A DNA stretch of 64,000 nt from assembly GCA_958450365.1 (NCBI GenBank), contig CAUEEP010000727.1, positions 1,927,501 through 1,991,500 on the forward strand, given 5' to 3'. The position numbers and the translations under genes are program-made. Of the stretch, positions 1 to 64,000 are shown one piece after another; positions within the stretch are counted from its first letter, which is position 1, and each line of letters begins with the position of its first letter. This stretch comes from Mesorhabditis belari. Taxonomy: Eukaryota > Nematoda > Chromadorea > Rhabditida > Rhabditidae. Under the pieces are notes generated by a model. That model had not been told where the DNA came from. It saw nothing but the letters and a program-made list of their open reading frames with translations, and did no database searches.

Positions 1-361
1 GAAAAGCAAGAAGACCAAAGGATCGGCGCGCTCCACTCGGGCTGGACTCGTGTTCCCCGTCGGACGCCTCCATCGGATCCTCCGGAAGGGCAACTACGCT
101 CAACGTATCGGCGCCGGAGCACCAGTCTATATAGCGGCTGTGCTCGAATACCTCACGGCCGAAGTGCTCGAGTTGGCCGGAAACGCTGCCCGAGACAACA
201 AGAAGTCGAGGATCAACCCACGTCACCTCCAATTGGCCGTCCGCAACGATGAGGAGCTGAACAAACTTCTTACCGGAGTCACCATCTCCGAAGGAGGCGT
301 GCTGCCCAGCATCCAAGCCGTACTTCTTCCCAAGAAAACCGTTGCTGAGAAAGCTGAGTAA
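1..361 (+). CDS. Histone H2A, 5' end cut by window
   Basis: Core histone that pairs with H2B in the nucleosome. Reading from base 2 gives the H2A tail, then the family signatures [48 protein letters not shown] and [16 protein letters not shown], ending [13 protein letters not shown] and TAA at 359-361. Only about the first ten residues are missing. The GTG at 50 is an internal valine, not a start. There is no intron, and a histone stem-loop follows 37 nt after the stop, both as expected for a replication-dependent histone gene. It belongs to the same cluster as the H4/H3 pair at 2.4-3.4 kb. Confidence 0.97.
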
Positions 362-398
362 ACGCTAATCGAGTTTTCAACTAAACCCCCAACCCAAC

Positions 399-414
399 GG
401 CCCTCTTTAGGGCC
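399..414 (+). terminator. Histone mRNA 3' stem-loop (H2A)
   Basis: GGCCCTCTTTAGGGCC forms a 6-bp stem with a 4-nt loop, flanked by CAAC and ACAAA. This is the metazoan replication-dependent histone 3' element bound by stem-loop binding protein, which directs 3' cleavage without a poly(A) tail. Confidence 0.95.
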
Positions 415-420
415 ACAAAT

Positions 421-1089
421 TATTATTTTTTAAATGTTAAAGTGGTTGACGTTGAATTTAAAGTTATTGGACGAGAGGCCAAGATTTGTTTCGGGACTAA
501 TTACGCTAATTTCCGCCATTTTATTTGCTCAACTGGGTCTTTTGATCATAACCACTTAGAAGAAAGTTATGGCAAGTTGCGCAAATTAGCCTACCCCGTC
601 TTTCGAATGGCGGTTCCCTTAAAAAGCCTTCCTCCATTTCTCATTTCTACTTTGACAATTTGCATTCGTAAATGTTTTTAATTTTTAGATCCGAAATCCT
701 TCGAAATGCGGCTCATTCTTCATCTATTTTGTTCGACAATCGCCCGTTCTTTGAGATTTCTTCCGAATTGTAAGTTTTTTTACATCTCTTCTTCTAATAA
801 ATAAATTGATTACTGGTTTAATTTAAAACGTTTGCACCAGCTTTATCAACTTAAAATTGTTACCTGATTGTAGCATCTGTTAGATTTCGAAGCCATTTTG
901 TTCTAAATTGACTAGTCTGCTTAGAATCACCTTCATTTTAAATTGGTCGCGACATAGGAAAGTCGTCAATGCGTTTGTTGATATCTTGAGGGTGCATGCA
1001 TTTTTTTTGCGGTGTAAAGAGCATTGAAGTTTTTTTCGTTTCAAACTGCAATATAATCTTTCTAGATTGATTTACATTCTTTTGTTTAG
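421..1089. other. Gene-poor spacer with MITE fragment
   Basis: No convincing gene. About 541-596 matches one arm of the TIR element at 6249-6624: both read AGAAGAAAGTTATGG, then AGTTGCGCAAA, and end in TTAGCCTACC. It is a decayed partial copy. An open stretch at 704-770 has splice-like borders but could not be joined in frame to the next gene, whose own start is explained by a trans-splice acceptor at 1088-1089. Confidence 0.5.
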
Positions 1090-1103
1090 GAGACAAAGGA
1101 CCG

Positions 1104-1803
1104 ATGTACGAGTTCGTAGAGCCGCAACAACAACCATCACCACCCGCCGCACCCAACGCCGAGCCTTCACCGCCACCACCACCAGCGTTAGTTGATTTGT
1201 TTTCATATATAAAAGATACAACACGAGGATGTTGAGGAATGATGATGCGGCATGGGACTTGTCGCTTAACTCTGATGCTCCACCACGAAATAGCAACATC
1301 GAGCCAAAGAAGCCATCGGTGTGAGTTTTTTTAGGATTCATTAAACTGCCTGGATTGACAATTCATTTCTTGTTTAGGAAACATGGTCGAAGCAAAGCAA
1401 AGCGAGAGCGAGCTCCAATTTATCAACGATGGAGGATCCAGTTGTTGCGCCACCGCGATGGACAAAGTGAAGCATTATATCAATTTTTTTTTATGATTCA
1501 CTCTTTATTAAAACTCATTAATCGTCTAGAGCATGCGAAATCACTTTCTGGGTGCTCATCGTGTATTTGGGATTGGCGATTTTGGTTCTCTGCGGTGGGT
1601 GTTTTTGTTTTCGCTTTAAATGCCAACCTTTTTGTTAAGGCCAAATAAAAGGCATTGGTAAGACAAAGTGAAGCATTTTATCAATTTTTTAACCTGGTAA
1701 ATAATTTATTTTAGATAAAATTAGCTCATGATAATCTTTTTGCATTTCAGTGATTGCCCTGGTTTCAATCGTCGTGCCGATCGTCCTGACCGTCATCATC
1801 TAA
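1104..1803 (+). CDS. Small proline-rich C-tail membrane protein, unrecognised
   Basis: Five exons join with matching phase: 1104-1186, 1228-1318, 1378-1466, 1530-1594, 1751-1803, giving 126 aa. It starts MYEFVEPQQQPSPP, has a run of prolines, a polar middle (residues about 30-85), and ends in an almost uninterrupted hydrophobic stretch from FWVLIVYLGLAILVL to the last residues VVPIVLTVII, long enough for one or two membrane helices right at the C terminus. The ATG lies 14 nt after TTTTGTTTAG, a typical nematode trans-splice acceptor. AATAAA is at 1880-1885. I do not recognise the family. It resembles tail-anchored proteins in layout only. The exon model rests on phase and splice motifs, and the 41-nt first intron is short but acceptable for this phylum. 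Confidence 0.6.
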
Positions 1804-2379
1804 TCTCCGACTGACCAACAAATTTGTAAAAGATTATAAAAAGTGTTTTTAAGTTTTCTCTTTCTCGCTAAACGTTGTGAATAAAACTCTTGAATGGTTT
1901 TTTTTGTCGTACTTTTGATAATTTTTATGAATTGTTTTTATGGAATGCCATACAAAAACGAAAAACCTTATTGCATACGTAGCAGATTTGCCTTTCCAGC
2001 AGATAAAACGGCTCAACTGTACGTTTTTGCAAGAACTACACTTGAGTTAGCTCGTTTAGAGGAATTTTGATATTGCGTTGTACATGGTCAACTTGACCTT
2101 ATTGGTATCAAAACCGATGGAACCGACCAATTCTTACAAAGTGATAGAACTTTCAACAGGTTTTAATTCCATAGAAAATCCGATATGATCGAATCAACCG
2201 TAAGAATTTCTTGGTTTTCGTTTAGCAAGACCAGAAGTCCGTTAGAAAATTTTATATCGAGAGATCATTTGTGGCCCCTAAAGTTTTCAGTTTTCGTTTA
2301 AAACAGTGAAGTCCGTTGGAATATTATTCTAACGTTACATGATAAGATTGAAGAATACATTTTAACAAGATCATTTTGT
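1804..2379. other. Spacer, no gene seen
   Basis: Apart from the AATAAA poly(A) signal at 1880-1885 for the upstream gene, this AT-rich stretch has only short unconvincing ORFs before the H4 3' stem-loop. Confidence 0.6.
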
Positions 2380-2395
2380 GGCCCTAAAGAGGGCC
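2380..2395 (-). terminator. Histone mRNA 3' stem-loop (H4)
   Basis: On the minus strand the sequence reads GGCCCTCTTTAGGGCC followed by ACAAA, 41 nt past the H4 stop. It is the same element as at 399-414 and 3417-3432. Confidence 0.95.
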
Positions 2396-2436
2396 GTTGG
2401 GTTGGGGGTTTTAGCTGTTCTCATAGTTTAATCGAA

Positions 2437-2963
<527 letters not shown>

Positions 2964-3381
2964 ATGGCTCGCACTATACAAACACTAGCCGGTTGGAGAC
3001 GCTCTGGGGGCAAAGCTCCCCGCAAGGACCTCGCCACAAAAGCCGCTCGTAAATCGGCCTCCGGCGACTGGAGGAGTCAAGAAGCCACGTCGCTACCGGC
3101 CAGGAACAGTCGCACTCCGGGAAATCCGCCGTTACCAAAAACCGACGGAACTTCTCATCCGCAAACTTCCTTTCCAAAGGCTCGTCAGGGAGATTGCTCA
3201 GGACTTCAAGATCGACCTCCGCTTCCAATCATCGGCTGTGATGGCTCTCCAAGAAGCTTCTGAGTCCTACCTCGTCGGCCTCTTTGAGGACACCAACTTG
3301 TGTGCAATTCACGCTAAGCGCGTCACCGTCATGCCTAAGGACATTCAACTCGCTCGGCGCATCCGTGGAGAGCGTGCCTAA
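2964..3381 (+). pseudogene. Histone H3, frameshifted with damaged tail
   Basis: The body is clear H3: [75 protein letters not shown] and RIRGERA, stop 3379-3381. It is the replication-dependent type (SAVMALQEA). Two defects: (1) the span is 418 nt, and the frame shifts by +1 near 3060-3072, where KSA is followed by one extra base before GGVKK, so the N-terminal frame runs out of H3 and hits a stop at 3261-3263. (2) The tail reads [21 protein letters not shown], so K4 is replaced by I and the ARKST segment with K9 and S10 is replaced by a seven-residue unrelated stretch. Promoter and 3' stem-loop look intact. Either a recent pseudogene or sequence error; two independent defects favour a pseudogene. 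Confidence 0.85.
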
Positions 3382-3416
3382 ACGCTGAAACGTTTCCAAC
3401 AGAACCCCAACCAAAC

Positions 3417-3432
3417 GGCCCTCTTTAGGGCC
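3417..3432 (+). terminator. Histone mRNA 3' stem-loop (H3)
   Basis: GGCCCTCTTTAGGGCC preceded by CCAAAC and followed by ACAAA, 35 nt after the H3 stop. Intact although the H3 frame is broken. Confidence 0.93.
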
Positions 3433-4810
3433 ACAAAGGTCTTGAAACTAAAAACTCAGCGAGGACAGATGAAAACTTGAGAAATTTTCCAAAGTTGAGC
3501 AGAATTTCTATGCAAAGCTTAAAACGCCATTTTACACTCAAAACTTTGTCAGAAACCAACCTTTGTTTCCTTGTCGAAAATCTTGCTAAATCATTTCATT
3601 GTGTAGATGAAAATATAAATAATCAAAAAAAAATTTGTTAAATGAAAAATTTCGGCCCAGGCGCTGTGCTGCGCTCCAGATAGGAGCCAAAGTTAGTTCC
3701 ACAAAAATTTAATGACTGTGAGGCGAGAAGTCGGCTCAAGCCTCAATTTTTGGCTCACAGGAGCAACCTCGACTCACTTTTAGCCACTTTAAGCGGTTCT
3801 TGGAGCTTGGTGAAAGCGAATTTCTTGAAAACCTAGACTTAAATCTGGTTTAGTTTTTCAAAGATCAAAGATTTTGTGGCTCTCATACGCCGAAACGTGC
3901 TAAAGGCGTGAGTTCGCATTTTCGCGAAAAAGGAGAATTCGGCAAAGAGCCCTTGATCAGTTTGGAGAAAGGGGGGAAGAGAGGAAGAGAGGAAAAACAA
4001 GACCTCTTGTGTTTGGGAATCGGGCAGAGACAAAACAGTTCACTCCTAAACATTTTCTTTGCTGTCATTGCTATGTCATTTCTAAATCACAAATAAATAC
4101 CGCATCTTCTTACCGTAATCCCTGTTCCGTGAGAGTTATCGTAATATTTTTTCGAGATTTATCGTAATTCCTGTTTCAAGATTTTGAACGTTCAAAAAAA
4201 AGCCAGAACCCAAACAAATCTCGGGCTTTAATCTGCTTTCACTCGGATTTCTTCTGACTTTTGAATTTTGCCTAACCCTGACCATTCCTTCAAATTCCAG
4301 TTCAAAGTCAATCCACTCGCCTCCATCTCATTTCCATTTGTCCACAGTCAGACCAAAGTCAACCATCTGATTTCCATTTGTCTTGTCGTCCTTTCCAATC
4401 TCATCACCTCTTTCAATTCCCCTCTCCAGATGACATTGTTGACTCTTGTCCTCCCAATTGAATCGTGTTTGTGTGATCTAATCTGAGAAAAAGACTGATT
4501 GTTCACCCAATTCTCTCTTTTTTTTCCTTTTCCTTTTTCTCAAACAAGCGCATGCTTGTCTCCTCAGAGAACAGATCTGCAGATTTGTCTCTTTTGGTAA
4601 AAAAAAGGAAACCAGCTTCATTTCAATTTCAATTGCTTTCATCTTCTTTTCACAAAACACCCTTTATCTATCACTCATTTCTTTTTGATATTACCTTTAA
4701 TTAGATTTGTAAACTGTTTTTTAACTTTTAACCTTACTAATTGTTTTTTTTGTTATTTTTATGATGAATGGATTTTCAAAAGTTTACTATAGAAGCTATG
4801 GTGATCATTG

Positions 4811-4903
4811 TAAAGTAGATTTTAGTAAAGTAAAGTAGATTTTAGTAAAGTAAAGTAGATTTTAGTAAAGTAAAGTAGATTTTACTAAAGTAAAGTAGAT
4901 TTC
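4811..4903. repeat. 20-bp tandem repeat
   Basis: About 4.7 head-to-tail copies of TAAAGTAGATTTTAGTAAAG; the fourth copy differs by one base (TTTACTAAAG). Confidence 0.95.
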
Positions 4904-5866
4904 ACATTTAACAATCATAACAATTGTAACATCTAGACATGGAAACGAGAGTCACTTTCTTTATTTTAATAAACAAATTTTCATTTTTAAACTGAGAAAC
5001 TCCTTTCGAATTGACGTTTTAGAAAATAAAAGCTAAAAGAAAAATGACTCTAGTTGCAGCCTGGATGCGAAAGAATATTTTTAGATTGATAAGAATAAGT
5101 GGAAAAGGTGGAAAAGGTGGAAAAGTGGATGTTGGATTGAGAAAAAAAAGGCAATCCCAATACAGTACTGATAACTATATGTTAAATTGATAAATTTTCT
5201 CCCAATTTCATCCCATTTTTTATCGCTTTTCAATGATTCTCTTGAAAAAGTGACCTTGAAAAAATCGACGCGCGGAAAGCGAATCCAGAAATGGATTGCG
5301 AGGGGAAATGAAAAAAAGGAGAGAATTGTTGTTTTCGAAAAAGAGACGAGTAAATTTTCTATCAATTCTTTTCTTTTCTTTTTTTTTCTTTTCTTTTTCT
5401 TTTCTTTTCCATTCACTGAATCATTTTCACTTTTTTTTGAGGAAGATTATTTTTGCTTAAACCGACAACAAATCATTTCTTGACCTTAAAGATTCAAAGA
5501 AACATATCAATCTTCACAAACTTCTTGATCTCAAACCTTTTGAAATATCTCTTGGATCTTGAATCAATCTATAAAGATCTTTACATCAAGATTGAACTCT
5601 TTCTTTTACTTTCACTTTTACTAACCACGTAGAGATTTTAATAAATTTTTACGAAAAACACGGTTTTCTCTCGAATTTGCTTGTAAATGAACCGAAATTG
5701 ACTTAAAAAGATCGGAAATTGAACAATAAACACTTTTTATTTAGAGAAAAGTGTTCCACTTTTTTTGAGTGTTCAACTTTTTACACTTAAACTTTACTTT
5801 CATCGATCGATCAATCAAAGCAATCAATCGATAACCACAAATTTCTTGCTTTCAAAGCGTAATGTC

Positions 5867-5920
5867 AGTATTGTTGAGGGTTGAACAAGAAACACTTCTT
5901 GTTCAACCCTCAACAATACT
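5867..5920. repeat. Perfect 24-bp hairpin
   Basis: AGTATTGTTGAGGGTTG... at 5867-5890 is repeated as an exact inverted copy at 5897-5920, with a 6-nt loop AACACT. There is no bulge, so this is unlike a typical animal pre-miRNA and more like a young foldback or small-RNA source. Confidence 0.9.
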
Positions 5921-6248
5921 TGTTATCAACTAATATTATAAAGAATATTAGCTCAATATCACCTTATGTTCTCTTGATAGAAGACTTAAACAGTTGAGGT
6001 TTTTGGGCTTTGAAAAGCTGCATCCATATAATGCCACTTAAAATAATTGATTTGAAAGGCTAATTTTCTCTTTCGAAAATCGAATCGAATCCATCGAATT
6101 CAATATTAGATTTTATTTGATTTAAAGCATTCAATTTCAACCCCGAAAAGAGAAAAGGTTAATTGAAACCTGAAAAACTTCAGCTTACCATTAGCAATAT
6201 ATTTCGTATTCATAGTTTTTATAAGTTACCTAAACTTTCGCTAAAAAT

Positions 6249-6624
6249 GAGGTAGGCTAATTTCTGCAACTGGGTCCTTTGCGCAACTCGCCATAACTTT
6301 CTTCTAAGCGCACCAATCTTTATGATTTTGGTGCCATTTTGTTGCACTTATTGAGATCTACAAAATGGCACTAAAATCATAAAGATTGGTCCATTTAGAA
6401 GAAAGTTATGGGGAGTTGCGCAAAGGACCCAGTTACGCAAAGGATCCAGTTGCGCAAATGACCCAGTTACGCAAAGGACCCAGTGACGCAAAGGACCCAG
6501 TTACGCAAAGGATCCAGTTGCGCAAAGTGACCCAGTTACGCAAAGGACCCAGTGAGGCAAAGGACCCAGTTACGCAAAGGATCCAGTTGCGCAAAAAAAA
6601 AATTGCGAAAATTTAGCCTACCTC
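6249..6624. mobile_element. Non-autonomous TIR element (hAT-like MITE) with internal satellite
   Basis: The ends are exact 12-bp inverted repeats GAGGTAGGCTAA (6249-6260 and 6613-6624). The element is flanked by an exact 8-bp direct duplication CTAAAAAT (6241-6248 and 6625-6632), which fits the hAT target pattern nTnnnnAn. Inside, about 60-bp arms (6268-6330 and 6359-6425) fold back on each other, and the right side holds a short tandem array of CAGTTACGCAAAGGACC-type units (about 6411-6597). The ORF across the array is only a repeat translation. There is no transposase, so mobilisation must have been in trans. Confidence 0.85.
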
Positions 6625-7576
6625 CTAAAAATCTTAACTTTTAAAGGATTCTTCAATGGATTTAAAGGATTCAAAATTTAGTTTAGAGTTTAAGGCTCAA
6701 AATTTGTAAACCTTAGACATCTGCTTTTAAAATAAAAAAAAAGAGCCTTTTGCTGTTCTTGAGTCAAGAATACGGGAGGCGAAGTTGAACTGTCATAATT
6801 CTGTCGACTTTTATAGTTATAAATAAAATTTTATCCCTATTTTTTTGCAATCAACTAATAATATTAGTTGAATATCGAAAAAGTTGAAAATGAAGGTGCC
6901 CGCCTCAAAATAAACATTTCCCTGTTTTCATTTTCATTTTTTAAATGATTATCACAAAAACTCGTAAAAATTCCCCACCTTTTCACCCCAATATTTTGAT
7001 CTCTTTTTTTTTAGCCAATCAGTGACCAAAATGTTTGCCTGAAAGTGGGAAAGAGAAGAAAATGAGCAAAACATTTCAAAATTGAATACCAAAGCAATTC
7101 CATTATCGTTTTTGCCAAAAAGCAACAACCTACCAGTGTGGACTAGTCTATTTTTGATTATTTTAGAAAAATGTTCATGGAGAAATTTAAGTTGAATCCC
7201 AGATCGGAAGAAAATATTAAAAAGTTTTCGAAAAGATCGAGATTAACATGTGAAAGTGCGACGAGGCTTTCTCTCCACAATTCCTCGCTAACTGTCACAC
7301 TTTTAAAGATCTTTTTTCTCATTTTTAGCTGATCTGGAACGCATTCTAGGTTTCTAAAGAAAAAATAAATTCAGAAAATCTTTTTTTGCATTCTCTCCTT
7401 CTTTTTCGGGTTTTCAATTTTTTTGCATTTCACAAAATGTTTTCTCTTTTGAATATAATTTCCAAACTGTTCTTTAGAGATTTTCTTCCAGATTTTCCTC
7501 CAGATCTTCCTCCAGATTTTCCTCCAGATTTTTCTCTTATTCATTTAATGCCTAATCAGACTATAATTTCAAAAAA

Positions 7577-10513
7577 ATGAGCGCCAACACGAGAACGAAT
7601 TGCTTTTACAATCTCAGCACCGAGGAGAGACTCAACTATTTCGAGGTTTGTGGCTGAATATCTATTGGAATATCTACCATATTTTTAAGAGTTTTGTTTT
7701 ATACGTTTATTACAATGTTTTCCCTGCAATCACTTTCCTATTCTCTCCGATTTCAGCATGAAAGCGAAGCCCAAGTCAACCGAATGTTCCTCGTTTTTCA
7801 CGGTTATATGATCGGCCCGTTGGCTATTCTTGCGATCATTTTCTCAGTGATATTTATTGGTAATACTGGATAAGGAATTGTTAACTGAGCACTATGAAGC
7901 TATTCATTTGCCCGTGTCAATAGGCGTACAACGGAAAAACGAGATTTTCCCAGTACAGCGGGTATTTTTTCAGAATTTCTGGCAACAAAGTGAAATTTTC
8001 GGTACTTTTCCAGTATCGGAGGGTTCTGCGCCAAGTTTCTGTTTTTCGCTGGAAAATAACTTTTATTTAATCTTCAAAATTATTGGTACAACCATGGAAA
8101 GAAACAAAACCGAAAACAACTGAAAAAGTAGCCGTCGAAGTGATCAAATCTCGTTTTCCCTTTTCCAATTGACACTCAGATCGACAAATGAGCAGGCTCA
8201 GTCTACTGTCTTGAGGCCTACGGCAGTTTGACAAAAAAATGTCATTCAGTGACGACATTCCGGGCGATTCGTCTCCGTCGTGTCTCCCGTAAACACTATG
8301 TTCTATTGTTGAATCGCGCAATCGGTGATCTCCTTGCCGGTTTGACAGCCACCATTTCAGCAATTGTCGCCATTTTCTTCTCCGATTTCAAGTAAGAACA
8401 GTTTTCCATTTAACAGTTTTTCCACAAGATACGTTTTCCATTTATACCATAGTCAAATAATTGAAAAGATTGAGTCTAGCAGAAGTTACTGTATCCCGTT
8501 TCTTTTTACCAGTTTCCCTACAGTAATTGTGGCTTAAATTTACGACAGAATCGATTCATATTTTCTAAAATGTGTCAATTTCTGAAAACTACTGTAAGCC
8601 AGGGTAGCTATGGATTCGAAAAGAAATCATTCCCTTTATCAGCCGTGACATCGCTTTCCTCTTCGAATCTTTCTTTTTCGCGGCTTTCTGGAGTGCGCTC
8701 GTTTCGTACACAAGTCTTTCCGTCTTAAAGGTTTGTCAATACTTTAAACTTTAAAGTCAAACTTGAGAACTTGTACTTTGCTAGATCTCTTTTTCTGGCA
8801 CGGGCCCCGGGCCCAAATTTCACTCATTTCAAGGGTCTAGAGGTGTTCGCAAATTAGCGTATCCTCTAAAGAAACCTCAACATTGCACATCTTATCGTAA
8901 CCTATTCCGATTTTTTTTTTCAGTTATACGCCGTTTGGCAACCGCTTTCCTATCGAAACACGTTCACTTTCGATAAATGTATCTACATCATTGTTACCAG
9001 GTTTCGAAAAATTGCTTTTATTATTTAAAATCTGATAAATCTGAAGTTGGATCGCTTTCGTGGTGATTTCCGGGATGACGATGGGCGTCACGGCACTCGT
9101 TCGTGTTCAATGGATGTCCGAGTGGTCGGGGTGAGGAAGGGGATACTTACTGGATACTTTCCGTACTCATACAACACATTTCAAGTAAACACAGTGCCCA
9201 ACATAGCGATACTATAAATCTCGAACGTAGCTTGTAAAAGAAAAACCTGAATATCCTAAGGTGTGTAAAGCTGAGGTAACTCGAGGAAATCCCAACATTT
9301 TTTTGCCCATTTTTTGCCCAATCAATAGCTCTTGTTTTATTCTAGGCTAAAACTATATCCTCTAGCAATTCTGAAGCCTGAATTGCCTAAATTCGTTTCT
9401 TGAAGAAAGAAATATTGATTTTTGAAGAATAGGACGTTGTAGAAGTTGTAGACAAGTTAAAATAACCAAAAAGTCTAAGAAAATGATGTGTAAAGATTTT
9501 TTAGATGCAAAGCCGAAACGTGTCTCCGACTAATGTATCGATCTCGTAACACATTCACCTGTTTTGTCTACTTTTTCACCATTGTCGTTTTCCTCATTAC
9601 TGGTAGTTGTTTTTTGGTTTTTTCAAAACCCAAAATTTGTAGTGGGTCTTTTGAAGAAAGCGGAACGGAATGCAATGTTCGACGCGAGACGAGAATCCCG
9701 ATCATCGCAAGGAGGGAGGATGGGAAGAACGAGGTGGGAGGGGATTGAAATCAACAGGAGAAAATGATATAAAATTGAGTGTTTTCTAAAAGGTAACAAC
9801 TTCCCTTTTTTGTCTGCTTTATCTTCTTTTGATATTTGTCGTTATCCTTTGTAAACCTCACAAAAACAGGCCAAAAATAGAGAGATCGAATAACAAGGAT
9901 GGGACTACTGTAGGGATCCAAAAGTTGACTCGTTTTAGAAAACGTATTAACCGCATGGTACGCTCTAGTTTTGATAGGTAAACTCATCTTCAATTTCAGA
10001 TTTCCCCTGTGGAAATTGGCGCTGAACGTGAGCACTTTCGCTATTCTACAAGCTCCCCATGTTGTTTGGTTTGTTTTAACTTCAACTTTTCAGTCAAAAT
10101 CGTTTCTAGGAGTCTCTACTTACTCAGCTCAAATCAATGTCATTTCCAAATTTACTACGCCGAAAGCATGGGGACATTGGGTGAGTGAACGAGAAGGAAA
10201 AATAACAACAAGATTTTCAGCTTTTGTGCGAGCATCGATCATGCTGAGAATTATCCTGGGTTAATTTGATTTTCTAAATTTCAAATTTCAAATTAATTTT
10301 CAGATCCGATTGTCTCGTTTATCACGGACTACCAGGTAAAACTCATGAAAATTTAGCAAAACTCAACTATTACAGGTTCGAAAGCTTTTCCTTGACTGGA
10401 TCGGTGTTCCGCGTACATGGTTCTGCTATTCTTCCCGAATCCACGCAAGCAGTACTATTTCGACCGATTCCGGTAGAATAAAAATACGCAGGGAGAATTG
10501 CAAAAACTTTTAG
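7577..10513 (+). CDS. Seven-transmembrane receptor (rhodopsin-like GPCR, nematode type)
   Basis: Thirteen exons join with consistent phase: 7577-7645, 7757-7859, 8250-8391, 8643-8730, 8924-9000, 9047-9130, 9505-9602, 9643-9733, 10000-10068, 10110-10180, 10221-10259, 10304-10335, 10376-10513; 366 aa. Helices in order: GYMIGPLAILAIIFSVIFI (TM1), then a basic loop RLRRVSRKHYVLL, NRAIGDLLAGLTATISAIVA (TM2), FFFAAFWSALVSYTSLSVL (TM3), WQPLSYR on the cytoplasmic side (DRY-region position), IAFVVISGMTMGVTALVRV (TM4), FVYFFTIVVFLIT (TM5), a basic third loop KKAERNAMFDARRESRSS, ALNVSTFAILQAPHVVWSLY (TM6), and IILDPIVSFITDYQ (TM7, DPxxxF at the NPxxY place). Probably a chemosensory or neuropeptide receptor of the plasma membrane; ligand and subfamily cannot be told. 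It is convergent with the alkyltransferase gene 249 bp away. Confidence 0.82.
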
Positions 10514-10762
10514 AATCCAACAAAAGAAAGTCCACGCAACCATCAATGGTCGAATGATCCTTTGAACAACTTTAATCTCTTTAGAATTTACGGTGCTAAT
10601 TTCTTTTGGTTTTTATTCTTTGCACATTGATCTCATTCCGGTGCTTTTTTTCGGTTAACAACTTTTATTGGACATTTATTTGATTTAAAGTGAAAAGAAA
10701 CTATGAGATCTAATCTGGGGACGTGCAGGGTGTACTTGTACAAGACAAAGTAAAAAATAAAC

Positions 10763-11661
10763 TCAACAGTAATTTTTGAGGTTTTCTTTTTGTGCAGCAT
10801 TTCGTTCTGCCTCAAGAAGCCGCTGTTTCATAGAGATTCCAAGAGGGCAACTAAAAAAATGGGTAAAGAAAAAATGGAAATAGAACAGAAATTATCTTTG
10901 TAAATTAGGTAATTTTTTTTAAAACCGAAGATTAAATCACCTATAGCCACCGAGTTTTCCGTTTGATGCAACTACTCGATGACAGGGAACAAGAATAGCG
11001 ATTCGATTGCGACCACACGCATTTGCCACTGCTCGCACTGCTTTTGGTCGTCCGATTCGTTTAGCCAACTATAAATCGGCACGGTTAACAAGGTTTTTAA
11101 TTTAACGAAATTAAGAAGTCAAGCAGCTGCAAGAAATCATCTTAGTTTTTATGTTTTTATTAGTTAATTGTTAGTTAATTGTTATGTTTTTATTAGTTAA
11201 TTTAATCAAGAAGCTTGAGAAACTATCCAACAAAAATCCAACCAACTTCTGTATATGTAATTGTTGTTCCTATTGGAATGCGAATCAACTCGTTCCAGAC
11301 GTCTTTCTGGCAGTTGGTTCCTTCGAAGTAAAACGGGAAATTCGCCGTATCCCAGGCAAGTTTATCGATGGCAGAAGCTACCTAAAAGCTTTCTTTTCAA
11401 AAATATGTCTAAATCAAAATGACCTGTCCAGCCAATTCTCCACAAAACTTCCCTTCTAAATCGTCGTCTTTGCCAACAAATTGCACCTCATGAAGTCCCT
11501 TCTCGCTTTCACCAACTCGAATCTAAAAAGATGAAGATTAAGCGTTAACTCCAGCCATATCAAGCGATCCAAATCCTTGTTTAACATTCAAAATAACTCA
11601 CTTTTCCAAAACGAGTGGATACAATGCTGACAATGACCTTTGTGGTATCTGTCATCTTCAT
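10763..11661 (-). CDS. O6-alkylguanine-DNA alkyltransferase (MGMT/AGT)
   Basis: A suicide DNA-repair protein: it moves the alkyl group from O6-alkylguanine to its own cysteine. Five exons in transcript order: 11661-11602, 11522-11424, 11381-11247, 11068-10941, 10850-10763; 169 aa, the usual size. Family features: GTNCQKDVWNELIRIPIGTT then YTE (helix-turn-helix region), GRPKAVRAVANACGRN (DNA-binding helix with the arginine finger), and PCHRVV with the acceptor cysteine at about residue 127, then GKLGGY and a leucine/basic helix at the C terminus. The ATG follows AAATTTAG, a likely trans-splice site. It lies downstream of the phosphatase gene on the same strand, 1.2 kb away. Whether it is agt-1 or agt-2 cannot be decided. 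Confidence 0.92.
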
Positions 11662-12858
11662 TTCTAAATTTAAAAAAATATATATACATTTTTGTCAAAT
11701 GAAAGCTTTGAAAGATGTCGCATTCGTACTGTGCTTGTTAATTGTCGTTCATTTATGGGTAATAATTATATTTACAATTGATAAATAGACATTTCTTTTT
11801 AAATGTCCACACAAAAAAATGGCAAGTGGTATACAGGGTAAATAACCAGGGAGAAACGGAAGCAAAACAGGAAACTTTTGCAAGAATAAGTGGCAAAACA
11901 CAGAGAATTGAATAAATCAATTATTTTAGGGGTAAAGAATCAGAAGAAGCATAAGAACCAAACAACAAAAATGATCGATCACACAAACAGGAAGTTCAGC
12001 TGAATAGCAAGTTTCGGAGGAAAGTGAATACGGGAGAAAAGGATACGAATTGAAAACATGATAAATGTGTGACGTTTTGAGCCATTCAAAAGTAAAATAG
12101 AGATTAGAGAATAAAATTTGCAACCTAATAATTGAACTTTCACATTTCCTTGAATTCTAACAAAAACCGTCAAACCGTATCACAAACAGATGTAATTGCA
12201 AAAAAAATACTTATTCACAATGCCGGGATAAAAAACACCCTAAAAATTGGAGAAACACATTTCTATAGTGATAACTTTTCGAAGGGACATTTGAGAATAG
12301 CCGTATCAAGGAACTCGTCACTTTCCACAGCAAAAGCTTTAGGATTACGTGCGAAAAGGGAGTTAAACTTTTAAAAACATTACGATATCGTTTTTACGCA
12401 AAGATGTGGACTAAATTAACACCCAAGTCGACGGATTATCAAAAGGATAAAAACCCGACAACAAATAGGGGTGGAACTGGCCTGACTCCCCCAGCTTTGG
12501 TGTTGTGTAAGCTTTTCGAAAACAAAACAAACGCCATTTGAAACCGAATCAAAATGAAAAAGAGAATTTGAAAGAACTAGTTGATAAACTGAAAAACCAA
12601 CACCACCAAAAACTAGGGACCCAGAAAACAAAAAGTACAACGACGCTACAACTCGAAGACTAAGACAGAGGGATCAATAGACGCGTCAAAACGGGTCAAA
12701 GAGAGGTCGTTGCGGGTGACGCCGGCCTTGAAGTCTTTTCACGAATTTGATCCCTAACAAAACTCGTATATGAAAGAGCTGCTGAAAAAAATAACTAACC
12801 AAAGGTTTTTAGCATGCCCTCGTAGAGTGGTTGCAAGTCGAGCCAGTCCCGCGCGTCC
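11662..12858. other. Spacer between alkyltransferase and phosphatase genes
   Basis: Mostly low-complexity AT-rich sequence without a supported gene. At 12670-12858 the minus strand reads coding-like in another frame (ARDWLDLQPLYEGMLKTF, then GVTRNDLSLTRFDASIDPS) and may be an alternative C terminus of the phosphatase; see findings. Confidence 0.45.
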
Positions 12859-15800
12859 TCAGCTGGGGGAATCTTCGGGTCCTAGCGGTCCGGGAGGTTC
12901 AATTGGATATTCTAAACACAAAATTTTTGATGACATTAGGTAATGCTACTAAATCTAATAGTCCATTGTTCTATGCAAATAATCCTTACCAGGAATAGAC
13001 GTTTCTTTTTGATCATCGCAGTTACCATCATCTTGAGTATTCTCCATTGGTCTTGGCACTTCTGGTTCGACAATACCATTTTTCAACTAAAATACAAATT
13101 CAAAAAGAAACCGTAGCCACAGTACCTTGGCAGCCTCAGGGCATGGGAGACCGAGCTTTTCTTTGCAATAGTGCGCGACACATTTATGAACAAACTGGTA
13201 TTGATCCTAAAGCAATCATTTTAATGATGAACTATTGCTTGAAATATACCTGTGTTTGAACCATCGATGACCTTTGTGTACGTAAATGCATAACGAGATT
13301 AAATAGATCCAATTCGGATAGTTTCTAAATAAAACTGTTTGATATTCCCGAAAGAAAGGCCCTTACATTATCCTTGATCAGCTCCCGAATATGATTTACT
13401 GAAATAATCGTACCCGTTCGCCCGACTCCAGCACTAAAATAAAAGTTGAAATCATGTATTGACTCCTTATCACTATAAATTTTTATTAGACTTTAAAAAT
13501 AACTCATTTCTCAACTAATATATTTTAATGTTTTAATAAAAAGGGCAGCAAAATTCTGGTATAACATCGAGTGAGCACCTTTAAAACGTTACCTGCAATG
13601 AACAAGAATTGGCGTTGGCTTTGCGCCTTGGATCTCCGCCATTTTTTCAATCATTCTCAATAATTGATGTTCACCAGTTGGACAACCATGATCTGGCCAT
13701 TCTCTAAAATTAATAAATTCACGACTTTAAATCTACATATTTATTATATCTAGCCCTAAAACTTATTTAAACGATGATCGCCTTTTCTTATTTACTGCCT
13801 AAAATAGGACAAGACGTACGAGTAATGAAGCTGATGAATTGTCCTTGATGCTTTTGTCGTAATATTTTCCAAACGCAGCGTTCGCAAAACATACTCGTCA
13901 TCATCTTCAAATCGTTCTTCTGATTCCACCTAAAGTCAATGTTAAACAAATAAGTCCACCACAAATATTACCGTCACTTCGTAGTTGTCACCATAGATTT
14001 GCGATTCTCCTGGTTTTTCAGGCCAGTAACGCTCACATTTTACCTAAAAATTCATTAGAAATTAGAATAACGTAAGTGGGCCACAGTTTAGTATGTTTTG
14101 CCAAAAACTTTTAACGAATCTCTCACCTTACTCATCTCAATCAACTTGCACAACATGACGACAAGAGAAACATCATATTCCTCAATCATCGCCCACCAAT
14201 CACCAAGAGTCGTCGAAAGAGGCGCTTGAGCAGCAATAAATCTAAAGTTAAAATTAATAAATTCAAACGACCAACAACGCCCACTTTGTGCCACCCAAAT
14301 CAATATTGGAAGCGTTAATATATCCTTCAGGGTTTTCTGTTTGATCGACACTCCTCAACACGACACGATTCGAATCATCTAAACAAGATATTCAATTTTG
14401 TCCCCTAACACGAACATACATGGCAGAATGTCTCGATAGCGATTTCTTTGAAAGTGCATGGGAGAGGTAGCTATCACGGACGAATATTCGGGAATTCGTC
14501 GTAGTTCTTCTTGTTCCAATCGAATCTTCTAAAGCAGAACATTAATGGCGATAGTTTTAACACATACGTAGAAATTTGTGAGGTAATCTCGTGGTTCGAG
14601 GAGTTCTTCGTATTTAACAAAATTCTCCATCACTGTTAGAGGATCGGAAGGAGCGACAGCAGCTTCAAAATGTTCGCCAGAGACAGCACTGTCGGCATCG
14701 TCGCTGAAATCGATCAAAGGCGCATCTTCGGGTGCATTCACCGGTACAACCACTCCATTTGTTTGAAGCTAAAAGTACAAAGTTAAATTAACTTTTTAAA
14801 AGTCTTACCTTCACCGAACTCTGTAGATCGAGCTTTTCATGATGTGTTCCGGCGTCCGCCGTGTCAATCAATGGTCCCGAGTTCATATAATGTGATCTGA
14901 AAAAAAAGAAACATTGATCTTAATACAAAAAACGAGATGAAATGAAAAAAAAACGAACTTATGAAGTATTTTCTACATAAACAAGCGGCATTAACTAAAC
15001 GGATTAAGGATGGAAAACACAATTTGTATGGTTATCAAAGGTGATGTTTTGTTAACTTTCAACACGGAAAGCTCAAACGGAAACAGAATCAAAAGCTCAC
15101 TCCAAACACATCGAAAAAAGGAGAAAATCTTTCGATTCTCTTTTCAGGGTTTCATTTTCATTGAATGGACACAATGCAAACAAAGGCCGCTTCGGATAGA
15201 CTCCCGCGAACTGTCAATTTTCCATTGAATTTGGTCATTGAACAGAGCTTGAAAAAAATCGATCAGGCAAAAGCTTGCATTTGCAAAAGTAAGTAGGTAC
15301 TTTAAAAAGTATGAACAAAATCTTTATCTTTAGGACTTTTGAAAAAACCAAAAATCGATAGTCTGAGAAAAAAAAGCGATGGGCTGCATGAATCGTGGGG
15401 TTTTGATAGCAAATACACATTGTCCGGAATTTCTTTTTTGCCCCATCTCAACCTGATAAGGTGAGGCCAAGGGGTAAAAGGTAAAAGGAAAGACGTTTAT
15501 GGCGAAATGTGAACCGAATCTTTAAGAAAAAGCAATAGATATTTACAAGATAATTATGAAGTGTCTATAGGCTAAAAAGTAAATCAACCAATTTTCCACG
15601 CGACTCCTTTTCAAAAAAAGCTTCGAGAAAGAAAATCGATTCATCGACAAGGTTAAGGGCTCAAATAGGGCAGACAATTTTCCTTTTTCACGCTTGGCTC
15701 ACATTCAAAGGTCGTAGCTCTATATAAATTGTCGTCGCTACAAAAGAACGCTTTAAAATTTTAGATTTTGAAAGCAAGATTGACAGACTACGGAAAATTA

Positions 15801-16330
15801 ATCTTCAGCTTGTATAAAGTATCATGCTAAATTTCAATCGTATAAACAAAACTTTTTTGCTAAATAATTTCAAAATCGATTTCCGGCGAGACAAATTCTA
15901 GGAATATCGAGTGAGTGAGGAGTGAAATAAGGCAAAATTCATTAAAAAATGACGTGTAGTTTGAGTTGGAGCAGGGGGGATAGATCGAGAACCCGTGTTG
16001 TTAGGGGGAAAGAGGATGGAAAAGGGGTGAAGGGGAGAGAGGTGGGGCCATCGGAGGGAACGCAGAGAGAATCGAGGGGGACCGTCTCTCTTCCTGCCCC
16101 CACCACAAATCGATCGGCTTCCGAACGGAGAGAGGGAAGAGAGAATGAGAGTGCTGACTTGTGAGTCACCCCCGTGCACCTGCATCCATCGCCTACCCAA
16201 CCCCCCTTTCAATTGGATGGACGGCATCCTCTCCGGGTGCCTTGATCACACAATTTGCCACTCCTCGGTAATCCTCGGCTTCACCCAGGGTAATCTCTGC
16301 TGAAACCTCAAGAACACCTGGATCCCCCAT
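12859..16330 (-). CDS. Non-receptor protein tyrosine phosphatase
   Basis: Removes phosphate from phosphotyrosine. Fourteen exons in transcript order: 16330-16197, 14896-14809, 14768-14568, 14528-14420, 14378-14285, 14241-14127, 14043-13972, 13929-13820, 13703-13593, 13433-13367, 13324-13250, 13194-13126, 13086-12990, 12911-12859; 464 aa. The acidic N-terminal 140 residues have no signal peptide or membrane helix. The catalytic domain shows RNRYRDILPYD, YINAS, FIAAQAPL, the WPDHG loop (about 309), the signature HCSAGVGRTG (nucleophile Cys about 344), and RTQRSSMVQTQ. The first exon (MGDPGVLEVSAEITLGEAED...) is inferred: its phase fits across a 1.3-kb intron, and it ends HPIERGV before SHYMNSGP. 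Without it, translation could start at 14886. The C-terminal end is uncertain. Confidence 0.88.
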
Positions 16331-16684
16331 CTTTCCTTATCCTCACAAAGCAGCGTTGTCCAAATCCCTCAAGATTGGAGAAACGCCCAAACGAGATAAT
16401 CGAATACCTAGACATCAATTTATTAGGTTTAAAAATGGAACACTTCTATGCAGCAATTAATAACACAGTACCCAATTTGACATTTCGCTCACCCCAAAAG
16501 TTTGTGTTAAGTAATGAGATATCTTTCGTAAAAACTTTCAAAAACATATTGTGCCATTTTTATAACCAAGCTTTGTTTCACGATAAAATTACCCATAATA
16601 AACTATTATGAAACAAGAAGGAGAGAAAATATAATCACAAAATGGAAAAGATTAGAATATGTACAAGGATTCAGTTACAAAAGA
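16331..16684. other. Short intergenic spacer on the minus-strand run
   Basis: A 354-bp gap between the end of the unrecognised gene (stop at 16685-16687) and the first phosphatase exon. Nothing else is seen; the spacing is compatible with an operon. Confidence 0.5.
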
Positions 16685-19296
16685 TTAGAAAAATAGATAC
16701 GGGAAGAAGTGATCTTTGTAGAAAGTTCCGATCAGCGAATAAACCCTGAAAGTTGCTGTATATGAATAAACAAAAAGTGTATTTGCTGTATATGAATAAA
16801 CTTTACCTCTCATTTCCACCATATGCATCGGATTTGAGGAGAGGCATCAATTCGCGCATCAATTGGTCGAAGACATACTCGCCTTTAATCAACTCCTCTT
16901 GCAACGGTCCTCCACATTTGCCAGCTTTGAGACTAAAACACATGTAAAGAAAAGATGAAACTTTTAACAAACTGCTTGTAAAGCTCGACACGCTTGATTC
17001 CAAAGGGCTTATGAACTGAAATCAATTTCAAAACATCCAAAAGCACTTGTTCCTCCATTTTGCTCCTTTCAATAATTAAGATGTTACCGTCTGGATCCTA
17101 TCAAAACACATTGGCTACAACAAGTAAAATGAAACGTACCGCTTGCTTTCTGAAAATGAATGGGCGTTCGTCGATGAAATCAATCAAATCCTCAGTTGTA
17201 GAAAAAATCGCATCCGGGCTAAATGTGCTAGATTAAACGTATTCAACACAAAATAAACCCAGTTTTGGCAAGCTCCATGCTAAGTATTTCCAATGAAACT
17301 CCTTGAGTATTCCTCAATAGGCCTCGAATCAAAAGAAGACGGCTCGTTTCCCTGTCGATGAGGTTGGTGATCTGAATTTAGGTTGTATAAAAAAATTATT
17401 TTAACACTTTAAACCTCGTGTTCGATTTCGCGGCTTTTCTCTTGCGAAACTCCAGCTTTTGTTGGTGGAAGGATATTTTTCTTTGACATACCTAAAGTAA
17501 GTAAAGGTTTATTAACATAGCAAAAGATTACCAATTTTCCCGGCACGAATTTTCCACGGAAACTTGATCGGATTGATTTTGCGGATGGCCGTTGCTGTGT
17601 AATCGCACTTTGCATTGTAGGAGTAATGAGCGAAAAGCTCCACCTAAAAAGTGATATTAACAATTAGAATATGCTTTAATAATAAAACGAAACTAACTTT
17701 TTGTCCAACTGGAAATTCTTCGGTCATACTGATATCACCAAGATTTACATTCATGCACAACACGTACACTGATTTTCCTTCGTTCGGACCGCACATGATT
17801 TGAGCCTAAATAATAGCATAAGTAATTAGCATCTATAGATTGCCACCTTGACAAATAAACAAGAGCAAAATAACCTACTTTTGCGTAATTTGGAGTGCTG
17901 CTAACAACATAACCCAAACAGGCAAAAGTGTTCGACCTATCCCAAAACGTTTCTCGCTGTTTGCCAGACTAAGCAGAACTTTCAAAAACCATTTTTTTTA
18001 CTTACTAATTCTTGCGTTGTTTCAATCCGTGGAAGGCAATCCGTAAGGAAAAGACTTGGAATTGATGAAATTGCGCTCTTTCTGATTCGAATCTCTTCAT
18101 CTAAATCACTATAAGCATCAGCTGGCTAATAAAAAAGCCAAGCCTTTATCTTCAAGAGTCAAATTGTGTTGCTTAAGGAATCGTTGAAACTGCTTTGGGT
18201 AATCCCTTCGAAATTTCATTCCAAGTCCATTTCCAGTTCTCAGCTCAGGTTTAAGGCTAAAGTTCATTGCAATTTTTCTTTTTATTCTCATCTACATTAA
18301 TATCATCAAAACACTTACAAATCCATAAGTTGTGACCGTGGGCATCGATTTTTATTCCGAAAGAACACATAACGCATCACTTGGACAAAAATGGTGCGAT
18401 ATTCAAATGTTCGATTCCACGCCTAAAGATTTACCCGTTGATAAAATTAATTAATGTCCGTAATATACAAAGCTATACAAAAAGCCAAAATACAAAGTCA
18501 CTACCTTTTCGGTGAAGATATCGTATCCGAAGACAAACGCTCGGTTCTTGACAAAATTGTTTAATTCGGAAGCATTGGAAAACGGGAGATTTATGGCCAT
18601 CAGCTAAAGATAAAAATTGAAAGCCACATTTGAAATACTCCTGATTCAGTTTCTTGATTAAAACCCACCGTATCTCTCCCAGCCAAGTAATGATAGATCT
18701 CATCGATTGTCAATGCTCCTCTTTCAGCGAGCAACTCGTGAATCTAAGAGTCCAAGAGTTTGAGAAATTTTTTTATTTAATTTTAGCGTAATCTCTTTAT
18801 TTATTTTGAATCTTGGTCTCGATAGCCATCTTGATAGGTTAAATGATTTGAATGACAAAGCATAGTTGCACCAAAGAAAGAATTTTGCTACTAAGAAGTC
18901 ACAAAATTTGTACCAATTGGAGCCTTCGCGTCTCGACATTCTTCTCTGCTTCGGTGAAATTTGACGGGGTGGTTTGATGAATCAGATCCGCATCTGAGCT
19001 CAATATGTCGCCCCCAAGCATTCTTTGTGCTAAAAACACTTTACCCTGACCATTTTTAAATCGGGTATTCCAATGTAAGAGAAAATCCCGGAAAGTATTA
19101 TGAAAAGATAATGTAAATCGCCTTGAGCCAATTCTTCCTATGAAACAAAAGCTAAATCGAATCTGTGTAATGCAAAAATTTTACAACTTCTTGGTCCAAG
19201 CTTTTCGTAGAATGTTTTTGTTTGCTGATACGAGGAATTATTTTCTATTACGAGATCCAAATCTCCCGGCGCCTTTGGGCGCGCTTTAGCATGCAT
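16685..19296 (-). CDS. Multi-exon protein, family not recognised
   Basis: About 15 exons with mostly consistent phase; start ATG 19296-19294, 17 nt after CAAATTTCAG. Readable segments in order: MHARKA-type basic start, FHNTFRDFLLHWNTRFKNGQ, an exon IHELLAERGALTIDEIYHYL, LMAINLPFSNASELNNF, AWNRTFEYRTIFVQVMRYVF, KFRRDYPKQFQRFLKQHN, then a beta-rich middle (CLGYVVSSTPNYAK, VELFAHYSYNAKCDYTATAI) and a helical C-terminal half with two similar blocks (LLLIRGLLRNTQGVSLEIL, then LLDVLKLISVHKPFGIKRVEL) ending FYKDHFFPYLFF. The repeated helical blocks recall small winged-helix modules, but this is a guess. It lies 146 bp downstream of the kinesin stop on the same strand, as in an operon. The junction near 18130-18160 lacks a clear donor, so one exon boundary is wrong or the gene is damaged there. 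Confidence 0.5.
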
Positions 19297-19457
19297 AGAG
19301 TTATCCCTTTCCACTGAAATTTGGAGAAAATTGAGGATTTAAGCTAGGTAACACTAAAAAATAGGTAATAAATTAGACAGAATTCAATACTGAAAATTAA
19401 CTCTTGAAAACATAAGCCGAAAGCAAAAATCACAAAAACATAATCTTGTTCTACGTA

Positions 19458-22400
19458 TCAATTCAAAAATATAAGCTGACTGGCTCCATGTTCAGTAATT
19501 TGCGTCCCTATTTGTTCGACCAATCTTGGAATCTGTCCGTTGATAATTGCGTCAGAGGTCGGCGATTGTGATTCGATGAAATAAGACTCTCTGAAAAGAA
19601 AATGTTCGCAGAATATTTTAATTTACTATAGCATTATTAAATACAAAACTAACTGGAGGTGGGGTCGAGCCAAAGCGTTTCGTTCGTGCAATTCGCGTAG
19701 TCGTCCGTATTTGTCATATTTGTCTTCTTGTTGTCCATATCTTCGAACGAGGGGCATGGGGCCAATGGATGAACGATTTCGAGTCGAAAACGTCTGTTTG
19801 GAACGAGGGTCCAGCTCCTTCTTGATAGCTAAAGCAACCTTCTATTAGGTTGATGCATAAGTCTTTTCGTTTTTTTCGTACTTCTGTTAAAAAGTAACAA
19901 ATTCACCAATTAATCTATAGTTTGCTCTATAAAAAAAGTGTTTTTTGTTCAATTTCCATCTTTTTAAATCAATTTCGGTTCACTTTCAAGCAAATTCGAG
20001 AGTGAAAAACGCCTTTTTCGTAAAAATCTATAAAAAACTCTACGGAAAAATTGGCTGAATGAATTTCTCTGAAATTTTGGCGAAATATCAAACTTTTTTT
20101 TCTCTATCTTTTATCTATTGACACGAAGATAGGTTTTCTTTAGCTAAGGTGTCTAAACCGCATCATCGAGTTAGCCCTTTTTGACTACCCGACTTCATAC
20201 TCTCAAGAAAATCCAGGCATAAAATATTTTTAAACCCGTTTTAATGTTATTTTGCAGAAAAATAATTGGTTTTTCTAATGAAATCAACCGTAGTTTAATT
20301 GGTGCATTTGTTGGCTTGAAACGGCAGACGAAAAGGAACAAAAAGACTTATGCATCAACCTATTATTATAGGACATTAACGCTAAAACTAACCCTTCGCA
20401 CCACCCTGGCCTTGAAGTTTAGAAGATGGAATCACTTTTCTCGTTGCGTTTCCTTTCAGTAGTCGTGCTTCCTTTTCATGCGCTTCTTTGAGGTTTTGGA
20501 CGTAGGCGTCACGCTAAAAAAGTTAATGTTTTTTCTATCAACAAATTAAAGTTACCAATTTGCGCTCATAGTCTTCTTTGGTGTCATGGAGTTGCACTTC
20601 GAGTTGCTTGTTTCGGGAGCTGAACCGAGTATTTTCTTCTTTCAGCGTTTCAATTTCGTTGTTTGCGTTGCTTAATTCCAGGAAAGCTTCGTACGACTTC
20701 TTCTCTTCGGCAACAAGTTTTTCTTTCAGTTGAATTTTCTAAGGAAAAAAAATGTTGAGATTTATCGTTAAAGTTACCTCTTCTTCTAACTTGCCGAAAA
20801 TTGCCTTGAGCTCGTTGAATTCTTCCGAACGCGTTCCTTCAGCGGTCTTCTCCCTTGCCATAACTTGCTGCAAGGTCATTTCCAGCTGCGCGTTAACTTT
20901 CTCCAGCTTCTGGAACATCTCCTCAAGCTTCATGTTTTTCTTGTTCATCTCATTTATGACGCCTTGACGATCGAAAAATTGAGTCTAAAGTGATCTTTTT
21001 ACCGATCCAATTGAAATCACAAAATACCTGCAAAACATGCTCCCTTTCCTGCATTTCCGTTACTTGTCGCCTCAAAGAAGCATTTTCAGCGGTAAGTCTA
21101 AAATAAAATAGACAACAAACTGCAATATACCACAGACCTAGAAATTTCAGATGTCTCCTCGTCTTTGGCAGCATTCATCATCGTTTTGAATTGCATATTG
21201 TACGACTCGAGGTTCTTGATTTGCTCTTGAAGACCATCGCGAATGGCTCGTTCCTTCTTCTTCTCATTTTCAGACGATCGAAGTTGCTCCAGTTGTGATT
21301 CTTCGGCGACTTGTAGTTTCTCTTTCAACGTCCGAATTTCTTCTTCGCATTGTCGGATTTCTTCCAAGTGCTGCGTTTCCTAAATCAAACTTTTATTTAA
21401 TGAAGGGTTTGTAAAGGTAACTTTTGCTTCAATGTCGGCTTGTTTAGCACGCCGGTGATTCGAATAGTCGGAAACGATTTCGTTGAGCTCCCTATCCTTT
21501 TCCTCGAAGTGTCTCCTGTAATCTTCAGCGGATCGCTCAAAAGTTCGGGCCTTCGCAGTAAGTTCATCGATTTCCGCATTGGCGTCGTCCAGCTTTTCTT
21601 TGAAGGACTTCACCTAGACATAAATTTCTTCCAAATATTGCATTTCCTAAATCAAACTTTCATTTAATAATCGGTTTTTAAAATTAGTTAGGTGTTACTT
21701 CCTCTAGCTTGCCAAAAATTGTGGTACTACGGTTGGGGGCCCACTTTTTTTTCTTAAAGGACGCTTTTTCTAGGTAATTTTTTATTTTTAATAAATTTGT
21801 AATTTTTAATCTTCATTTAAAATTTTTTTATTTATAGGGTAATTTTTAACGCTGATTCCGAATTTCAACATCTTAAGTCCGCTAAATAAATTTTAATTTC
21901 AGAAAAGTCACTAAGATTTTCCTTTTGCATTGGCACGTTCTTCGAGTCGACCCACATCACCCCAAAGAAAACCTTTCGCTTATCTCTACCTCCATCAATA
22001 CGGCACCCATGCTGACATCGCCCGTGAGCTGAAAATTGTGGTCGGACGGTGCGGTCGAACAATGAGAACAATAGACTCGAGATGTCTTCAGTTCGTGGTT
22101 CGTCCAACATCCTCGACAAATCGGCGGCTTTGGTACGTGGAAATCGACGAGACATGCATTTCGAAGAGGAAACATAACGTCAGAAGAGTTCCTGGTCAAA
22201 GAAGAATGTGGCTCTTCGGTGGAATCGAACGTGGACCCGGCCTCGACTTCATGCAATTGGTGCCTCGTCGAGATGCTTCGACGTTGCTGCTTGCTGATTA
22301 TCCAAACATTTGTCCCGCCAGGCTCCATTATTTACAGCGATCTTTGGCAAGCTTACACTGGCGTTGGCAACATATTTCATATGGCGTCAACAGTCAGTCA

Positions 22401-25070
22401 ACCATCAAGACAATTTCGTTAATCCCATCAACGGTACACAGAAGCTTGAATCTATGTGGTCCCGTTTCAAGAAGTCGATGGTCAAGCGCCCTAATGGTAT
22501 CAGGGTTCGCTCAAACCAGATGTACACCGACTACATTAACGAATTCTTGTGGAAGCAAGAGTTCGGCCAGGACATTTTCTTCAACTTCTGGAATCAGACT
22601 AGCGTGCTTTACAAGTGCGAATGAAAATGCCTCTAATTAACCAAACGGCTCTCTTTAGGGCCACAAATTAACATGGGAACAGAGAAATTTGCAATTTGAA
22701 AATGATGTTGAAATTCGGAATCATAAAATAAAAATTATCCCAGAAAAGAGTCTTTCAAGAAAAAAAAGGGCCCCCGAACCGGCGTAGTACCAAGAAAGGT
22801 TTATAAACTACCTCCTCGACCAAATTTGCAATCTGTTTGGTGATCTCCAGGTTGTTTCTCTCTAGCCTGCTTGCCATTTTACGTTCTTCCTCCAATTGCT
22901 TCGTCAAACTTTCCGCCTGCATTTGTGCTTCTGCTTGAACCGCATTTGCTTGATTCTTTAGGGCGAGGATTTCCTGAAGAAATGATCAACTATGAGGCAT
23001 TACTTTTGCATTACCTGGTTTTTCTCCTCAATAAGTTGTCTATGCAAAGTCAGCTCCATTTCTAGATTATTCTCTTTGTTTTCTTCCTGGGAAAATGAGA
23101 CAATATTCTTAACAAAAAAACATTAAGTTAATTGCTGTGACGAATCAAACTTTTTCAGCAATGTGCACATCAGCTGCTACTTCCTCTTCGTCGTTAAAGT
23201 TGAGTGTTCGGGCCCTTTGTACGGATCGGCGAACTTCTTCCGATGGCAGATATATAGTACGGCGGCGTTTGGTATATGTTTGTGGAGTTTGCAAAGCCTA
23301 TAACTTCCCGCTTTTCTTATTCCGTCATAATAAACTTACAGTTCGCTCATCCTCAAAACAAATTTTTGTTTTTAACGCGTCGATTTCGGCGCTTTGTTTC
23401 AGCGTCAAAAGTTTTAACTCTTCGTTTTCTTCTTGAAGATTTTGCAGCATTGCTTTGTATTCTAAATCACAACTACACATAAGTAAATAAATGAGTGCGT
23501 ACCTAATTGTGCATCTTGGAATTGCTGATTCAGGCTGTTCACTTTGCTGTTCAAAGCCATCACTGTGTTGCCCGTAATTTTCATATCAACCTAAAGAAAA
23601 TTGACATATATTTTTGAAAAAATGGTACTTGAAGACGGTTTTCAATCAAACGGCAGTCACGAGCGAATTGCAAAGAAGATATGATGTTCGTCAAATCACT
23701 AAATTTTAATATTTCCTATATAGAAAAGCAGATAAACCTTTTCTCCGAATGAATCGTGACAACAATGGATGTGCGCGCTTTTCCGCCAAGCGAATCCTTC
23801 AAGAAGAGAGTGAGCTTCGAGTCTCTGTAACTGATGACCGACTTCTTTTCTGACAGCTGCCGCATTACACGAGCAAGGCATATCAAGCTCTAGACACAAA
23901 TGTAAAAACAAATTTTTGCAAACTAACTATGTTGATGGCGATTCCCTCTTTAAACTGCTCGGACCCAACTTTGATACCAGTTTGTGCAATGCGTTCCGAT
24001 CCAGCCAAGTCAACGAGGTGTAGCTTTGAGGTGCGCCGCTCCGCAAGATCGTCAACAAGTTGTTCCGTTGTAAGCTAAAACACAAAAAGTGAAATCTTTA
24101 TCAGAAAAGTACCTCAATCACGAACACGCAGTGGGATTGACTCGATGCACTGTTCAACTTCGTTTCCACTGTCTTTCTTGCATTCCATCCTTTGGAAAGA
24201 AGCTAAACTAATAATTGCTAATCTGAAATTAGAATTACTTACCTCCAGAGCTTCCGCTGTGGAAGTAACCTTAAACCGCTTGGCATTCAAACCCGTCAAT
24301 GTACGAAATTGAAGCTAAGCAGAAGTAAACTTTTTTCAGGAGTACCTTTCTTTACCTTTACGTTGTCATCCAGCAAGTCATACCATTCCTCTTGATACAG
24401 TTGCACATAACAAATGTGCATTTCACTTTGGAATTTCTCTTTGGTCAGCTAAAAAAGAAACGGATTCATTAATCACTATCCCAAGATCCAAACCTGGTCG
24501 GTTTTAGCTTTGAGGAAACTGAAGAGATCGTCGATGCATCTTGGAATTATGCCTTGATCGTTGACCGGAATAGTAGAGAAGTCATCAATTTGTGAAGGGC
24601 CCACCATCGTGTACGTTTTACCTAAAACAAGCTTTCACTCAAAAAGTCAAAAATTTTAATAAAGTGTGCCAAAAGTTTACCACTTCCAGTTTGCCCGTAT
24701 GCAAATATTGTTCCGTTGAGTCCAATCGTGATTCCATCGACAACTTTCTTTCCCAAAGCTGCATAGACATCTGTCTAAAGAAAAAGAATAAAAACGTCTA
24801 CTTTGCTGTTTTGACAAGTTTAAGCATTATTAAAGTTTAGAGAAACACCATTTTTGCACACTAGGTTAAAACCCTTTGCATGGTCTTGTTTAACAACCGT
24901 ATTCTCACTACTTTTTATTATACTGTGAAAAGAAATACCTGTGAGGCCGTCCAGTCAAAGGCTCTATCCACCTTGTAGTCGGTTTTCTCCAATTTGACCG
25001 TCGAGCCGCTCGCTTCCACCACCCGATCGTTACCATCACGCGCTCGGACACAGACAAAAGCCCGTTCCAT
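19458..25070 (-). CDS. N-terminal-motor kinesin with long coiled-coil tail
   Basis: Microtubule motor. The first eight motor exons read in phase from ATG 25070: MERAFVCVRARDGND, FDWTASQ, P-loop GQTGSGKTYTMVGP, DDLFSFLKAKTDQ, QLYQEEWYDLLDDNVK, switch I NSASSQSHCVFVIE, switch II HLVDLAGSERIAQTG, EGIAIN, YRDSKLTLFLKDSLGGKART, then the neck segment FARDCRLIENRL. A charged linker (YTKRRRTIYLPSEEVRRS) leads into coiled coil from about 23.1 kb on, and the tail exons at 19458-21613 end GTQITEHGASQLIFLN. Layout fits kinesin-12/KIF15-like motors, but the family is not proven. A Merlin transposon (21723-22791) lies in the intron between the exons ending NLVEE and beginning VKSFKEKL, which stay in frame. 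The tail half is duplicated at 28.1-30.3 kb and in part at 33.6-34.4 kb. Confidence 0.85.
19844..20362. mobile_element. Mariner-derived MITE, copy 1
   Basis: Inverted ends TAGGTTGATGCATAAGTCTT (left from 19846, right to 20362) flanked by TA; the TTAGGTTG start is mariner-like. About 515 bp, no transposase. The site is empty in both paralogous segments (28490-28510 and 33970-33990), so insertion into this kinesin intron came after the duplications. A second, closely similar copy is at 47832-48332. Confidence 0.88.
21930..22624 (+). pseudogene. Merlin transposase (ISXO2-like DDE), frameshifted
   Basis: Three frames are needed: about 21930-22290 holds KPFAYLYLHQYGTHADIARE and YVEIDETCISKRKHNVRR with WLFGGIERGPGLDFMQLVP; about 22285-22390 holds VPPGSIIYSDLWQAYTGVG; 22390-22624 holds NFVNPINGTQKLESMWSRF, ending TSVLYKCE, stop TGA 22622-22624. 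The catalytic residues are visible as D in EIDE, D in SDLW and E in LESMW. Two shifts make this copy inactive unless it has introns I cannot see. It runs antisense to the host kinesin gene. A histone-type stem-loop follows its stop. Confidence 0.85.
22647..22662 (+). terminator. Histone-type 3' stem-loop behind transposase
   Basis: GGCTCTCTTTAGGGCC forms a 6-bp stem (one G-U pair) and the CTTT loop, preceded by CCAAAC and followed by ACAAATT. It differs by one base from the stem-loops of H2A, H3 and H4 in this window and starts 22 nt after the transposase stop, inside the transposon TIRs. An AATAAA-like signal near 22729 is an alternative 3' end. Confidence 0.85.
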
Positions 25071-25365
25071 CTCTAAAATTCGTAGTTTTGAGCTGACCAA
25101 AGGAAAACAAAATCAAGCCACATCCAATCAAGCAAATAAGAACGCATTCTAGTTCAGATGGTGCGTACATCATGTGCTAACTAACAATTTTAAGTGATTT
25201 GCTTGCGTTATCTTTTGAATAACTTGTGCCGTTGAAGTTTTTCTAAGCTCACAGCAAGGAGCGCACGCTAAATGCAAGAATGAAAACCTTGAAAAAGGAG
25301 ACAAAAGTGCGACAAAACTTCTGTCATAGAAGTCTCAACAAAGCTACAAATATTCAGTTTTTTAA

Positions 25366-25597
25366 TTAAAGTTCAATTTTTCGTTGATTACTTTGCCAGC
25401 TCATAAAGTAATCGATTTTTTGTTTCTTCAACTGTTGCCCGGTGTGACTAGCTTGAAGAGCCATTTTGAAGACTTCTTCAAAGAGTTTACAAACGGAATC
25501 TGCCTCTGCTCGATGGACGGATTGAAGAAGATGGCATAGATGTGATCCCTCTGGTTTGGAGTATTTCCTTTGCCTTTCCACGATGATCACGTTATAT
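25366..25597 (-). pseudogene. Orphan terminal exon, PTB/PID-like
   Basis: After a TTTCTAG acceptor the minus strand reads YNVIIVERQRKYSKPEG, SHLCHLLQSVHRAEADSVC, KLFEEVFKMALQAS and a stop at 25366-25368 (77 aa). The composition (cHvf-like strand, then a long amphipathic helix) resembles the end of a phosphotyrosine-binding/PID domain. No upstream exons are found, so it is probably a fragment left by rearrangement. It could also be the last exon of an unseen gene. Confidence 0.45.
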
Positions 25598-27362
25598 CTA
25601 GAAAGGTTTGTTTTACGATTTGAGATTTTAGACCCTACTTTTAATACCGTTTTTAGCTTTTATGCAAGTTAAAAGTTTAAAATCTTTATATGAGGCCAAC
25701 TGGTTTCGGGCTTTGTTCGTTATTCCAGTCCCACAATCGAATCCGCAGAACTCGTGCTCATCATACAATCGATCAAAGGAGTTCTCTCTATCACTCGGTC
25801 ATCGATTTTATCGACCATTTTAACGCTGAATTTAGAAATTTCCAAGCGTACCTGCAATTTCATATATAAAATCATAGACAAAAGTCTTGGAAATTCGAAA
25901 AGAAGCGATTTTTTAGTGTTTCTACTCGAGCATTTTCAGAAGAAACTTCCAATAACAGAAGCATTTTCAGAAGAAACTTATTTTAAATATGCTCTTGCAT
26001 TACCTGAAAAAAACCATTTTCAAAAATCTTTATTGGGAAGCTCAAAAAGTTAAAAAAATGTAGTGGGCAAAACTCTTGGAAATTTAACAGAGTGTCACGG
26101 ACATTTTGAATAGCTGCCTGCCCGTGTCGACCGATAGACATGCGATGGCAATGGTCACAATAAACTAGACATTTTTGACTTTCTAATTAGCTATCACACA
26201 GCTTATTTGGTTGCGATTTAAAAATGGCTTTTCACTGTGTAAATCGATGAACAAATAATGGAGTGTCCAATGTTCAAAATGAAGTGTCCAAAGACTCATT
26301 GGTCAATTTAATGGTATATTTTTAGCCATATATCTGCAGATATATGTTATCGGTTATCTGATACTATTTATCCGTATTGTAGCGAGTTTTTAACTGGCAA
26401 GCAACGGGGTGAACATCCGGATTTGGTACCCGACAATCCATTAGAACCGTAACTGTAGCCGTTTTGATAACTGTTTCTAATATGATATATCTGATCTGAT
26501 ATAGCCGTATCCGGATATAACTGTTATATCTCATTTAGATTGGAATTTAGATTTCAATGGATTCTGATGCCCATTCAGCCCTAATCCATAGATCAAGCTT
26601 CCCACCGAATCTCGAATATCTAGAACGCTTCCTTTTTAAATTTTGCAAATCTAACAAGAAGATCAGGCTCTTCATTCCCTAAACTTTATTATTAGAATTT
26701 CCATTTACAGATTGACCTCATCGCTGCCACATTTTTGGGCTGAGTCGGCGCCCGTTCACCGCCACTTATGCTGTTTTTGCGCACTCGATCTTTGCTTTGC
26801 TTATTATAAATTTGAATCTTAATACTGTAATATTGACACTAGACTACCGTAAATACTCTAATAGAAGCCCTCCTATGGGAGCATCATGTAGTCTTAAAAG
26901 TTTACTCTCAAAGAACCGCTCATATCTCGGCGCTCAGTTATTTGTTTCTCCACGTTTGGGTATCAACTTAAAGTAGGGAGGATGGGTGATTTTTTGAGAT
27001 ATAACACATATTTTTAGCATTAACCAGCACTTAGAACAAAATGATTGAAAGATCGGCTTTTTTTGCCATTTCTCAATCATTTTGTTCTAAGCGCTGATTA
27101 ATGCTAAAAATATGTGTTATATCTCAAAAAAATCACCCATCCTCTCTACTTTAAGTTGATACCCAAGCGCACAGAAACCAAAGCACTGATGCTGAGATAT
27201 GAGCGTCTGTTTGAGAGTAAACTTAGACTACGCAATGCTCCTGTAGAGTTTTTATGGTAATTCTTGGTACGTGACTCCTTATAGATGCCAGGGTTAAGAT
27301 ATCCTGTGTTGACCCTTACTATCACATAGTTGAATACGCTGGTCCTTTTGCCGGTCATTTTA
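25598..27362. other. Gene-free stretch with a large foldback element
   Basis: No gene seen. 26845-27260 is a foldback element. The region marks the left edge of the duplication mosaic. Confidence 0.6.
26845..27260. repeat. Foldback element 1 (ACCGTAAATACTCTAATAG family)
   Basis: Outer ends TACCGTAAATACTCTAATAG and the inverted TACCATAAAAACTCTACAG-like end. Inner arms of about 80 bp (26975-27055 and 27067-27150) pair almost perfectly around a short T-rich loop. Confidence 0.85.
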
Positions 27363-27774
27363 CCTTTGATCAAGACAGAGATGTGGGTCATTTTACGGTA
27401 GATATGTCCGATTTTTAACAAAACAAGAGTATACCAAAGTGTGCTTTAAAATAAACTTTTAGCGTTGGGAAAGCTTTGCTGAAACTTTGAGAATTTCTTA
27501 GTTGGAATGCAGTAGGAATTTAGGAATGATTGGATTGGGGAATTTCTTATTTTTAGGAACCCAACAACCGACTCCGTTATCGTCTCCACTCAGCCGGCGG
27601 ACTTGAGCAATATTTCTCGGTGAATGAGCACAATGGATTGGTTACATTAGGAAGGCCAGTTGACGCGTTCGCTGATGAGAAGATTACGGTAAGTGAGAAG
27701 ATATTCAGTTGACATAAATAGCAACAATTTCCAGCTGAAAATCGAGGCTTCAGATGAGGGCGAACCGGCACAAA
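27363..27774 (+). pseudogene. Duplicated cadherin exons (copy of 50497-50890)
   Basis: Matches the cadherin gene from CCTTTGATCAAGACAGAGAT (27363 and 50497) through an intron and two exons to GAACCGGC(A/G)CAAA (27774 and 50890), with scattered substitutions and small indels. The reading [15 protein letters not shown] is retained, but the fragment has no start or end of its own. Confidence 0.93.
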
Positions 27775-28109
27775 TCGGGCATATCAATGTAACAGAAAAT
27801 CCCAGATAGTATTGTCAAAAGATGTAAATCGCCTTAAGCCAATTCTTCGTATAAAATAAAAGTCAAATCAAATCTGTGAAAGGCAAAAATTTTAAAACTC
27901 CTTGGTCAGAGCTTTTTGTGGGATGTTTTTGTTTGCTTTAGGAGGCATAGGGTTATCCCTCTCCACTGAAATTTGAAGAAAATTGAGGATTTAAGCTAGG
28001 TAACACTAAAAAACTGATAATAAATTAGACCGAATTCAATACTGAAAATTAACTCCTGAAAACATAAGCCGAGAGCAAAAATCACAAAAACATAATCTTG
28101 TTCTACGCA
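27775..28109 (-). pseudogene. Copy of the intergenic segment and first exons of the 16.7-19.3 kb gene
   Basis: From AAATCGGG(C/T)AT(A/T) the sequence follows 19061-19457, with deletions (for example the start-codon exon is shortened). It cannot encode the full N terminus. It directly abuts the cadherin fragment. Confidence 0.85.
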
Positions 28110-30888
28110 TCAATTCAAAAATATAAGCTGGCTGGCTCCATGTTCAGTACTTTGCCGGGGTCCGCATTTGCTCGACCAATTTCGGAATCTGTCCGTTGAT
28201 AATTGCGTCAGAAGTGGGCGATTGTGCTTCGATGAAATAAGACTCTCTAAAAAGAAAATGTTCGTAGAATATTTTAATTTACTATAGCATTGCTAAATAC
28301 AAAACTAACTGGAGATGGGGTCGAGCCAAAACGTTTCGTTCGTGCAATTCGCGTAGTCGTCCGTATTTGTCATATTTGTCTTCTTGTTGTCCATATCCTC
28401 GAGCGAGGGGCATGGGGCCAATGGATGAACGATTTCGAGTCGACAACGTCTGTTTGGAACGAGGCTCCAGCTCATTCTCGATAGCTAAAGAAAGCTTATA
28501 TTATAGGACATTAACGCTAAAACTAACCCTTCGCACTGCCCTGGCCTTGAAGTTCAGAAGATGGAATCACTTTTCTCGTTACGTTTTCTTTCAGTAGTTG
28601 TGTTTCCTTTTCATGCGCTTCTTTGAGGTTTTGGACGTAGGCGTCACGAGAAAAGAGCGAGTCACGCTAAAAAAGTTAATGTTTCTTTCTATCAACAAAT
28701 TAAAGTTACCAATTTGCGCTCATAGTCTTCTTTGGTGTCATGGAGTTGCACTTCGAGTTGCTTGTTTCGGGAGCTGAAACGAGTATTTTCTTCTTTCAGC
28801 GTTTCAATTTCGTTGTTTGCGTTGCTTAATTCCAGGAAAGCATCATACGACTTCTTCTCTTCGGCAACAAGTTTTTCTTTCAGTTGAATTTTCTAAGGAA
28901 AAAAATGTTGAGATTTATCGTTAAATGTTACCTCTTCTTCTAACTTTCCGAAAATTGTCTTGAGCTCGTTGAATTCTTCCGAGCGAGTTCCTTCAGCTGT
29001 CTTCTCCCTTGCCATAACTTGCTGCACGGTCATTTCCAGTTGCGAGTTAACTTTCTCCAGCTTCTGGCACATCTCCTCAAGCTTCATGTTTTTCTTGTTC
29101 ATCTCATTTATGACGCCTTGATGATCGAACAATTGAGTCTAAAATGATCTTTTTACTTTTACGGATCCAATTGAAATCACAAAATAAAATAATCTGCAAA
29201 ACAGACTATGTGACATTTCCGAGCCGACATTTCCCACCCATTTTTGCTATACATTTTTTCTGTAATATAATTTTCTAGTTTTTGCGTTTCTTTTCCAATT
29301 TTCTTATTCAAGCTTAATGTTTTTAGTTTCGGCACTAATGGTGAATCATGTGGCCGGATACATGCCCGATATTTTGGACAGCAAGTGGGTTCAAAGTAGA
29401 TTTTTTCAGATATTCTTTTTTATCTTAAGATTCAAAAAGCACCAGATGCTTTTCGGCGCATTTTAAATGACACCGAGACCTGCTACATATACAAGCCCAA
29501 AAAAGAGATTTCAAAGATAGACGGAAATTATTCATCATACAATTGCCACGGATGTGTAAAAGAAAAGAAGAAATTTGTTTGATTCTATTTCTGATGCAGA
29601 TTGTTGTGATTCCTTGGACAATTTAGCACATTTTGTTAGTCCACATGATTAGTTCTTTTATTATCTACTTTTTGTTGTAAAATGCTGCTTAATTTTTAGC
29701 AATGTATAGCAAAATGAGTGAGAAAAGTTCAATTACCTGCAAAACATGCTCCCTTTCCTGCATTTCCGTTACTTGTCGCCTCAAAGAAGCATTTTCAGCG
29801 GTAAGTCTAAAATAAAATAGACAACAAACTGCAATATACCACAGACCTAGAAATTTCAGATGTCTCCTCGTCTTTGGCAGCATTCATCATCGTTTTGAAT
29901 TGCATATTGTACGACTCGAGGTTCTTGATTTGCTCTTGAAGACCATCGCGAATGGCTCGTTCCTTCTTCTTCTCATTTTCAGACGATCGAAGTTGCTCCA
30001 GTTGTGATTCTTCGGCGACTTGTAGTTTCTCTTTCAACGTCCGAATTTCTTCTTCGCATTGTCGGATTTCTTCCAAGTGCTGCGTTTCCTAAACCAAACT
30101 TTTATTTAATGAAGGGTTTGTAAAGGTAACTTTTGCTTCAATGTCGGCTTGTTTAGCACGCCGGTGATTCGAATAGTCGGAAACGATTTCGTTGAGCTCC
30201 CTATCCTTTTCCTCGAAGTGTCTCCTGTAATCTTCAGCGGCTCGCTCAAAAGTTCGGGCCTTCGCAGTAAGTTCATCGATTTCCGCATTAGCGTCGTCCA
30301 GCTTTTCTTTGAAGGACTTCACCTAGACATAAATTATTAAAAACGGAATCCCAAATGAAACCTGTGCAATGGCGTGCTCTTTCGCTTCATCAAGTCCCCG
30401 TCGGGTCGCGTCAGCTTCTTCAAGTGCTCGAAGCGTCTTGCCAAAATCGATCTTCATTAACGAAATGTCCGCCTCTTGACTAGCGCAGTTCTTCCTCAGC
30501 TCGGCAAGCTAAAAAAGCAAGAATCAAAATAAAAAATTTAAAATACCTCCTTTTCGAGATCGCTCACAAGGCCAGTTTTGTAGTTCACTTCTTGTTGCAG
30601 CTCTTTGGCCTTCGCCTTCACCAGTTTGATCCTTTAAATGAAGTATAAAATGAACGTGTAATCAACAAACTCGTGCTCCAGCTCGGCACGCTTGCTAGCG
30701 ATCGTCTTGTGTTCACGCTCCTGTTCTTGGACAAGATGATCGAGCTCGTTGACGCGCTTTCTCATTTCTTGATTCTCATTGAGGAGTTGTTTCTCCCTAA
30801 ATTTAATGCTTAAAAAGAAAACCAGCAAAAAAATATACCTTGGTCGAGGAGAGCCGGGTGATGAAGAAGAGTTGATAAAGCGATGCAT
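28110..30888 (-). CDS. Free-standing coiled-coil protein, paralogue of the kinesin tail
   Basis: Start ATG 30888-30886 (MHRFINSSSSPGSPRPR), then heptad-rich exons: KQLLNENQEMRKRVNELDH, ELRKNCASQEADISLMKIDF, then exons at 30322-30089 and 30076-29807 that match kinesin tail exons 21613-21380 (one residue different) and 21367-21098 (identical), continuing to the same C terminus (GASQ...) at 28110. It has no motor domain. The first three to four exons have no counterpart in the kinesin gene. It is head to head with the CNNM gene (314 bp between starts). Likely a cytoskeletal or spindle coiled coil by kinship with the motor tail; function inferred only. One 5' junction near 30640-30660 is uncertain. 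Confidence 0.72.
29180..29735 (+). other. Insertion in coiled-coil intron with exon-like pieces
   Basis: Absent from the paralogous intron at 21030-21040. On the plus strand, after TTTTTAG near 29318, it reads SALMVNHVAGYMPDILDSKW; after a second acceptor near 29430 it reads IQKAPDAFRRILNDTETCYI, then YSSYNCHGC. These look like captured exons of a cysteine-containing protein of unknown family. No start or promoter is apparent. Confidence 0.4.
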
Positions 30889-31201
30889 GTCTAAAAAACG
30901 TGATAACGAAGAAGTTAATTTGAACGAAATGGATTGCAATGGAATGGAATGAGCGAATCTGTGGGGCGAAGGATCGAACAAGTAATCAAACTATGCAATA
31001 CGGGGAACGTCATGAAATCGGCAAGAGTAGAGAAAATGATCCAGAAGACGCGCGGAAAATTCGTTAAAAACAATGTGATTTCATTTGAATAAGTGAATAT
31101 CTATACTTTAATGGGCGTGTTTTGAATATGAGTATATTAAACTTATCATTGTAAACATTTGCATAAAGCGCTAACGCTCGGTACTTGGCCAAAAATCATT
31201 G

Positions 31202-33451
31202 ATGCCTCCTTTACTTCACCTTGCCGGCTTTTTCCTTTTGTGTAAGTTTTACAATTTCCTTTTTTCTTCGTCCTCCAGTTTTTAATTTGCTGTTTTTAGC
31301 GATTGGAGCCCAATTACCGCCAAATGTGATCGTCGGGATAAAAGGAATCGCGATAGAGTGTGTTGTGTTTTTTACTTATAATCTATCTGCTTTAAGTGAG
31401 GTGGGAGTTGTTGAAAAATTCATCGATGGTGATTCTATAACGACCTATTTGGAGGGGTCAACGTAAGCTTCGTTCTGCTGTTTTAATTTATAGAGGTTTA
31501 GAAACTCGTTACCAACAATCTATGGCTCAATGTTCGACACCTGTGATCCAAAAGAGAAAAAAGTCGAATTGGTCGAGAGCACGATGCGAGACGATAAAAA
31601 GTACAATTTCACACTCGTCAAAGGCAAATTGGTAATTTTATTTTTGAAAATTCATTACTTTTAGTGAGGTAGACTGCCACACAAAAATCCAGCGCTCGTA
31701 CTATTTATTTTTCAATAAAGACATGGATTTTAGAAAGTGCATGGAAAGCCGAGTGAGAGTGTGAAACTATGCCTGGGGGAAAACAACAAGCCTGGCTTAA
31801 ACTGGATCATTGTAAAAGAAGGTTTTTTCTATACAAGTGTTTCGATGTCGACTTTATCATCTAGCTCCCGTCAATTGGTCACTGATTGGATGGGCGATTG
31901 TGATTGTACTCTCGACTCTGCTTAGTGCCCTGTTCACCGGCTTAAACATTGGTACGTGCAAAGGGTTGATAGTTTTTATACCTGGATCCTAGGATTGATG
32001 TCGTTAACTCTGGAACAATTGGAGGCTTACAAGAATCACGGCACTGGAAAGAAAAAGAAATACGCCGAGGATATTTTGCCGTTTCGTCGAGACAGCAATT
32101 TACTCATCTGCTCACTCACTATTGGTAAATTTTCTAATTGATCTCAAAGTATCACTTTTTACAGCAAACGCTCTCGTAAACATTCTAAATGCTCTTGGAT
32201 TTGGGTATATTTTCGGTGAAGTCGCAATTTCGGTTTGTTGGTTTAATGATTTACTAGATGAATTTCTCTTTTGGAACGTATATAGCGAGTACGCACTCTC
32301 GGTGTTTTGTCCGGCATTGCTCACGCTTATTCTTGGAGAAATACTTCCGCAGGCAGTTTGTTCAAAGTAAGCATTTTTATATTTTAAATTCTTTAAAACT
32401 TATTAATCTAGATACCCTCTACAAACAGGATCTTGGACGAAGAATGTAACTCGTGCCCTTTTGCTCGTCCTCTACCCGGTTGCAAAGCCAGTGTCATTTC
32501 TTCTTACACTTGTTTCTGGAAAAGAAGCACGAGAAGTTTACAGCAAAGAAATGCTTGCAAGTTGGCTCGTTTTATACCATCATTTAATTGCCAGGTTTTA
32601 GAACTTTTAAAAGCGCATGCAAAGAATACAGATGACGTTTCGAAATTGGACCAAGGAGATTATATTATCCGAGTACGTTTGTTCATTGTAATGACACTTT
32701 CTTCATGATATTTTGAAAGAAAGGAAAATTATTTAATGTTGTTTTATAGAGTATGGCGAGAACTCTGGAAAATTTGGGTAAACAAGCAAAAGATGTTATG
32801 GTCCCATGGGAAAAGGTAGGCCTTCAGTTGATGGAAATGAATCAATAAGAGCTTTAAGGTGAAAAAATTGACGGCAAATGATGTGATCAATGATGAATTG
32901 TGGAAGAAGCTCAGCAAAATGCAATATTCCCGTTTCCCAGTCATCGAAAACGGAAAAGTGAGTTGACAGCTGCAGTTTTTGTATTTTCTCATTTACGGGT
33001 GGTTGCAATTCAACACGTGAAAGATCTACTAAATGTCAAGGATCCCAAATTTAACGGTCTCTCGCTTGGAATCGTGTCGGCCCTATGGCATAAAAGCTAT
33101 CTTGTAAGGCTTTTCCACGGTTTTAATACGGCTTTTTCACGGTGTCCACTGTTTATTAGTTTCGCACGGCTTTGGAAGAAACACCAATCATTACTTTGCT
33201 AGAAGAAATGAAGAAAGGGATCCCTGTGATGCTTGTTTTCAGGTAGACAACTTCTAATTTTTATAACTTATAACCAATCAACGCATTTAGATCAAACGAT
33301 GAAAGTAGCTTCGAAATCGTTGGAATGCTAACATTAGAGGATCTTTTGGAACAAGTTAGTCCATTTCATTGTTGCGTTAATTTTTATTGTTCAGGTGATA
33401 GGAGAGATCAAAGATGAAAAGGAAAACAAAAATAAAAATTCAAACGATTGA
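31202..33451 (+). CDS. CNNM (cyclin-M)-type divalent-metal transporter
   Basis: Membrane protein of the CNNM/CorC magnesium-transport family: N-terminal extracellular domain, DUF21 membrane domain, CBS pair. About 15 exons, about 505 aa. A signal-peptide start MPPLLHLAGFFLL is followed by the luminal domain (PPNVIVGIKGIAIECVVFF), TM1 WSLIGWAIVIVLSTLLSALF, the family motif GLNIGLMSLTLEQLE, TM segments NALVNILNALGFGYIFGEV and FCPALLTLILGEILPQAVCS, VARPV-like AKPVSFLLTLVSGKEARE, VYSKEMLAKLLKAH, KQAKDVMVPWEKV and MQYSRFPVIENGK (CBS1), VAIQHVKDLLNV, and IVGMLTLEDLLEQVIGEI (end of CBS2). Stop 33449-33451. It shares a short divergent promoter with the coiled-coil gene. Its 5' end is duplicated at 34.7-35.0 kb. 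Confidence 0.88.
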
Positions 33452-33619
33452 TGGGGTTAGAACGCAAGGTAGTATATCCGTATTTTACCATTTGCTTAAA
33501 TTATTGGATAAATTTTATGATTACGTTAAAATGCATGGATGACAAACGCTTAAGAGTTTCAAGACAGAAGACAAAGTTTAAAAGTTGCACGTAAAAATAA
33601 AAATAAAAAATCAAGGTCG

Positions 33620-34385
33620 CATCATGCATCATTCGAAAATGTAAGTTGGCTCCATATTCAGTGCTTTGCAGACCTCCTCATTTACTTTGTTTGGGAGTCT
33701 TGCCCCTGAGAACTGCGTAAGAAGTGGGCGATTGTGCTTCGATGAAATAAGACTCTCTGGAAAGGAAATGTTAGTATATCTGAAAATACAAAACTAACTT
33801 GAGATGGGGTCGAGCCAAAACGTTTCGTTCGTGCAATTCGCGTAGTCGTCCGTATTTGTCATATTTGTCTTGTTGTCCAGATCCTCGAGTGACGGGCATA
33901 AGGCCAATCGATGAGCGATTTCGAGTCGACAACGTCTGTTTGGAATGAGGCTCCAGCCCATTCTCGATAGCTAAAGCAAGCTTAAATTATGGGACATTAA
34001 CGCTAAAACCAACCCTTCGCACTGCCCTGGCCTTGAAGTTCAAAATATGCAAGTTTTTCTTTCAGTTGAATCGTCTGAGGAAAAAATGTCAAGATTTATC
34101 GTTAAATGTTACCTCTTCTTTTAGCTTGTATAAAATGAAAGTGCAATCAACAAACTCGTGCTCCAGTTCGGCACGCTTGCTGACGATCGTCTTGTGTTCA
34201 CGCTCCTGTGCTTGGATGAGATGATCGAGCTCGTTGATGCGCTTTCTCATTTCTTGATTCTCATTGAGGATTTGTTTCTCCCCAAATTTAATGCTTAAAA
34301 AGGAAACCAGCAAACAATATACCTTGGTCGAGCAGAGGCCGAGCCGGGTGACGAAGAAGAGTTGACAAAAAGATGCATGTCTAAA
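33620..34385 (-). pseudogene. Third, internally deleted copy of the coiled-coil gene
   Basis: 33640-34050 follows 28120-28560 (exons for ESYFIE and the RLRELHERN region). It then jumps to a copy of about 28870-28935 and again, at about 34130, to a copy of 30645-30890 including the MHRF first exon. Most coiled-coil exons are missing and the ends of the remaining ones no longer join in frame. Confidence 0.85.
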
Positions 34386-34407
34386 AAGAAAACGTTAACA
34401 AATCAGA

Positions 34408-34500
34408 GATCGTAAAAATTCTAATAGACGGGCATGTCCGTCATAGGCGTATATTTTTTAAACCCCCTAAAGTGCCCGTCTATTAGAGTTTTTATGGCAA
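34408..34500. repeat. Foldback element 2
   Basis: CTAATAGACGGGCA at 34421 is inverted at TGCCCGTCTATTAG near 34473-34486, with flanking CGTAAAAATT and ATTTTTATGG-like ends. It is inserted in the third copy between its first exon and the shared promoter and is absent at the equivalent place near 30900. Confidence 0.85.
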
Positions 34501-34995
34501 CTTGAAAGAAATGAAATGGAATGGAATGAGCGAATCTGGGAGTGGGGCGAAGGATCGAACAAGTAATCAAACTATGCGGGGAACGTCATGAAATCGGCAA
34601 GAGTAGAGAAAATGATCCAGAACACGCACGAAAAATTCGTTAAAAGCAATGTGATTTCATTTGAATAAGTGAATATCTATACTTTAATGGGCGTGTTTTG
34701 AATATGAGTATATTAAACTTATCATTGTAAATTGCATAAGGCGCAAACGCTCGGTACTTGGCCAAAAATCATTGATGCCTCCTTTACTTCACCTTGCCGG
34801 CTTTTTCCTTTTGTGTAAGTTTTACAATTTCCTTTGTCCTTCGTCCTCCAGTTTTTAATTTGCTGTTTTTAGCGATTGGAGCCCAATTACCGCCAAATGT
34901 GATCGTCGGGATAAAAGGAATCGCGATAGAGTGTGTTGTGTTTTTTACTTATAATCTATCTGCTTTAAGTGAGGTGGGAGTTGTCGAAAAAAATT
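34501..34995 (+). pseudogene. Duplicated CNNM promoter and first two exons
   Basis: Near-identical to 30930-31420. The start codon at 34775 and the signal-peptide exon are intact, and the second exon runs to GVVEK and then diverges at about 34990 into unrelated sequence with a stop. It could yield only a truncated secreted peptide. Confidence 0.88.
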
Positions 34996-36895
34996 TTCAA
35001 TGATAATTTTATGTAAACGGTTCCCTTTATGACTATCATACACGGAAGAGTCGTGATTGAAGTGTTTTTCCTCTTTGTCAATTTCCAATTCTCTTTTTCT
35101 TCGAAACTTTTCTCATCCCATATGCAAATGTCGATGCTCATAAAGCTGCTGTGTGTGCGCAAAAATAATTCTCTTCTTTTCTTCTTTACCTTTCATCGTT
35201 TGTTCGTTTTGTGAGTTGCGAAGGGACGGCTCTTCGAAAGATTTTAAGCCTTGAAAGAACGCCTCGAAAGCTGAAGATTACCCATGAAAAGCCAGGAAAA
35301 TCGACAAGAATTTTGTTTGTATAACAAGTGGGAACAAAAGCAATTAGCGCGCTCACTCAAATGACTAAAGATCTTTGACTATTTGGGATAAATGCTGGGG
35401 AATCATAGAATTCAGCAGTCGTTGAGCATAATGAGTTTTCATCTCGAATGGTGCGCTTTCTAAAATGTGCCAATTTTCGAAAACTACCAAAAACCTTGTT
35501 TCAAATTTTATTTTGTTTGACTATGTGGTGTTCAAGGATTTAGAAAGCTTTTGAAGCAGATTGATTGAATAAAAACTGGAAGCAAAATTACGGTAGCTTT
35601 CTTAAGGGGGCGCATTTAGGAAACACTGTTTGAATTAGTCTCAGTTCTACAGTATACTGAAGCTCTCCAGTATACTGTAGAGAGACTGGGACTGGTTCAA
35701 GTCAATAAATCTCACCTCAAACTTCAGCTGGCAATAATCTTAAAGATACCGTAAACTCTCAGTCGTTTGTCTCAGTTTGCTGAAAAGACTGAATAACTTT
35801 TGATTGAAAAGGTGAAGAGTTTCAAAAAAAAAAACTTTTTCAAACTTTCACATCCCCTTCACATTTTGTCCATGGATTTGTCGCATTCTCTTCCACAGGG
35901 AGGATCGCGTGCACAAACGAAGACTGAATGGTTATTGGAAAGGAGAGAAGAGAGTCTCCAATCCATCTCACTCACACACAAACAAACATAACGAACACAC
36001 CTTCACTGTTATTTTCTTTCTCTCTTTTTCATAGTGATTTTGTGACCCAAATCTGATTTACCTATTTCTTTTTAACCTTCACTCTTTTGAGAATCTGAGT
36101 CGAAATGGTATATTAGGGTAACCCGGTGTTTAAAATGACTCACGTATCTTTTTCTGGAGAGTATCTTTTAGGAAACGATCAATGCAAGAGCTGTTTGTTG
36201 CCTCGAAATGGTTAAAGTTTGTGGATAAAAGTTCTGGAGTTTAAATGAGAAATTTGATTACTATTCTATTGACAATCCTTGAACCAATCTGTCCCAATTC
36301 TGTCCTCGAATATAGTTCAAACTATATATTTCATTAGTGACCATGTTTTTTCCTCCGTAAGCACTCAGGCACTCATCTCTCTTGAGCCTATTGTCGGTCT
36401 TTCGGACTACTTAGGTAGATGATTGGTCTTTTCAGAGAGGTGAAATCCGAAAGTGTCGACCCGATCTATCTCCGTGTTTTCTCGCAGTGTTCTTAGAATG
36501 GGGAAAGTGGGGGGGAGGGGTTGGTCCTAATCTGACAGTCCTCCTTTCGCGGGGATCCCTGCCCCTCGTGTGTCGTGTTTGTGCTTCACCACTAAGAGAA
36601 AAGAAGTCCCAAGTTTGGTGGGGAGGGTTGAGGGGGTCACAGACACATTCTTGCACCCCTCCACCTCTGGGCACAACCGCTCTCTTGTTGAGCCTGGAGG
36701 TGTCCCTGTCCCCTCCGTATGTCCTTTCTCCAGTCCTTTCCCTTTTCTTTCTTCCATTCTAACAAATTCTGTGAATGGATTTCCTGTTTTTGATGCCTTA
36801 TGTCTCAGTTTTGAGTCATAAAGCTATCCTTATTCTTCCGTGATTGTTCATATAGTTCTTCTTTTTCTTCCTTCTTCGATTCTTCGTTCTTCGGT

Positions 36896-37110
36896 TCTTC
36901 CTTCGGTTGTTCCTTCGGTTCTTCCTTCGGTTGTTCCTTCGGTTGTTCCTTCGGTTGTTCCTTCGGTTGTTCCTTCGGTTCTTCCTTCGGTTCTTCCTTC
37001 GGTTCTTCCTTCGGTTCTTCCTTCGGTTGTTCCTTCGGTTCTTCCTTCGGTTGTTCCTTCGGTTCTTCCTTCGATTCTTCCTTCGATTCTTCCTTCGATT
37101 CTTCGTTCTT
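36896..37110. repeat. 12-bp minisatellite
   Basis: About 18 copies of (G/C)TTCCTTCGGTT, alternating GTTCC and CTTCC starts, degrading to CTTCCTTCGATT at the right end. All frames stay open, which creates false ORFs such as SVLPSVVPSV and FLRLFLRFF. Confidence 0.95.
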
Positions 37111-38925
37111 CAGTTCTTCCTTTGATCCTTCAACTTACTATTAATTCAGTAAGTTCAATTCAGGTTCTGTATTTATGTTTTTCCAACTTTAAATTTGTAG
37201 CTACTCAATAACTTATGATACTTTCAACAGTATGCCTTGTCACTTCATTACATCTCACCTCTTTCCTTGTCAGATATTCTTCAGTTCTTTGTCTGTACTT
37301 GCTGTTCTTGAGATTGAGATTTTTGGCTCACATTTCCTTTTCAAATCATATCACTTTTCATTTTTTGTTTTTTTTTGATACAATTAAAGACAGAAAGTTC
37401 TATGTTGAGATACTATCGTTTTACTTCAAAAAGAGCGACATCAAGATTTCGACAATGAGTAGAGAGTGTGCCTCTTGAGCAAGTTTTTCTAAAAAATATC
37501 AACTTTCTCGTTCTCGCTTCTACTTTTCTCCAACTAATCTAATTTCTTATCTTTCTATATACTTGAGTCCTTGGTGTTTTCGAAAGTCGGTACATTTCTC
37601 TAGATTTTTACTGATCAATCCAGAAACAAGGTTACTAGTTTTTAAATGTTTGCATGTTTTAATAAATGCACTGATCAAAAAGAACAGACTACTGTACATT
37701 TCATCACCCTCTTCAAATTATTTCAAGATTTAAAGTGTATCCCAATTGATAGTCTCGATCTCGATTTGTCTCTTTCCACATCCAAATTTGGGCTAACTGT
37801 GGGGGTGAATTGTTTGTGAAAAGGGCCAACAATCATCACTCTTTCCTATCTTCTCCTTCTTTATCTCAAGTACTTCTTTTTCTTCTTCTATATCCACATT
37901 TCCTTCAAATTGAATGACCCACTCAACTTCTTCTCTTTGTCAGTCAGAGATCTTCCCATCAATTCCCCCCTCCCAAATTGGAACGATCATCCCCTATTTC
38001 TTTTCTTTCTAAATCCGATCCAAACCACTCGATGACCGATTTAGATTTGAGAAGCTCCGAATTTAGAGATTTCATCACAATAGGAGGAAATCTAACAATA
38101 ACAACAATGACAATGAGCTGAGGAAACATTTTAAACATTTAAACTAAGAAAACAAACATTTTAAAAGCATATATCATACGATAAGCATACGATTAAATCT
38201 TGCAATCTTGCTGTTTTAATATTTGCTATATCTTGTCAAATCCAGGGTTGGTCAGAACTCAAAAGCTACAAGCAAAAACTACAAGCAATCATGGCAGAAG
38301 CCAAGTAAAATCCGAAATCAGCCCATTAACACTTGGGTAAATGATGATTTCGAAAAATTCAATTTCAACTAAGACAAATGAACTTCAAAGCGCCAAACAG
38401 GGGTGGGCATATTTGGTGGAGGGTGAAGGGGTGCCGTTGTTGTTTGTTCCTGTAGTTGCCCTCTTTTCCTCGCAGTCCAATCTGTCCCTCTTCCCTCCTT
38501 TCTTTGATCACCACAAATATCCCCTTTGGTCTTTAGGTATAGTCAAACATCTAAAGGTGAAAACAATTCTAAACAAGAGGTTAAAGTCTTTAAGACTGAA
38601 AAAAAGCAAGTGACAGCCTTTAAAGCTCTTCTTTAGTATTAGGATTTATCAAAATTTGTTTACATCATAAATTTACAGGAAACTGGGCTACTTTAGATTG
38701 TTATTATAATCCAAAAACGCATAAGGGATACGGAAAGTGAGTACGGTAATGCTACAGTACCCTCAACTACCCTCAATTGCCAGTTAAACAAGACAGTACG
38801 GTAGCACCAAATGCTATACTTTAAGCCTATCTCAAAACCAGTGCAAAGGACCATTAAGCGATAATTGAGCATTGCATGTCTTCTCCCTCTTCAAGCCTGA
38901 AGTGAAATGATCGGCTGAAGTAAGA

Positions 38926-39003
38926 CAGTCCGATAGCTAGGTAGCTAGGTATCCAGGCCATACTATAGGCCGATAGCTAGGTATCCAGGCGATACTATAG
39001 GCC
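38926..39003. repeat. Direct repeat, about 36 bp x 2
   Basis: GATAGCTAGGTATCCAGGC followed by (C/G)ATACTATAGGCC occurs twice in tandem, with an extra AGCTAGGT unit in the first copy. Confidence 0.9.
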
Positions 39004-39698
39004 AAATGAGCTTATCCATCAATCTTGTGTTTTCTCTTTTCCTTTCCTTCACTCGATTCCTTTCCTTCACTATGTGGAGTTCCAATATGGGTCTTGGACT
39101 CTTTCTTTTAGCACATTTTCTCCCTTTTCAATCCGAAAAGCTTCTTCTAATAGGGTGAAGAAAAAGGAATGAAAGGGAAAGGTGTGGAAGCGTGAAACTG
39201 CGCTAATGAGTCTGCAAATAGTTGAAAGGGGGAATGTGGGGACGAATACCCATCCCTTCACCCCTGGATGGGTCTTCTGGAGTTGGAAAAGAGAAGGAAA
39301 CTGTAGCTATTTCCATCTCTTGCCTAACAAGATTATGCACCATATTGATTAGATTCTTTGGCTCCAAGCATACTTTCTAGTTAGACTTTCCTAGCTAGAT
39401 GTGTTCTTAATGAGTTTTGATTTTTGATTACATTATTATCCGCCAATGACTAATATCATGTTTTCTAGAACGCGCTGTCTTTCGTAAAGTATCGTAATCT
39501 TGCACATGCACAGCTCAATCCAATCTATCTACTTTTGGTATCTTTTGGTAGCCAATCCCCATTGCACATTTGGTATAGGCTTAGCCAGAGTACTGTATTG
39601 TCTTAATTTAGCATTACCGTACTCCTTTCTTAGATTACTAAACAGAAAAAGAAACCAATGTTTTGTTTTGATTTTGATAGTTTTGATGACTGCAATTA

Positions 39699-39808
39699 GT
39701 TTTGATCTATGTAACTAGCTTTGATCTATGCAACTAGTTTTGATCTCTGCAACTAGCTTTGATCTATGCAACTAGCTTTGATCTCTGCAACTAGTTTTGA
39801 TCTCTGCA
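39699..39808. repeat. 19-bp tandem repeat
   Basis: About six copies of AACTAGCTTTGATCTATGC with C/T and G/T variants. Confidence 0.92.
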
Positions 39809-40863
39809 AACCCTACTCGTGACCATCGTCACTTTGTGATGGAAAAGCGCGCTCAAATTACCTGACCTTTTTCGTTGAAAGATTGAAAAGTGAGGTGATC
39901 GAATGCTCGTGTTGAATGGGAAAACTATCTGTTCTTTTAGATGGGGACAAATGCTTAGTGTTGTTTAGAAAAGATGGAAACGGAGGGAAAGCTCTTAACG
40001 CTCTCCGACACAGAAAAGGACATCAACAATCACAAAAGACGGGGGAATTTATTGGGAATTAGGTACACGAGAAGAACAAGAAAAAGGAGAACAACTTGAG
40101 GACTTCCGGGCAGAGAAAGAAGAATCGAAGAATGCTATGAATGCTATGAATACCTATTCTATAGATATTTCTACCGTAATCATTTTCGTTCTTTTCAATC
40201 AAATGAATCTTTCTACCGTAATGACTTACCAAAATACCCTTCCTGTGCCTTTTTATGTACCCCTTGTACTCTTGAAATATCCAGTACTTGTAAAAAAACA
40301 TCTGTATATTGTATCCCCAGTCTCTTTTCCTTTCCTCCTTATGAATCGATTTCTGTGTCCATCCGCAGGGAAAGTATCGTGTCAAGTTGAGTGGCCGTCC
40401 CATCCATTCCATCCATTCCATCCATTCCATCCATCCCATCCATCCATCCATCCAATTTTTGTGTTTGTTATTGTACTCTCTTATCTCCATTCTCATCCAC
40501 AAAACCGTTTCACTCATTTTTTCTTTGCCTCTCTTGTTTTATGCTTCTTCATCTTTTCCCAAATGAACTCAACTCTTTAAAAAGCAAAAATTCTTTGATT
40601 GGTCAAAGACTTTTGAAACCATGACTTTGTCAATGCCAATGTTTTGAATTGTCAGGGCCATAAAATTAATTGGTTTTCTAGGTATTTCAAGTTCAAATTT
40701 GGCTTTTGATTGCTCGTCTAGCAACTGGCAAATAGCAAATATCGATTTCATCAATCAAACTAGCAAGTTTTGCTAGTCATCAAAAAGGTGACCGGTCCTA
40801 GAATCCAAATTTTCCGGCCCGATCTATGGGCTTATGGCTTGAGAATCAGTCTGCCAAGATAGA

Positions 40864-41121
40864 TACCGTAAATACTCTAATAAAACGCCATCTCCTCGTA
40901 CAATTGCGTAGTTTAACTTCTTTTTAGAAAATCATTTTTCTCAGCTCCTAGATTTTTTCTAACTACACTTTTGATACCAAAAAAATACTAGATTTCAAGG
41001 GCTATCATTTGACCTAAGCACACACTGTAGCATAAAGCAGCGTGGAGAACGGGACGTTCAAAGTTAAACTATGCGACTGGTACGCCTATCATTATGGCGT
41101 TTTATTAGAGTATGCACGGTA
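40864..41121. repeat. Foldback element 3
   Basis: Ends TACCGTAAATACTCTAATAA followed by AACGCC, mirrored at the right as GGCGTTTTATTAGAGTATGC then ACGGTA. The middle also folds (GTTTAACTTC.. against ..AAAGTTAAACTATGCG). Confidence 0.87.
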
Positions 41122-41877
41122 AATACTTGCTAAAACTGGCACTTTTTAGTACCGATATTCTTTAGTCTAGTATAAGAGAAGCTGAAGGCCGATCGAGCTA
41201 GGGTAAAGCTAGGGTAGAGCTACATAAATGGGAAAGGAGTGTCCCTTCTGTTTCTTTTCTGATAAACTCTCCCCTGAAGGGAGATCCCTCTAAAAAGGGT
41301 TGAGTGAGTAGTGTGACAGTCTGCAAACAAGCCTTTTACCCCTTCCTTTTACCCCTTCCCATTCCCCCTTCCACACGCGTGATCATCCTGTTGCTGTGCT
41401 CGTCAAATCTCTCGTTGATAGAAGTTTTGAGATAAGAAGTCATATGGGAAAAGGAATAAGGGGATTTATGGAAGGTTTTTTGATGGTTTTGGATATTACA
41501 ATGATCAAAATAGAGAGCTAAATAGAGAGCTTTTAAATTTCAGCTTTTGAATGAGACTGAATGAATGCTAGCTAGATAACACTGAACTGAACAGCTAGAT
41601 AACTGAACACTGAACACTAGATAACACTGAACAGCTAGATAACAAATAATTTTATGGGATGAATCTAGTTGTTCAAGATCTAGTTGTTCAAAATTGATTT
41701 TCAAACTTGTTTTTTTACATTTCTTAAACTCAAAACTTTAATTTCAATCTATTCCAGAAAAAGAAAATCACGAGGAAAAACCCAAACGAGAAACAAATTC
41801 GATTTCAATATCTTCTTTCTTCTTCAATCTTCCATCAATTGTTGATCGATCATCAGATGAGGAGGTAGTCGTCTCGA

Positions 41878-44800
41878 ATGGGATCCCCTTACAGATTATC
41901 GAGATTCATCCCGCAAAGGGGTACTCCTCATCGCCTGTCCACCAGATCTCTATCATTTCTCCTTCTCTTTACCCTTTTCTCCTCTCCAATCAACGCCGAT
42001 CAGGTGATTCTGAAACTGAATTTCTTGATTTAAAGTTACTGTAGCTAAATGTCTTATCGTATCCAGACAAGTCTGGATATCATTCTATTTCTCAGTTCAA
42101 GCAAAAGGCACCGCTCGTCAAACTAAACGCCCGAACGCCTTCCCGAACGCTGACTAGATTTTAAAGCTCGGATACAGTAATCCAGTAGTTTCTAGTTTCT
42201 TACAGTAACCATAATATCTGTAAAGGTAAAGCAGGATTACGATACACTGTATCCAACCGTCAAGACTGGGACACGCTTTAGAGTGAGTCAACGAGTCAGA
42301 GTCAGAGTCAACGTTCGGGAAAGATTGCATACTATAGTTAGAAAAGACTGGGGACTTTACTTGGCTATTCAGTCCATTCAATCAAAAATTCCAGAACTCA
42401 TTGGACACAGTGGCCCCAGAGTATGAAGGAGATGATGCTCAATTGCCGATCAGCAACCATTCCCCTGTGCTACAGGTGAATTAAAGGAATTACTAGAATA
42501 AGATCATTTTTCATTCATTTTTCGCCAATACAGTTTTGCTGAATAGTTCTGAAATAGAATCTCTTAATATAAAGTTACTGTAGCTAAGTTACTTTACTGT
42601 AGTTTTCTCTTTAATGTCTACTGTAAACAAAGAAAGCTTTTATTCAATTTTTGAAAATATTTCTATAGGTGTCTGCTTCTGAAGGTTACTTAGCCGAGAC
42701 AGCTGAGATGGGGACAACGGTGAGAGTGGCGCCTTCAATGCACTCAGATTCCCTCCAAATATTAGTGCACGATGAAGATTTGGTAGGAGAAAAAAAAATG
42801 AAAATCATTTTGTAAATACAATTCCAGAAACCGGGAATGCCCCCAGCCACCTATCAATACATTTTGACGGGACTCGGGGCCACGATTTTCGCGGTCGACC
42901 AACGAGGATATGTTTATCTGAATGTACCCGAGATTGACGCCGATCCACCAAATCCGAGCACGTATCAGCTCAATGTTCGTCACATTATTCACTTTTATTC
43001 ATTTATCTAATCCATGTCTAGAATCATTCATTCATTTGCAGATACAAGCTCGAGAAGTAGGCACTCATCCGATTCGCTCAAGTTCCCCCGTCACTCTCAC
43101 CATTCACATCATGGATGTCAACGATAATTCTCCGGTTTTTGAGCAGCCAATTTATACGGCAAATGTGACAGCGAATGGAGCAGAGAGAGCACTTATAAAG
43201 GTCGGTGATAGTTTATCGATAGGAAAATCTCGACTCTTGTTGGGTTTCCGACTCTTGCTGGGTTTTTTTGAAAGAGAGAACTTGCGAATGAAAGCTAGTA
43301 GAGGTGATTTCGATCAATCATTTGATGTTATCAAGTAAATCTAATCATCAATCTCTTTTACAGATCTTGGCCACCGACATCGATGCTGGGAAATTCGGCG
43401 ATGTCACCTACAAAATTACACAGGTATTTTGGGGAAAATTGATTGATCTAGTAAACTGATTAGGTGACGAACAACGCGGATTCAAATTTTCGCTACGATT
43501 CCGAGACGAACATGTTGATGGCCGATGGACAGCTGATACCTGGCGAGAGATATCAGGTAAATGGGGAATAGAGAAGCTGGGAAATGACAGGCTGACAGGC
43601 TTTGAGTCCATAACTTTGTCTAGAGTTTTGTGTTAACTTTTGATATGATTCTAAAGAGAAGACTTTGCTCTTTCGAATGCTAAAATAGAATTTGATTGGA
43701 GCAAATCAAAAGCAATTTATTAAAGTAAGAGAAAGAAAAGAAAGAAAGAAAATAAAAGATAAATTTGAGTGAGCACAAGGTTGACGGAAAATAAATCTAG
43801 ATCGATTAATCTAGATCGATGAATCTAGATCGATTAATCTAAATCGATTAATCTAGATCGATTAATCTAGATCGCATTATTCTTTCGGTTTGATTGCTGT
43901 TTAAGTGGCACAATTGTAGAATTTGTAGCAAAATAAGAGTCAAAATTAAGGCAATTTCAAATTCAAATGAATTCTTGTAGAGCTTTCAAATGAAAAAGCT
44001 GCTTCTTTTAGGTGGTAATCGAGGCGAAAGACGGTGGTGGCCGAGCATCGCAGGCGATCGTCATCGTTTTGGCCACCGATGAGAACACCGTCTACACATC
44101 GGCACCGTTACCCGGTTTGACTATATCCATTAGATATAGTCAAACCTATATCCATTATGACTATATCCATTAGATTTGGTGTCTAGTTCAAATGTGAGAG
44201 ATGTTTGAAATCTTTTGAAAACTATCGAACCTAATCCCCTTGTTCAGGAATGGAAACCTTCACAATGCCGCCCTCGTACGCGATTACCACCGCGCAAAAG
44301 ATTCCAAATTACCAGAGTGCTCACAATAATGGTGAATATTCAACTAATAGCTATATCTAAATGATACTCACCGTAAATACTGTAATAGTACCCCACCCCC
44401 ACAATGACGGTGGAGAGTGTTGCGTAGTCTAGCTTTGAACGAATTTTTCTCGACACTGGTTTATGCTATAATGCTCGCTTATGTATCAAAAAATAGCCCT
44501 GAATTTCAGCTATTTTTTGATACCTAAGCGAGCATTATAGCATAAACCAGTGTCGAGAAAAACTCGTTCAAAGCTAGACTACACAACACTCCGCACCGAC
44601 ATTATGGGGGTGGGGTACTATTACAGTATTTACGGCTAAAGAATTATTAAAGAAATTCCTACAATTTAGACGAGGAAACGATTCAAACTTTCGTCACCGA
44701 AGTCACCGAGAATACCCCGCCGAACACGGTCGTCGTTTCGCTCGGGGTAACATTTTTAGAGTTTAAATGAAAAAGTCGTGACTTAATGTAAAAATTATTC

Positions 44801-45192
44801 AATCTCTTTTGGCTCACTACAGGACTCAAAGGGAAAGCGTCAGTCAAGAAGACTTAGAGCTTTAGCTGAACACTTATGCGATATTCAAGAAATTCCGCTC
44901 AATCACGGAATACTTTTCAAGCAGAAACAAAATCGAAACAAAAGCTAGAAAGGATTTTATCAAACACCTAGCTGATATTCTTCAATTCCAGGATGACACG
45001 AGCAATCGCCTCGTCTACTATAACATTGTGGGCGGGAATGAGGAGGGGAAATTCCGAATTGATCCATCAAGGTAGGTGAATGGATCATAGAAATGATAGA
45101 AATGATAGAAATGATAGAAATGGGGAGAAATGATAAGAAATGATAAGAAATGATAAGAAATGATAGAAATGATAGAAATGATAAGAAATGAT

Positions 45193-45224
<32 letters not shown>

Positions 45225-48200
45225 AAAATTATAGAAATGCTTTAATCTAGAGTCCCTCTCAAGAAAGATTATCAAGATTTAATTTTCAAATCTTTAACTT
45301 AAAATATATTCTTGATAAAATTGAATATTCAAGTTATCGGTCAGTTGAGACCTTTGAAAAATCAAAGTGCCGTAAGTAAGTTGTGGTTTTCTATAACGAA
45401 ATTTCATAAGGAACATTTTAAGACCAACCACAAGTTGATTGGTCAACGGCCAATGGTGGGGCGGCCCACCATTGGCCGTTGGCAAACCAACTTTGAGCTT
45501 AAATAACTTGGTGTTGGACTGTTTAATTTAAATATTCTTTGGTATCATTAGATTACATCTTTCTCTATCGATTGGTACAAAAATTATTTCAATTGAAAAG
45601 CCGAACACCAAGATATTTGAGCTTAAACTTGGATTAACAATGGTAATGGGGACTAGTTTCATAATCCTCGAGCAATTCTAAAAAGCATTTCTTTTATCCT
45701 CTACTGTATTCAAAGTTTCCACCCGATTAGAACAATTTTGGTGTCATTTGATGAGGAATCAAAAAAGCTCAGAGAATGATATCAAAAATAGACAATGATA
45801 TTAGCTTTTTGGATGGGTTTTTCAGGTTTTTCAAAGTAGATGCCTTTTAGAAAACGGATTCACTAGGCCTAATCATAAAGTTGATTTCAGTGGCACCATC
45901 TCGACTCTCGAGGAATTCGATCGCGAGCGAACGGCCATGTATTCTCTCCAAATCGAGACACGGGGAAGAGCGCCCGATCAACATCTTTATTGGACACTCG
46001 TGCAAATTTCTGTTCTTGTAAGTGTTTTGTACAAGTTCTACCGAAAAACTGTTTACGATTTTGCACTGAATCTCATCAACAAGTTTTATCATAAATCTCA
46101 TCAACAAGTTTTATTATAAATCTCATCAAAAAGTTCTACAAAGTATTGTAGTTACTGTATCGCCTAAAAGTATTCTAAAAGTACAACGTATTCTAGTTAC
46201 TGTATCGCCTAAAAGTACTGTAATAGCGTAAACAGTATACCGGATAAAAAGTGTTCCCGCAAATATTTTTCAAATTAAATGAGAAGAAAAGGATATTGAG
46301 GTATGCTGTAGGGATACATAGACTTACAGTACTCAAGATGGCCTGACTCTTCTACAAATTGATTTCCTTTGTTAAAAGATATTCAGTTGTACCCTGGGAT
46401 ATTAGATAATCGGGATTTACAGTAATCAAGGCATTTTTTTAATCTGATTTTTAAATATACAATATTCATCGAGTTACGATTTCTCTTCCAGGATGTCAAC
46501 GATAACTCTCCGCATTTTGTCGGCCCTCAACCGTTCCGTTTGAGGCTTTCGATCGATGAGCTGGACGAGCTGAATCCGAATATCCTCATTGGAAAGTGAG
46601 ATCGATAAATGGAGAATTGAAATTTTTGAATTCTCTAGAATTTCTGTCGAAGATCCGGATGAGAACGACAATGGAAGACTCGCGTTGAGCATTCAGCCAC
46701 CAATGGATCGGTGAGTGCTCAGAGAAAACGAGGGAAACGATTTCTAAGAGATGCGAAAGAGATCTAAGAGATCGTAATCCTTTCTGCAGGCTAGCTACAT
46801 AAGGAAATTCGTTCTTATGAAGCTAAAAAGATGTTTATCAGAAAGCTACCGTAGCTCATTGGGATTTTAGTTAAACGATAACGATAGTTTATCTATCATA
46901 AGATAGATAAACTTGCTTTTCAAAGTCTAAAGAAAAACCTACCGTAGTCTTGTTGTCTTTTTGGTTAGGAAGAATGGTTAAAATTGTCTCAAAAAAAGTC
47001 AGAGGTACGGTAGCTAGTCTCATAAGTGCAACTTTTATCATCATTATCGCAAAAATATCATGAGAAATTCGAATTGATCAATTATCGATGAATCGATCGA
47101 ATTAATGCAGAGATTTTTCAGTTTATTCAAAATCTCGAACGATGGCCTTATTTCGGTGAATGGTGATTTCACGGCTGAGCATTTTGGAGAGCACAAGGTT
47201 CAGGGGAAAATTTCCAACTTTAACCTTCAACTTTTCAGCTGTTCATTGTGGCTCGTGATCACGGGGATCCGGTGAAAGAGGCGAAAGCCGAAGCGGCTGT
47301 TTCGATATTTGGCACATTGATCACTGTGGCCACGCAAACGTCACACACTACCGTTCGTTTCTTTACAGACAAAAAGACAGACAAAAAGACAGACAAAAAG
47401 ACAGACAAAAAAGACAGACAGACAGACACAAATTTCTTTACAGACAAAGCTTTTCAGCCATTCATGTACTTTGAGCTCAAAAACCTAAACGTAGTCTTTC
47501 TGGCAAGCTGCTAGCTGGATTCCTCGTTTTTCTTGGACCAATTTCTTGAAAATTGAGAGAATCGAGTGCGCCAGAAATCGTGCGTTTACAAAATACATCC
47601 AACAACAACATTAGTCTTGCTAGTGTACTTTGAGCGTAGAATGTTTGCAGAGTACGTAGAGCGTACTCTGTAGAGCGTACTCTGTAGAGCGTACTCTGTA
47701 GAGCGTACTCTGCAAACGCATCCTTTCTAGCGTATTCTTCATTTTTCTTAGAGGAATTGTTTTTGAAATCACAAGAAAATTAAAGAGTTTAGTGCACGAG
47801 AAAGGAAACATTTGCACAGTAAACAACGTATTAGGTTGATGCAAAAGTCTTTTCGTTTTTTTTCGTACTTCTGTTAAAAAGTAACAAATTCACCAATTAA
47901 TCTATAGTTTGCTCTATAAAAAAAAGTGTTTATTATTCAATTTCCCACATTTTAAATCAATTTCGGTTCACTTTCAACAAATCAAAGAGAAAACGTGCTT
48001 TTGTAAAAATCTATAAAAACCCCACGGAAAATTGGCTGAATGAATTTCTCTGAAATTTTGGCGAAATATCAAACGTTTTTTTCTCTATTTTATCTATTGA
48101 CACGAAGATAGTTTCCTTTAGCTAAGGTGTCAAACCCACAGAGTTAGCCCTTTTGCACCCGACTTCATACTCTCAAGAAAATCCAGGCATTAAATATTTC

Positions 48201-51200
48201 TAAACCCGTTTTAATGTTATTTTGCAGAAAAATAATTGGTTTTTCTAATGAAATCAACCGTAGTTTAATTGGTGCATTTGTTGGCTTGAAACGGCAGACG
48301 AAAAGGAACAAAAACACTTATGCATCAACCTATTACATTGAATGGATTTCAGAACGAGGTGGAGGAGTATGAAGTGGACGGTGGAATGACTGGTGCAAGT
48401 GTGAAAAGTGGTGGAGTGACGGTGCCATTTAGTCGACAAACAACGGAAAACCCCGCGCAAACGGAAGAATATGAAGAGGATGGTGAGGAGATCGAACAAA
48501 ATGGAGTTCACAGTGAGGCTTTCATTGTTGTGTTAACAAAAAGAAAGTTGAGTCCTGGTTTTTCTCTCAAGAAACTTTGTGTCAGATATCGGCAAAAGCA
48601 TTCAAGTTTTTTTGATTTCATTTCTATTTTGCGGGTACCATAATTCTGTATTGGAAGCTGTAGATGTAAGGGCAAGTATCTGCACTTGTACTGTACAAGG
48701 TTGTACTGTACATGGTAGCACTGTACTGTACAAGGTTGTATTATACAAGGTTGTACTGTACTGTAAGGAGCCTAGCACTGTACTAATGTATATAGTATCT
48801 GTGCTACTCTATCTAGAACTTATAATAGAGATAAGCTTGCACTATGTAATAGTAAAGCTCAATCCAGGATCATATTCTATAGATTTCAGTACTAGGGAAA
48901 TATCTGTACTATATAGTAAACCATTACATAGTAAGAACCTAGTATTAGTACTCTTTTAAACAAACAGATATCCTATTAACTTCATCTAATTGTTAAGCTG
49001 TACTGCATGATTGAAGAGTTTGATTGAGTGTTTTCAATCCTCAACTATTCATAACTTGACGGCCAATCACATATTGACATTTTCCTGTTAATCACGAATT
49101 GTGTGTAGGCACTCAAACCACTGGAGTGTCATCGAAAAAGACTGGAGTGACGATAACAACAATCGGATCGAGCACCGAATACAGTATGGAAACGGTGAAC
49201 GGGGAAACACTTGCAAATACACCATCAACTTCACAAACCACGCAATCGCAAACCCTGCACACGTGGAAAACCCTTGGCCCATCGACGTGGATAACGAAGA
49301 AACCGAACGATGGGCACACCGCACCCACACGAGCATCCACTACAAGGCAACCATATTCACAAAATGCTTGTGAGTTCTTCAAAAGCACAAAATTTCAGCA
49401 ATTTCTTTCATATTTTCCACTAAACATACCGTAAACCTGAGAAAATTGATCAGAGAAACAAAATCATAACGAAATCTACTTTAAACTAGATACTAAGCTT
49501 TTTTTATGCACCAAGAATCCCATAATCAAATCACAGCTGACCAGCTGACCAATCAAGCACACAAAGCTGACCAATTCTCCAACCAAAAAACAACCCTGGC
49601 TTATAAAATGAACTCCAAAACTCAAGCATTTCAATTCATTTTCCAGCCTTCAACTCTTTCCCACCCGTTCGCCCGTTACCCTCTCCATCAACAAAACCAC
49701 CATCAAGACTGGCTCCCGTTTTCGATCCACCTGCCATCACAGTAACTGTCGATGAGAACGAGGGACAGACTGAGATTGCTAAAGTTTGAGCGAAATTTGT
49801 TTCTATTGTAATTCTTTTCCAGGTCTCAGCTCATTACATCGATGGACGCGCTGGATCGATCACCTATGTCATGCAGAAAGGCGATTCATCGTTGTTCAGG
49901 TGAGCAGAGTTTAACCTGAAGACTCTTCCATAGCATACAATAGTGCTGTCTGTAAGGAGTGTAGAGTAGGCATGAGTTTGAGCAACCAATTCCCCAGCTC
50001 ACTGGGTTGGACTGCATTGCAGAGTGTGTTCTCTGTAATGCTGTAAGAGGAAGTATACGAAGCTAAACGTACTTCGGGGATTGTTTATAAAATAACAATT
50101 GTTTCAGCGTGAGCTCTTTCTCGGGCTCCGTGCAATTGTTGAGGGCTTTGGACGCGGAAACCGATGCGCAATACATTATACAGATTGGAACGGTTGAGGT
50201 GAGTGAGTTGAAGATTGGAGATATTCTAATGACTAGAGTCAAGGCAACTCAGTTTGACACACTCTTGATTGAATCTAATTGCAATTCAATTCAATTCAAT
50301 TCAATTCAATTCAATTGAATCAATAGCACTTTCCAGTCCTCATCTCTGGCCATCGATCCAACCCTTCCACACACTGTCTCCATCACGATAAATGTAGCCG
50401 ATGTGAATGATTGGATTCCGAACTTTGAGTCCTCTCACTACGAGTTCGCCGTTCAAGAGGATACCCTACCGGGAACGATTGTTGGACAAGTGCATGCCTT
50501 TGATCAAGACAGAGATGTAGGTCATTTTATGGTAGAGATATCCAAGTTTTAGCAAAAAGGTACCAAATTGTGCTTTTAGCATTGACAAAGCTTGCTGAAA
50601 CTTTGAGAATTTCTTAGTTGGAATGCAGTAGGAATTTAGGAATGATTGTATTGGGGAATTTCTTATTTTTAGGAACCCAACAACCGACTCCGTTATCGTC
50701 TTCACTCAGCCGGCGGACTTGAGCAATATTTCTCGGTGAACGAGCACAATGGATTGGTTACATTAGCAAGGCCAGTTGACGCGTTCGCTGATGAGAAGAT
50801 TACGGTAAGTGAAAAGATATTCAGTTCATATAAATAGCAACAATTTTCAGCTGAAAATCGAGGCTTCAGATGAGGGTGAACCGGCGCAAACCTCGATGAC
50901 AAACGTTGTTGTATCGGTGGGGGATTACTGTAAAAAATGGCGTCTTTAAAATGTGTCTATTTTTGAAAACAACCGTAATCTCGGCTCTAGCTTTTGTACA
51001 ATCCATCTACTTCTAGACTTTTCGATTCTTTGTGAACCAGAAGATCAAAAGCAGACAATTGAATAAGCCAAGGCTACGGTAGTTATCGAAAGCTGACTTG
51101 TTTTAGAAAAAGCAGTACTTGAAACACAATTCTATACCCAAGTTGAGCAAAAACCTCTCTTCTATCAAGCCGAAACTTGAAATTCTGAATTCCAGGTCGA

Positions 51201-54200
51201 ATCCACGCAATCATCGGTGATCCCCGACACGCACACTTTCCTCAATAAACCAAAAGACGGGCAAATTCAGTTCTCACTTCGGAATTACACGTGAGTCAAG
51301 CAAAAGACAACCAGTTCGAGTTTTGCGTATTGTAAAAGACTGAGCTCAGCGCCTTAAAGAGTGACCCGAATACCGTAACCTGTAGTCCTACTGTCACTAA
51401 TCGTAAGGCTGGTAAATGGTAAATGGGATCATCTGGGCTCACGATCAGCGCTTATAGTGTGGCCCAGCTACCCAAATCCATGAAGAGCGAGATAATTCGA
51501 AAACGAGCTCACAATGATCAGAATCGCAAGAAAACTGCTTCAATTAAGACAAAAGTTTAGATGAATTTTTAAATCTCTTATTGATAAGATGGACAAGAAT
51601 GAAAATTGTTTGACAATGACAATGACAATGACAAAACAATGACAATGACTAAAACAATGACAATGACAATGATAATGATAATGACAATGACAATGGCAAA
51701 ACAATGACAATGACAATGACAAAACAATGACAATGACAATTACAATGACAAAACAATGACAACTTTGTTTCAGCTCATCGGTCTCCGAATCAGTCCGTCC
51801 ACCCTACTTAGTTCAAGTGCTCTCAGTAACAAATAAACCGGAGGATACACGATTTATTATTTGCAATATTGCCTCCGGGAATTATCGGGGTAAAATAGGA
51901 AATTCTTTAGCTGGATATTTTGATTTTTCTTTAGGTGCTTTTGGAGTGACTGCTGGGAATGATGGGAATTGCGAGTTGAGGACACAAATGGAGTTGGATC
52001 GAGAGACTGTCGAGAGGTAAAATGCGAAGAAAATCGAGAAAATAAAGCCAAGTATTCAATAAGAATGAGAATCAATTTTAAAATCAATTTTTAAATCCTT
52101 CAGATTCTTCAGCTTGTTCTTTGTGCTCGTACACAAATCCTTTCTGGCTCAATCAAGTTTTCTTTCCTTTTCTAACACAAATCTAGGAAACAAGGGGAAA
52201 ATGAGTGTGCCAGAAAGGATGCATTTCTGTGTGAGCACAAAGTACACCTCCTAAAGAATAAGACCATCCTATGTATTGGAATAGTACTTGCGGTACTTAT
52301 AGTACTTACAGTACTTGCGTGAACAAATCTGTTCCAAGCTATCGGCTAGAATAGCTACAGCACTTGGCATAACATAGCAAGTACTGTAGCTCAAAGCAAT
52401 CCTTCCAGATATCTGTTAAACGTGACTGTCACAGCCGGCTCTCAAATGGATTTCGCGTTGGTGTCCGTAACAGTCCTCGATACAAACGACAATGTCCCTC
52501 GTTTCCAATACGATAATGATCTCGGCATCTCCACTTATTTTGCCGGTGTTGCCAGTGATGCTGGAGCTTTCACAAGAGTGCTCACTGTTAAGGTAACGCT
52601 TGTGAACTTTGAAATGTCAAATAGTCAATACTTTTAAGCCGCCCGGCTACGGTAAACCGTGATTCAGTTAGTAAATGTTACCATAATCCAGTAAATGTTA
52701 CCGTAACCCGGGTTGTCCCTAAGACAAACGCACCAAATTGAGCCGACGAGTTAGATTAGTGCTTTAAAATGTGCCCTGACCACCATAATCCCTTTCAGTA
52801 GCTGTTACCGTAATCCATAGACTCCAGACAGTTAATTAGGAACTATGTTAACTGATCACGGTAACAAAGGTGTATAAATATTAGACTAATTGAGTAAAGA
52901 ACTTGGCTGGGAGTGAGTTTACGGTAGTGGAGGCATTCTTTAGCCTGTCAACTAGTCATAGATACAACTACGCTAGCCGGGGTACTCTTTCAGTCCCGGC
53001 TCAGCAGATTACAGTAGCCAAGCGAGTAACCCGGAGTTCAGGTTAATCAAACGATTTTTTTTAGGCAGAAGATTCGGATCTTGGAAACAGCTCGGTTGTT
53101 CAATATTCATTGGATACGCTAGCTGTTCATCATAAGGTTTTTTCTTTCGACAACTCCCACTCTTTAGAAATCATTTTCAGTATTTCAACGTGAGCCAATA
53201 TGGAGAAATCACCACTCGGCAGAGTATGCCAGCTATTCTCCAAAAACAACGCATCAACTTCTTCGAGATTCGGGTAAATGCTGAAAGTAGTCGGGTTTAA
53301 TAGATTGTCAGGAATGAAAGGAATCCCCCTACGGTAGTCTTTTTCTATTTTTTATTCAGTTATTCAGGTTATCCAGGCTTTAGAAAACAATCGAATCTAG
53401 CGAATTTATCCATTGATTAATCTTTTTTTATAAGCTACCGTAGTTGAAAGAAAGTTACCGTACTTCAGCTAATCAAAAATGAAGCTTCGATTAGCTTGGG
53501 TTTATGGTAGCTTTTTGGGGAATGCATTTTTCGAAATTGTGTTCATTTCATCTCATTCAGGTGTCTGCTTGTGATTCGCCGATTTCCGGGCAAAAGCTCT
53601 GCTCAAAAGCGGACGTTGTAATCAATGTAATCAGTGATAATCATCGATTCAAAATGATCACTCACGGATTGAATCCACAACAATTAAAGAGCCACGAAAA
53701 GGTCGGGTTTAATAGATTGTCTTAGATTAATAGATTTAACAGATTAATTTAATAGAAACGAATCCCTCTACGGTAGTCGCTTTCTATTTTTTACTAATAG
53801 TAAACGTGATCAAGCATATTTTTTTGCAGGACATTCTTCGAGCGCTTCGCCAATTCGCCGGTGCGTGCACGTTGATCAGCGTTGAGAAGTAGTTCTCTCT
53901 TGAAAACTTTGAAAATTTCCTTTTAGAATGGCTGAACACACGAATTCGGCTGATCACCAGCCGCGAACTGATATCTATTTCTATGCTGTCAATCCGACTT
54001 CAAGAAAGATTTGCAAAAAACACGAGTTTCGGTAAGGAAAGGGGGAAAAGAATACAAATTTCATTTCATTAAAAAAACTCTCAAATTTAGGCTCTCCAGT
54101 TCCCGGTACTTATCTATTTTATCTCAAAAACTTTAAAAATACCGATATTAGCTTTGAAATTGTAGAGAAATCTTGACTAAAGCGTTTTTCAAATTACCGT

Positions 54201-56185
54201 ATTCTCTCTAATAGTAGTGCACCCAGCCGAGTTGATGACTATTTTACGGCTTGCAAAGTATCCACAGAAGCTCAACACTCTAATCCCCCACTAGATCTCA
54301 TCGTCAGCTACATTTTCCGACCCCACATCGATAGGTTTTGATAAGCGCTTTTCGAGATTTCGAGCAATTTAGGCGACGCTCAGGGTGCAGTACTATTAGA
54401 GAAAATACGATATCTAGCCATATTGCACCTAAATCCTGATTTAGACGTCTATTTGACCCAACGTCGGTGTCAATGGTGGCCGGGAAAGTACAGCCGTGGT
54501 TCCGATTGGAAAAAATCGTCGAGGATACGCCGAATGAGGGAAGAAATCACGGAGGACCACTCGAAGCAAGCTGGAAAGCCGCTGGATACGGTAGGGCAGA
54601 CGATGATTTGAGTGCGTTTTCTGCACCTATTTGCGAAAAACTACCGTAGTTAAACCGTTAGTTTTCCGCTGATCAGCCAGATTTTTGATATCATTCAATG
54701 AGGAGGCTTGTCATTCCTCATCGAATCATCAAAATTCGGTTAACTGAATCTAAACTAACGGCTTGAGTAGGGTGATTTTCTCAAATAGGTTCAGATAGAG
54801 CCAGTTAGGTACAGTAGATGGATAATAAATGAATAATGTAAGCAAACCTCTAATTCTACATCTACAATTCCAGTATTGGTCGGTCTCGCCGCGCTCATCA
54901 TTCTCGGAGCCGCTCTCGCTATTTGCTGCGTTTGTGTACATAATAATAAATTCAAGGTATGATATCTTTTATCCGTCACTATGGCCGACTGTGGCTAGGA
55001 GTCCTGTATCTTACTTGAGAGGTCAAGGGTTCAATCCCGGCCTAGATTAGTGCTACTTTTTTTTCTCATAGAGATGGTTTTTTTCCCTGCATTTAGGGCT
55101 TATGGGTTGTACTTGTGTATACAACAAGTACACTGGACCATATTATTCGTGTAAATGAATAAATGTAAATATTTAGGTGTCTCAACGTGCCATGCACTCC
55201 TATCCGACACCGTATGCTCCGCACGCGAAAATGCCGATGGGCACAATGGGCACTATCTATTTACCCAATCCACCGCCACCGAATAGTAATGTGGATAAAA
55301 TTTATGAGACACAGGTGAGTTGATGAAAGACTAGAGATAATCTTTAGCTCATAGCTATAGATTATCTCTAGTCTATAGCTATCAGCTATCTCATAGCTAT
55401 AGACTATAGATCCCCTGTATTAAAAGGACCTTTTGTTGAGTCAACCACAAGAGATTTGCTTTCCGTTGTTCTCTGTGCTTTGAATTGTAAACGCATCTGT
55501 TCTGGAGCACTCAATTCATCCATTTCTTGCAATACCGTAATTTTGCTGCAAGGAAATGACGAATTGGATGTGTTCTTTGGAGCACAAAGTACGCTCGGAC
55601 AGCTCTTACGGTGCTTTATAGCGCTCACAGTACTGTACTTATAGTATACTTTTATTGCAGTACAAGTACAATACTTCTATACATTTCCTTCTTTACAAAA
55701 CCTTCTTTACAGTACCTCTTTTTCAGCAGTAGTACTTCTCTTTCAGTACAGTATTCCTGGAAGCTAATGCTAACGATAAGTAGTTGAGATTAACTGTTTT
55801 TTACTAATCAAATCCAAAAATTCAGTTCAGATGTTGGAGCTTCCGATGACTGACGAGGAGATGACGATAAAAAGTGTCAGTCGAAACAATACCTCAGCTC
55901 ATCACGATCAACGGAGTATCAGAGTAAATCTAAATCTAAAATCTAAAAATTTCTTCGATTTCTAGCAAATGCCTTACCGGAACTACGGTAACCCGGCCCC
56001 GTCGGCATACGAGGGAGACTTTAGCATAGAGGAGAACATGTACGCGATACAGTCAAATGTGCCCGGCCGACTCGATCCCGTAACCAAGTACGTCTATCGT
56101 CCATCCACATACAACTGAGAAACGTTTGAATGATGATTTCTCTAGTTGGCACAACTACGAATACCCGCCGCAGCAATGTGGGTAA
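41878..56185 (+). CDS. Cadherin, single-pass transmembrane
   Basis: About 39 exons, about 1,480 aa. First exon 41878-42003 encodes a signal peptide ([17 protein letters not shown]). The ectodomain shows calcium-binding cadherin repeat marks: [10 protein letters not shown] (exon 5), [102 protein letters not shown]. Two central exons (48353-48510 and about 49110-49370) encode a Thr/Ser/Glu-rich spacer that splits the repeat array. A transmembrane helix [20 protein letters not shown] (exon at about 54874-54958) precedes a cytoplasmic tail of about 130 aa rich in Tyr and Pro, ending EYPPQQCG, stop 56183-56185. Some introns carry MITEs. It is a cell-adhesion protein of the plasma membrane; no catenin site or laminin-G/EGF domains are seen, and the orthologue is not assigned. 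Confidence 0.88.
43796..43874. repeat. Tandem repeat in cadherin intron
   Basis: Copies of AATCTAGATCGATTAATCTA and close variants. Confidence 0.85.
44370..44636. repeat. Foldback element 4
   Basis: A 267-bp near-perfect palindrome in a cadherin intron. Outer ends CCGTAAATACTGTAATAGTA followed by CCCC, exactly mirrored. Inner arms run from GTAGTCTAGCTTTGAACGA to a short loop near 44497-44510. Confidence 0.92.
45088..45225. repeat. Microsatellite in cadherin intron
   Basis: (AATGATAG)n grading into (AATGATAAG)n and (AAAG)n. Confidence 0.95.
47365..47432. repeat. (ACAGACAAAAAG)n microsatellite
   Basis: Tandem ACAGACAAAAAG units ending in (ACAG)n, just after the donor of the exon ending VATQT. 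The ORF through it ([12 protein letters not shown]) is not real coding. Confidence 0.95.
47832..48332. mobile_element. Mariner-derived MITE, copy 2
   Basis: Same family as 19844-20362: ends TAGGTTGATGC(A)AAAGTCTT and the inverted TAGGTTGATGCATAAGTG, TA-flanked, 501 bp. Its right end lies 20 nt before the 3' splice site (48351-48352) of the next cadherin exon. Confidence 0.9.
51610..51770. repeat. (GACAAT)n satellite in cadherin intron
   Basis: Tandem GACAAT units, interspersed with GACAAAACAAT, ending just before a 3' splice site near 51774. Confidence 0.95.
54195..54410. repeat. Foldback element 5
   Basis: Ends ACCGTATTCTCTCTAATAGT and the mirrored ACTATTAGAGAAAATACGA, continuing inward with AGTGCACCC and GGGTGCAG. 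Located in a cadherin intron. Confidence 0.87.
54984..55064 (+). ncRNA. tRNA-like Pol III unit (possible SINE head or tRNA pseudogene)
   Basis: An A-box-like TGGCTAGGAGTCC (54992-55004), a B-box-like GGTTCAATCCC (55028-55038) about 23 nt later, and a run of eight T (55057-55064) follow each other within a cadherin intron. GGCCG near 54983 can pair with CGGCC at 55039, as an acceptor stem would. I could not fold a regular D and anticodon arm, so this is tRNA-derived rather than a working tRNA. Confidence 0.4.
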
Positions 56186-58363
56186 AAAAAATGAATGCGT
56201 ACTGTAGTTGTTAGACACTTATGCTTCTTGTGTGACTCCCCCGCCCCCCTTTTTTTCCAAAATAAAACACCTAACGATTCTGATTTTGTCCCTTCGTTTG
56301 TTTGACTAGCACGGATATTAATTTGATATTTATTTAATATTAATTTGATATTAATTTGTAGAGTGGATCTTGTGTATTTATAGTTAGATTATTTCTGAAG
56401 AATTTTCATTGGAAAATCTAAGTTGCGCTCCAGATCAGAGAAAAATCGAAAAAATATTTGAAAATATAGGCGGATTGATGAGAAAAAGCAACGAGAAGAC
56501 TTTGAGTCAATAGTTCTCGGCAGCGCCAAGTAATTTTGCCGCTTTCTTTCTTTTTCTCTGATCTGGCACGCAATTTGGGCTTTCTGATGAAAATATTGCG
56601 GAAATGTTGAGATTTTCCATGCAACTATTGTTTCAACTACAAATTATTCTCTAACTAAAATTGCACAAGATTTGAATGACTTTCTTGATTCGAGGAAACG
56701 ACGAATAATAGCATGAAGTGTAGTTCTTCTCAATCTCTCTCTCGCAATAGTTCAATCGATCGAAATTTAGACGAATACAAACATTGGTAATCCCAACACC
56801 CGACTACGATCGAGCCTCCGATCGAAATAAATCGATTCTTTGAATGACTTTCCCGAATGGCTTTGCTTTGTACGTTGAGCTTCCTGTAAACGCGTCCTTT
56901 CTGGCGTACTCGGCTCTTCATTTCCTTAGAGCAAGGGCTCCAGATATCGAAAGAAAAGTGAAGAATTGAATGCGCCAGGAAAGGTGCATTTACATGTTTG
57001 AGCTCAAAGTACACTTTGGCCAGCTCTTTATCGACCCAAGCATCTCTAGTCGCATTCCTCATTTCATTTTTTTTTGTACCTACCGCAATTTTTCTAACCG
57101 TAGCCTGGTTAAACTTAGCTTTGACTGGCTAATTTTTGATTTTATGAGAATAGATATTCAGTCAAAGCTAAATCTGGCGCATATGTATCAATTTTTTTGT
57201 CCCCTCCCATTTTTACAACAAAATCTCCCTTCCCGAAATATGGGTAACTGATTTTTTTTTTTCATCTTTACTTTGCTAATTTGTCTTTCAACTCAAATTT
57301 TGTGCTTTCTGTAAATCTTTCTCGATTTCTTCAACTTTGAATGCTCAAATCCCTTTTTGTTCAGTATCTTTGCTTTGCCATTTTCTCGGATTTTATCGCA
57401 ATATATTGCTATTTTTGTGAAACTAATAAAAGCTATTGAATTTGAATCAATAATAAAAGTTGATGATTTTAGCTTTAAAAAAAGCCGGCGAATAAAACAA
57501 AAACTTTTCTAAATAACACCTAATACCATAACACAGACAGTTAGTTACAGGAACGGGACCATGAAGTTTGCGCAACGATACACCTAAACAATACCCAAAT
57601 GGTCCGCCGCAAGAAAGAGCGAGAAAATTTGATACTATCCTAGTTGAGGGGGCACCTTTTTTTTTCAAAACCACTTTTTCTGAGGTGTTTTATGCGTAGA
57701 TTCCGAAAAACACAACGAGAGCTTAGGAAAAAGCATTTTAAGCCAAGTTTTGGGGCTTCAAAGTGCGCACTTCTATGGTGTACTTCACTATATGGAGCCC
57801 CAGCTTTCCACTATTGGGGCACTTTTCAAGGTAAAAACTAGAGCCAAAACCAATTTTTAACCACTAAATATTCATTTTCTAACTTAAATTGACTGGTAGA
57901 GGCAAAACAAATTGAAAAAATATTCTTTGAGATTGCCTCGACCACAAATGGCGAAAGGAAAAAATTTTGCCCAATTTGACAGAAACGTAACAGAGGCTAA
58001 ATTATGCTAAGAGTGTTACACAAAAAATATTTTGAGAGACCATTTTTAGACCTTTTCCTTATGTGTATCCCTCTCATCACACTGTATGAGCGTGCCATTT
58101 GGAGCCCCAAAACTTGGCTTAAAATGCTTTTTCCCAAGCTCTCATCGTGTTTTTCGAAATCTACGCATAAAACTACCCCCAGAAAAAGTGGCTGAAAAAA
58201 AGTGTGTAAGAATATTCAGCCAACAAACTCCATATGTTGTCTTTTTAAATTTGCAGCCGCTGTTTGCCTCATTCTTTCCAATTACTTTTTGTTGCGCTGG
58301 TTGTTACTTATTATTACGTGATTTTTTACTTTTCACTAATTTTTTTCTTTCACGGTCGGAAGA
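56186..58363. other. 2.2-kb spacer with two inverted repeats
   Basis: No gene supported. About 56405-56448 and 56551-56595 form an inverted pair (CCAGATCAGAGAAAA core); 56862-57030 is a copy of the GAGCACAAAGTAC foldback family; 57651-58213 is a large foldback. Confidence 0.6.
57651..58213. repeat. Large foldback with about 130-bp arms
   Basis: Left arm (57651-57781) contains CCACTTTTTCTGAGG, TTTTATGCGTAGATT, AAGCATTTTAAGCCAAGTTT. The right arm (58083-58213) is its inverted copy with about one change per ten bases. A 300-bp middle has no ORF of note. Confidence 0.88.
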
Positions 58364-58630
58364 ATGTCGAATTTAACAGCACGGCCATCGTTACACTGTG
58401 CTGATATCTGTGGACTGAATGAAAGAGGAGTGATCAACTTTTTCCTTGAGAAAAACATCCTTCAAAAGATGATTTGTGGAAGTGGACACTCAATGGAAAT
58501 TCGAGCACAAGGTGGCGAGAAATACCGATGGGAGTGTGATCACTGTATTTACACTCGAGTGAAGGGCAATCAAGCAGCTCGTGGAATTCGGATCGACGTC
58601 GGCAAGGATGCCAAAAGAAAGCAACGATGA
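58364..58630 (+). CDS. Small zinc-ribbon protein, resembles Merlin transposase N terminus
   Basis: Uninterrupted 88-aa ORF: MSNLTARPSLHCADIC, LNERGVINFFLEKNILQ, CGSGHSMEIRAQGGEKYRW, CDHC, then ARGIRIDVGKDAKRKQR. The Cys set (C38, C58, C61 with H42 or H60) and the order 'helix - CG.GH.M - RWxCxxC' resemble the zinc-ribbon that precedes the catalytic core in Merlin/ISXO2 transposases. There is no DDE domain downstream, and the ORF ends in a basic, NLS-like tail. It lies 391 bp upstream of rps-17 on the same strand, so it may be the first gene of an operon. Alternatives: a domesticated DNA-binding fragment, or a transposon relic kept open by chance. Confidence 0.55.
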   Translation: MSNLTARPSLHCADICGLNERGVINFFLEKNILQKMICGSGHSMEIRAQGGEKYRWECDHCIYTRVKGNQAARGIRIDVGKDAKRKQR

Positions 58631-59021
58631 GCAAACAAAAAGAGGTATTTTACCAGTGTTTAGATAATAATTTTTTGCCCCAGCGATACTCCATAAGAAC
58701 CTGGATTTGCGTCATATTCCATATCAGAGCCGTTTCTGTAGCACAACTTTGACATTTTTATTTGACACTCTTGCCTTTTTGCTATCGTAATCGTTCTTTT
58801 ACCTGAAAAAAGCACACCATCCCTTGAATTTAACATTTTTGGTCTAAAGGTGAGCATGTTTAATCTTAAACGTTCCCAATTTTTCATTTAGCAATTGTTT
58901 TTAAGAAAATTGAATGTGTTATGACGCTTTTCAATCAGTGTACGAGTTAACTCTTGGAAATTTTTCTTTGTCTTTACTCTTTCTGTTTAATTGGGCAAAC
59001 TAAACTTTGTTTTTTAGAAAC

Positions 59022-60218
59022 ATGGGAGGAGTGCGTACAAAGACGGTGAAGAAAGCGTCGCGCGTCATCATCGAGAAGTACTACACGCGACTCGGACGCG
59101 ACTTTCACACAAACAAGAGGATCTGCGATGAGGTGTCCGTGATCCCTTCGAAGAAACTCCGAAATCGTATTGCCGGGTATGAGTTTTTATATTATGTAAT
59201 TAGGATCGTTTGATAATACTGCGTGTAGTATGTGCTACCAGATAAAAATCTAACAATTCTAGTAACGCATTAAATTAAAACCAAATCGGGGTCGGTTAGG
59301 CAGTGAGTTAGGCAAGATCGATTTGAAAACCAATGCTTACTGCGTTAGTTTTGTGTTATATCATGAGAGGTTTGAAGTTACACATTAAAAATTTATTGCC
59401 TCATTAACCGTGCTTCAGAAAAGCACTATCTTGATCTTTTATGGTCCAGGTAGTCGTTAACTGAAGCGAAAGTAAAGAAAACCTTTGGTGCGACGTCAAT
59501 AATGTTATTGTGGTCACAATCCAGGTTTTGACAGAGATTTTGTCCTTTTCTGACTATAAAAAGTGATCCTGGCTTTTAAATTAAAGAGATGCTTAAATAA
59601 ACAGTTAACATTGTTGCAATAATGTATTTGTTTAATTTAGATTCATCACACACTTGATGGCGCGCATTGAAAAGGGCCCTGTTCGCGGAATCTCCATCAA
59701 ATTGCAAGAAGAGGAACGCGAGAGAAGAGACAACTACATGCCAGATGTTTCCGTCGTCGATCCACGCGAGCTTTCCACAATCAAGGTTGATGCGGACACC
59801 GAACAGATGATCAAAGATATGGTAAGGGCATTTTTTTTGTTAGATGTGTGGAAAGTTCAACTCTAGCTACAGTTGATCCAAGGTTGAAAATGTTTTTTGT
59901 AATTTAATCTTCACTGTCAGCTTCTAAAAAAAAGCACTGAGTTGGATTATTTTCTAATCCCCTCAGCCGTCTACGGAAGCGAGATAAATGGCTGCCTTTG
60001 GTGCGACGCAGAGAGTCCATTCTCAGGGTCACAATCCAGGCGGCGACACTGAGTCCAGTGACCGTAAGAGCTAAGAAAGGAGATCTTTTTGGGACACAGA
60101 GTCAAGTCTTTGGCAGTTGGAACAAAAGAGAGCTAACTTTTTTTAGGAATTGAACATTCCAAGCCTTCAAGTCGAGGAAATCAAGCCATCAGGAGTCCCA
60201 GGAGGACGACGATATTAA
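59022..60218 (+). CDS. rps-17: 40S ribosomal protein S17 (eS17)
   Basis: Structural protein of the small ribosomal subunit. Exons 59022-59176, 59641-59821 and 60147-60218 join in phase to 135 aa, the normal length. Family sequence throughout: [73 protein letters not shown], and a C terminus ending GVPGGRRY. The start lies 4 nt after TTGTTTTTTAG, a trans-splice acceptor. Both introns (464 and 325 nt) are long for this genome and each carries a snoRNA candidate, a common arrangement for ribosomal-protein host genes. Confidence 0.97.
59400..59536 (+). ncRNA. H/ACA snoRNA candidate, rps-17 intron 1
   Basis: Two hairpin halves: TTAACCGTGCTT... closing with ..CGTTAA, an H-box-like AAAGTA (59469-59474), then AAAACCTTTGGTGCGACG ... 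GTCACAATCCAGGTTTT and ACA at 59531-59533, three bases before the end. The lower stem AAAACCT/AGGTTTT and the upper stem CAATAA/TTATTG leave an internal pocket, as in pseudouridylation guides. It shares its 3' pocket with the snoRNA in intron 2. Confidence 0.68.
59920..60051 (+). ncRNA. H/ACA snoRNA candidate, rps-17 intron 2
   Basis: First hairpin around CACTGAG...CTCAGCCG, H box AGATAA (59982-59987), second hairpin GCTGCCTTTGGTGCGACG ... GGGTCACAATCCAGGCGGC, and ACA at 60046-60048. The pocket strands TTTGGTGCGACG and GTCACAATCCAGG equal those of the intron-1 candidate, while the stems differ in sequence but keep pairing. Confidence 0.7.
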
Positions 60219-60593
60219 ATGCCATTATTTGCTTCAATTGTTCTTTCTAGTATTCTATTGATCACACTTTTTCGTGATTGTTGTTTTCTTTTGTTTGGAA
60301 CCAACAAATTTTAATGTTGTTGCGGTGTTCGCCGTGCTATCCACTGATCGCTAGTATTTGACATAAAAACATCTAGCGTTTTACCAGCACATTGCAATAA
60401 TTTGTATGCGTAAGGAAACCCGAGACAGACATAGTTTAAACGTTTTTCAACTTGAAAATTGAATTCTGGATTTTCTCGGGAAGGAAATTTAACATGGATT
60501 TGTACGTTAGCATATAATGCCGAAAAATTACCAATTAATCGCCAAATGAAAAGAAACCTACAGTCAATTTATTCTTTTCTCATCGACTCCTAG

Positions 60594-61136
60594 ATGTGTC
60601 GTCCGCCTAAAAATAAGAAGGTAAGTGTTAAAAGTTGTAAGTCTCGATAATCAAATTCGTATTTTTAGAAAGGCAAGGATCAGAAAACCAAGGGCGGTTC
60701 TCGACAAAACGGGCTTCAAATTATGCAACTTGGGCCTAAAAAATCGGAACGAAAGTTGGTTTTTTTATTGGAAATACTTTACTGGTAGGTGGTTGTTGTT
60801 TTGGGTTTTTCATATTCTATCACATTTAGATCACCATCTGTTGGTGCCGTTCCACAGCAGCCACAACCCGTCCCTCAAACGGCAGTCGAGGCTCAGGAGC
60901 CTTACTCGGATAACACAGTCAAGGATGTGAGTGCTTTTCCTCTTTAATTATGAAACAAGTATTAAATTACTTGTTTACTATTTACTAGTTGATTGGTTAA
61001 AGTGTATCCATGTTATTATTTTTGAGTTATTTTTTCTAGAAGCTTTGAATGGTGTTTTCAGGTACCGGATTTGATGCCTTTCTATGTAGATGACAATGTA
61101 CGTGAGCTCTACTTTTCGGAAGAACAACTAATGTGA
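60594..61136 (+). CDS. Small charged protein, unrecognised
   Basis: Exons 60594-60620, 60669-60754, 60830-60926 and 61062-61136 join in phase to 94 aa. Lysine-rich start MCRPPKNKKKGKDQK, a Pro/Gln-rich middle (GAVPQQPQPVPQ), and an acidic end PFYVDDNVRELYFSEEQLM. No membrane helix or signal peptide. I do not recognise it. The gene sits between rps-17 and the TIM14 gene at 375- and 371-bp spacing, consistent with operon membership; AATAAA is near 61219. Confidence 0.65.
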
Positions 61137-61507
61137 GAAGGAGTTCAAGGAGCCGACAATCCAAATAACAATTAAATCTTCGTATTTGTCAATGTAAACC
61201 TCCTTTGATTGCAATAAATTGTTAAAAAAAATTTTTGTGAAAAACGGTGGAATTCTCCTGGAATACGGCATAATGAGCTTCGAAAGTAGGCTTTATGGGT
61301 TTGGATGGCGAGTCCAATGGTTTTTTTGTGACATTCATTTGGCGATTAAAGCCTTGGCGTTGGGATTTTTATAATGCGCTCCACTATGGCGTTATGCTAT
61401 TTTTTTGTGTTTTGTAGTCTTGCTTTTTAAGTTTACAAAGCAAGAAATCGGTGAAATCAGCTTGCTCCATTCTAGTCAGCTATTCTTTTTTTAGAGACTT
61501 TATCGCC

Positions 61508-62012
61508 ATGACTGGAGGACTTATAATGGCGGGAGTTGCTATTGCAGCGGCTGGTTTTGGAGCGAGGATACTATTGCGAAACCAGGTGAGAGATTTTTGT
61601 TTGTTTAGAAATAGTTCAAAAATACTCTTCATGATAAAATCTTCAAAATGCTACATTCTAGTTTTAGAATGCGATAAAGAAGGGCTTTGAAAAGATACCG
61701 ATTGCTGGAGAGGTTTTTGATAAATATCATCGCGGTGGATTTGAGGTAAAGATTTTGAGTTCAATGTAAAACAAGAATAAACATTTTTAGTCTAAAATGT
61801 CGAGGAGAGAAGCGGCAATGATTCTCGGAGTTCAAGCTACTGCCAAGCCCAACAAAATTAAAGAGGCACACAAAAGAATAATGATTGTAAACCATCCCGA
61901 TCGAGGTATTTTGTAATTTATTGAGTAAATAAAGAATGATTCAGGTGGATCGCCATATTTGGCAGCAAAAATTAACGAAGCTAAAGATTATTTGGAATCG
62001 AATAAGAGTTAA
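61508..62012 (+). CDS. dnj-21: TIM14/Pam18, mitochondrial import J-protein
   Basis: DnaJ-type co-chaperone of the TIM23 presequence-translocase motor in the inner mitochondrial membrane, stimulating mtHsp70. Exons 61508-61585, 61668-61745, 61791-61905 and 61945-62012; 112 aa. An N-terminal helix ([26 protein letters not shown]) is the membrane anchor; [20 protein letters not shown] opens the J domain, the HPD motif is in [20 protein letters not shown], and the end is LESNKS. Size and order match the family. The next gene starts 287 bp downstream. Confidence 0.95.
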
Positions 62013-62298
62013 TACCATTTTTCTGTTGATATATTTTTTTGTTTTACGCATTTTGTCTCAATTATAATTATGTGATGGCTTTGCAGAATCTTCTATTCAT
62101 TTGCTTCTTGTTATTTAGGTTAGGCTTTTAGTTCTTGAGGTGCCTGTTGCATATGGGTATTTTGGTTTAATAAACTTGAATATATCTTTTTATTGTAAGA
62201 CGAAATGTTTTGTCACTATATTTTGAAAGTTAAATGAGCGATTGTGAGTAAATCATGCACAACTTGATAATGAGGTTCATGAGATTTTCAAATTTTAG

Positions 62299-64000
62299 AT
62301 GCCCCGTAGCGTAGTGAGGGTCAGGAGGTCGTCGTCAACCGATCCACTATCTCCACCCACACTTCTGGGTTGATTTTTGAACGAATATTCGATTTATTTG
62401 ATTGTTTAGCCCGAATCTGGCACTTCTTTACCGGTAATGAAAGATGGACGAGTTATCACATCTCTGTTTTCTTCATCACGTTTTTCAGGTGGGTATACAG
62501 AGTTAGATAGGCTCTATCCTAAAACAAAGGTCCGTGCTCTGAAACTCATTTTTTATTTACTCAAACTTTACTCATAAGGATATTTTTAATGAAGAACTTA
62601 CCATCAATTGACATGTCTCTACTTTCTTTGGTTTTTCTTCCTTCCCCTTTCTGTTCATCTGAGGTGGATAGAGAGTCGGTCTTGGATGAATTGAATCCAA
62701 AAGAATTGGACTCGAAAAAGGAAAGCTCAAACGGTCTGGGGTTGGTGGTGGTGGTAGAGCCGGTCGTTTTAGAGTTGCAGGAAGTGAGTCCGTTTAAGTT
62801 GAGCTCTGTCGTCGCAAATTCGGACGAGGATTTCACGCGACTAAAAGTTTTTGTTCCCAATTACAATCCCTCCAGTGAAAAATTCCTCATCCAAGCAAGA
62901 TCCACCTCATTCTCAAGACGAACAGAAAGGAAGAAACACCAAAGAAAGAGAAACATGTTAATTGATGGTCAGTTCTTCATTAAAAATATACTTATGGCTA
63001 AGGTTTTAGTAAATAAAAAATTAGTTTCAGAGTTCGGATCCTTGCCACCTAATTTGTTGTGTTTTAGTTTTGCATTTATTCACGCTACTCGAAAGACGCT
63101 TTCTACAGTCAAATCATCAATGATACATGTAATTTTCGTTTGAATCTAGGTATATAACTTTGTGAAATGTTTAGGTGTGGGTCGTTAACTCGTCGGATTC
63201 ATCGTTGTTTCCAACTAAACAAGCAGCTGAAGAATTCCTGGCCTTCTTGGACTTTGGCTTCTTGGTGGCTTATGCTGTTGTAAGTTTCGGATTATTATAA
63301 ATATTTCTGTTCTAATTTTATATTTAGGGTCTATTTTTTGGCGGAATCCTCGGTGATCGCTATAACCCACGAATTGTGCTTTCAATAGGAATGTGGTTGT
63401 CGGCAACGACTGTAAGCTGTTTAATCTCAACATTTTATAATTGATTTTAGGCATTTTTCTTTGGCTTCATGACGGAACAATATCACATATACAACAAAGT
63501 GCTTTATGCGATTCTTTGGATTAGCGGCGGATTATTTCAAAGTGTCGCATGGCCAACGGAGGTAACCAGTTTATTTGCAATGTCAAAGACTTTAAAAACA
63601 AATTAAAGGTTTGTATCATGGGTAATTGGTTTGGGCACGCTTCACGTGGAATTGTGATGGGATTATGGAGTGGCTGCGCGAGTGTTGGAAACATTATTGG
63701 GACAATTATCACCAGTCAAGTTGTGCCACTAGGATACCAGGTAATTTTTTTAAAGCATAAAACATAAAACTATAATTTTAGTGGGCATTCGCTGTCAATT
63801 CATCAATTCTCTTCTTTTTCGCGTTTGTTGTCTTTTGGCATCTCGTCCCTGCTCCTCGGCTTGTAGGTCAAAAATTTGAATACAACCTCATAGTTAATGT
63901 ATTTTTCTTTTTAGGTTTGCCAGAACCTACAGAAACTCCAGATGAAAGAAATCGAGTTATTGAAGAAAGCAGTGAACGACCAAAACCGATCTCATTTTGG
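62299..64000 (+). CDS. SLC37-type sugar-phosphate transporter (MFS), 3' end beyond window
   Basis: Major-facilitator exchanger of the glucose-6-phosphate/glycerol-3-phosphate group. Exons 62299-62368, 62410-62488, 63068-63128, 63175-63279, 63328-63411, 63451-63561, 63609-63740, 63782-63866, 63915-64000+. After the basic start MPRSVVRVRRSSS comes TM1 YHISVFFITFFSFAFIHATR with the family motif HATRKTLSTVKSSM, then FLDFGFLVAYAVGLFFGGIL, GDRYNPRIVLSIGM, SGGLFQSVAWPTEV, MGNWFGHASRGIVMGLWSG, ASVGNIIGTIITSQVVPLG, FFFAFVVFWHLVPAPRL, and ERPKPISFW in the central loop. Donor g|gtcaaa at 63866 restores the family frame (RLVGLPEP). The 3' splice site AATTAAAG before 63609 is atypical. Six helices are visible. 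Confidence 0.9.
62530..63043. repeat. Inverted-repeat insertion in SLC37 intron 2
   Basis: Arms 62530-62655 and 62918-63043 are inverted copies (about 85% alike; for example TTAATGAAGAACT(T)ACCATCAATT against its mirror), around a 262-nt middle. The middle is open on both strands (up to 184 codons with the arms), but no known domain is seen. The whole element sits inside the intron between TM1 coding pieces. Confidence 0.85.

Follow-up and report, generated by a model that had tools for sequence, protein, structure and literature searches.

A lineage of Merlin/IS1595-type transposons in the nematode Mesorhabditis belari carries, just past the end of its transposase gene, the 3' end signal typical of replication-dependent histone genes. 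The anatomy of this captured histone 3' end is well supported, and suggests that the elements borrowed the machinery with which their host ends its histone mRNAs. In our judgement a histone 3' end was probably captured once, by one lineage, and kept as an RNA signal for a transposase mRNA that would lack poly(A) and be bound by the stem-loop binding protein (SLBP). The window referred to below is the whole stretch of 64,000 nucleotides that was analysed; the genome searched comprised 207.6 Mb in 714 contigs, and counts from the genome searches are lower bounds.

Anatomy of the window element

The features of the window copy are listed in Table 1. Its transposase is split across several frames, with the EIDE region in one and the C-terminal part in another. 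The C-terminal piece matches the DDE_Tnp_IS1595 domain with 13.9 bits (E 0.055; the Pfam cut-off is 27), and the other transposase piece gave no Pfam match. The target site duplication is doubtful: by eye, its two sides agree at 4/8 or 6/9 positions. The preliminary description had placed a histone-type hairpin with its flanks 22 nt past the stop codon and inside the terminal inverted repeats (TIRs), and this was borne out: the hairpin at 22647-22662 starts 22 nt past the TGA at 22622-22624, is preceded by CCAAAC and followed by ACAAATT, and is oriented as the mRNA sense strand of the element. It has the anatomy of the histone signal, with a 6-bp stem, a 4-nt loop and C/A-rich flanks shortly past a stop codon. 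The 31-nt block folds into this 6-bp stem and 4-nt loop at -8.3 kcal/mol, a value equalled by 3 of 200 shuffles.

Table 1. Features of the transposon copy in the window.
Feature	Position	Strand	Basis
Merlin/IS1595-type transposon copy, decayed	21723..22791	+	TIRs; relatives genome-wide; TIR core count
Left terminal inverted repeat GGTACTACGGTTGGGGGCCC	21723..21742	+	pairs imperfectly with right end
Right terminal inverted repeat, minus strand = GGTACTACGCCGGTTCGGGGGCCC	22768..22791	-	imperfect complement of left end
Inner inverted repeat, left arm, 20 nt	21853..21872	+	full complementarity to 22704-22723
Inner inverted repeat, right arm	22704..22723	-	perfect 20-nt pairing with 21853-21872
Transposase piece with EIDE region, single frame	21990..22340	+	matches 28 further genome places (29 in total)
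C-terminal transposase open frame to TGA 22622-22624	22310..22624	+	first residues probably off-frame; Pfam DDE_Tnp_IS1595 E 0.055
Histone block, upstream conserved part: TTAACCAAAC here, family consensus CCAACCCAAC	22637..22646	+	
Histone-type 3' stem-loop GGCTCTCTTTAGGGCC	22647..22662	+	pattern match, consensus, folding
Histone block, conserved downstream part ACAAA	22663..22667	+	family and host consensus
AATAAA, possible polyadenylation signal of the window copy, not conserved in the family	22727..22732	+	

Comparison with the host histone signal

To our knowledge, a hairpin of this type normally terminates histone messages only. Histone hairpins occur in the window at 399 (+), 2380-2395 (-) and 3417 (+), and pattern comparison upheld the earlier statement that the element hairpin differs from these three by one base, giving a G-U pair. 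The hairpin pattern, with up to two mismatches, has five matches in the window compared with a mean of 0.90 and a largest value of 4 in 100 shuffles. With the extended 31-nt block, a score of at least 23/31 is reached at four window places only, namely the element and the three histone hairpins. A chance resemblance to the histone signal was rejected on the basis of these shuffles and block scores. When the whole element was compared with host histone DNA by BLAST, the best match was a 32-nt stretch around the hairpin.

The consensus of 28 element blocks (27 distinct) is CCAACCCAACGGCCCTCTTTAGGGCCACAAA, which is identical at all 31 positions to the host histone block and is the commonest form among the host histone blocks compared. 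The consensus set includes four likely non-autonomous copies and the weak L081, and omits L011, L053, L051, L073 and L075. The 16-nt hairpin and its flanks are shared with the host histones and with the C. elegans sequence AACGGCCCTCTTTAGGGCCACA, as given in the available text of PMC1924863, whereas the gene upstream is here a transposase.

Against the Rfam Histone3 model (RF00032) the window hairpin scores 23.1 bits, with a gathering score of 34. A second scan did not list it, and there the undoubted histone-type hairpin at 3417 is likewise below the gathering score. The genome search with this model scored 75 of 55,675 candidates and listed 73 matches, again a lower bound; among those listed, 18 pass the gathering score and 14 lie in the transposon family, one of them weak (L081). 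The family copy at C708:1346189 reaches 36.7 bits, above the gathering score and second among the matches listed. An Rfam scan of 20 loci returned 22 matches, all below gathering: Histone3 was found in 7 of the 20 at E values up to 5 (the match in L045 on the opposite strand), and matches to microRNA families were dismissed as inverted repeats matching by chance.

Some features of the host histone loci were recorded in passing. A histone H3 copy at 2964-3381 (+) of the window, beside one of the histone hairpins, is frame-broken, with internal stops and an altered N-terminal tail, and its 3' hairpin is intact. Single histone hairpins tens of kilobases apart form like patterns at G000:C545:3025864-3207028 and C550:99744-1455882; of the two examined, the C545 hairpin stands after an H3 frame and the C550 hairpin after an H2A-like frame. 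Units resembling GGTTCTTTTTAGATCC recur, many at intervals of 43 nt, at G000:C49:46080-46728 and C13:36065-36698 and inflate the genome count of one-mismatch hairpin matches.

Membership of the Merlin superfamily

Genome searches gave at least 42 matches to the C-terminal transposase piece, at least 29 to the EIDE piece and at least 58 to PF12762 (DDE_Tnp_IS1595). The TIR core GGTACTACGCCGGTTNGGGG was found at 54 genome places with up to one mismatch, and the reversed control pattern at none. Both ends of the window element begin GGTACTACG..., that is, with 5'-GG TIRs. Three short TIR-bounded copies were examined, of which two, L133 and L134, have perfect 8-bp target duplications; the flanks of the third, L135 (G000:C645:171225-171610), are mutually inverted copies, which may stem from misassembly or from a palindrome.

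Three transposase pieces of the lineage match PF12762 with 28 to 53 bits (cut-off 27), and in the genome search with this domain the lineage copies C714, C538 and C552:3256609 lie above the cut-off and C4 and C711 just below. The pieces scanned stop short of the full N-terminus, where Merlin elements have no Zn_Tnp_IS1595 zinc-finger domain; in P0001, a relative from outside this genome, PF12762 was the sole Pfam domain found. Among outside proteins, the transposase has its highest-scoring relative in Heterodera trifolii, with 41% identity over 87% of the read-through query. The viral contigs searched held no relative of P0001 and no exact 24-nt nematode-type histone block.

Terminal GG and target duplications of 8 or 9 bp are described as Merlin features in the available text of a 2021 survey of eukaryotic Merlin elements (PMC8101967). 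The present lineage resembles the Merlin superfamily (IS1016/IS1595 group) in the DDE_Tnp_IS1595 domain of relatives, the GG-initial TIRs and the 8-bp duplications of two TIR-sharing copies, but differs from it in the histone-type 3' hairpin past the transposase stop. The terms histone, stem-loop and hairpin are absent from the main text of that survey in its available form. The lineage is diverse, and all copies examined are decayed.

The hairpin as a trait of the lineage

Elsewhere in the genome, related copies likewise have the CCAACCCAAC-hairpin-ACAAA block past the transposase end, which supports the preliminary description of a Merlin-type transposon with a captured histone 3' end. For a systematic count, 78 loci from protein and Pfam searches were scored for the 31-nt consensus at a threshold of 23/31, and were sorted separately, by closeness of the transposase and with self matches excluded, into the lineage and other IS1595-type families. 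The block was present at 18 of 34 lineage loci and at none of 40 loci of the other families (Fisher P 3e-8), as well as at one of four unassigned loci. Where the C-terminus was reached, 14 of 21 lineage loci, including the window copy, had the block, and otherwise 4 of 13; among the 40 loci of the other families, 32 reach the C-terminus and 8 do not. When the window copy is left out, the comparison for loci reaching the C-terminus is 13/20 versus 0/32 (Fisher P 1.2e-7). The copies are related, so these P values are a guide and not strict probabilities.

In this count near copies (for example L050/L051 and many alike copies of the other families) each entered as a separate locus. Rows of the protein searches taken as haplotype duplicates from their equal scores (C4, C677:325506, C702, C576, C568:149709, C690:39219 and C318) were left out, as was C546:3144293. 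Of 58 PF12762 rows, 43 fall within the loci examined and 15 were left out (C324, C709:182583, C139 and 12 of the lowest rows). When 40 flanks were scored against the consensus, 35 gave 15-19 and five gave 23-28; with ten shuffles per flank, the best scores lay between 16 and 21.

The recurrence of the block runs against the refuting condition named in the preliminary description, that other family members lack the stem-loop, and shows that this is not a single copy that landed on histone DNA; a capture private to the window copy was rejected because the block stands at the transposase end of many related copies. The other families (C253/C694/C696, C543 and L064/L065 types) have a related transposase domain, and some have frames of at least 300 aa, but they lack the block at all 40 loci scored, so that a trait of every IS1595-type transposase in the genome was also rejected. 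In a tree of the transposases, one branch (local support 0.935) parts the lineage copies from the hairpin-less L064, L065 and L069-L071, and the lineage side includes copies without the block. The tree was made from fragmentary pieces aligned to one query; pieces shorter than 45 residues (L056, L128, L129) were left out, and L068, L084, L088 and L089 are absent, as the query found nothing in them.

Sixteen of the 34 lineage loci fall below the threshold, seven of them with the C-terminus reached. Remnants of the block are seen in L045, where the hairpin has disappeared but CCCAACCCAAC and GCCACAAA persist, in L053, where the 5' arm is lost, and in L068, which retains the CCCAACCCAAC side; L061, L127 and L136 have no recognisable remnant. 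A sub-group of the lineage (L046, L048 and L049, on C21 and C677) has its C-terminal end replaced by other coding-like sequence and has no histone block. L045 also holds, at 2184-2229 (+), a second histone-type hairpin with CCCAACCCAAC on the strand opposite its transposase, which perhaps belongs to another element in the other orientation.

Twenty-five copies, the degenerate L011 (22/31) and L053 (21/31) included, were measured for the distance from the last matched transposase codon to the hairpin, and in 24 of them it is 26-58 nt. It is 307 nt in L129, which likely reflects a nested insertion. The probable insert (L129:170-480) lies between an upstream CCCAACCC and the hairpin and, by eye, has inverted-repeat-like ends.

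Twenty further single regions, taken from the Histone3 matches listed and from a genome search with the hairpin pattern, were examined. A C-terminal transposase piece lies just 5' of the hairpin in six of them (L072, L084, L088, L089 and the haplotype pair L077/L078), L085 has a more N-terminal piece, and L081 has a weak transposase match (E 0.007). Six others (L073, L074, L075, L079, L080 and L083, with L073 and L075 99.8% identical) have the side from hairpin to TIR in common with the L054 subfamily and no transposase was detected in them; from their sequence they look like non-autonomous derivatives of that subfamily. L086, L087 and L091 are histone genes, and L076 resembles, by eye, a histone H3 end. 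The hairpin regions L082 and L090 were set aside as unexplained, and L002, L003, L004 and L006, which have the 16 hairpin letters without the flanks, were rejected as family members.

Conservation and variation of the block

Compared pair by pair, the copies average 0.81 identity over the 31-nt block, a value inflated since all 21 copies compared were picked for having it, compared with 0.55 for the last 31 coding nucleotides (present in 18 of the 21) and 0.33-0.35 for the adjoining 31-nt stretches. This set omits L063, L011, L053, L129, L045 and the near duplicate L051. Five of the six stem pairs show changes on both sides, compared with 2.1 expected, a number reached by 1 of 500 shuffles. 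The proportion of paired cells in the stem is 87.0% versus 85.9% when shuffled. Of 500 shuffles, 90 reach this proportion and 35 reach the covariation score. The evidence from covariation is modest, as expected of decaying copies. The loop CUUA occurs in L054, L062, L085, L128 and L129 and in the likely non-autonomous L074, L079, L080 and L083. In the stem of L129 a C-G pair has become U-A and the stem is retained. Weakly folding blocks also exist (L050, -2.3 kcal/mol).

Host machinery and 3' ends

The SLBP RNA-binding domain was found in the host with 65.8 bits, in an open 260-aa frame at C544:66889. Three more SLBP-domain matches, two with an in-frame TAG, lie at G000:C564:1405186-1474908 and are possible paralogues or pseudogenes. 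According to the available text of PMC1924863, C. elegans histone mRNAs end 3-6 nt past an identical hairpin and for the most part lack poly(A); adult animals express them in the germ line. The downstream AATCC/AATAAA elements of C. elegans are not conserved here: AATCC occurs in 2 of 22 element copies, and neither motif in the eight host histone-type 3' ends checked, one of which is the H3-like remnant L076. The same eight ends have no polyadenylation signal.

Interpretation

We propose that, near the base of the lineage, an element took over from a replication-dependent histone gene its 3' end signal of roughly 31 nt, sited about 25-60 nt past the last transposase codons. In living copies the transposase pre-mRNA would be bound by the host SLBP, and the mRNA would end a few nucleotides past the hairpin without poly(A), like most C. 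elegans histone mRNA. This would tie expression to cells that replicate or belong to the germ line, from which insertions pass to the offspring. Coupling to S phase is the least certain step of this scheme, and an mRNA protected in the germ line would be an equally good benefit. The observations behind it are the position and sense orientation of the block, the identity of its consensus to the host signal, its presence in many diverged copies and in putative non-autonomous derivatives, its absence from the 40 loci of other families examined, and conservation far above that of its flanks. With moderate confidence we favour expression of the transposase as a histone-type mRNA, SLBP-bound and hairpin-ended without poly(A), confined to replicating or germline cells and selectively kept across subfamilies.

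The block might instead be a passenger, captured once by accident, without function in the element and merely inherited. The decay of all copies examined and a stem pairing in present copies barely above that of shuffles are what such a history would leave, but the block is 0.81 identical, a figure inflated by the choice of copies, while the adjoining stretches of the same length lie near the level of unrelated sequence; its consensus is still the host sequence at every position and its spacing from the gene end is retained. We regard simple inheritance as unlikely. A role at the DNA level, in which the hairpin is a subterminal site that the transposase uses or that serves when the element replicates, and in which resemblance to histone ends has no bearing on RNA, appears very improbable. 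It would fit the six putative derivatives of the L054 subfamily, which retain the hairpin without a detected transposase, but two short copies with the same TIRs and perfect 8-bp duplications lack the hairpin, although another transposase could have moved them. These two copies also make it unlikely that the hairpin is needed in cis for transposition. Moreover, no site of this kind lies on the 5' side of the window element (best 18/31), and the block retains both its histone flanks and its sense orientation.

The hairpin could also lie on an mRNA polyadenylated further downstream, where it would serve, for example, as an element for germline stability, translation or entry into a small-RNA (CSR-1) pathway. 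In C. elegans the germline complex PETISCO:TOST-1 binds histone mRNAs (available text of PMC12803260), and CSR-1 with small RNAs antisense to stem-loop-adjacent sequences has been proposed to act in histone mRNA 3' processing (available text of PMC11125478); the window copy, too, has an AATAAA at 22727, 64 nt past the hairpin. Against this, AATAAA or ATTAAA occurs within 100 nt past the hairpin in 9 of 22 copies compared with 9.8 expected from shuffles, which is no enrichment and indicates that no polyadenylation signal is conserved there in the family. In the hairpin-less families such a signal is found within 150 nt past the stop in 11 of 33 cases compared with 4.3 expected, though these cases are largely close copies of one another and some of their frames are doubtful. 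Downstream polyadenylation of this sort is, in our opinion, improbable, and the capture of a histone end kept as a signal for a poly(A)-less mRNA remains the preferred reading.

Open-licence PMC full text yielded no description of a transposable element with a histone 3' hairpin, which is weak evidence of absence as most subscription literature lies outside it. If the proposed expression is correct, the transposase messages would form a class of protein-coding mRNA in metazoans that has a histone 3' end without encoding a histone. A selfish element that kept a histone end through long divergence would show that this pathway is open to hijacking, and would link DNA transposition with the control of mRNA in replication or in the germ line. 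The natural variants of the block, such as the CUUA loop and the swapped stem pairs, would then be probes of what the nematode SLBP tolerates.
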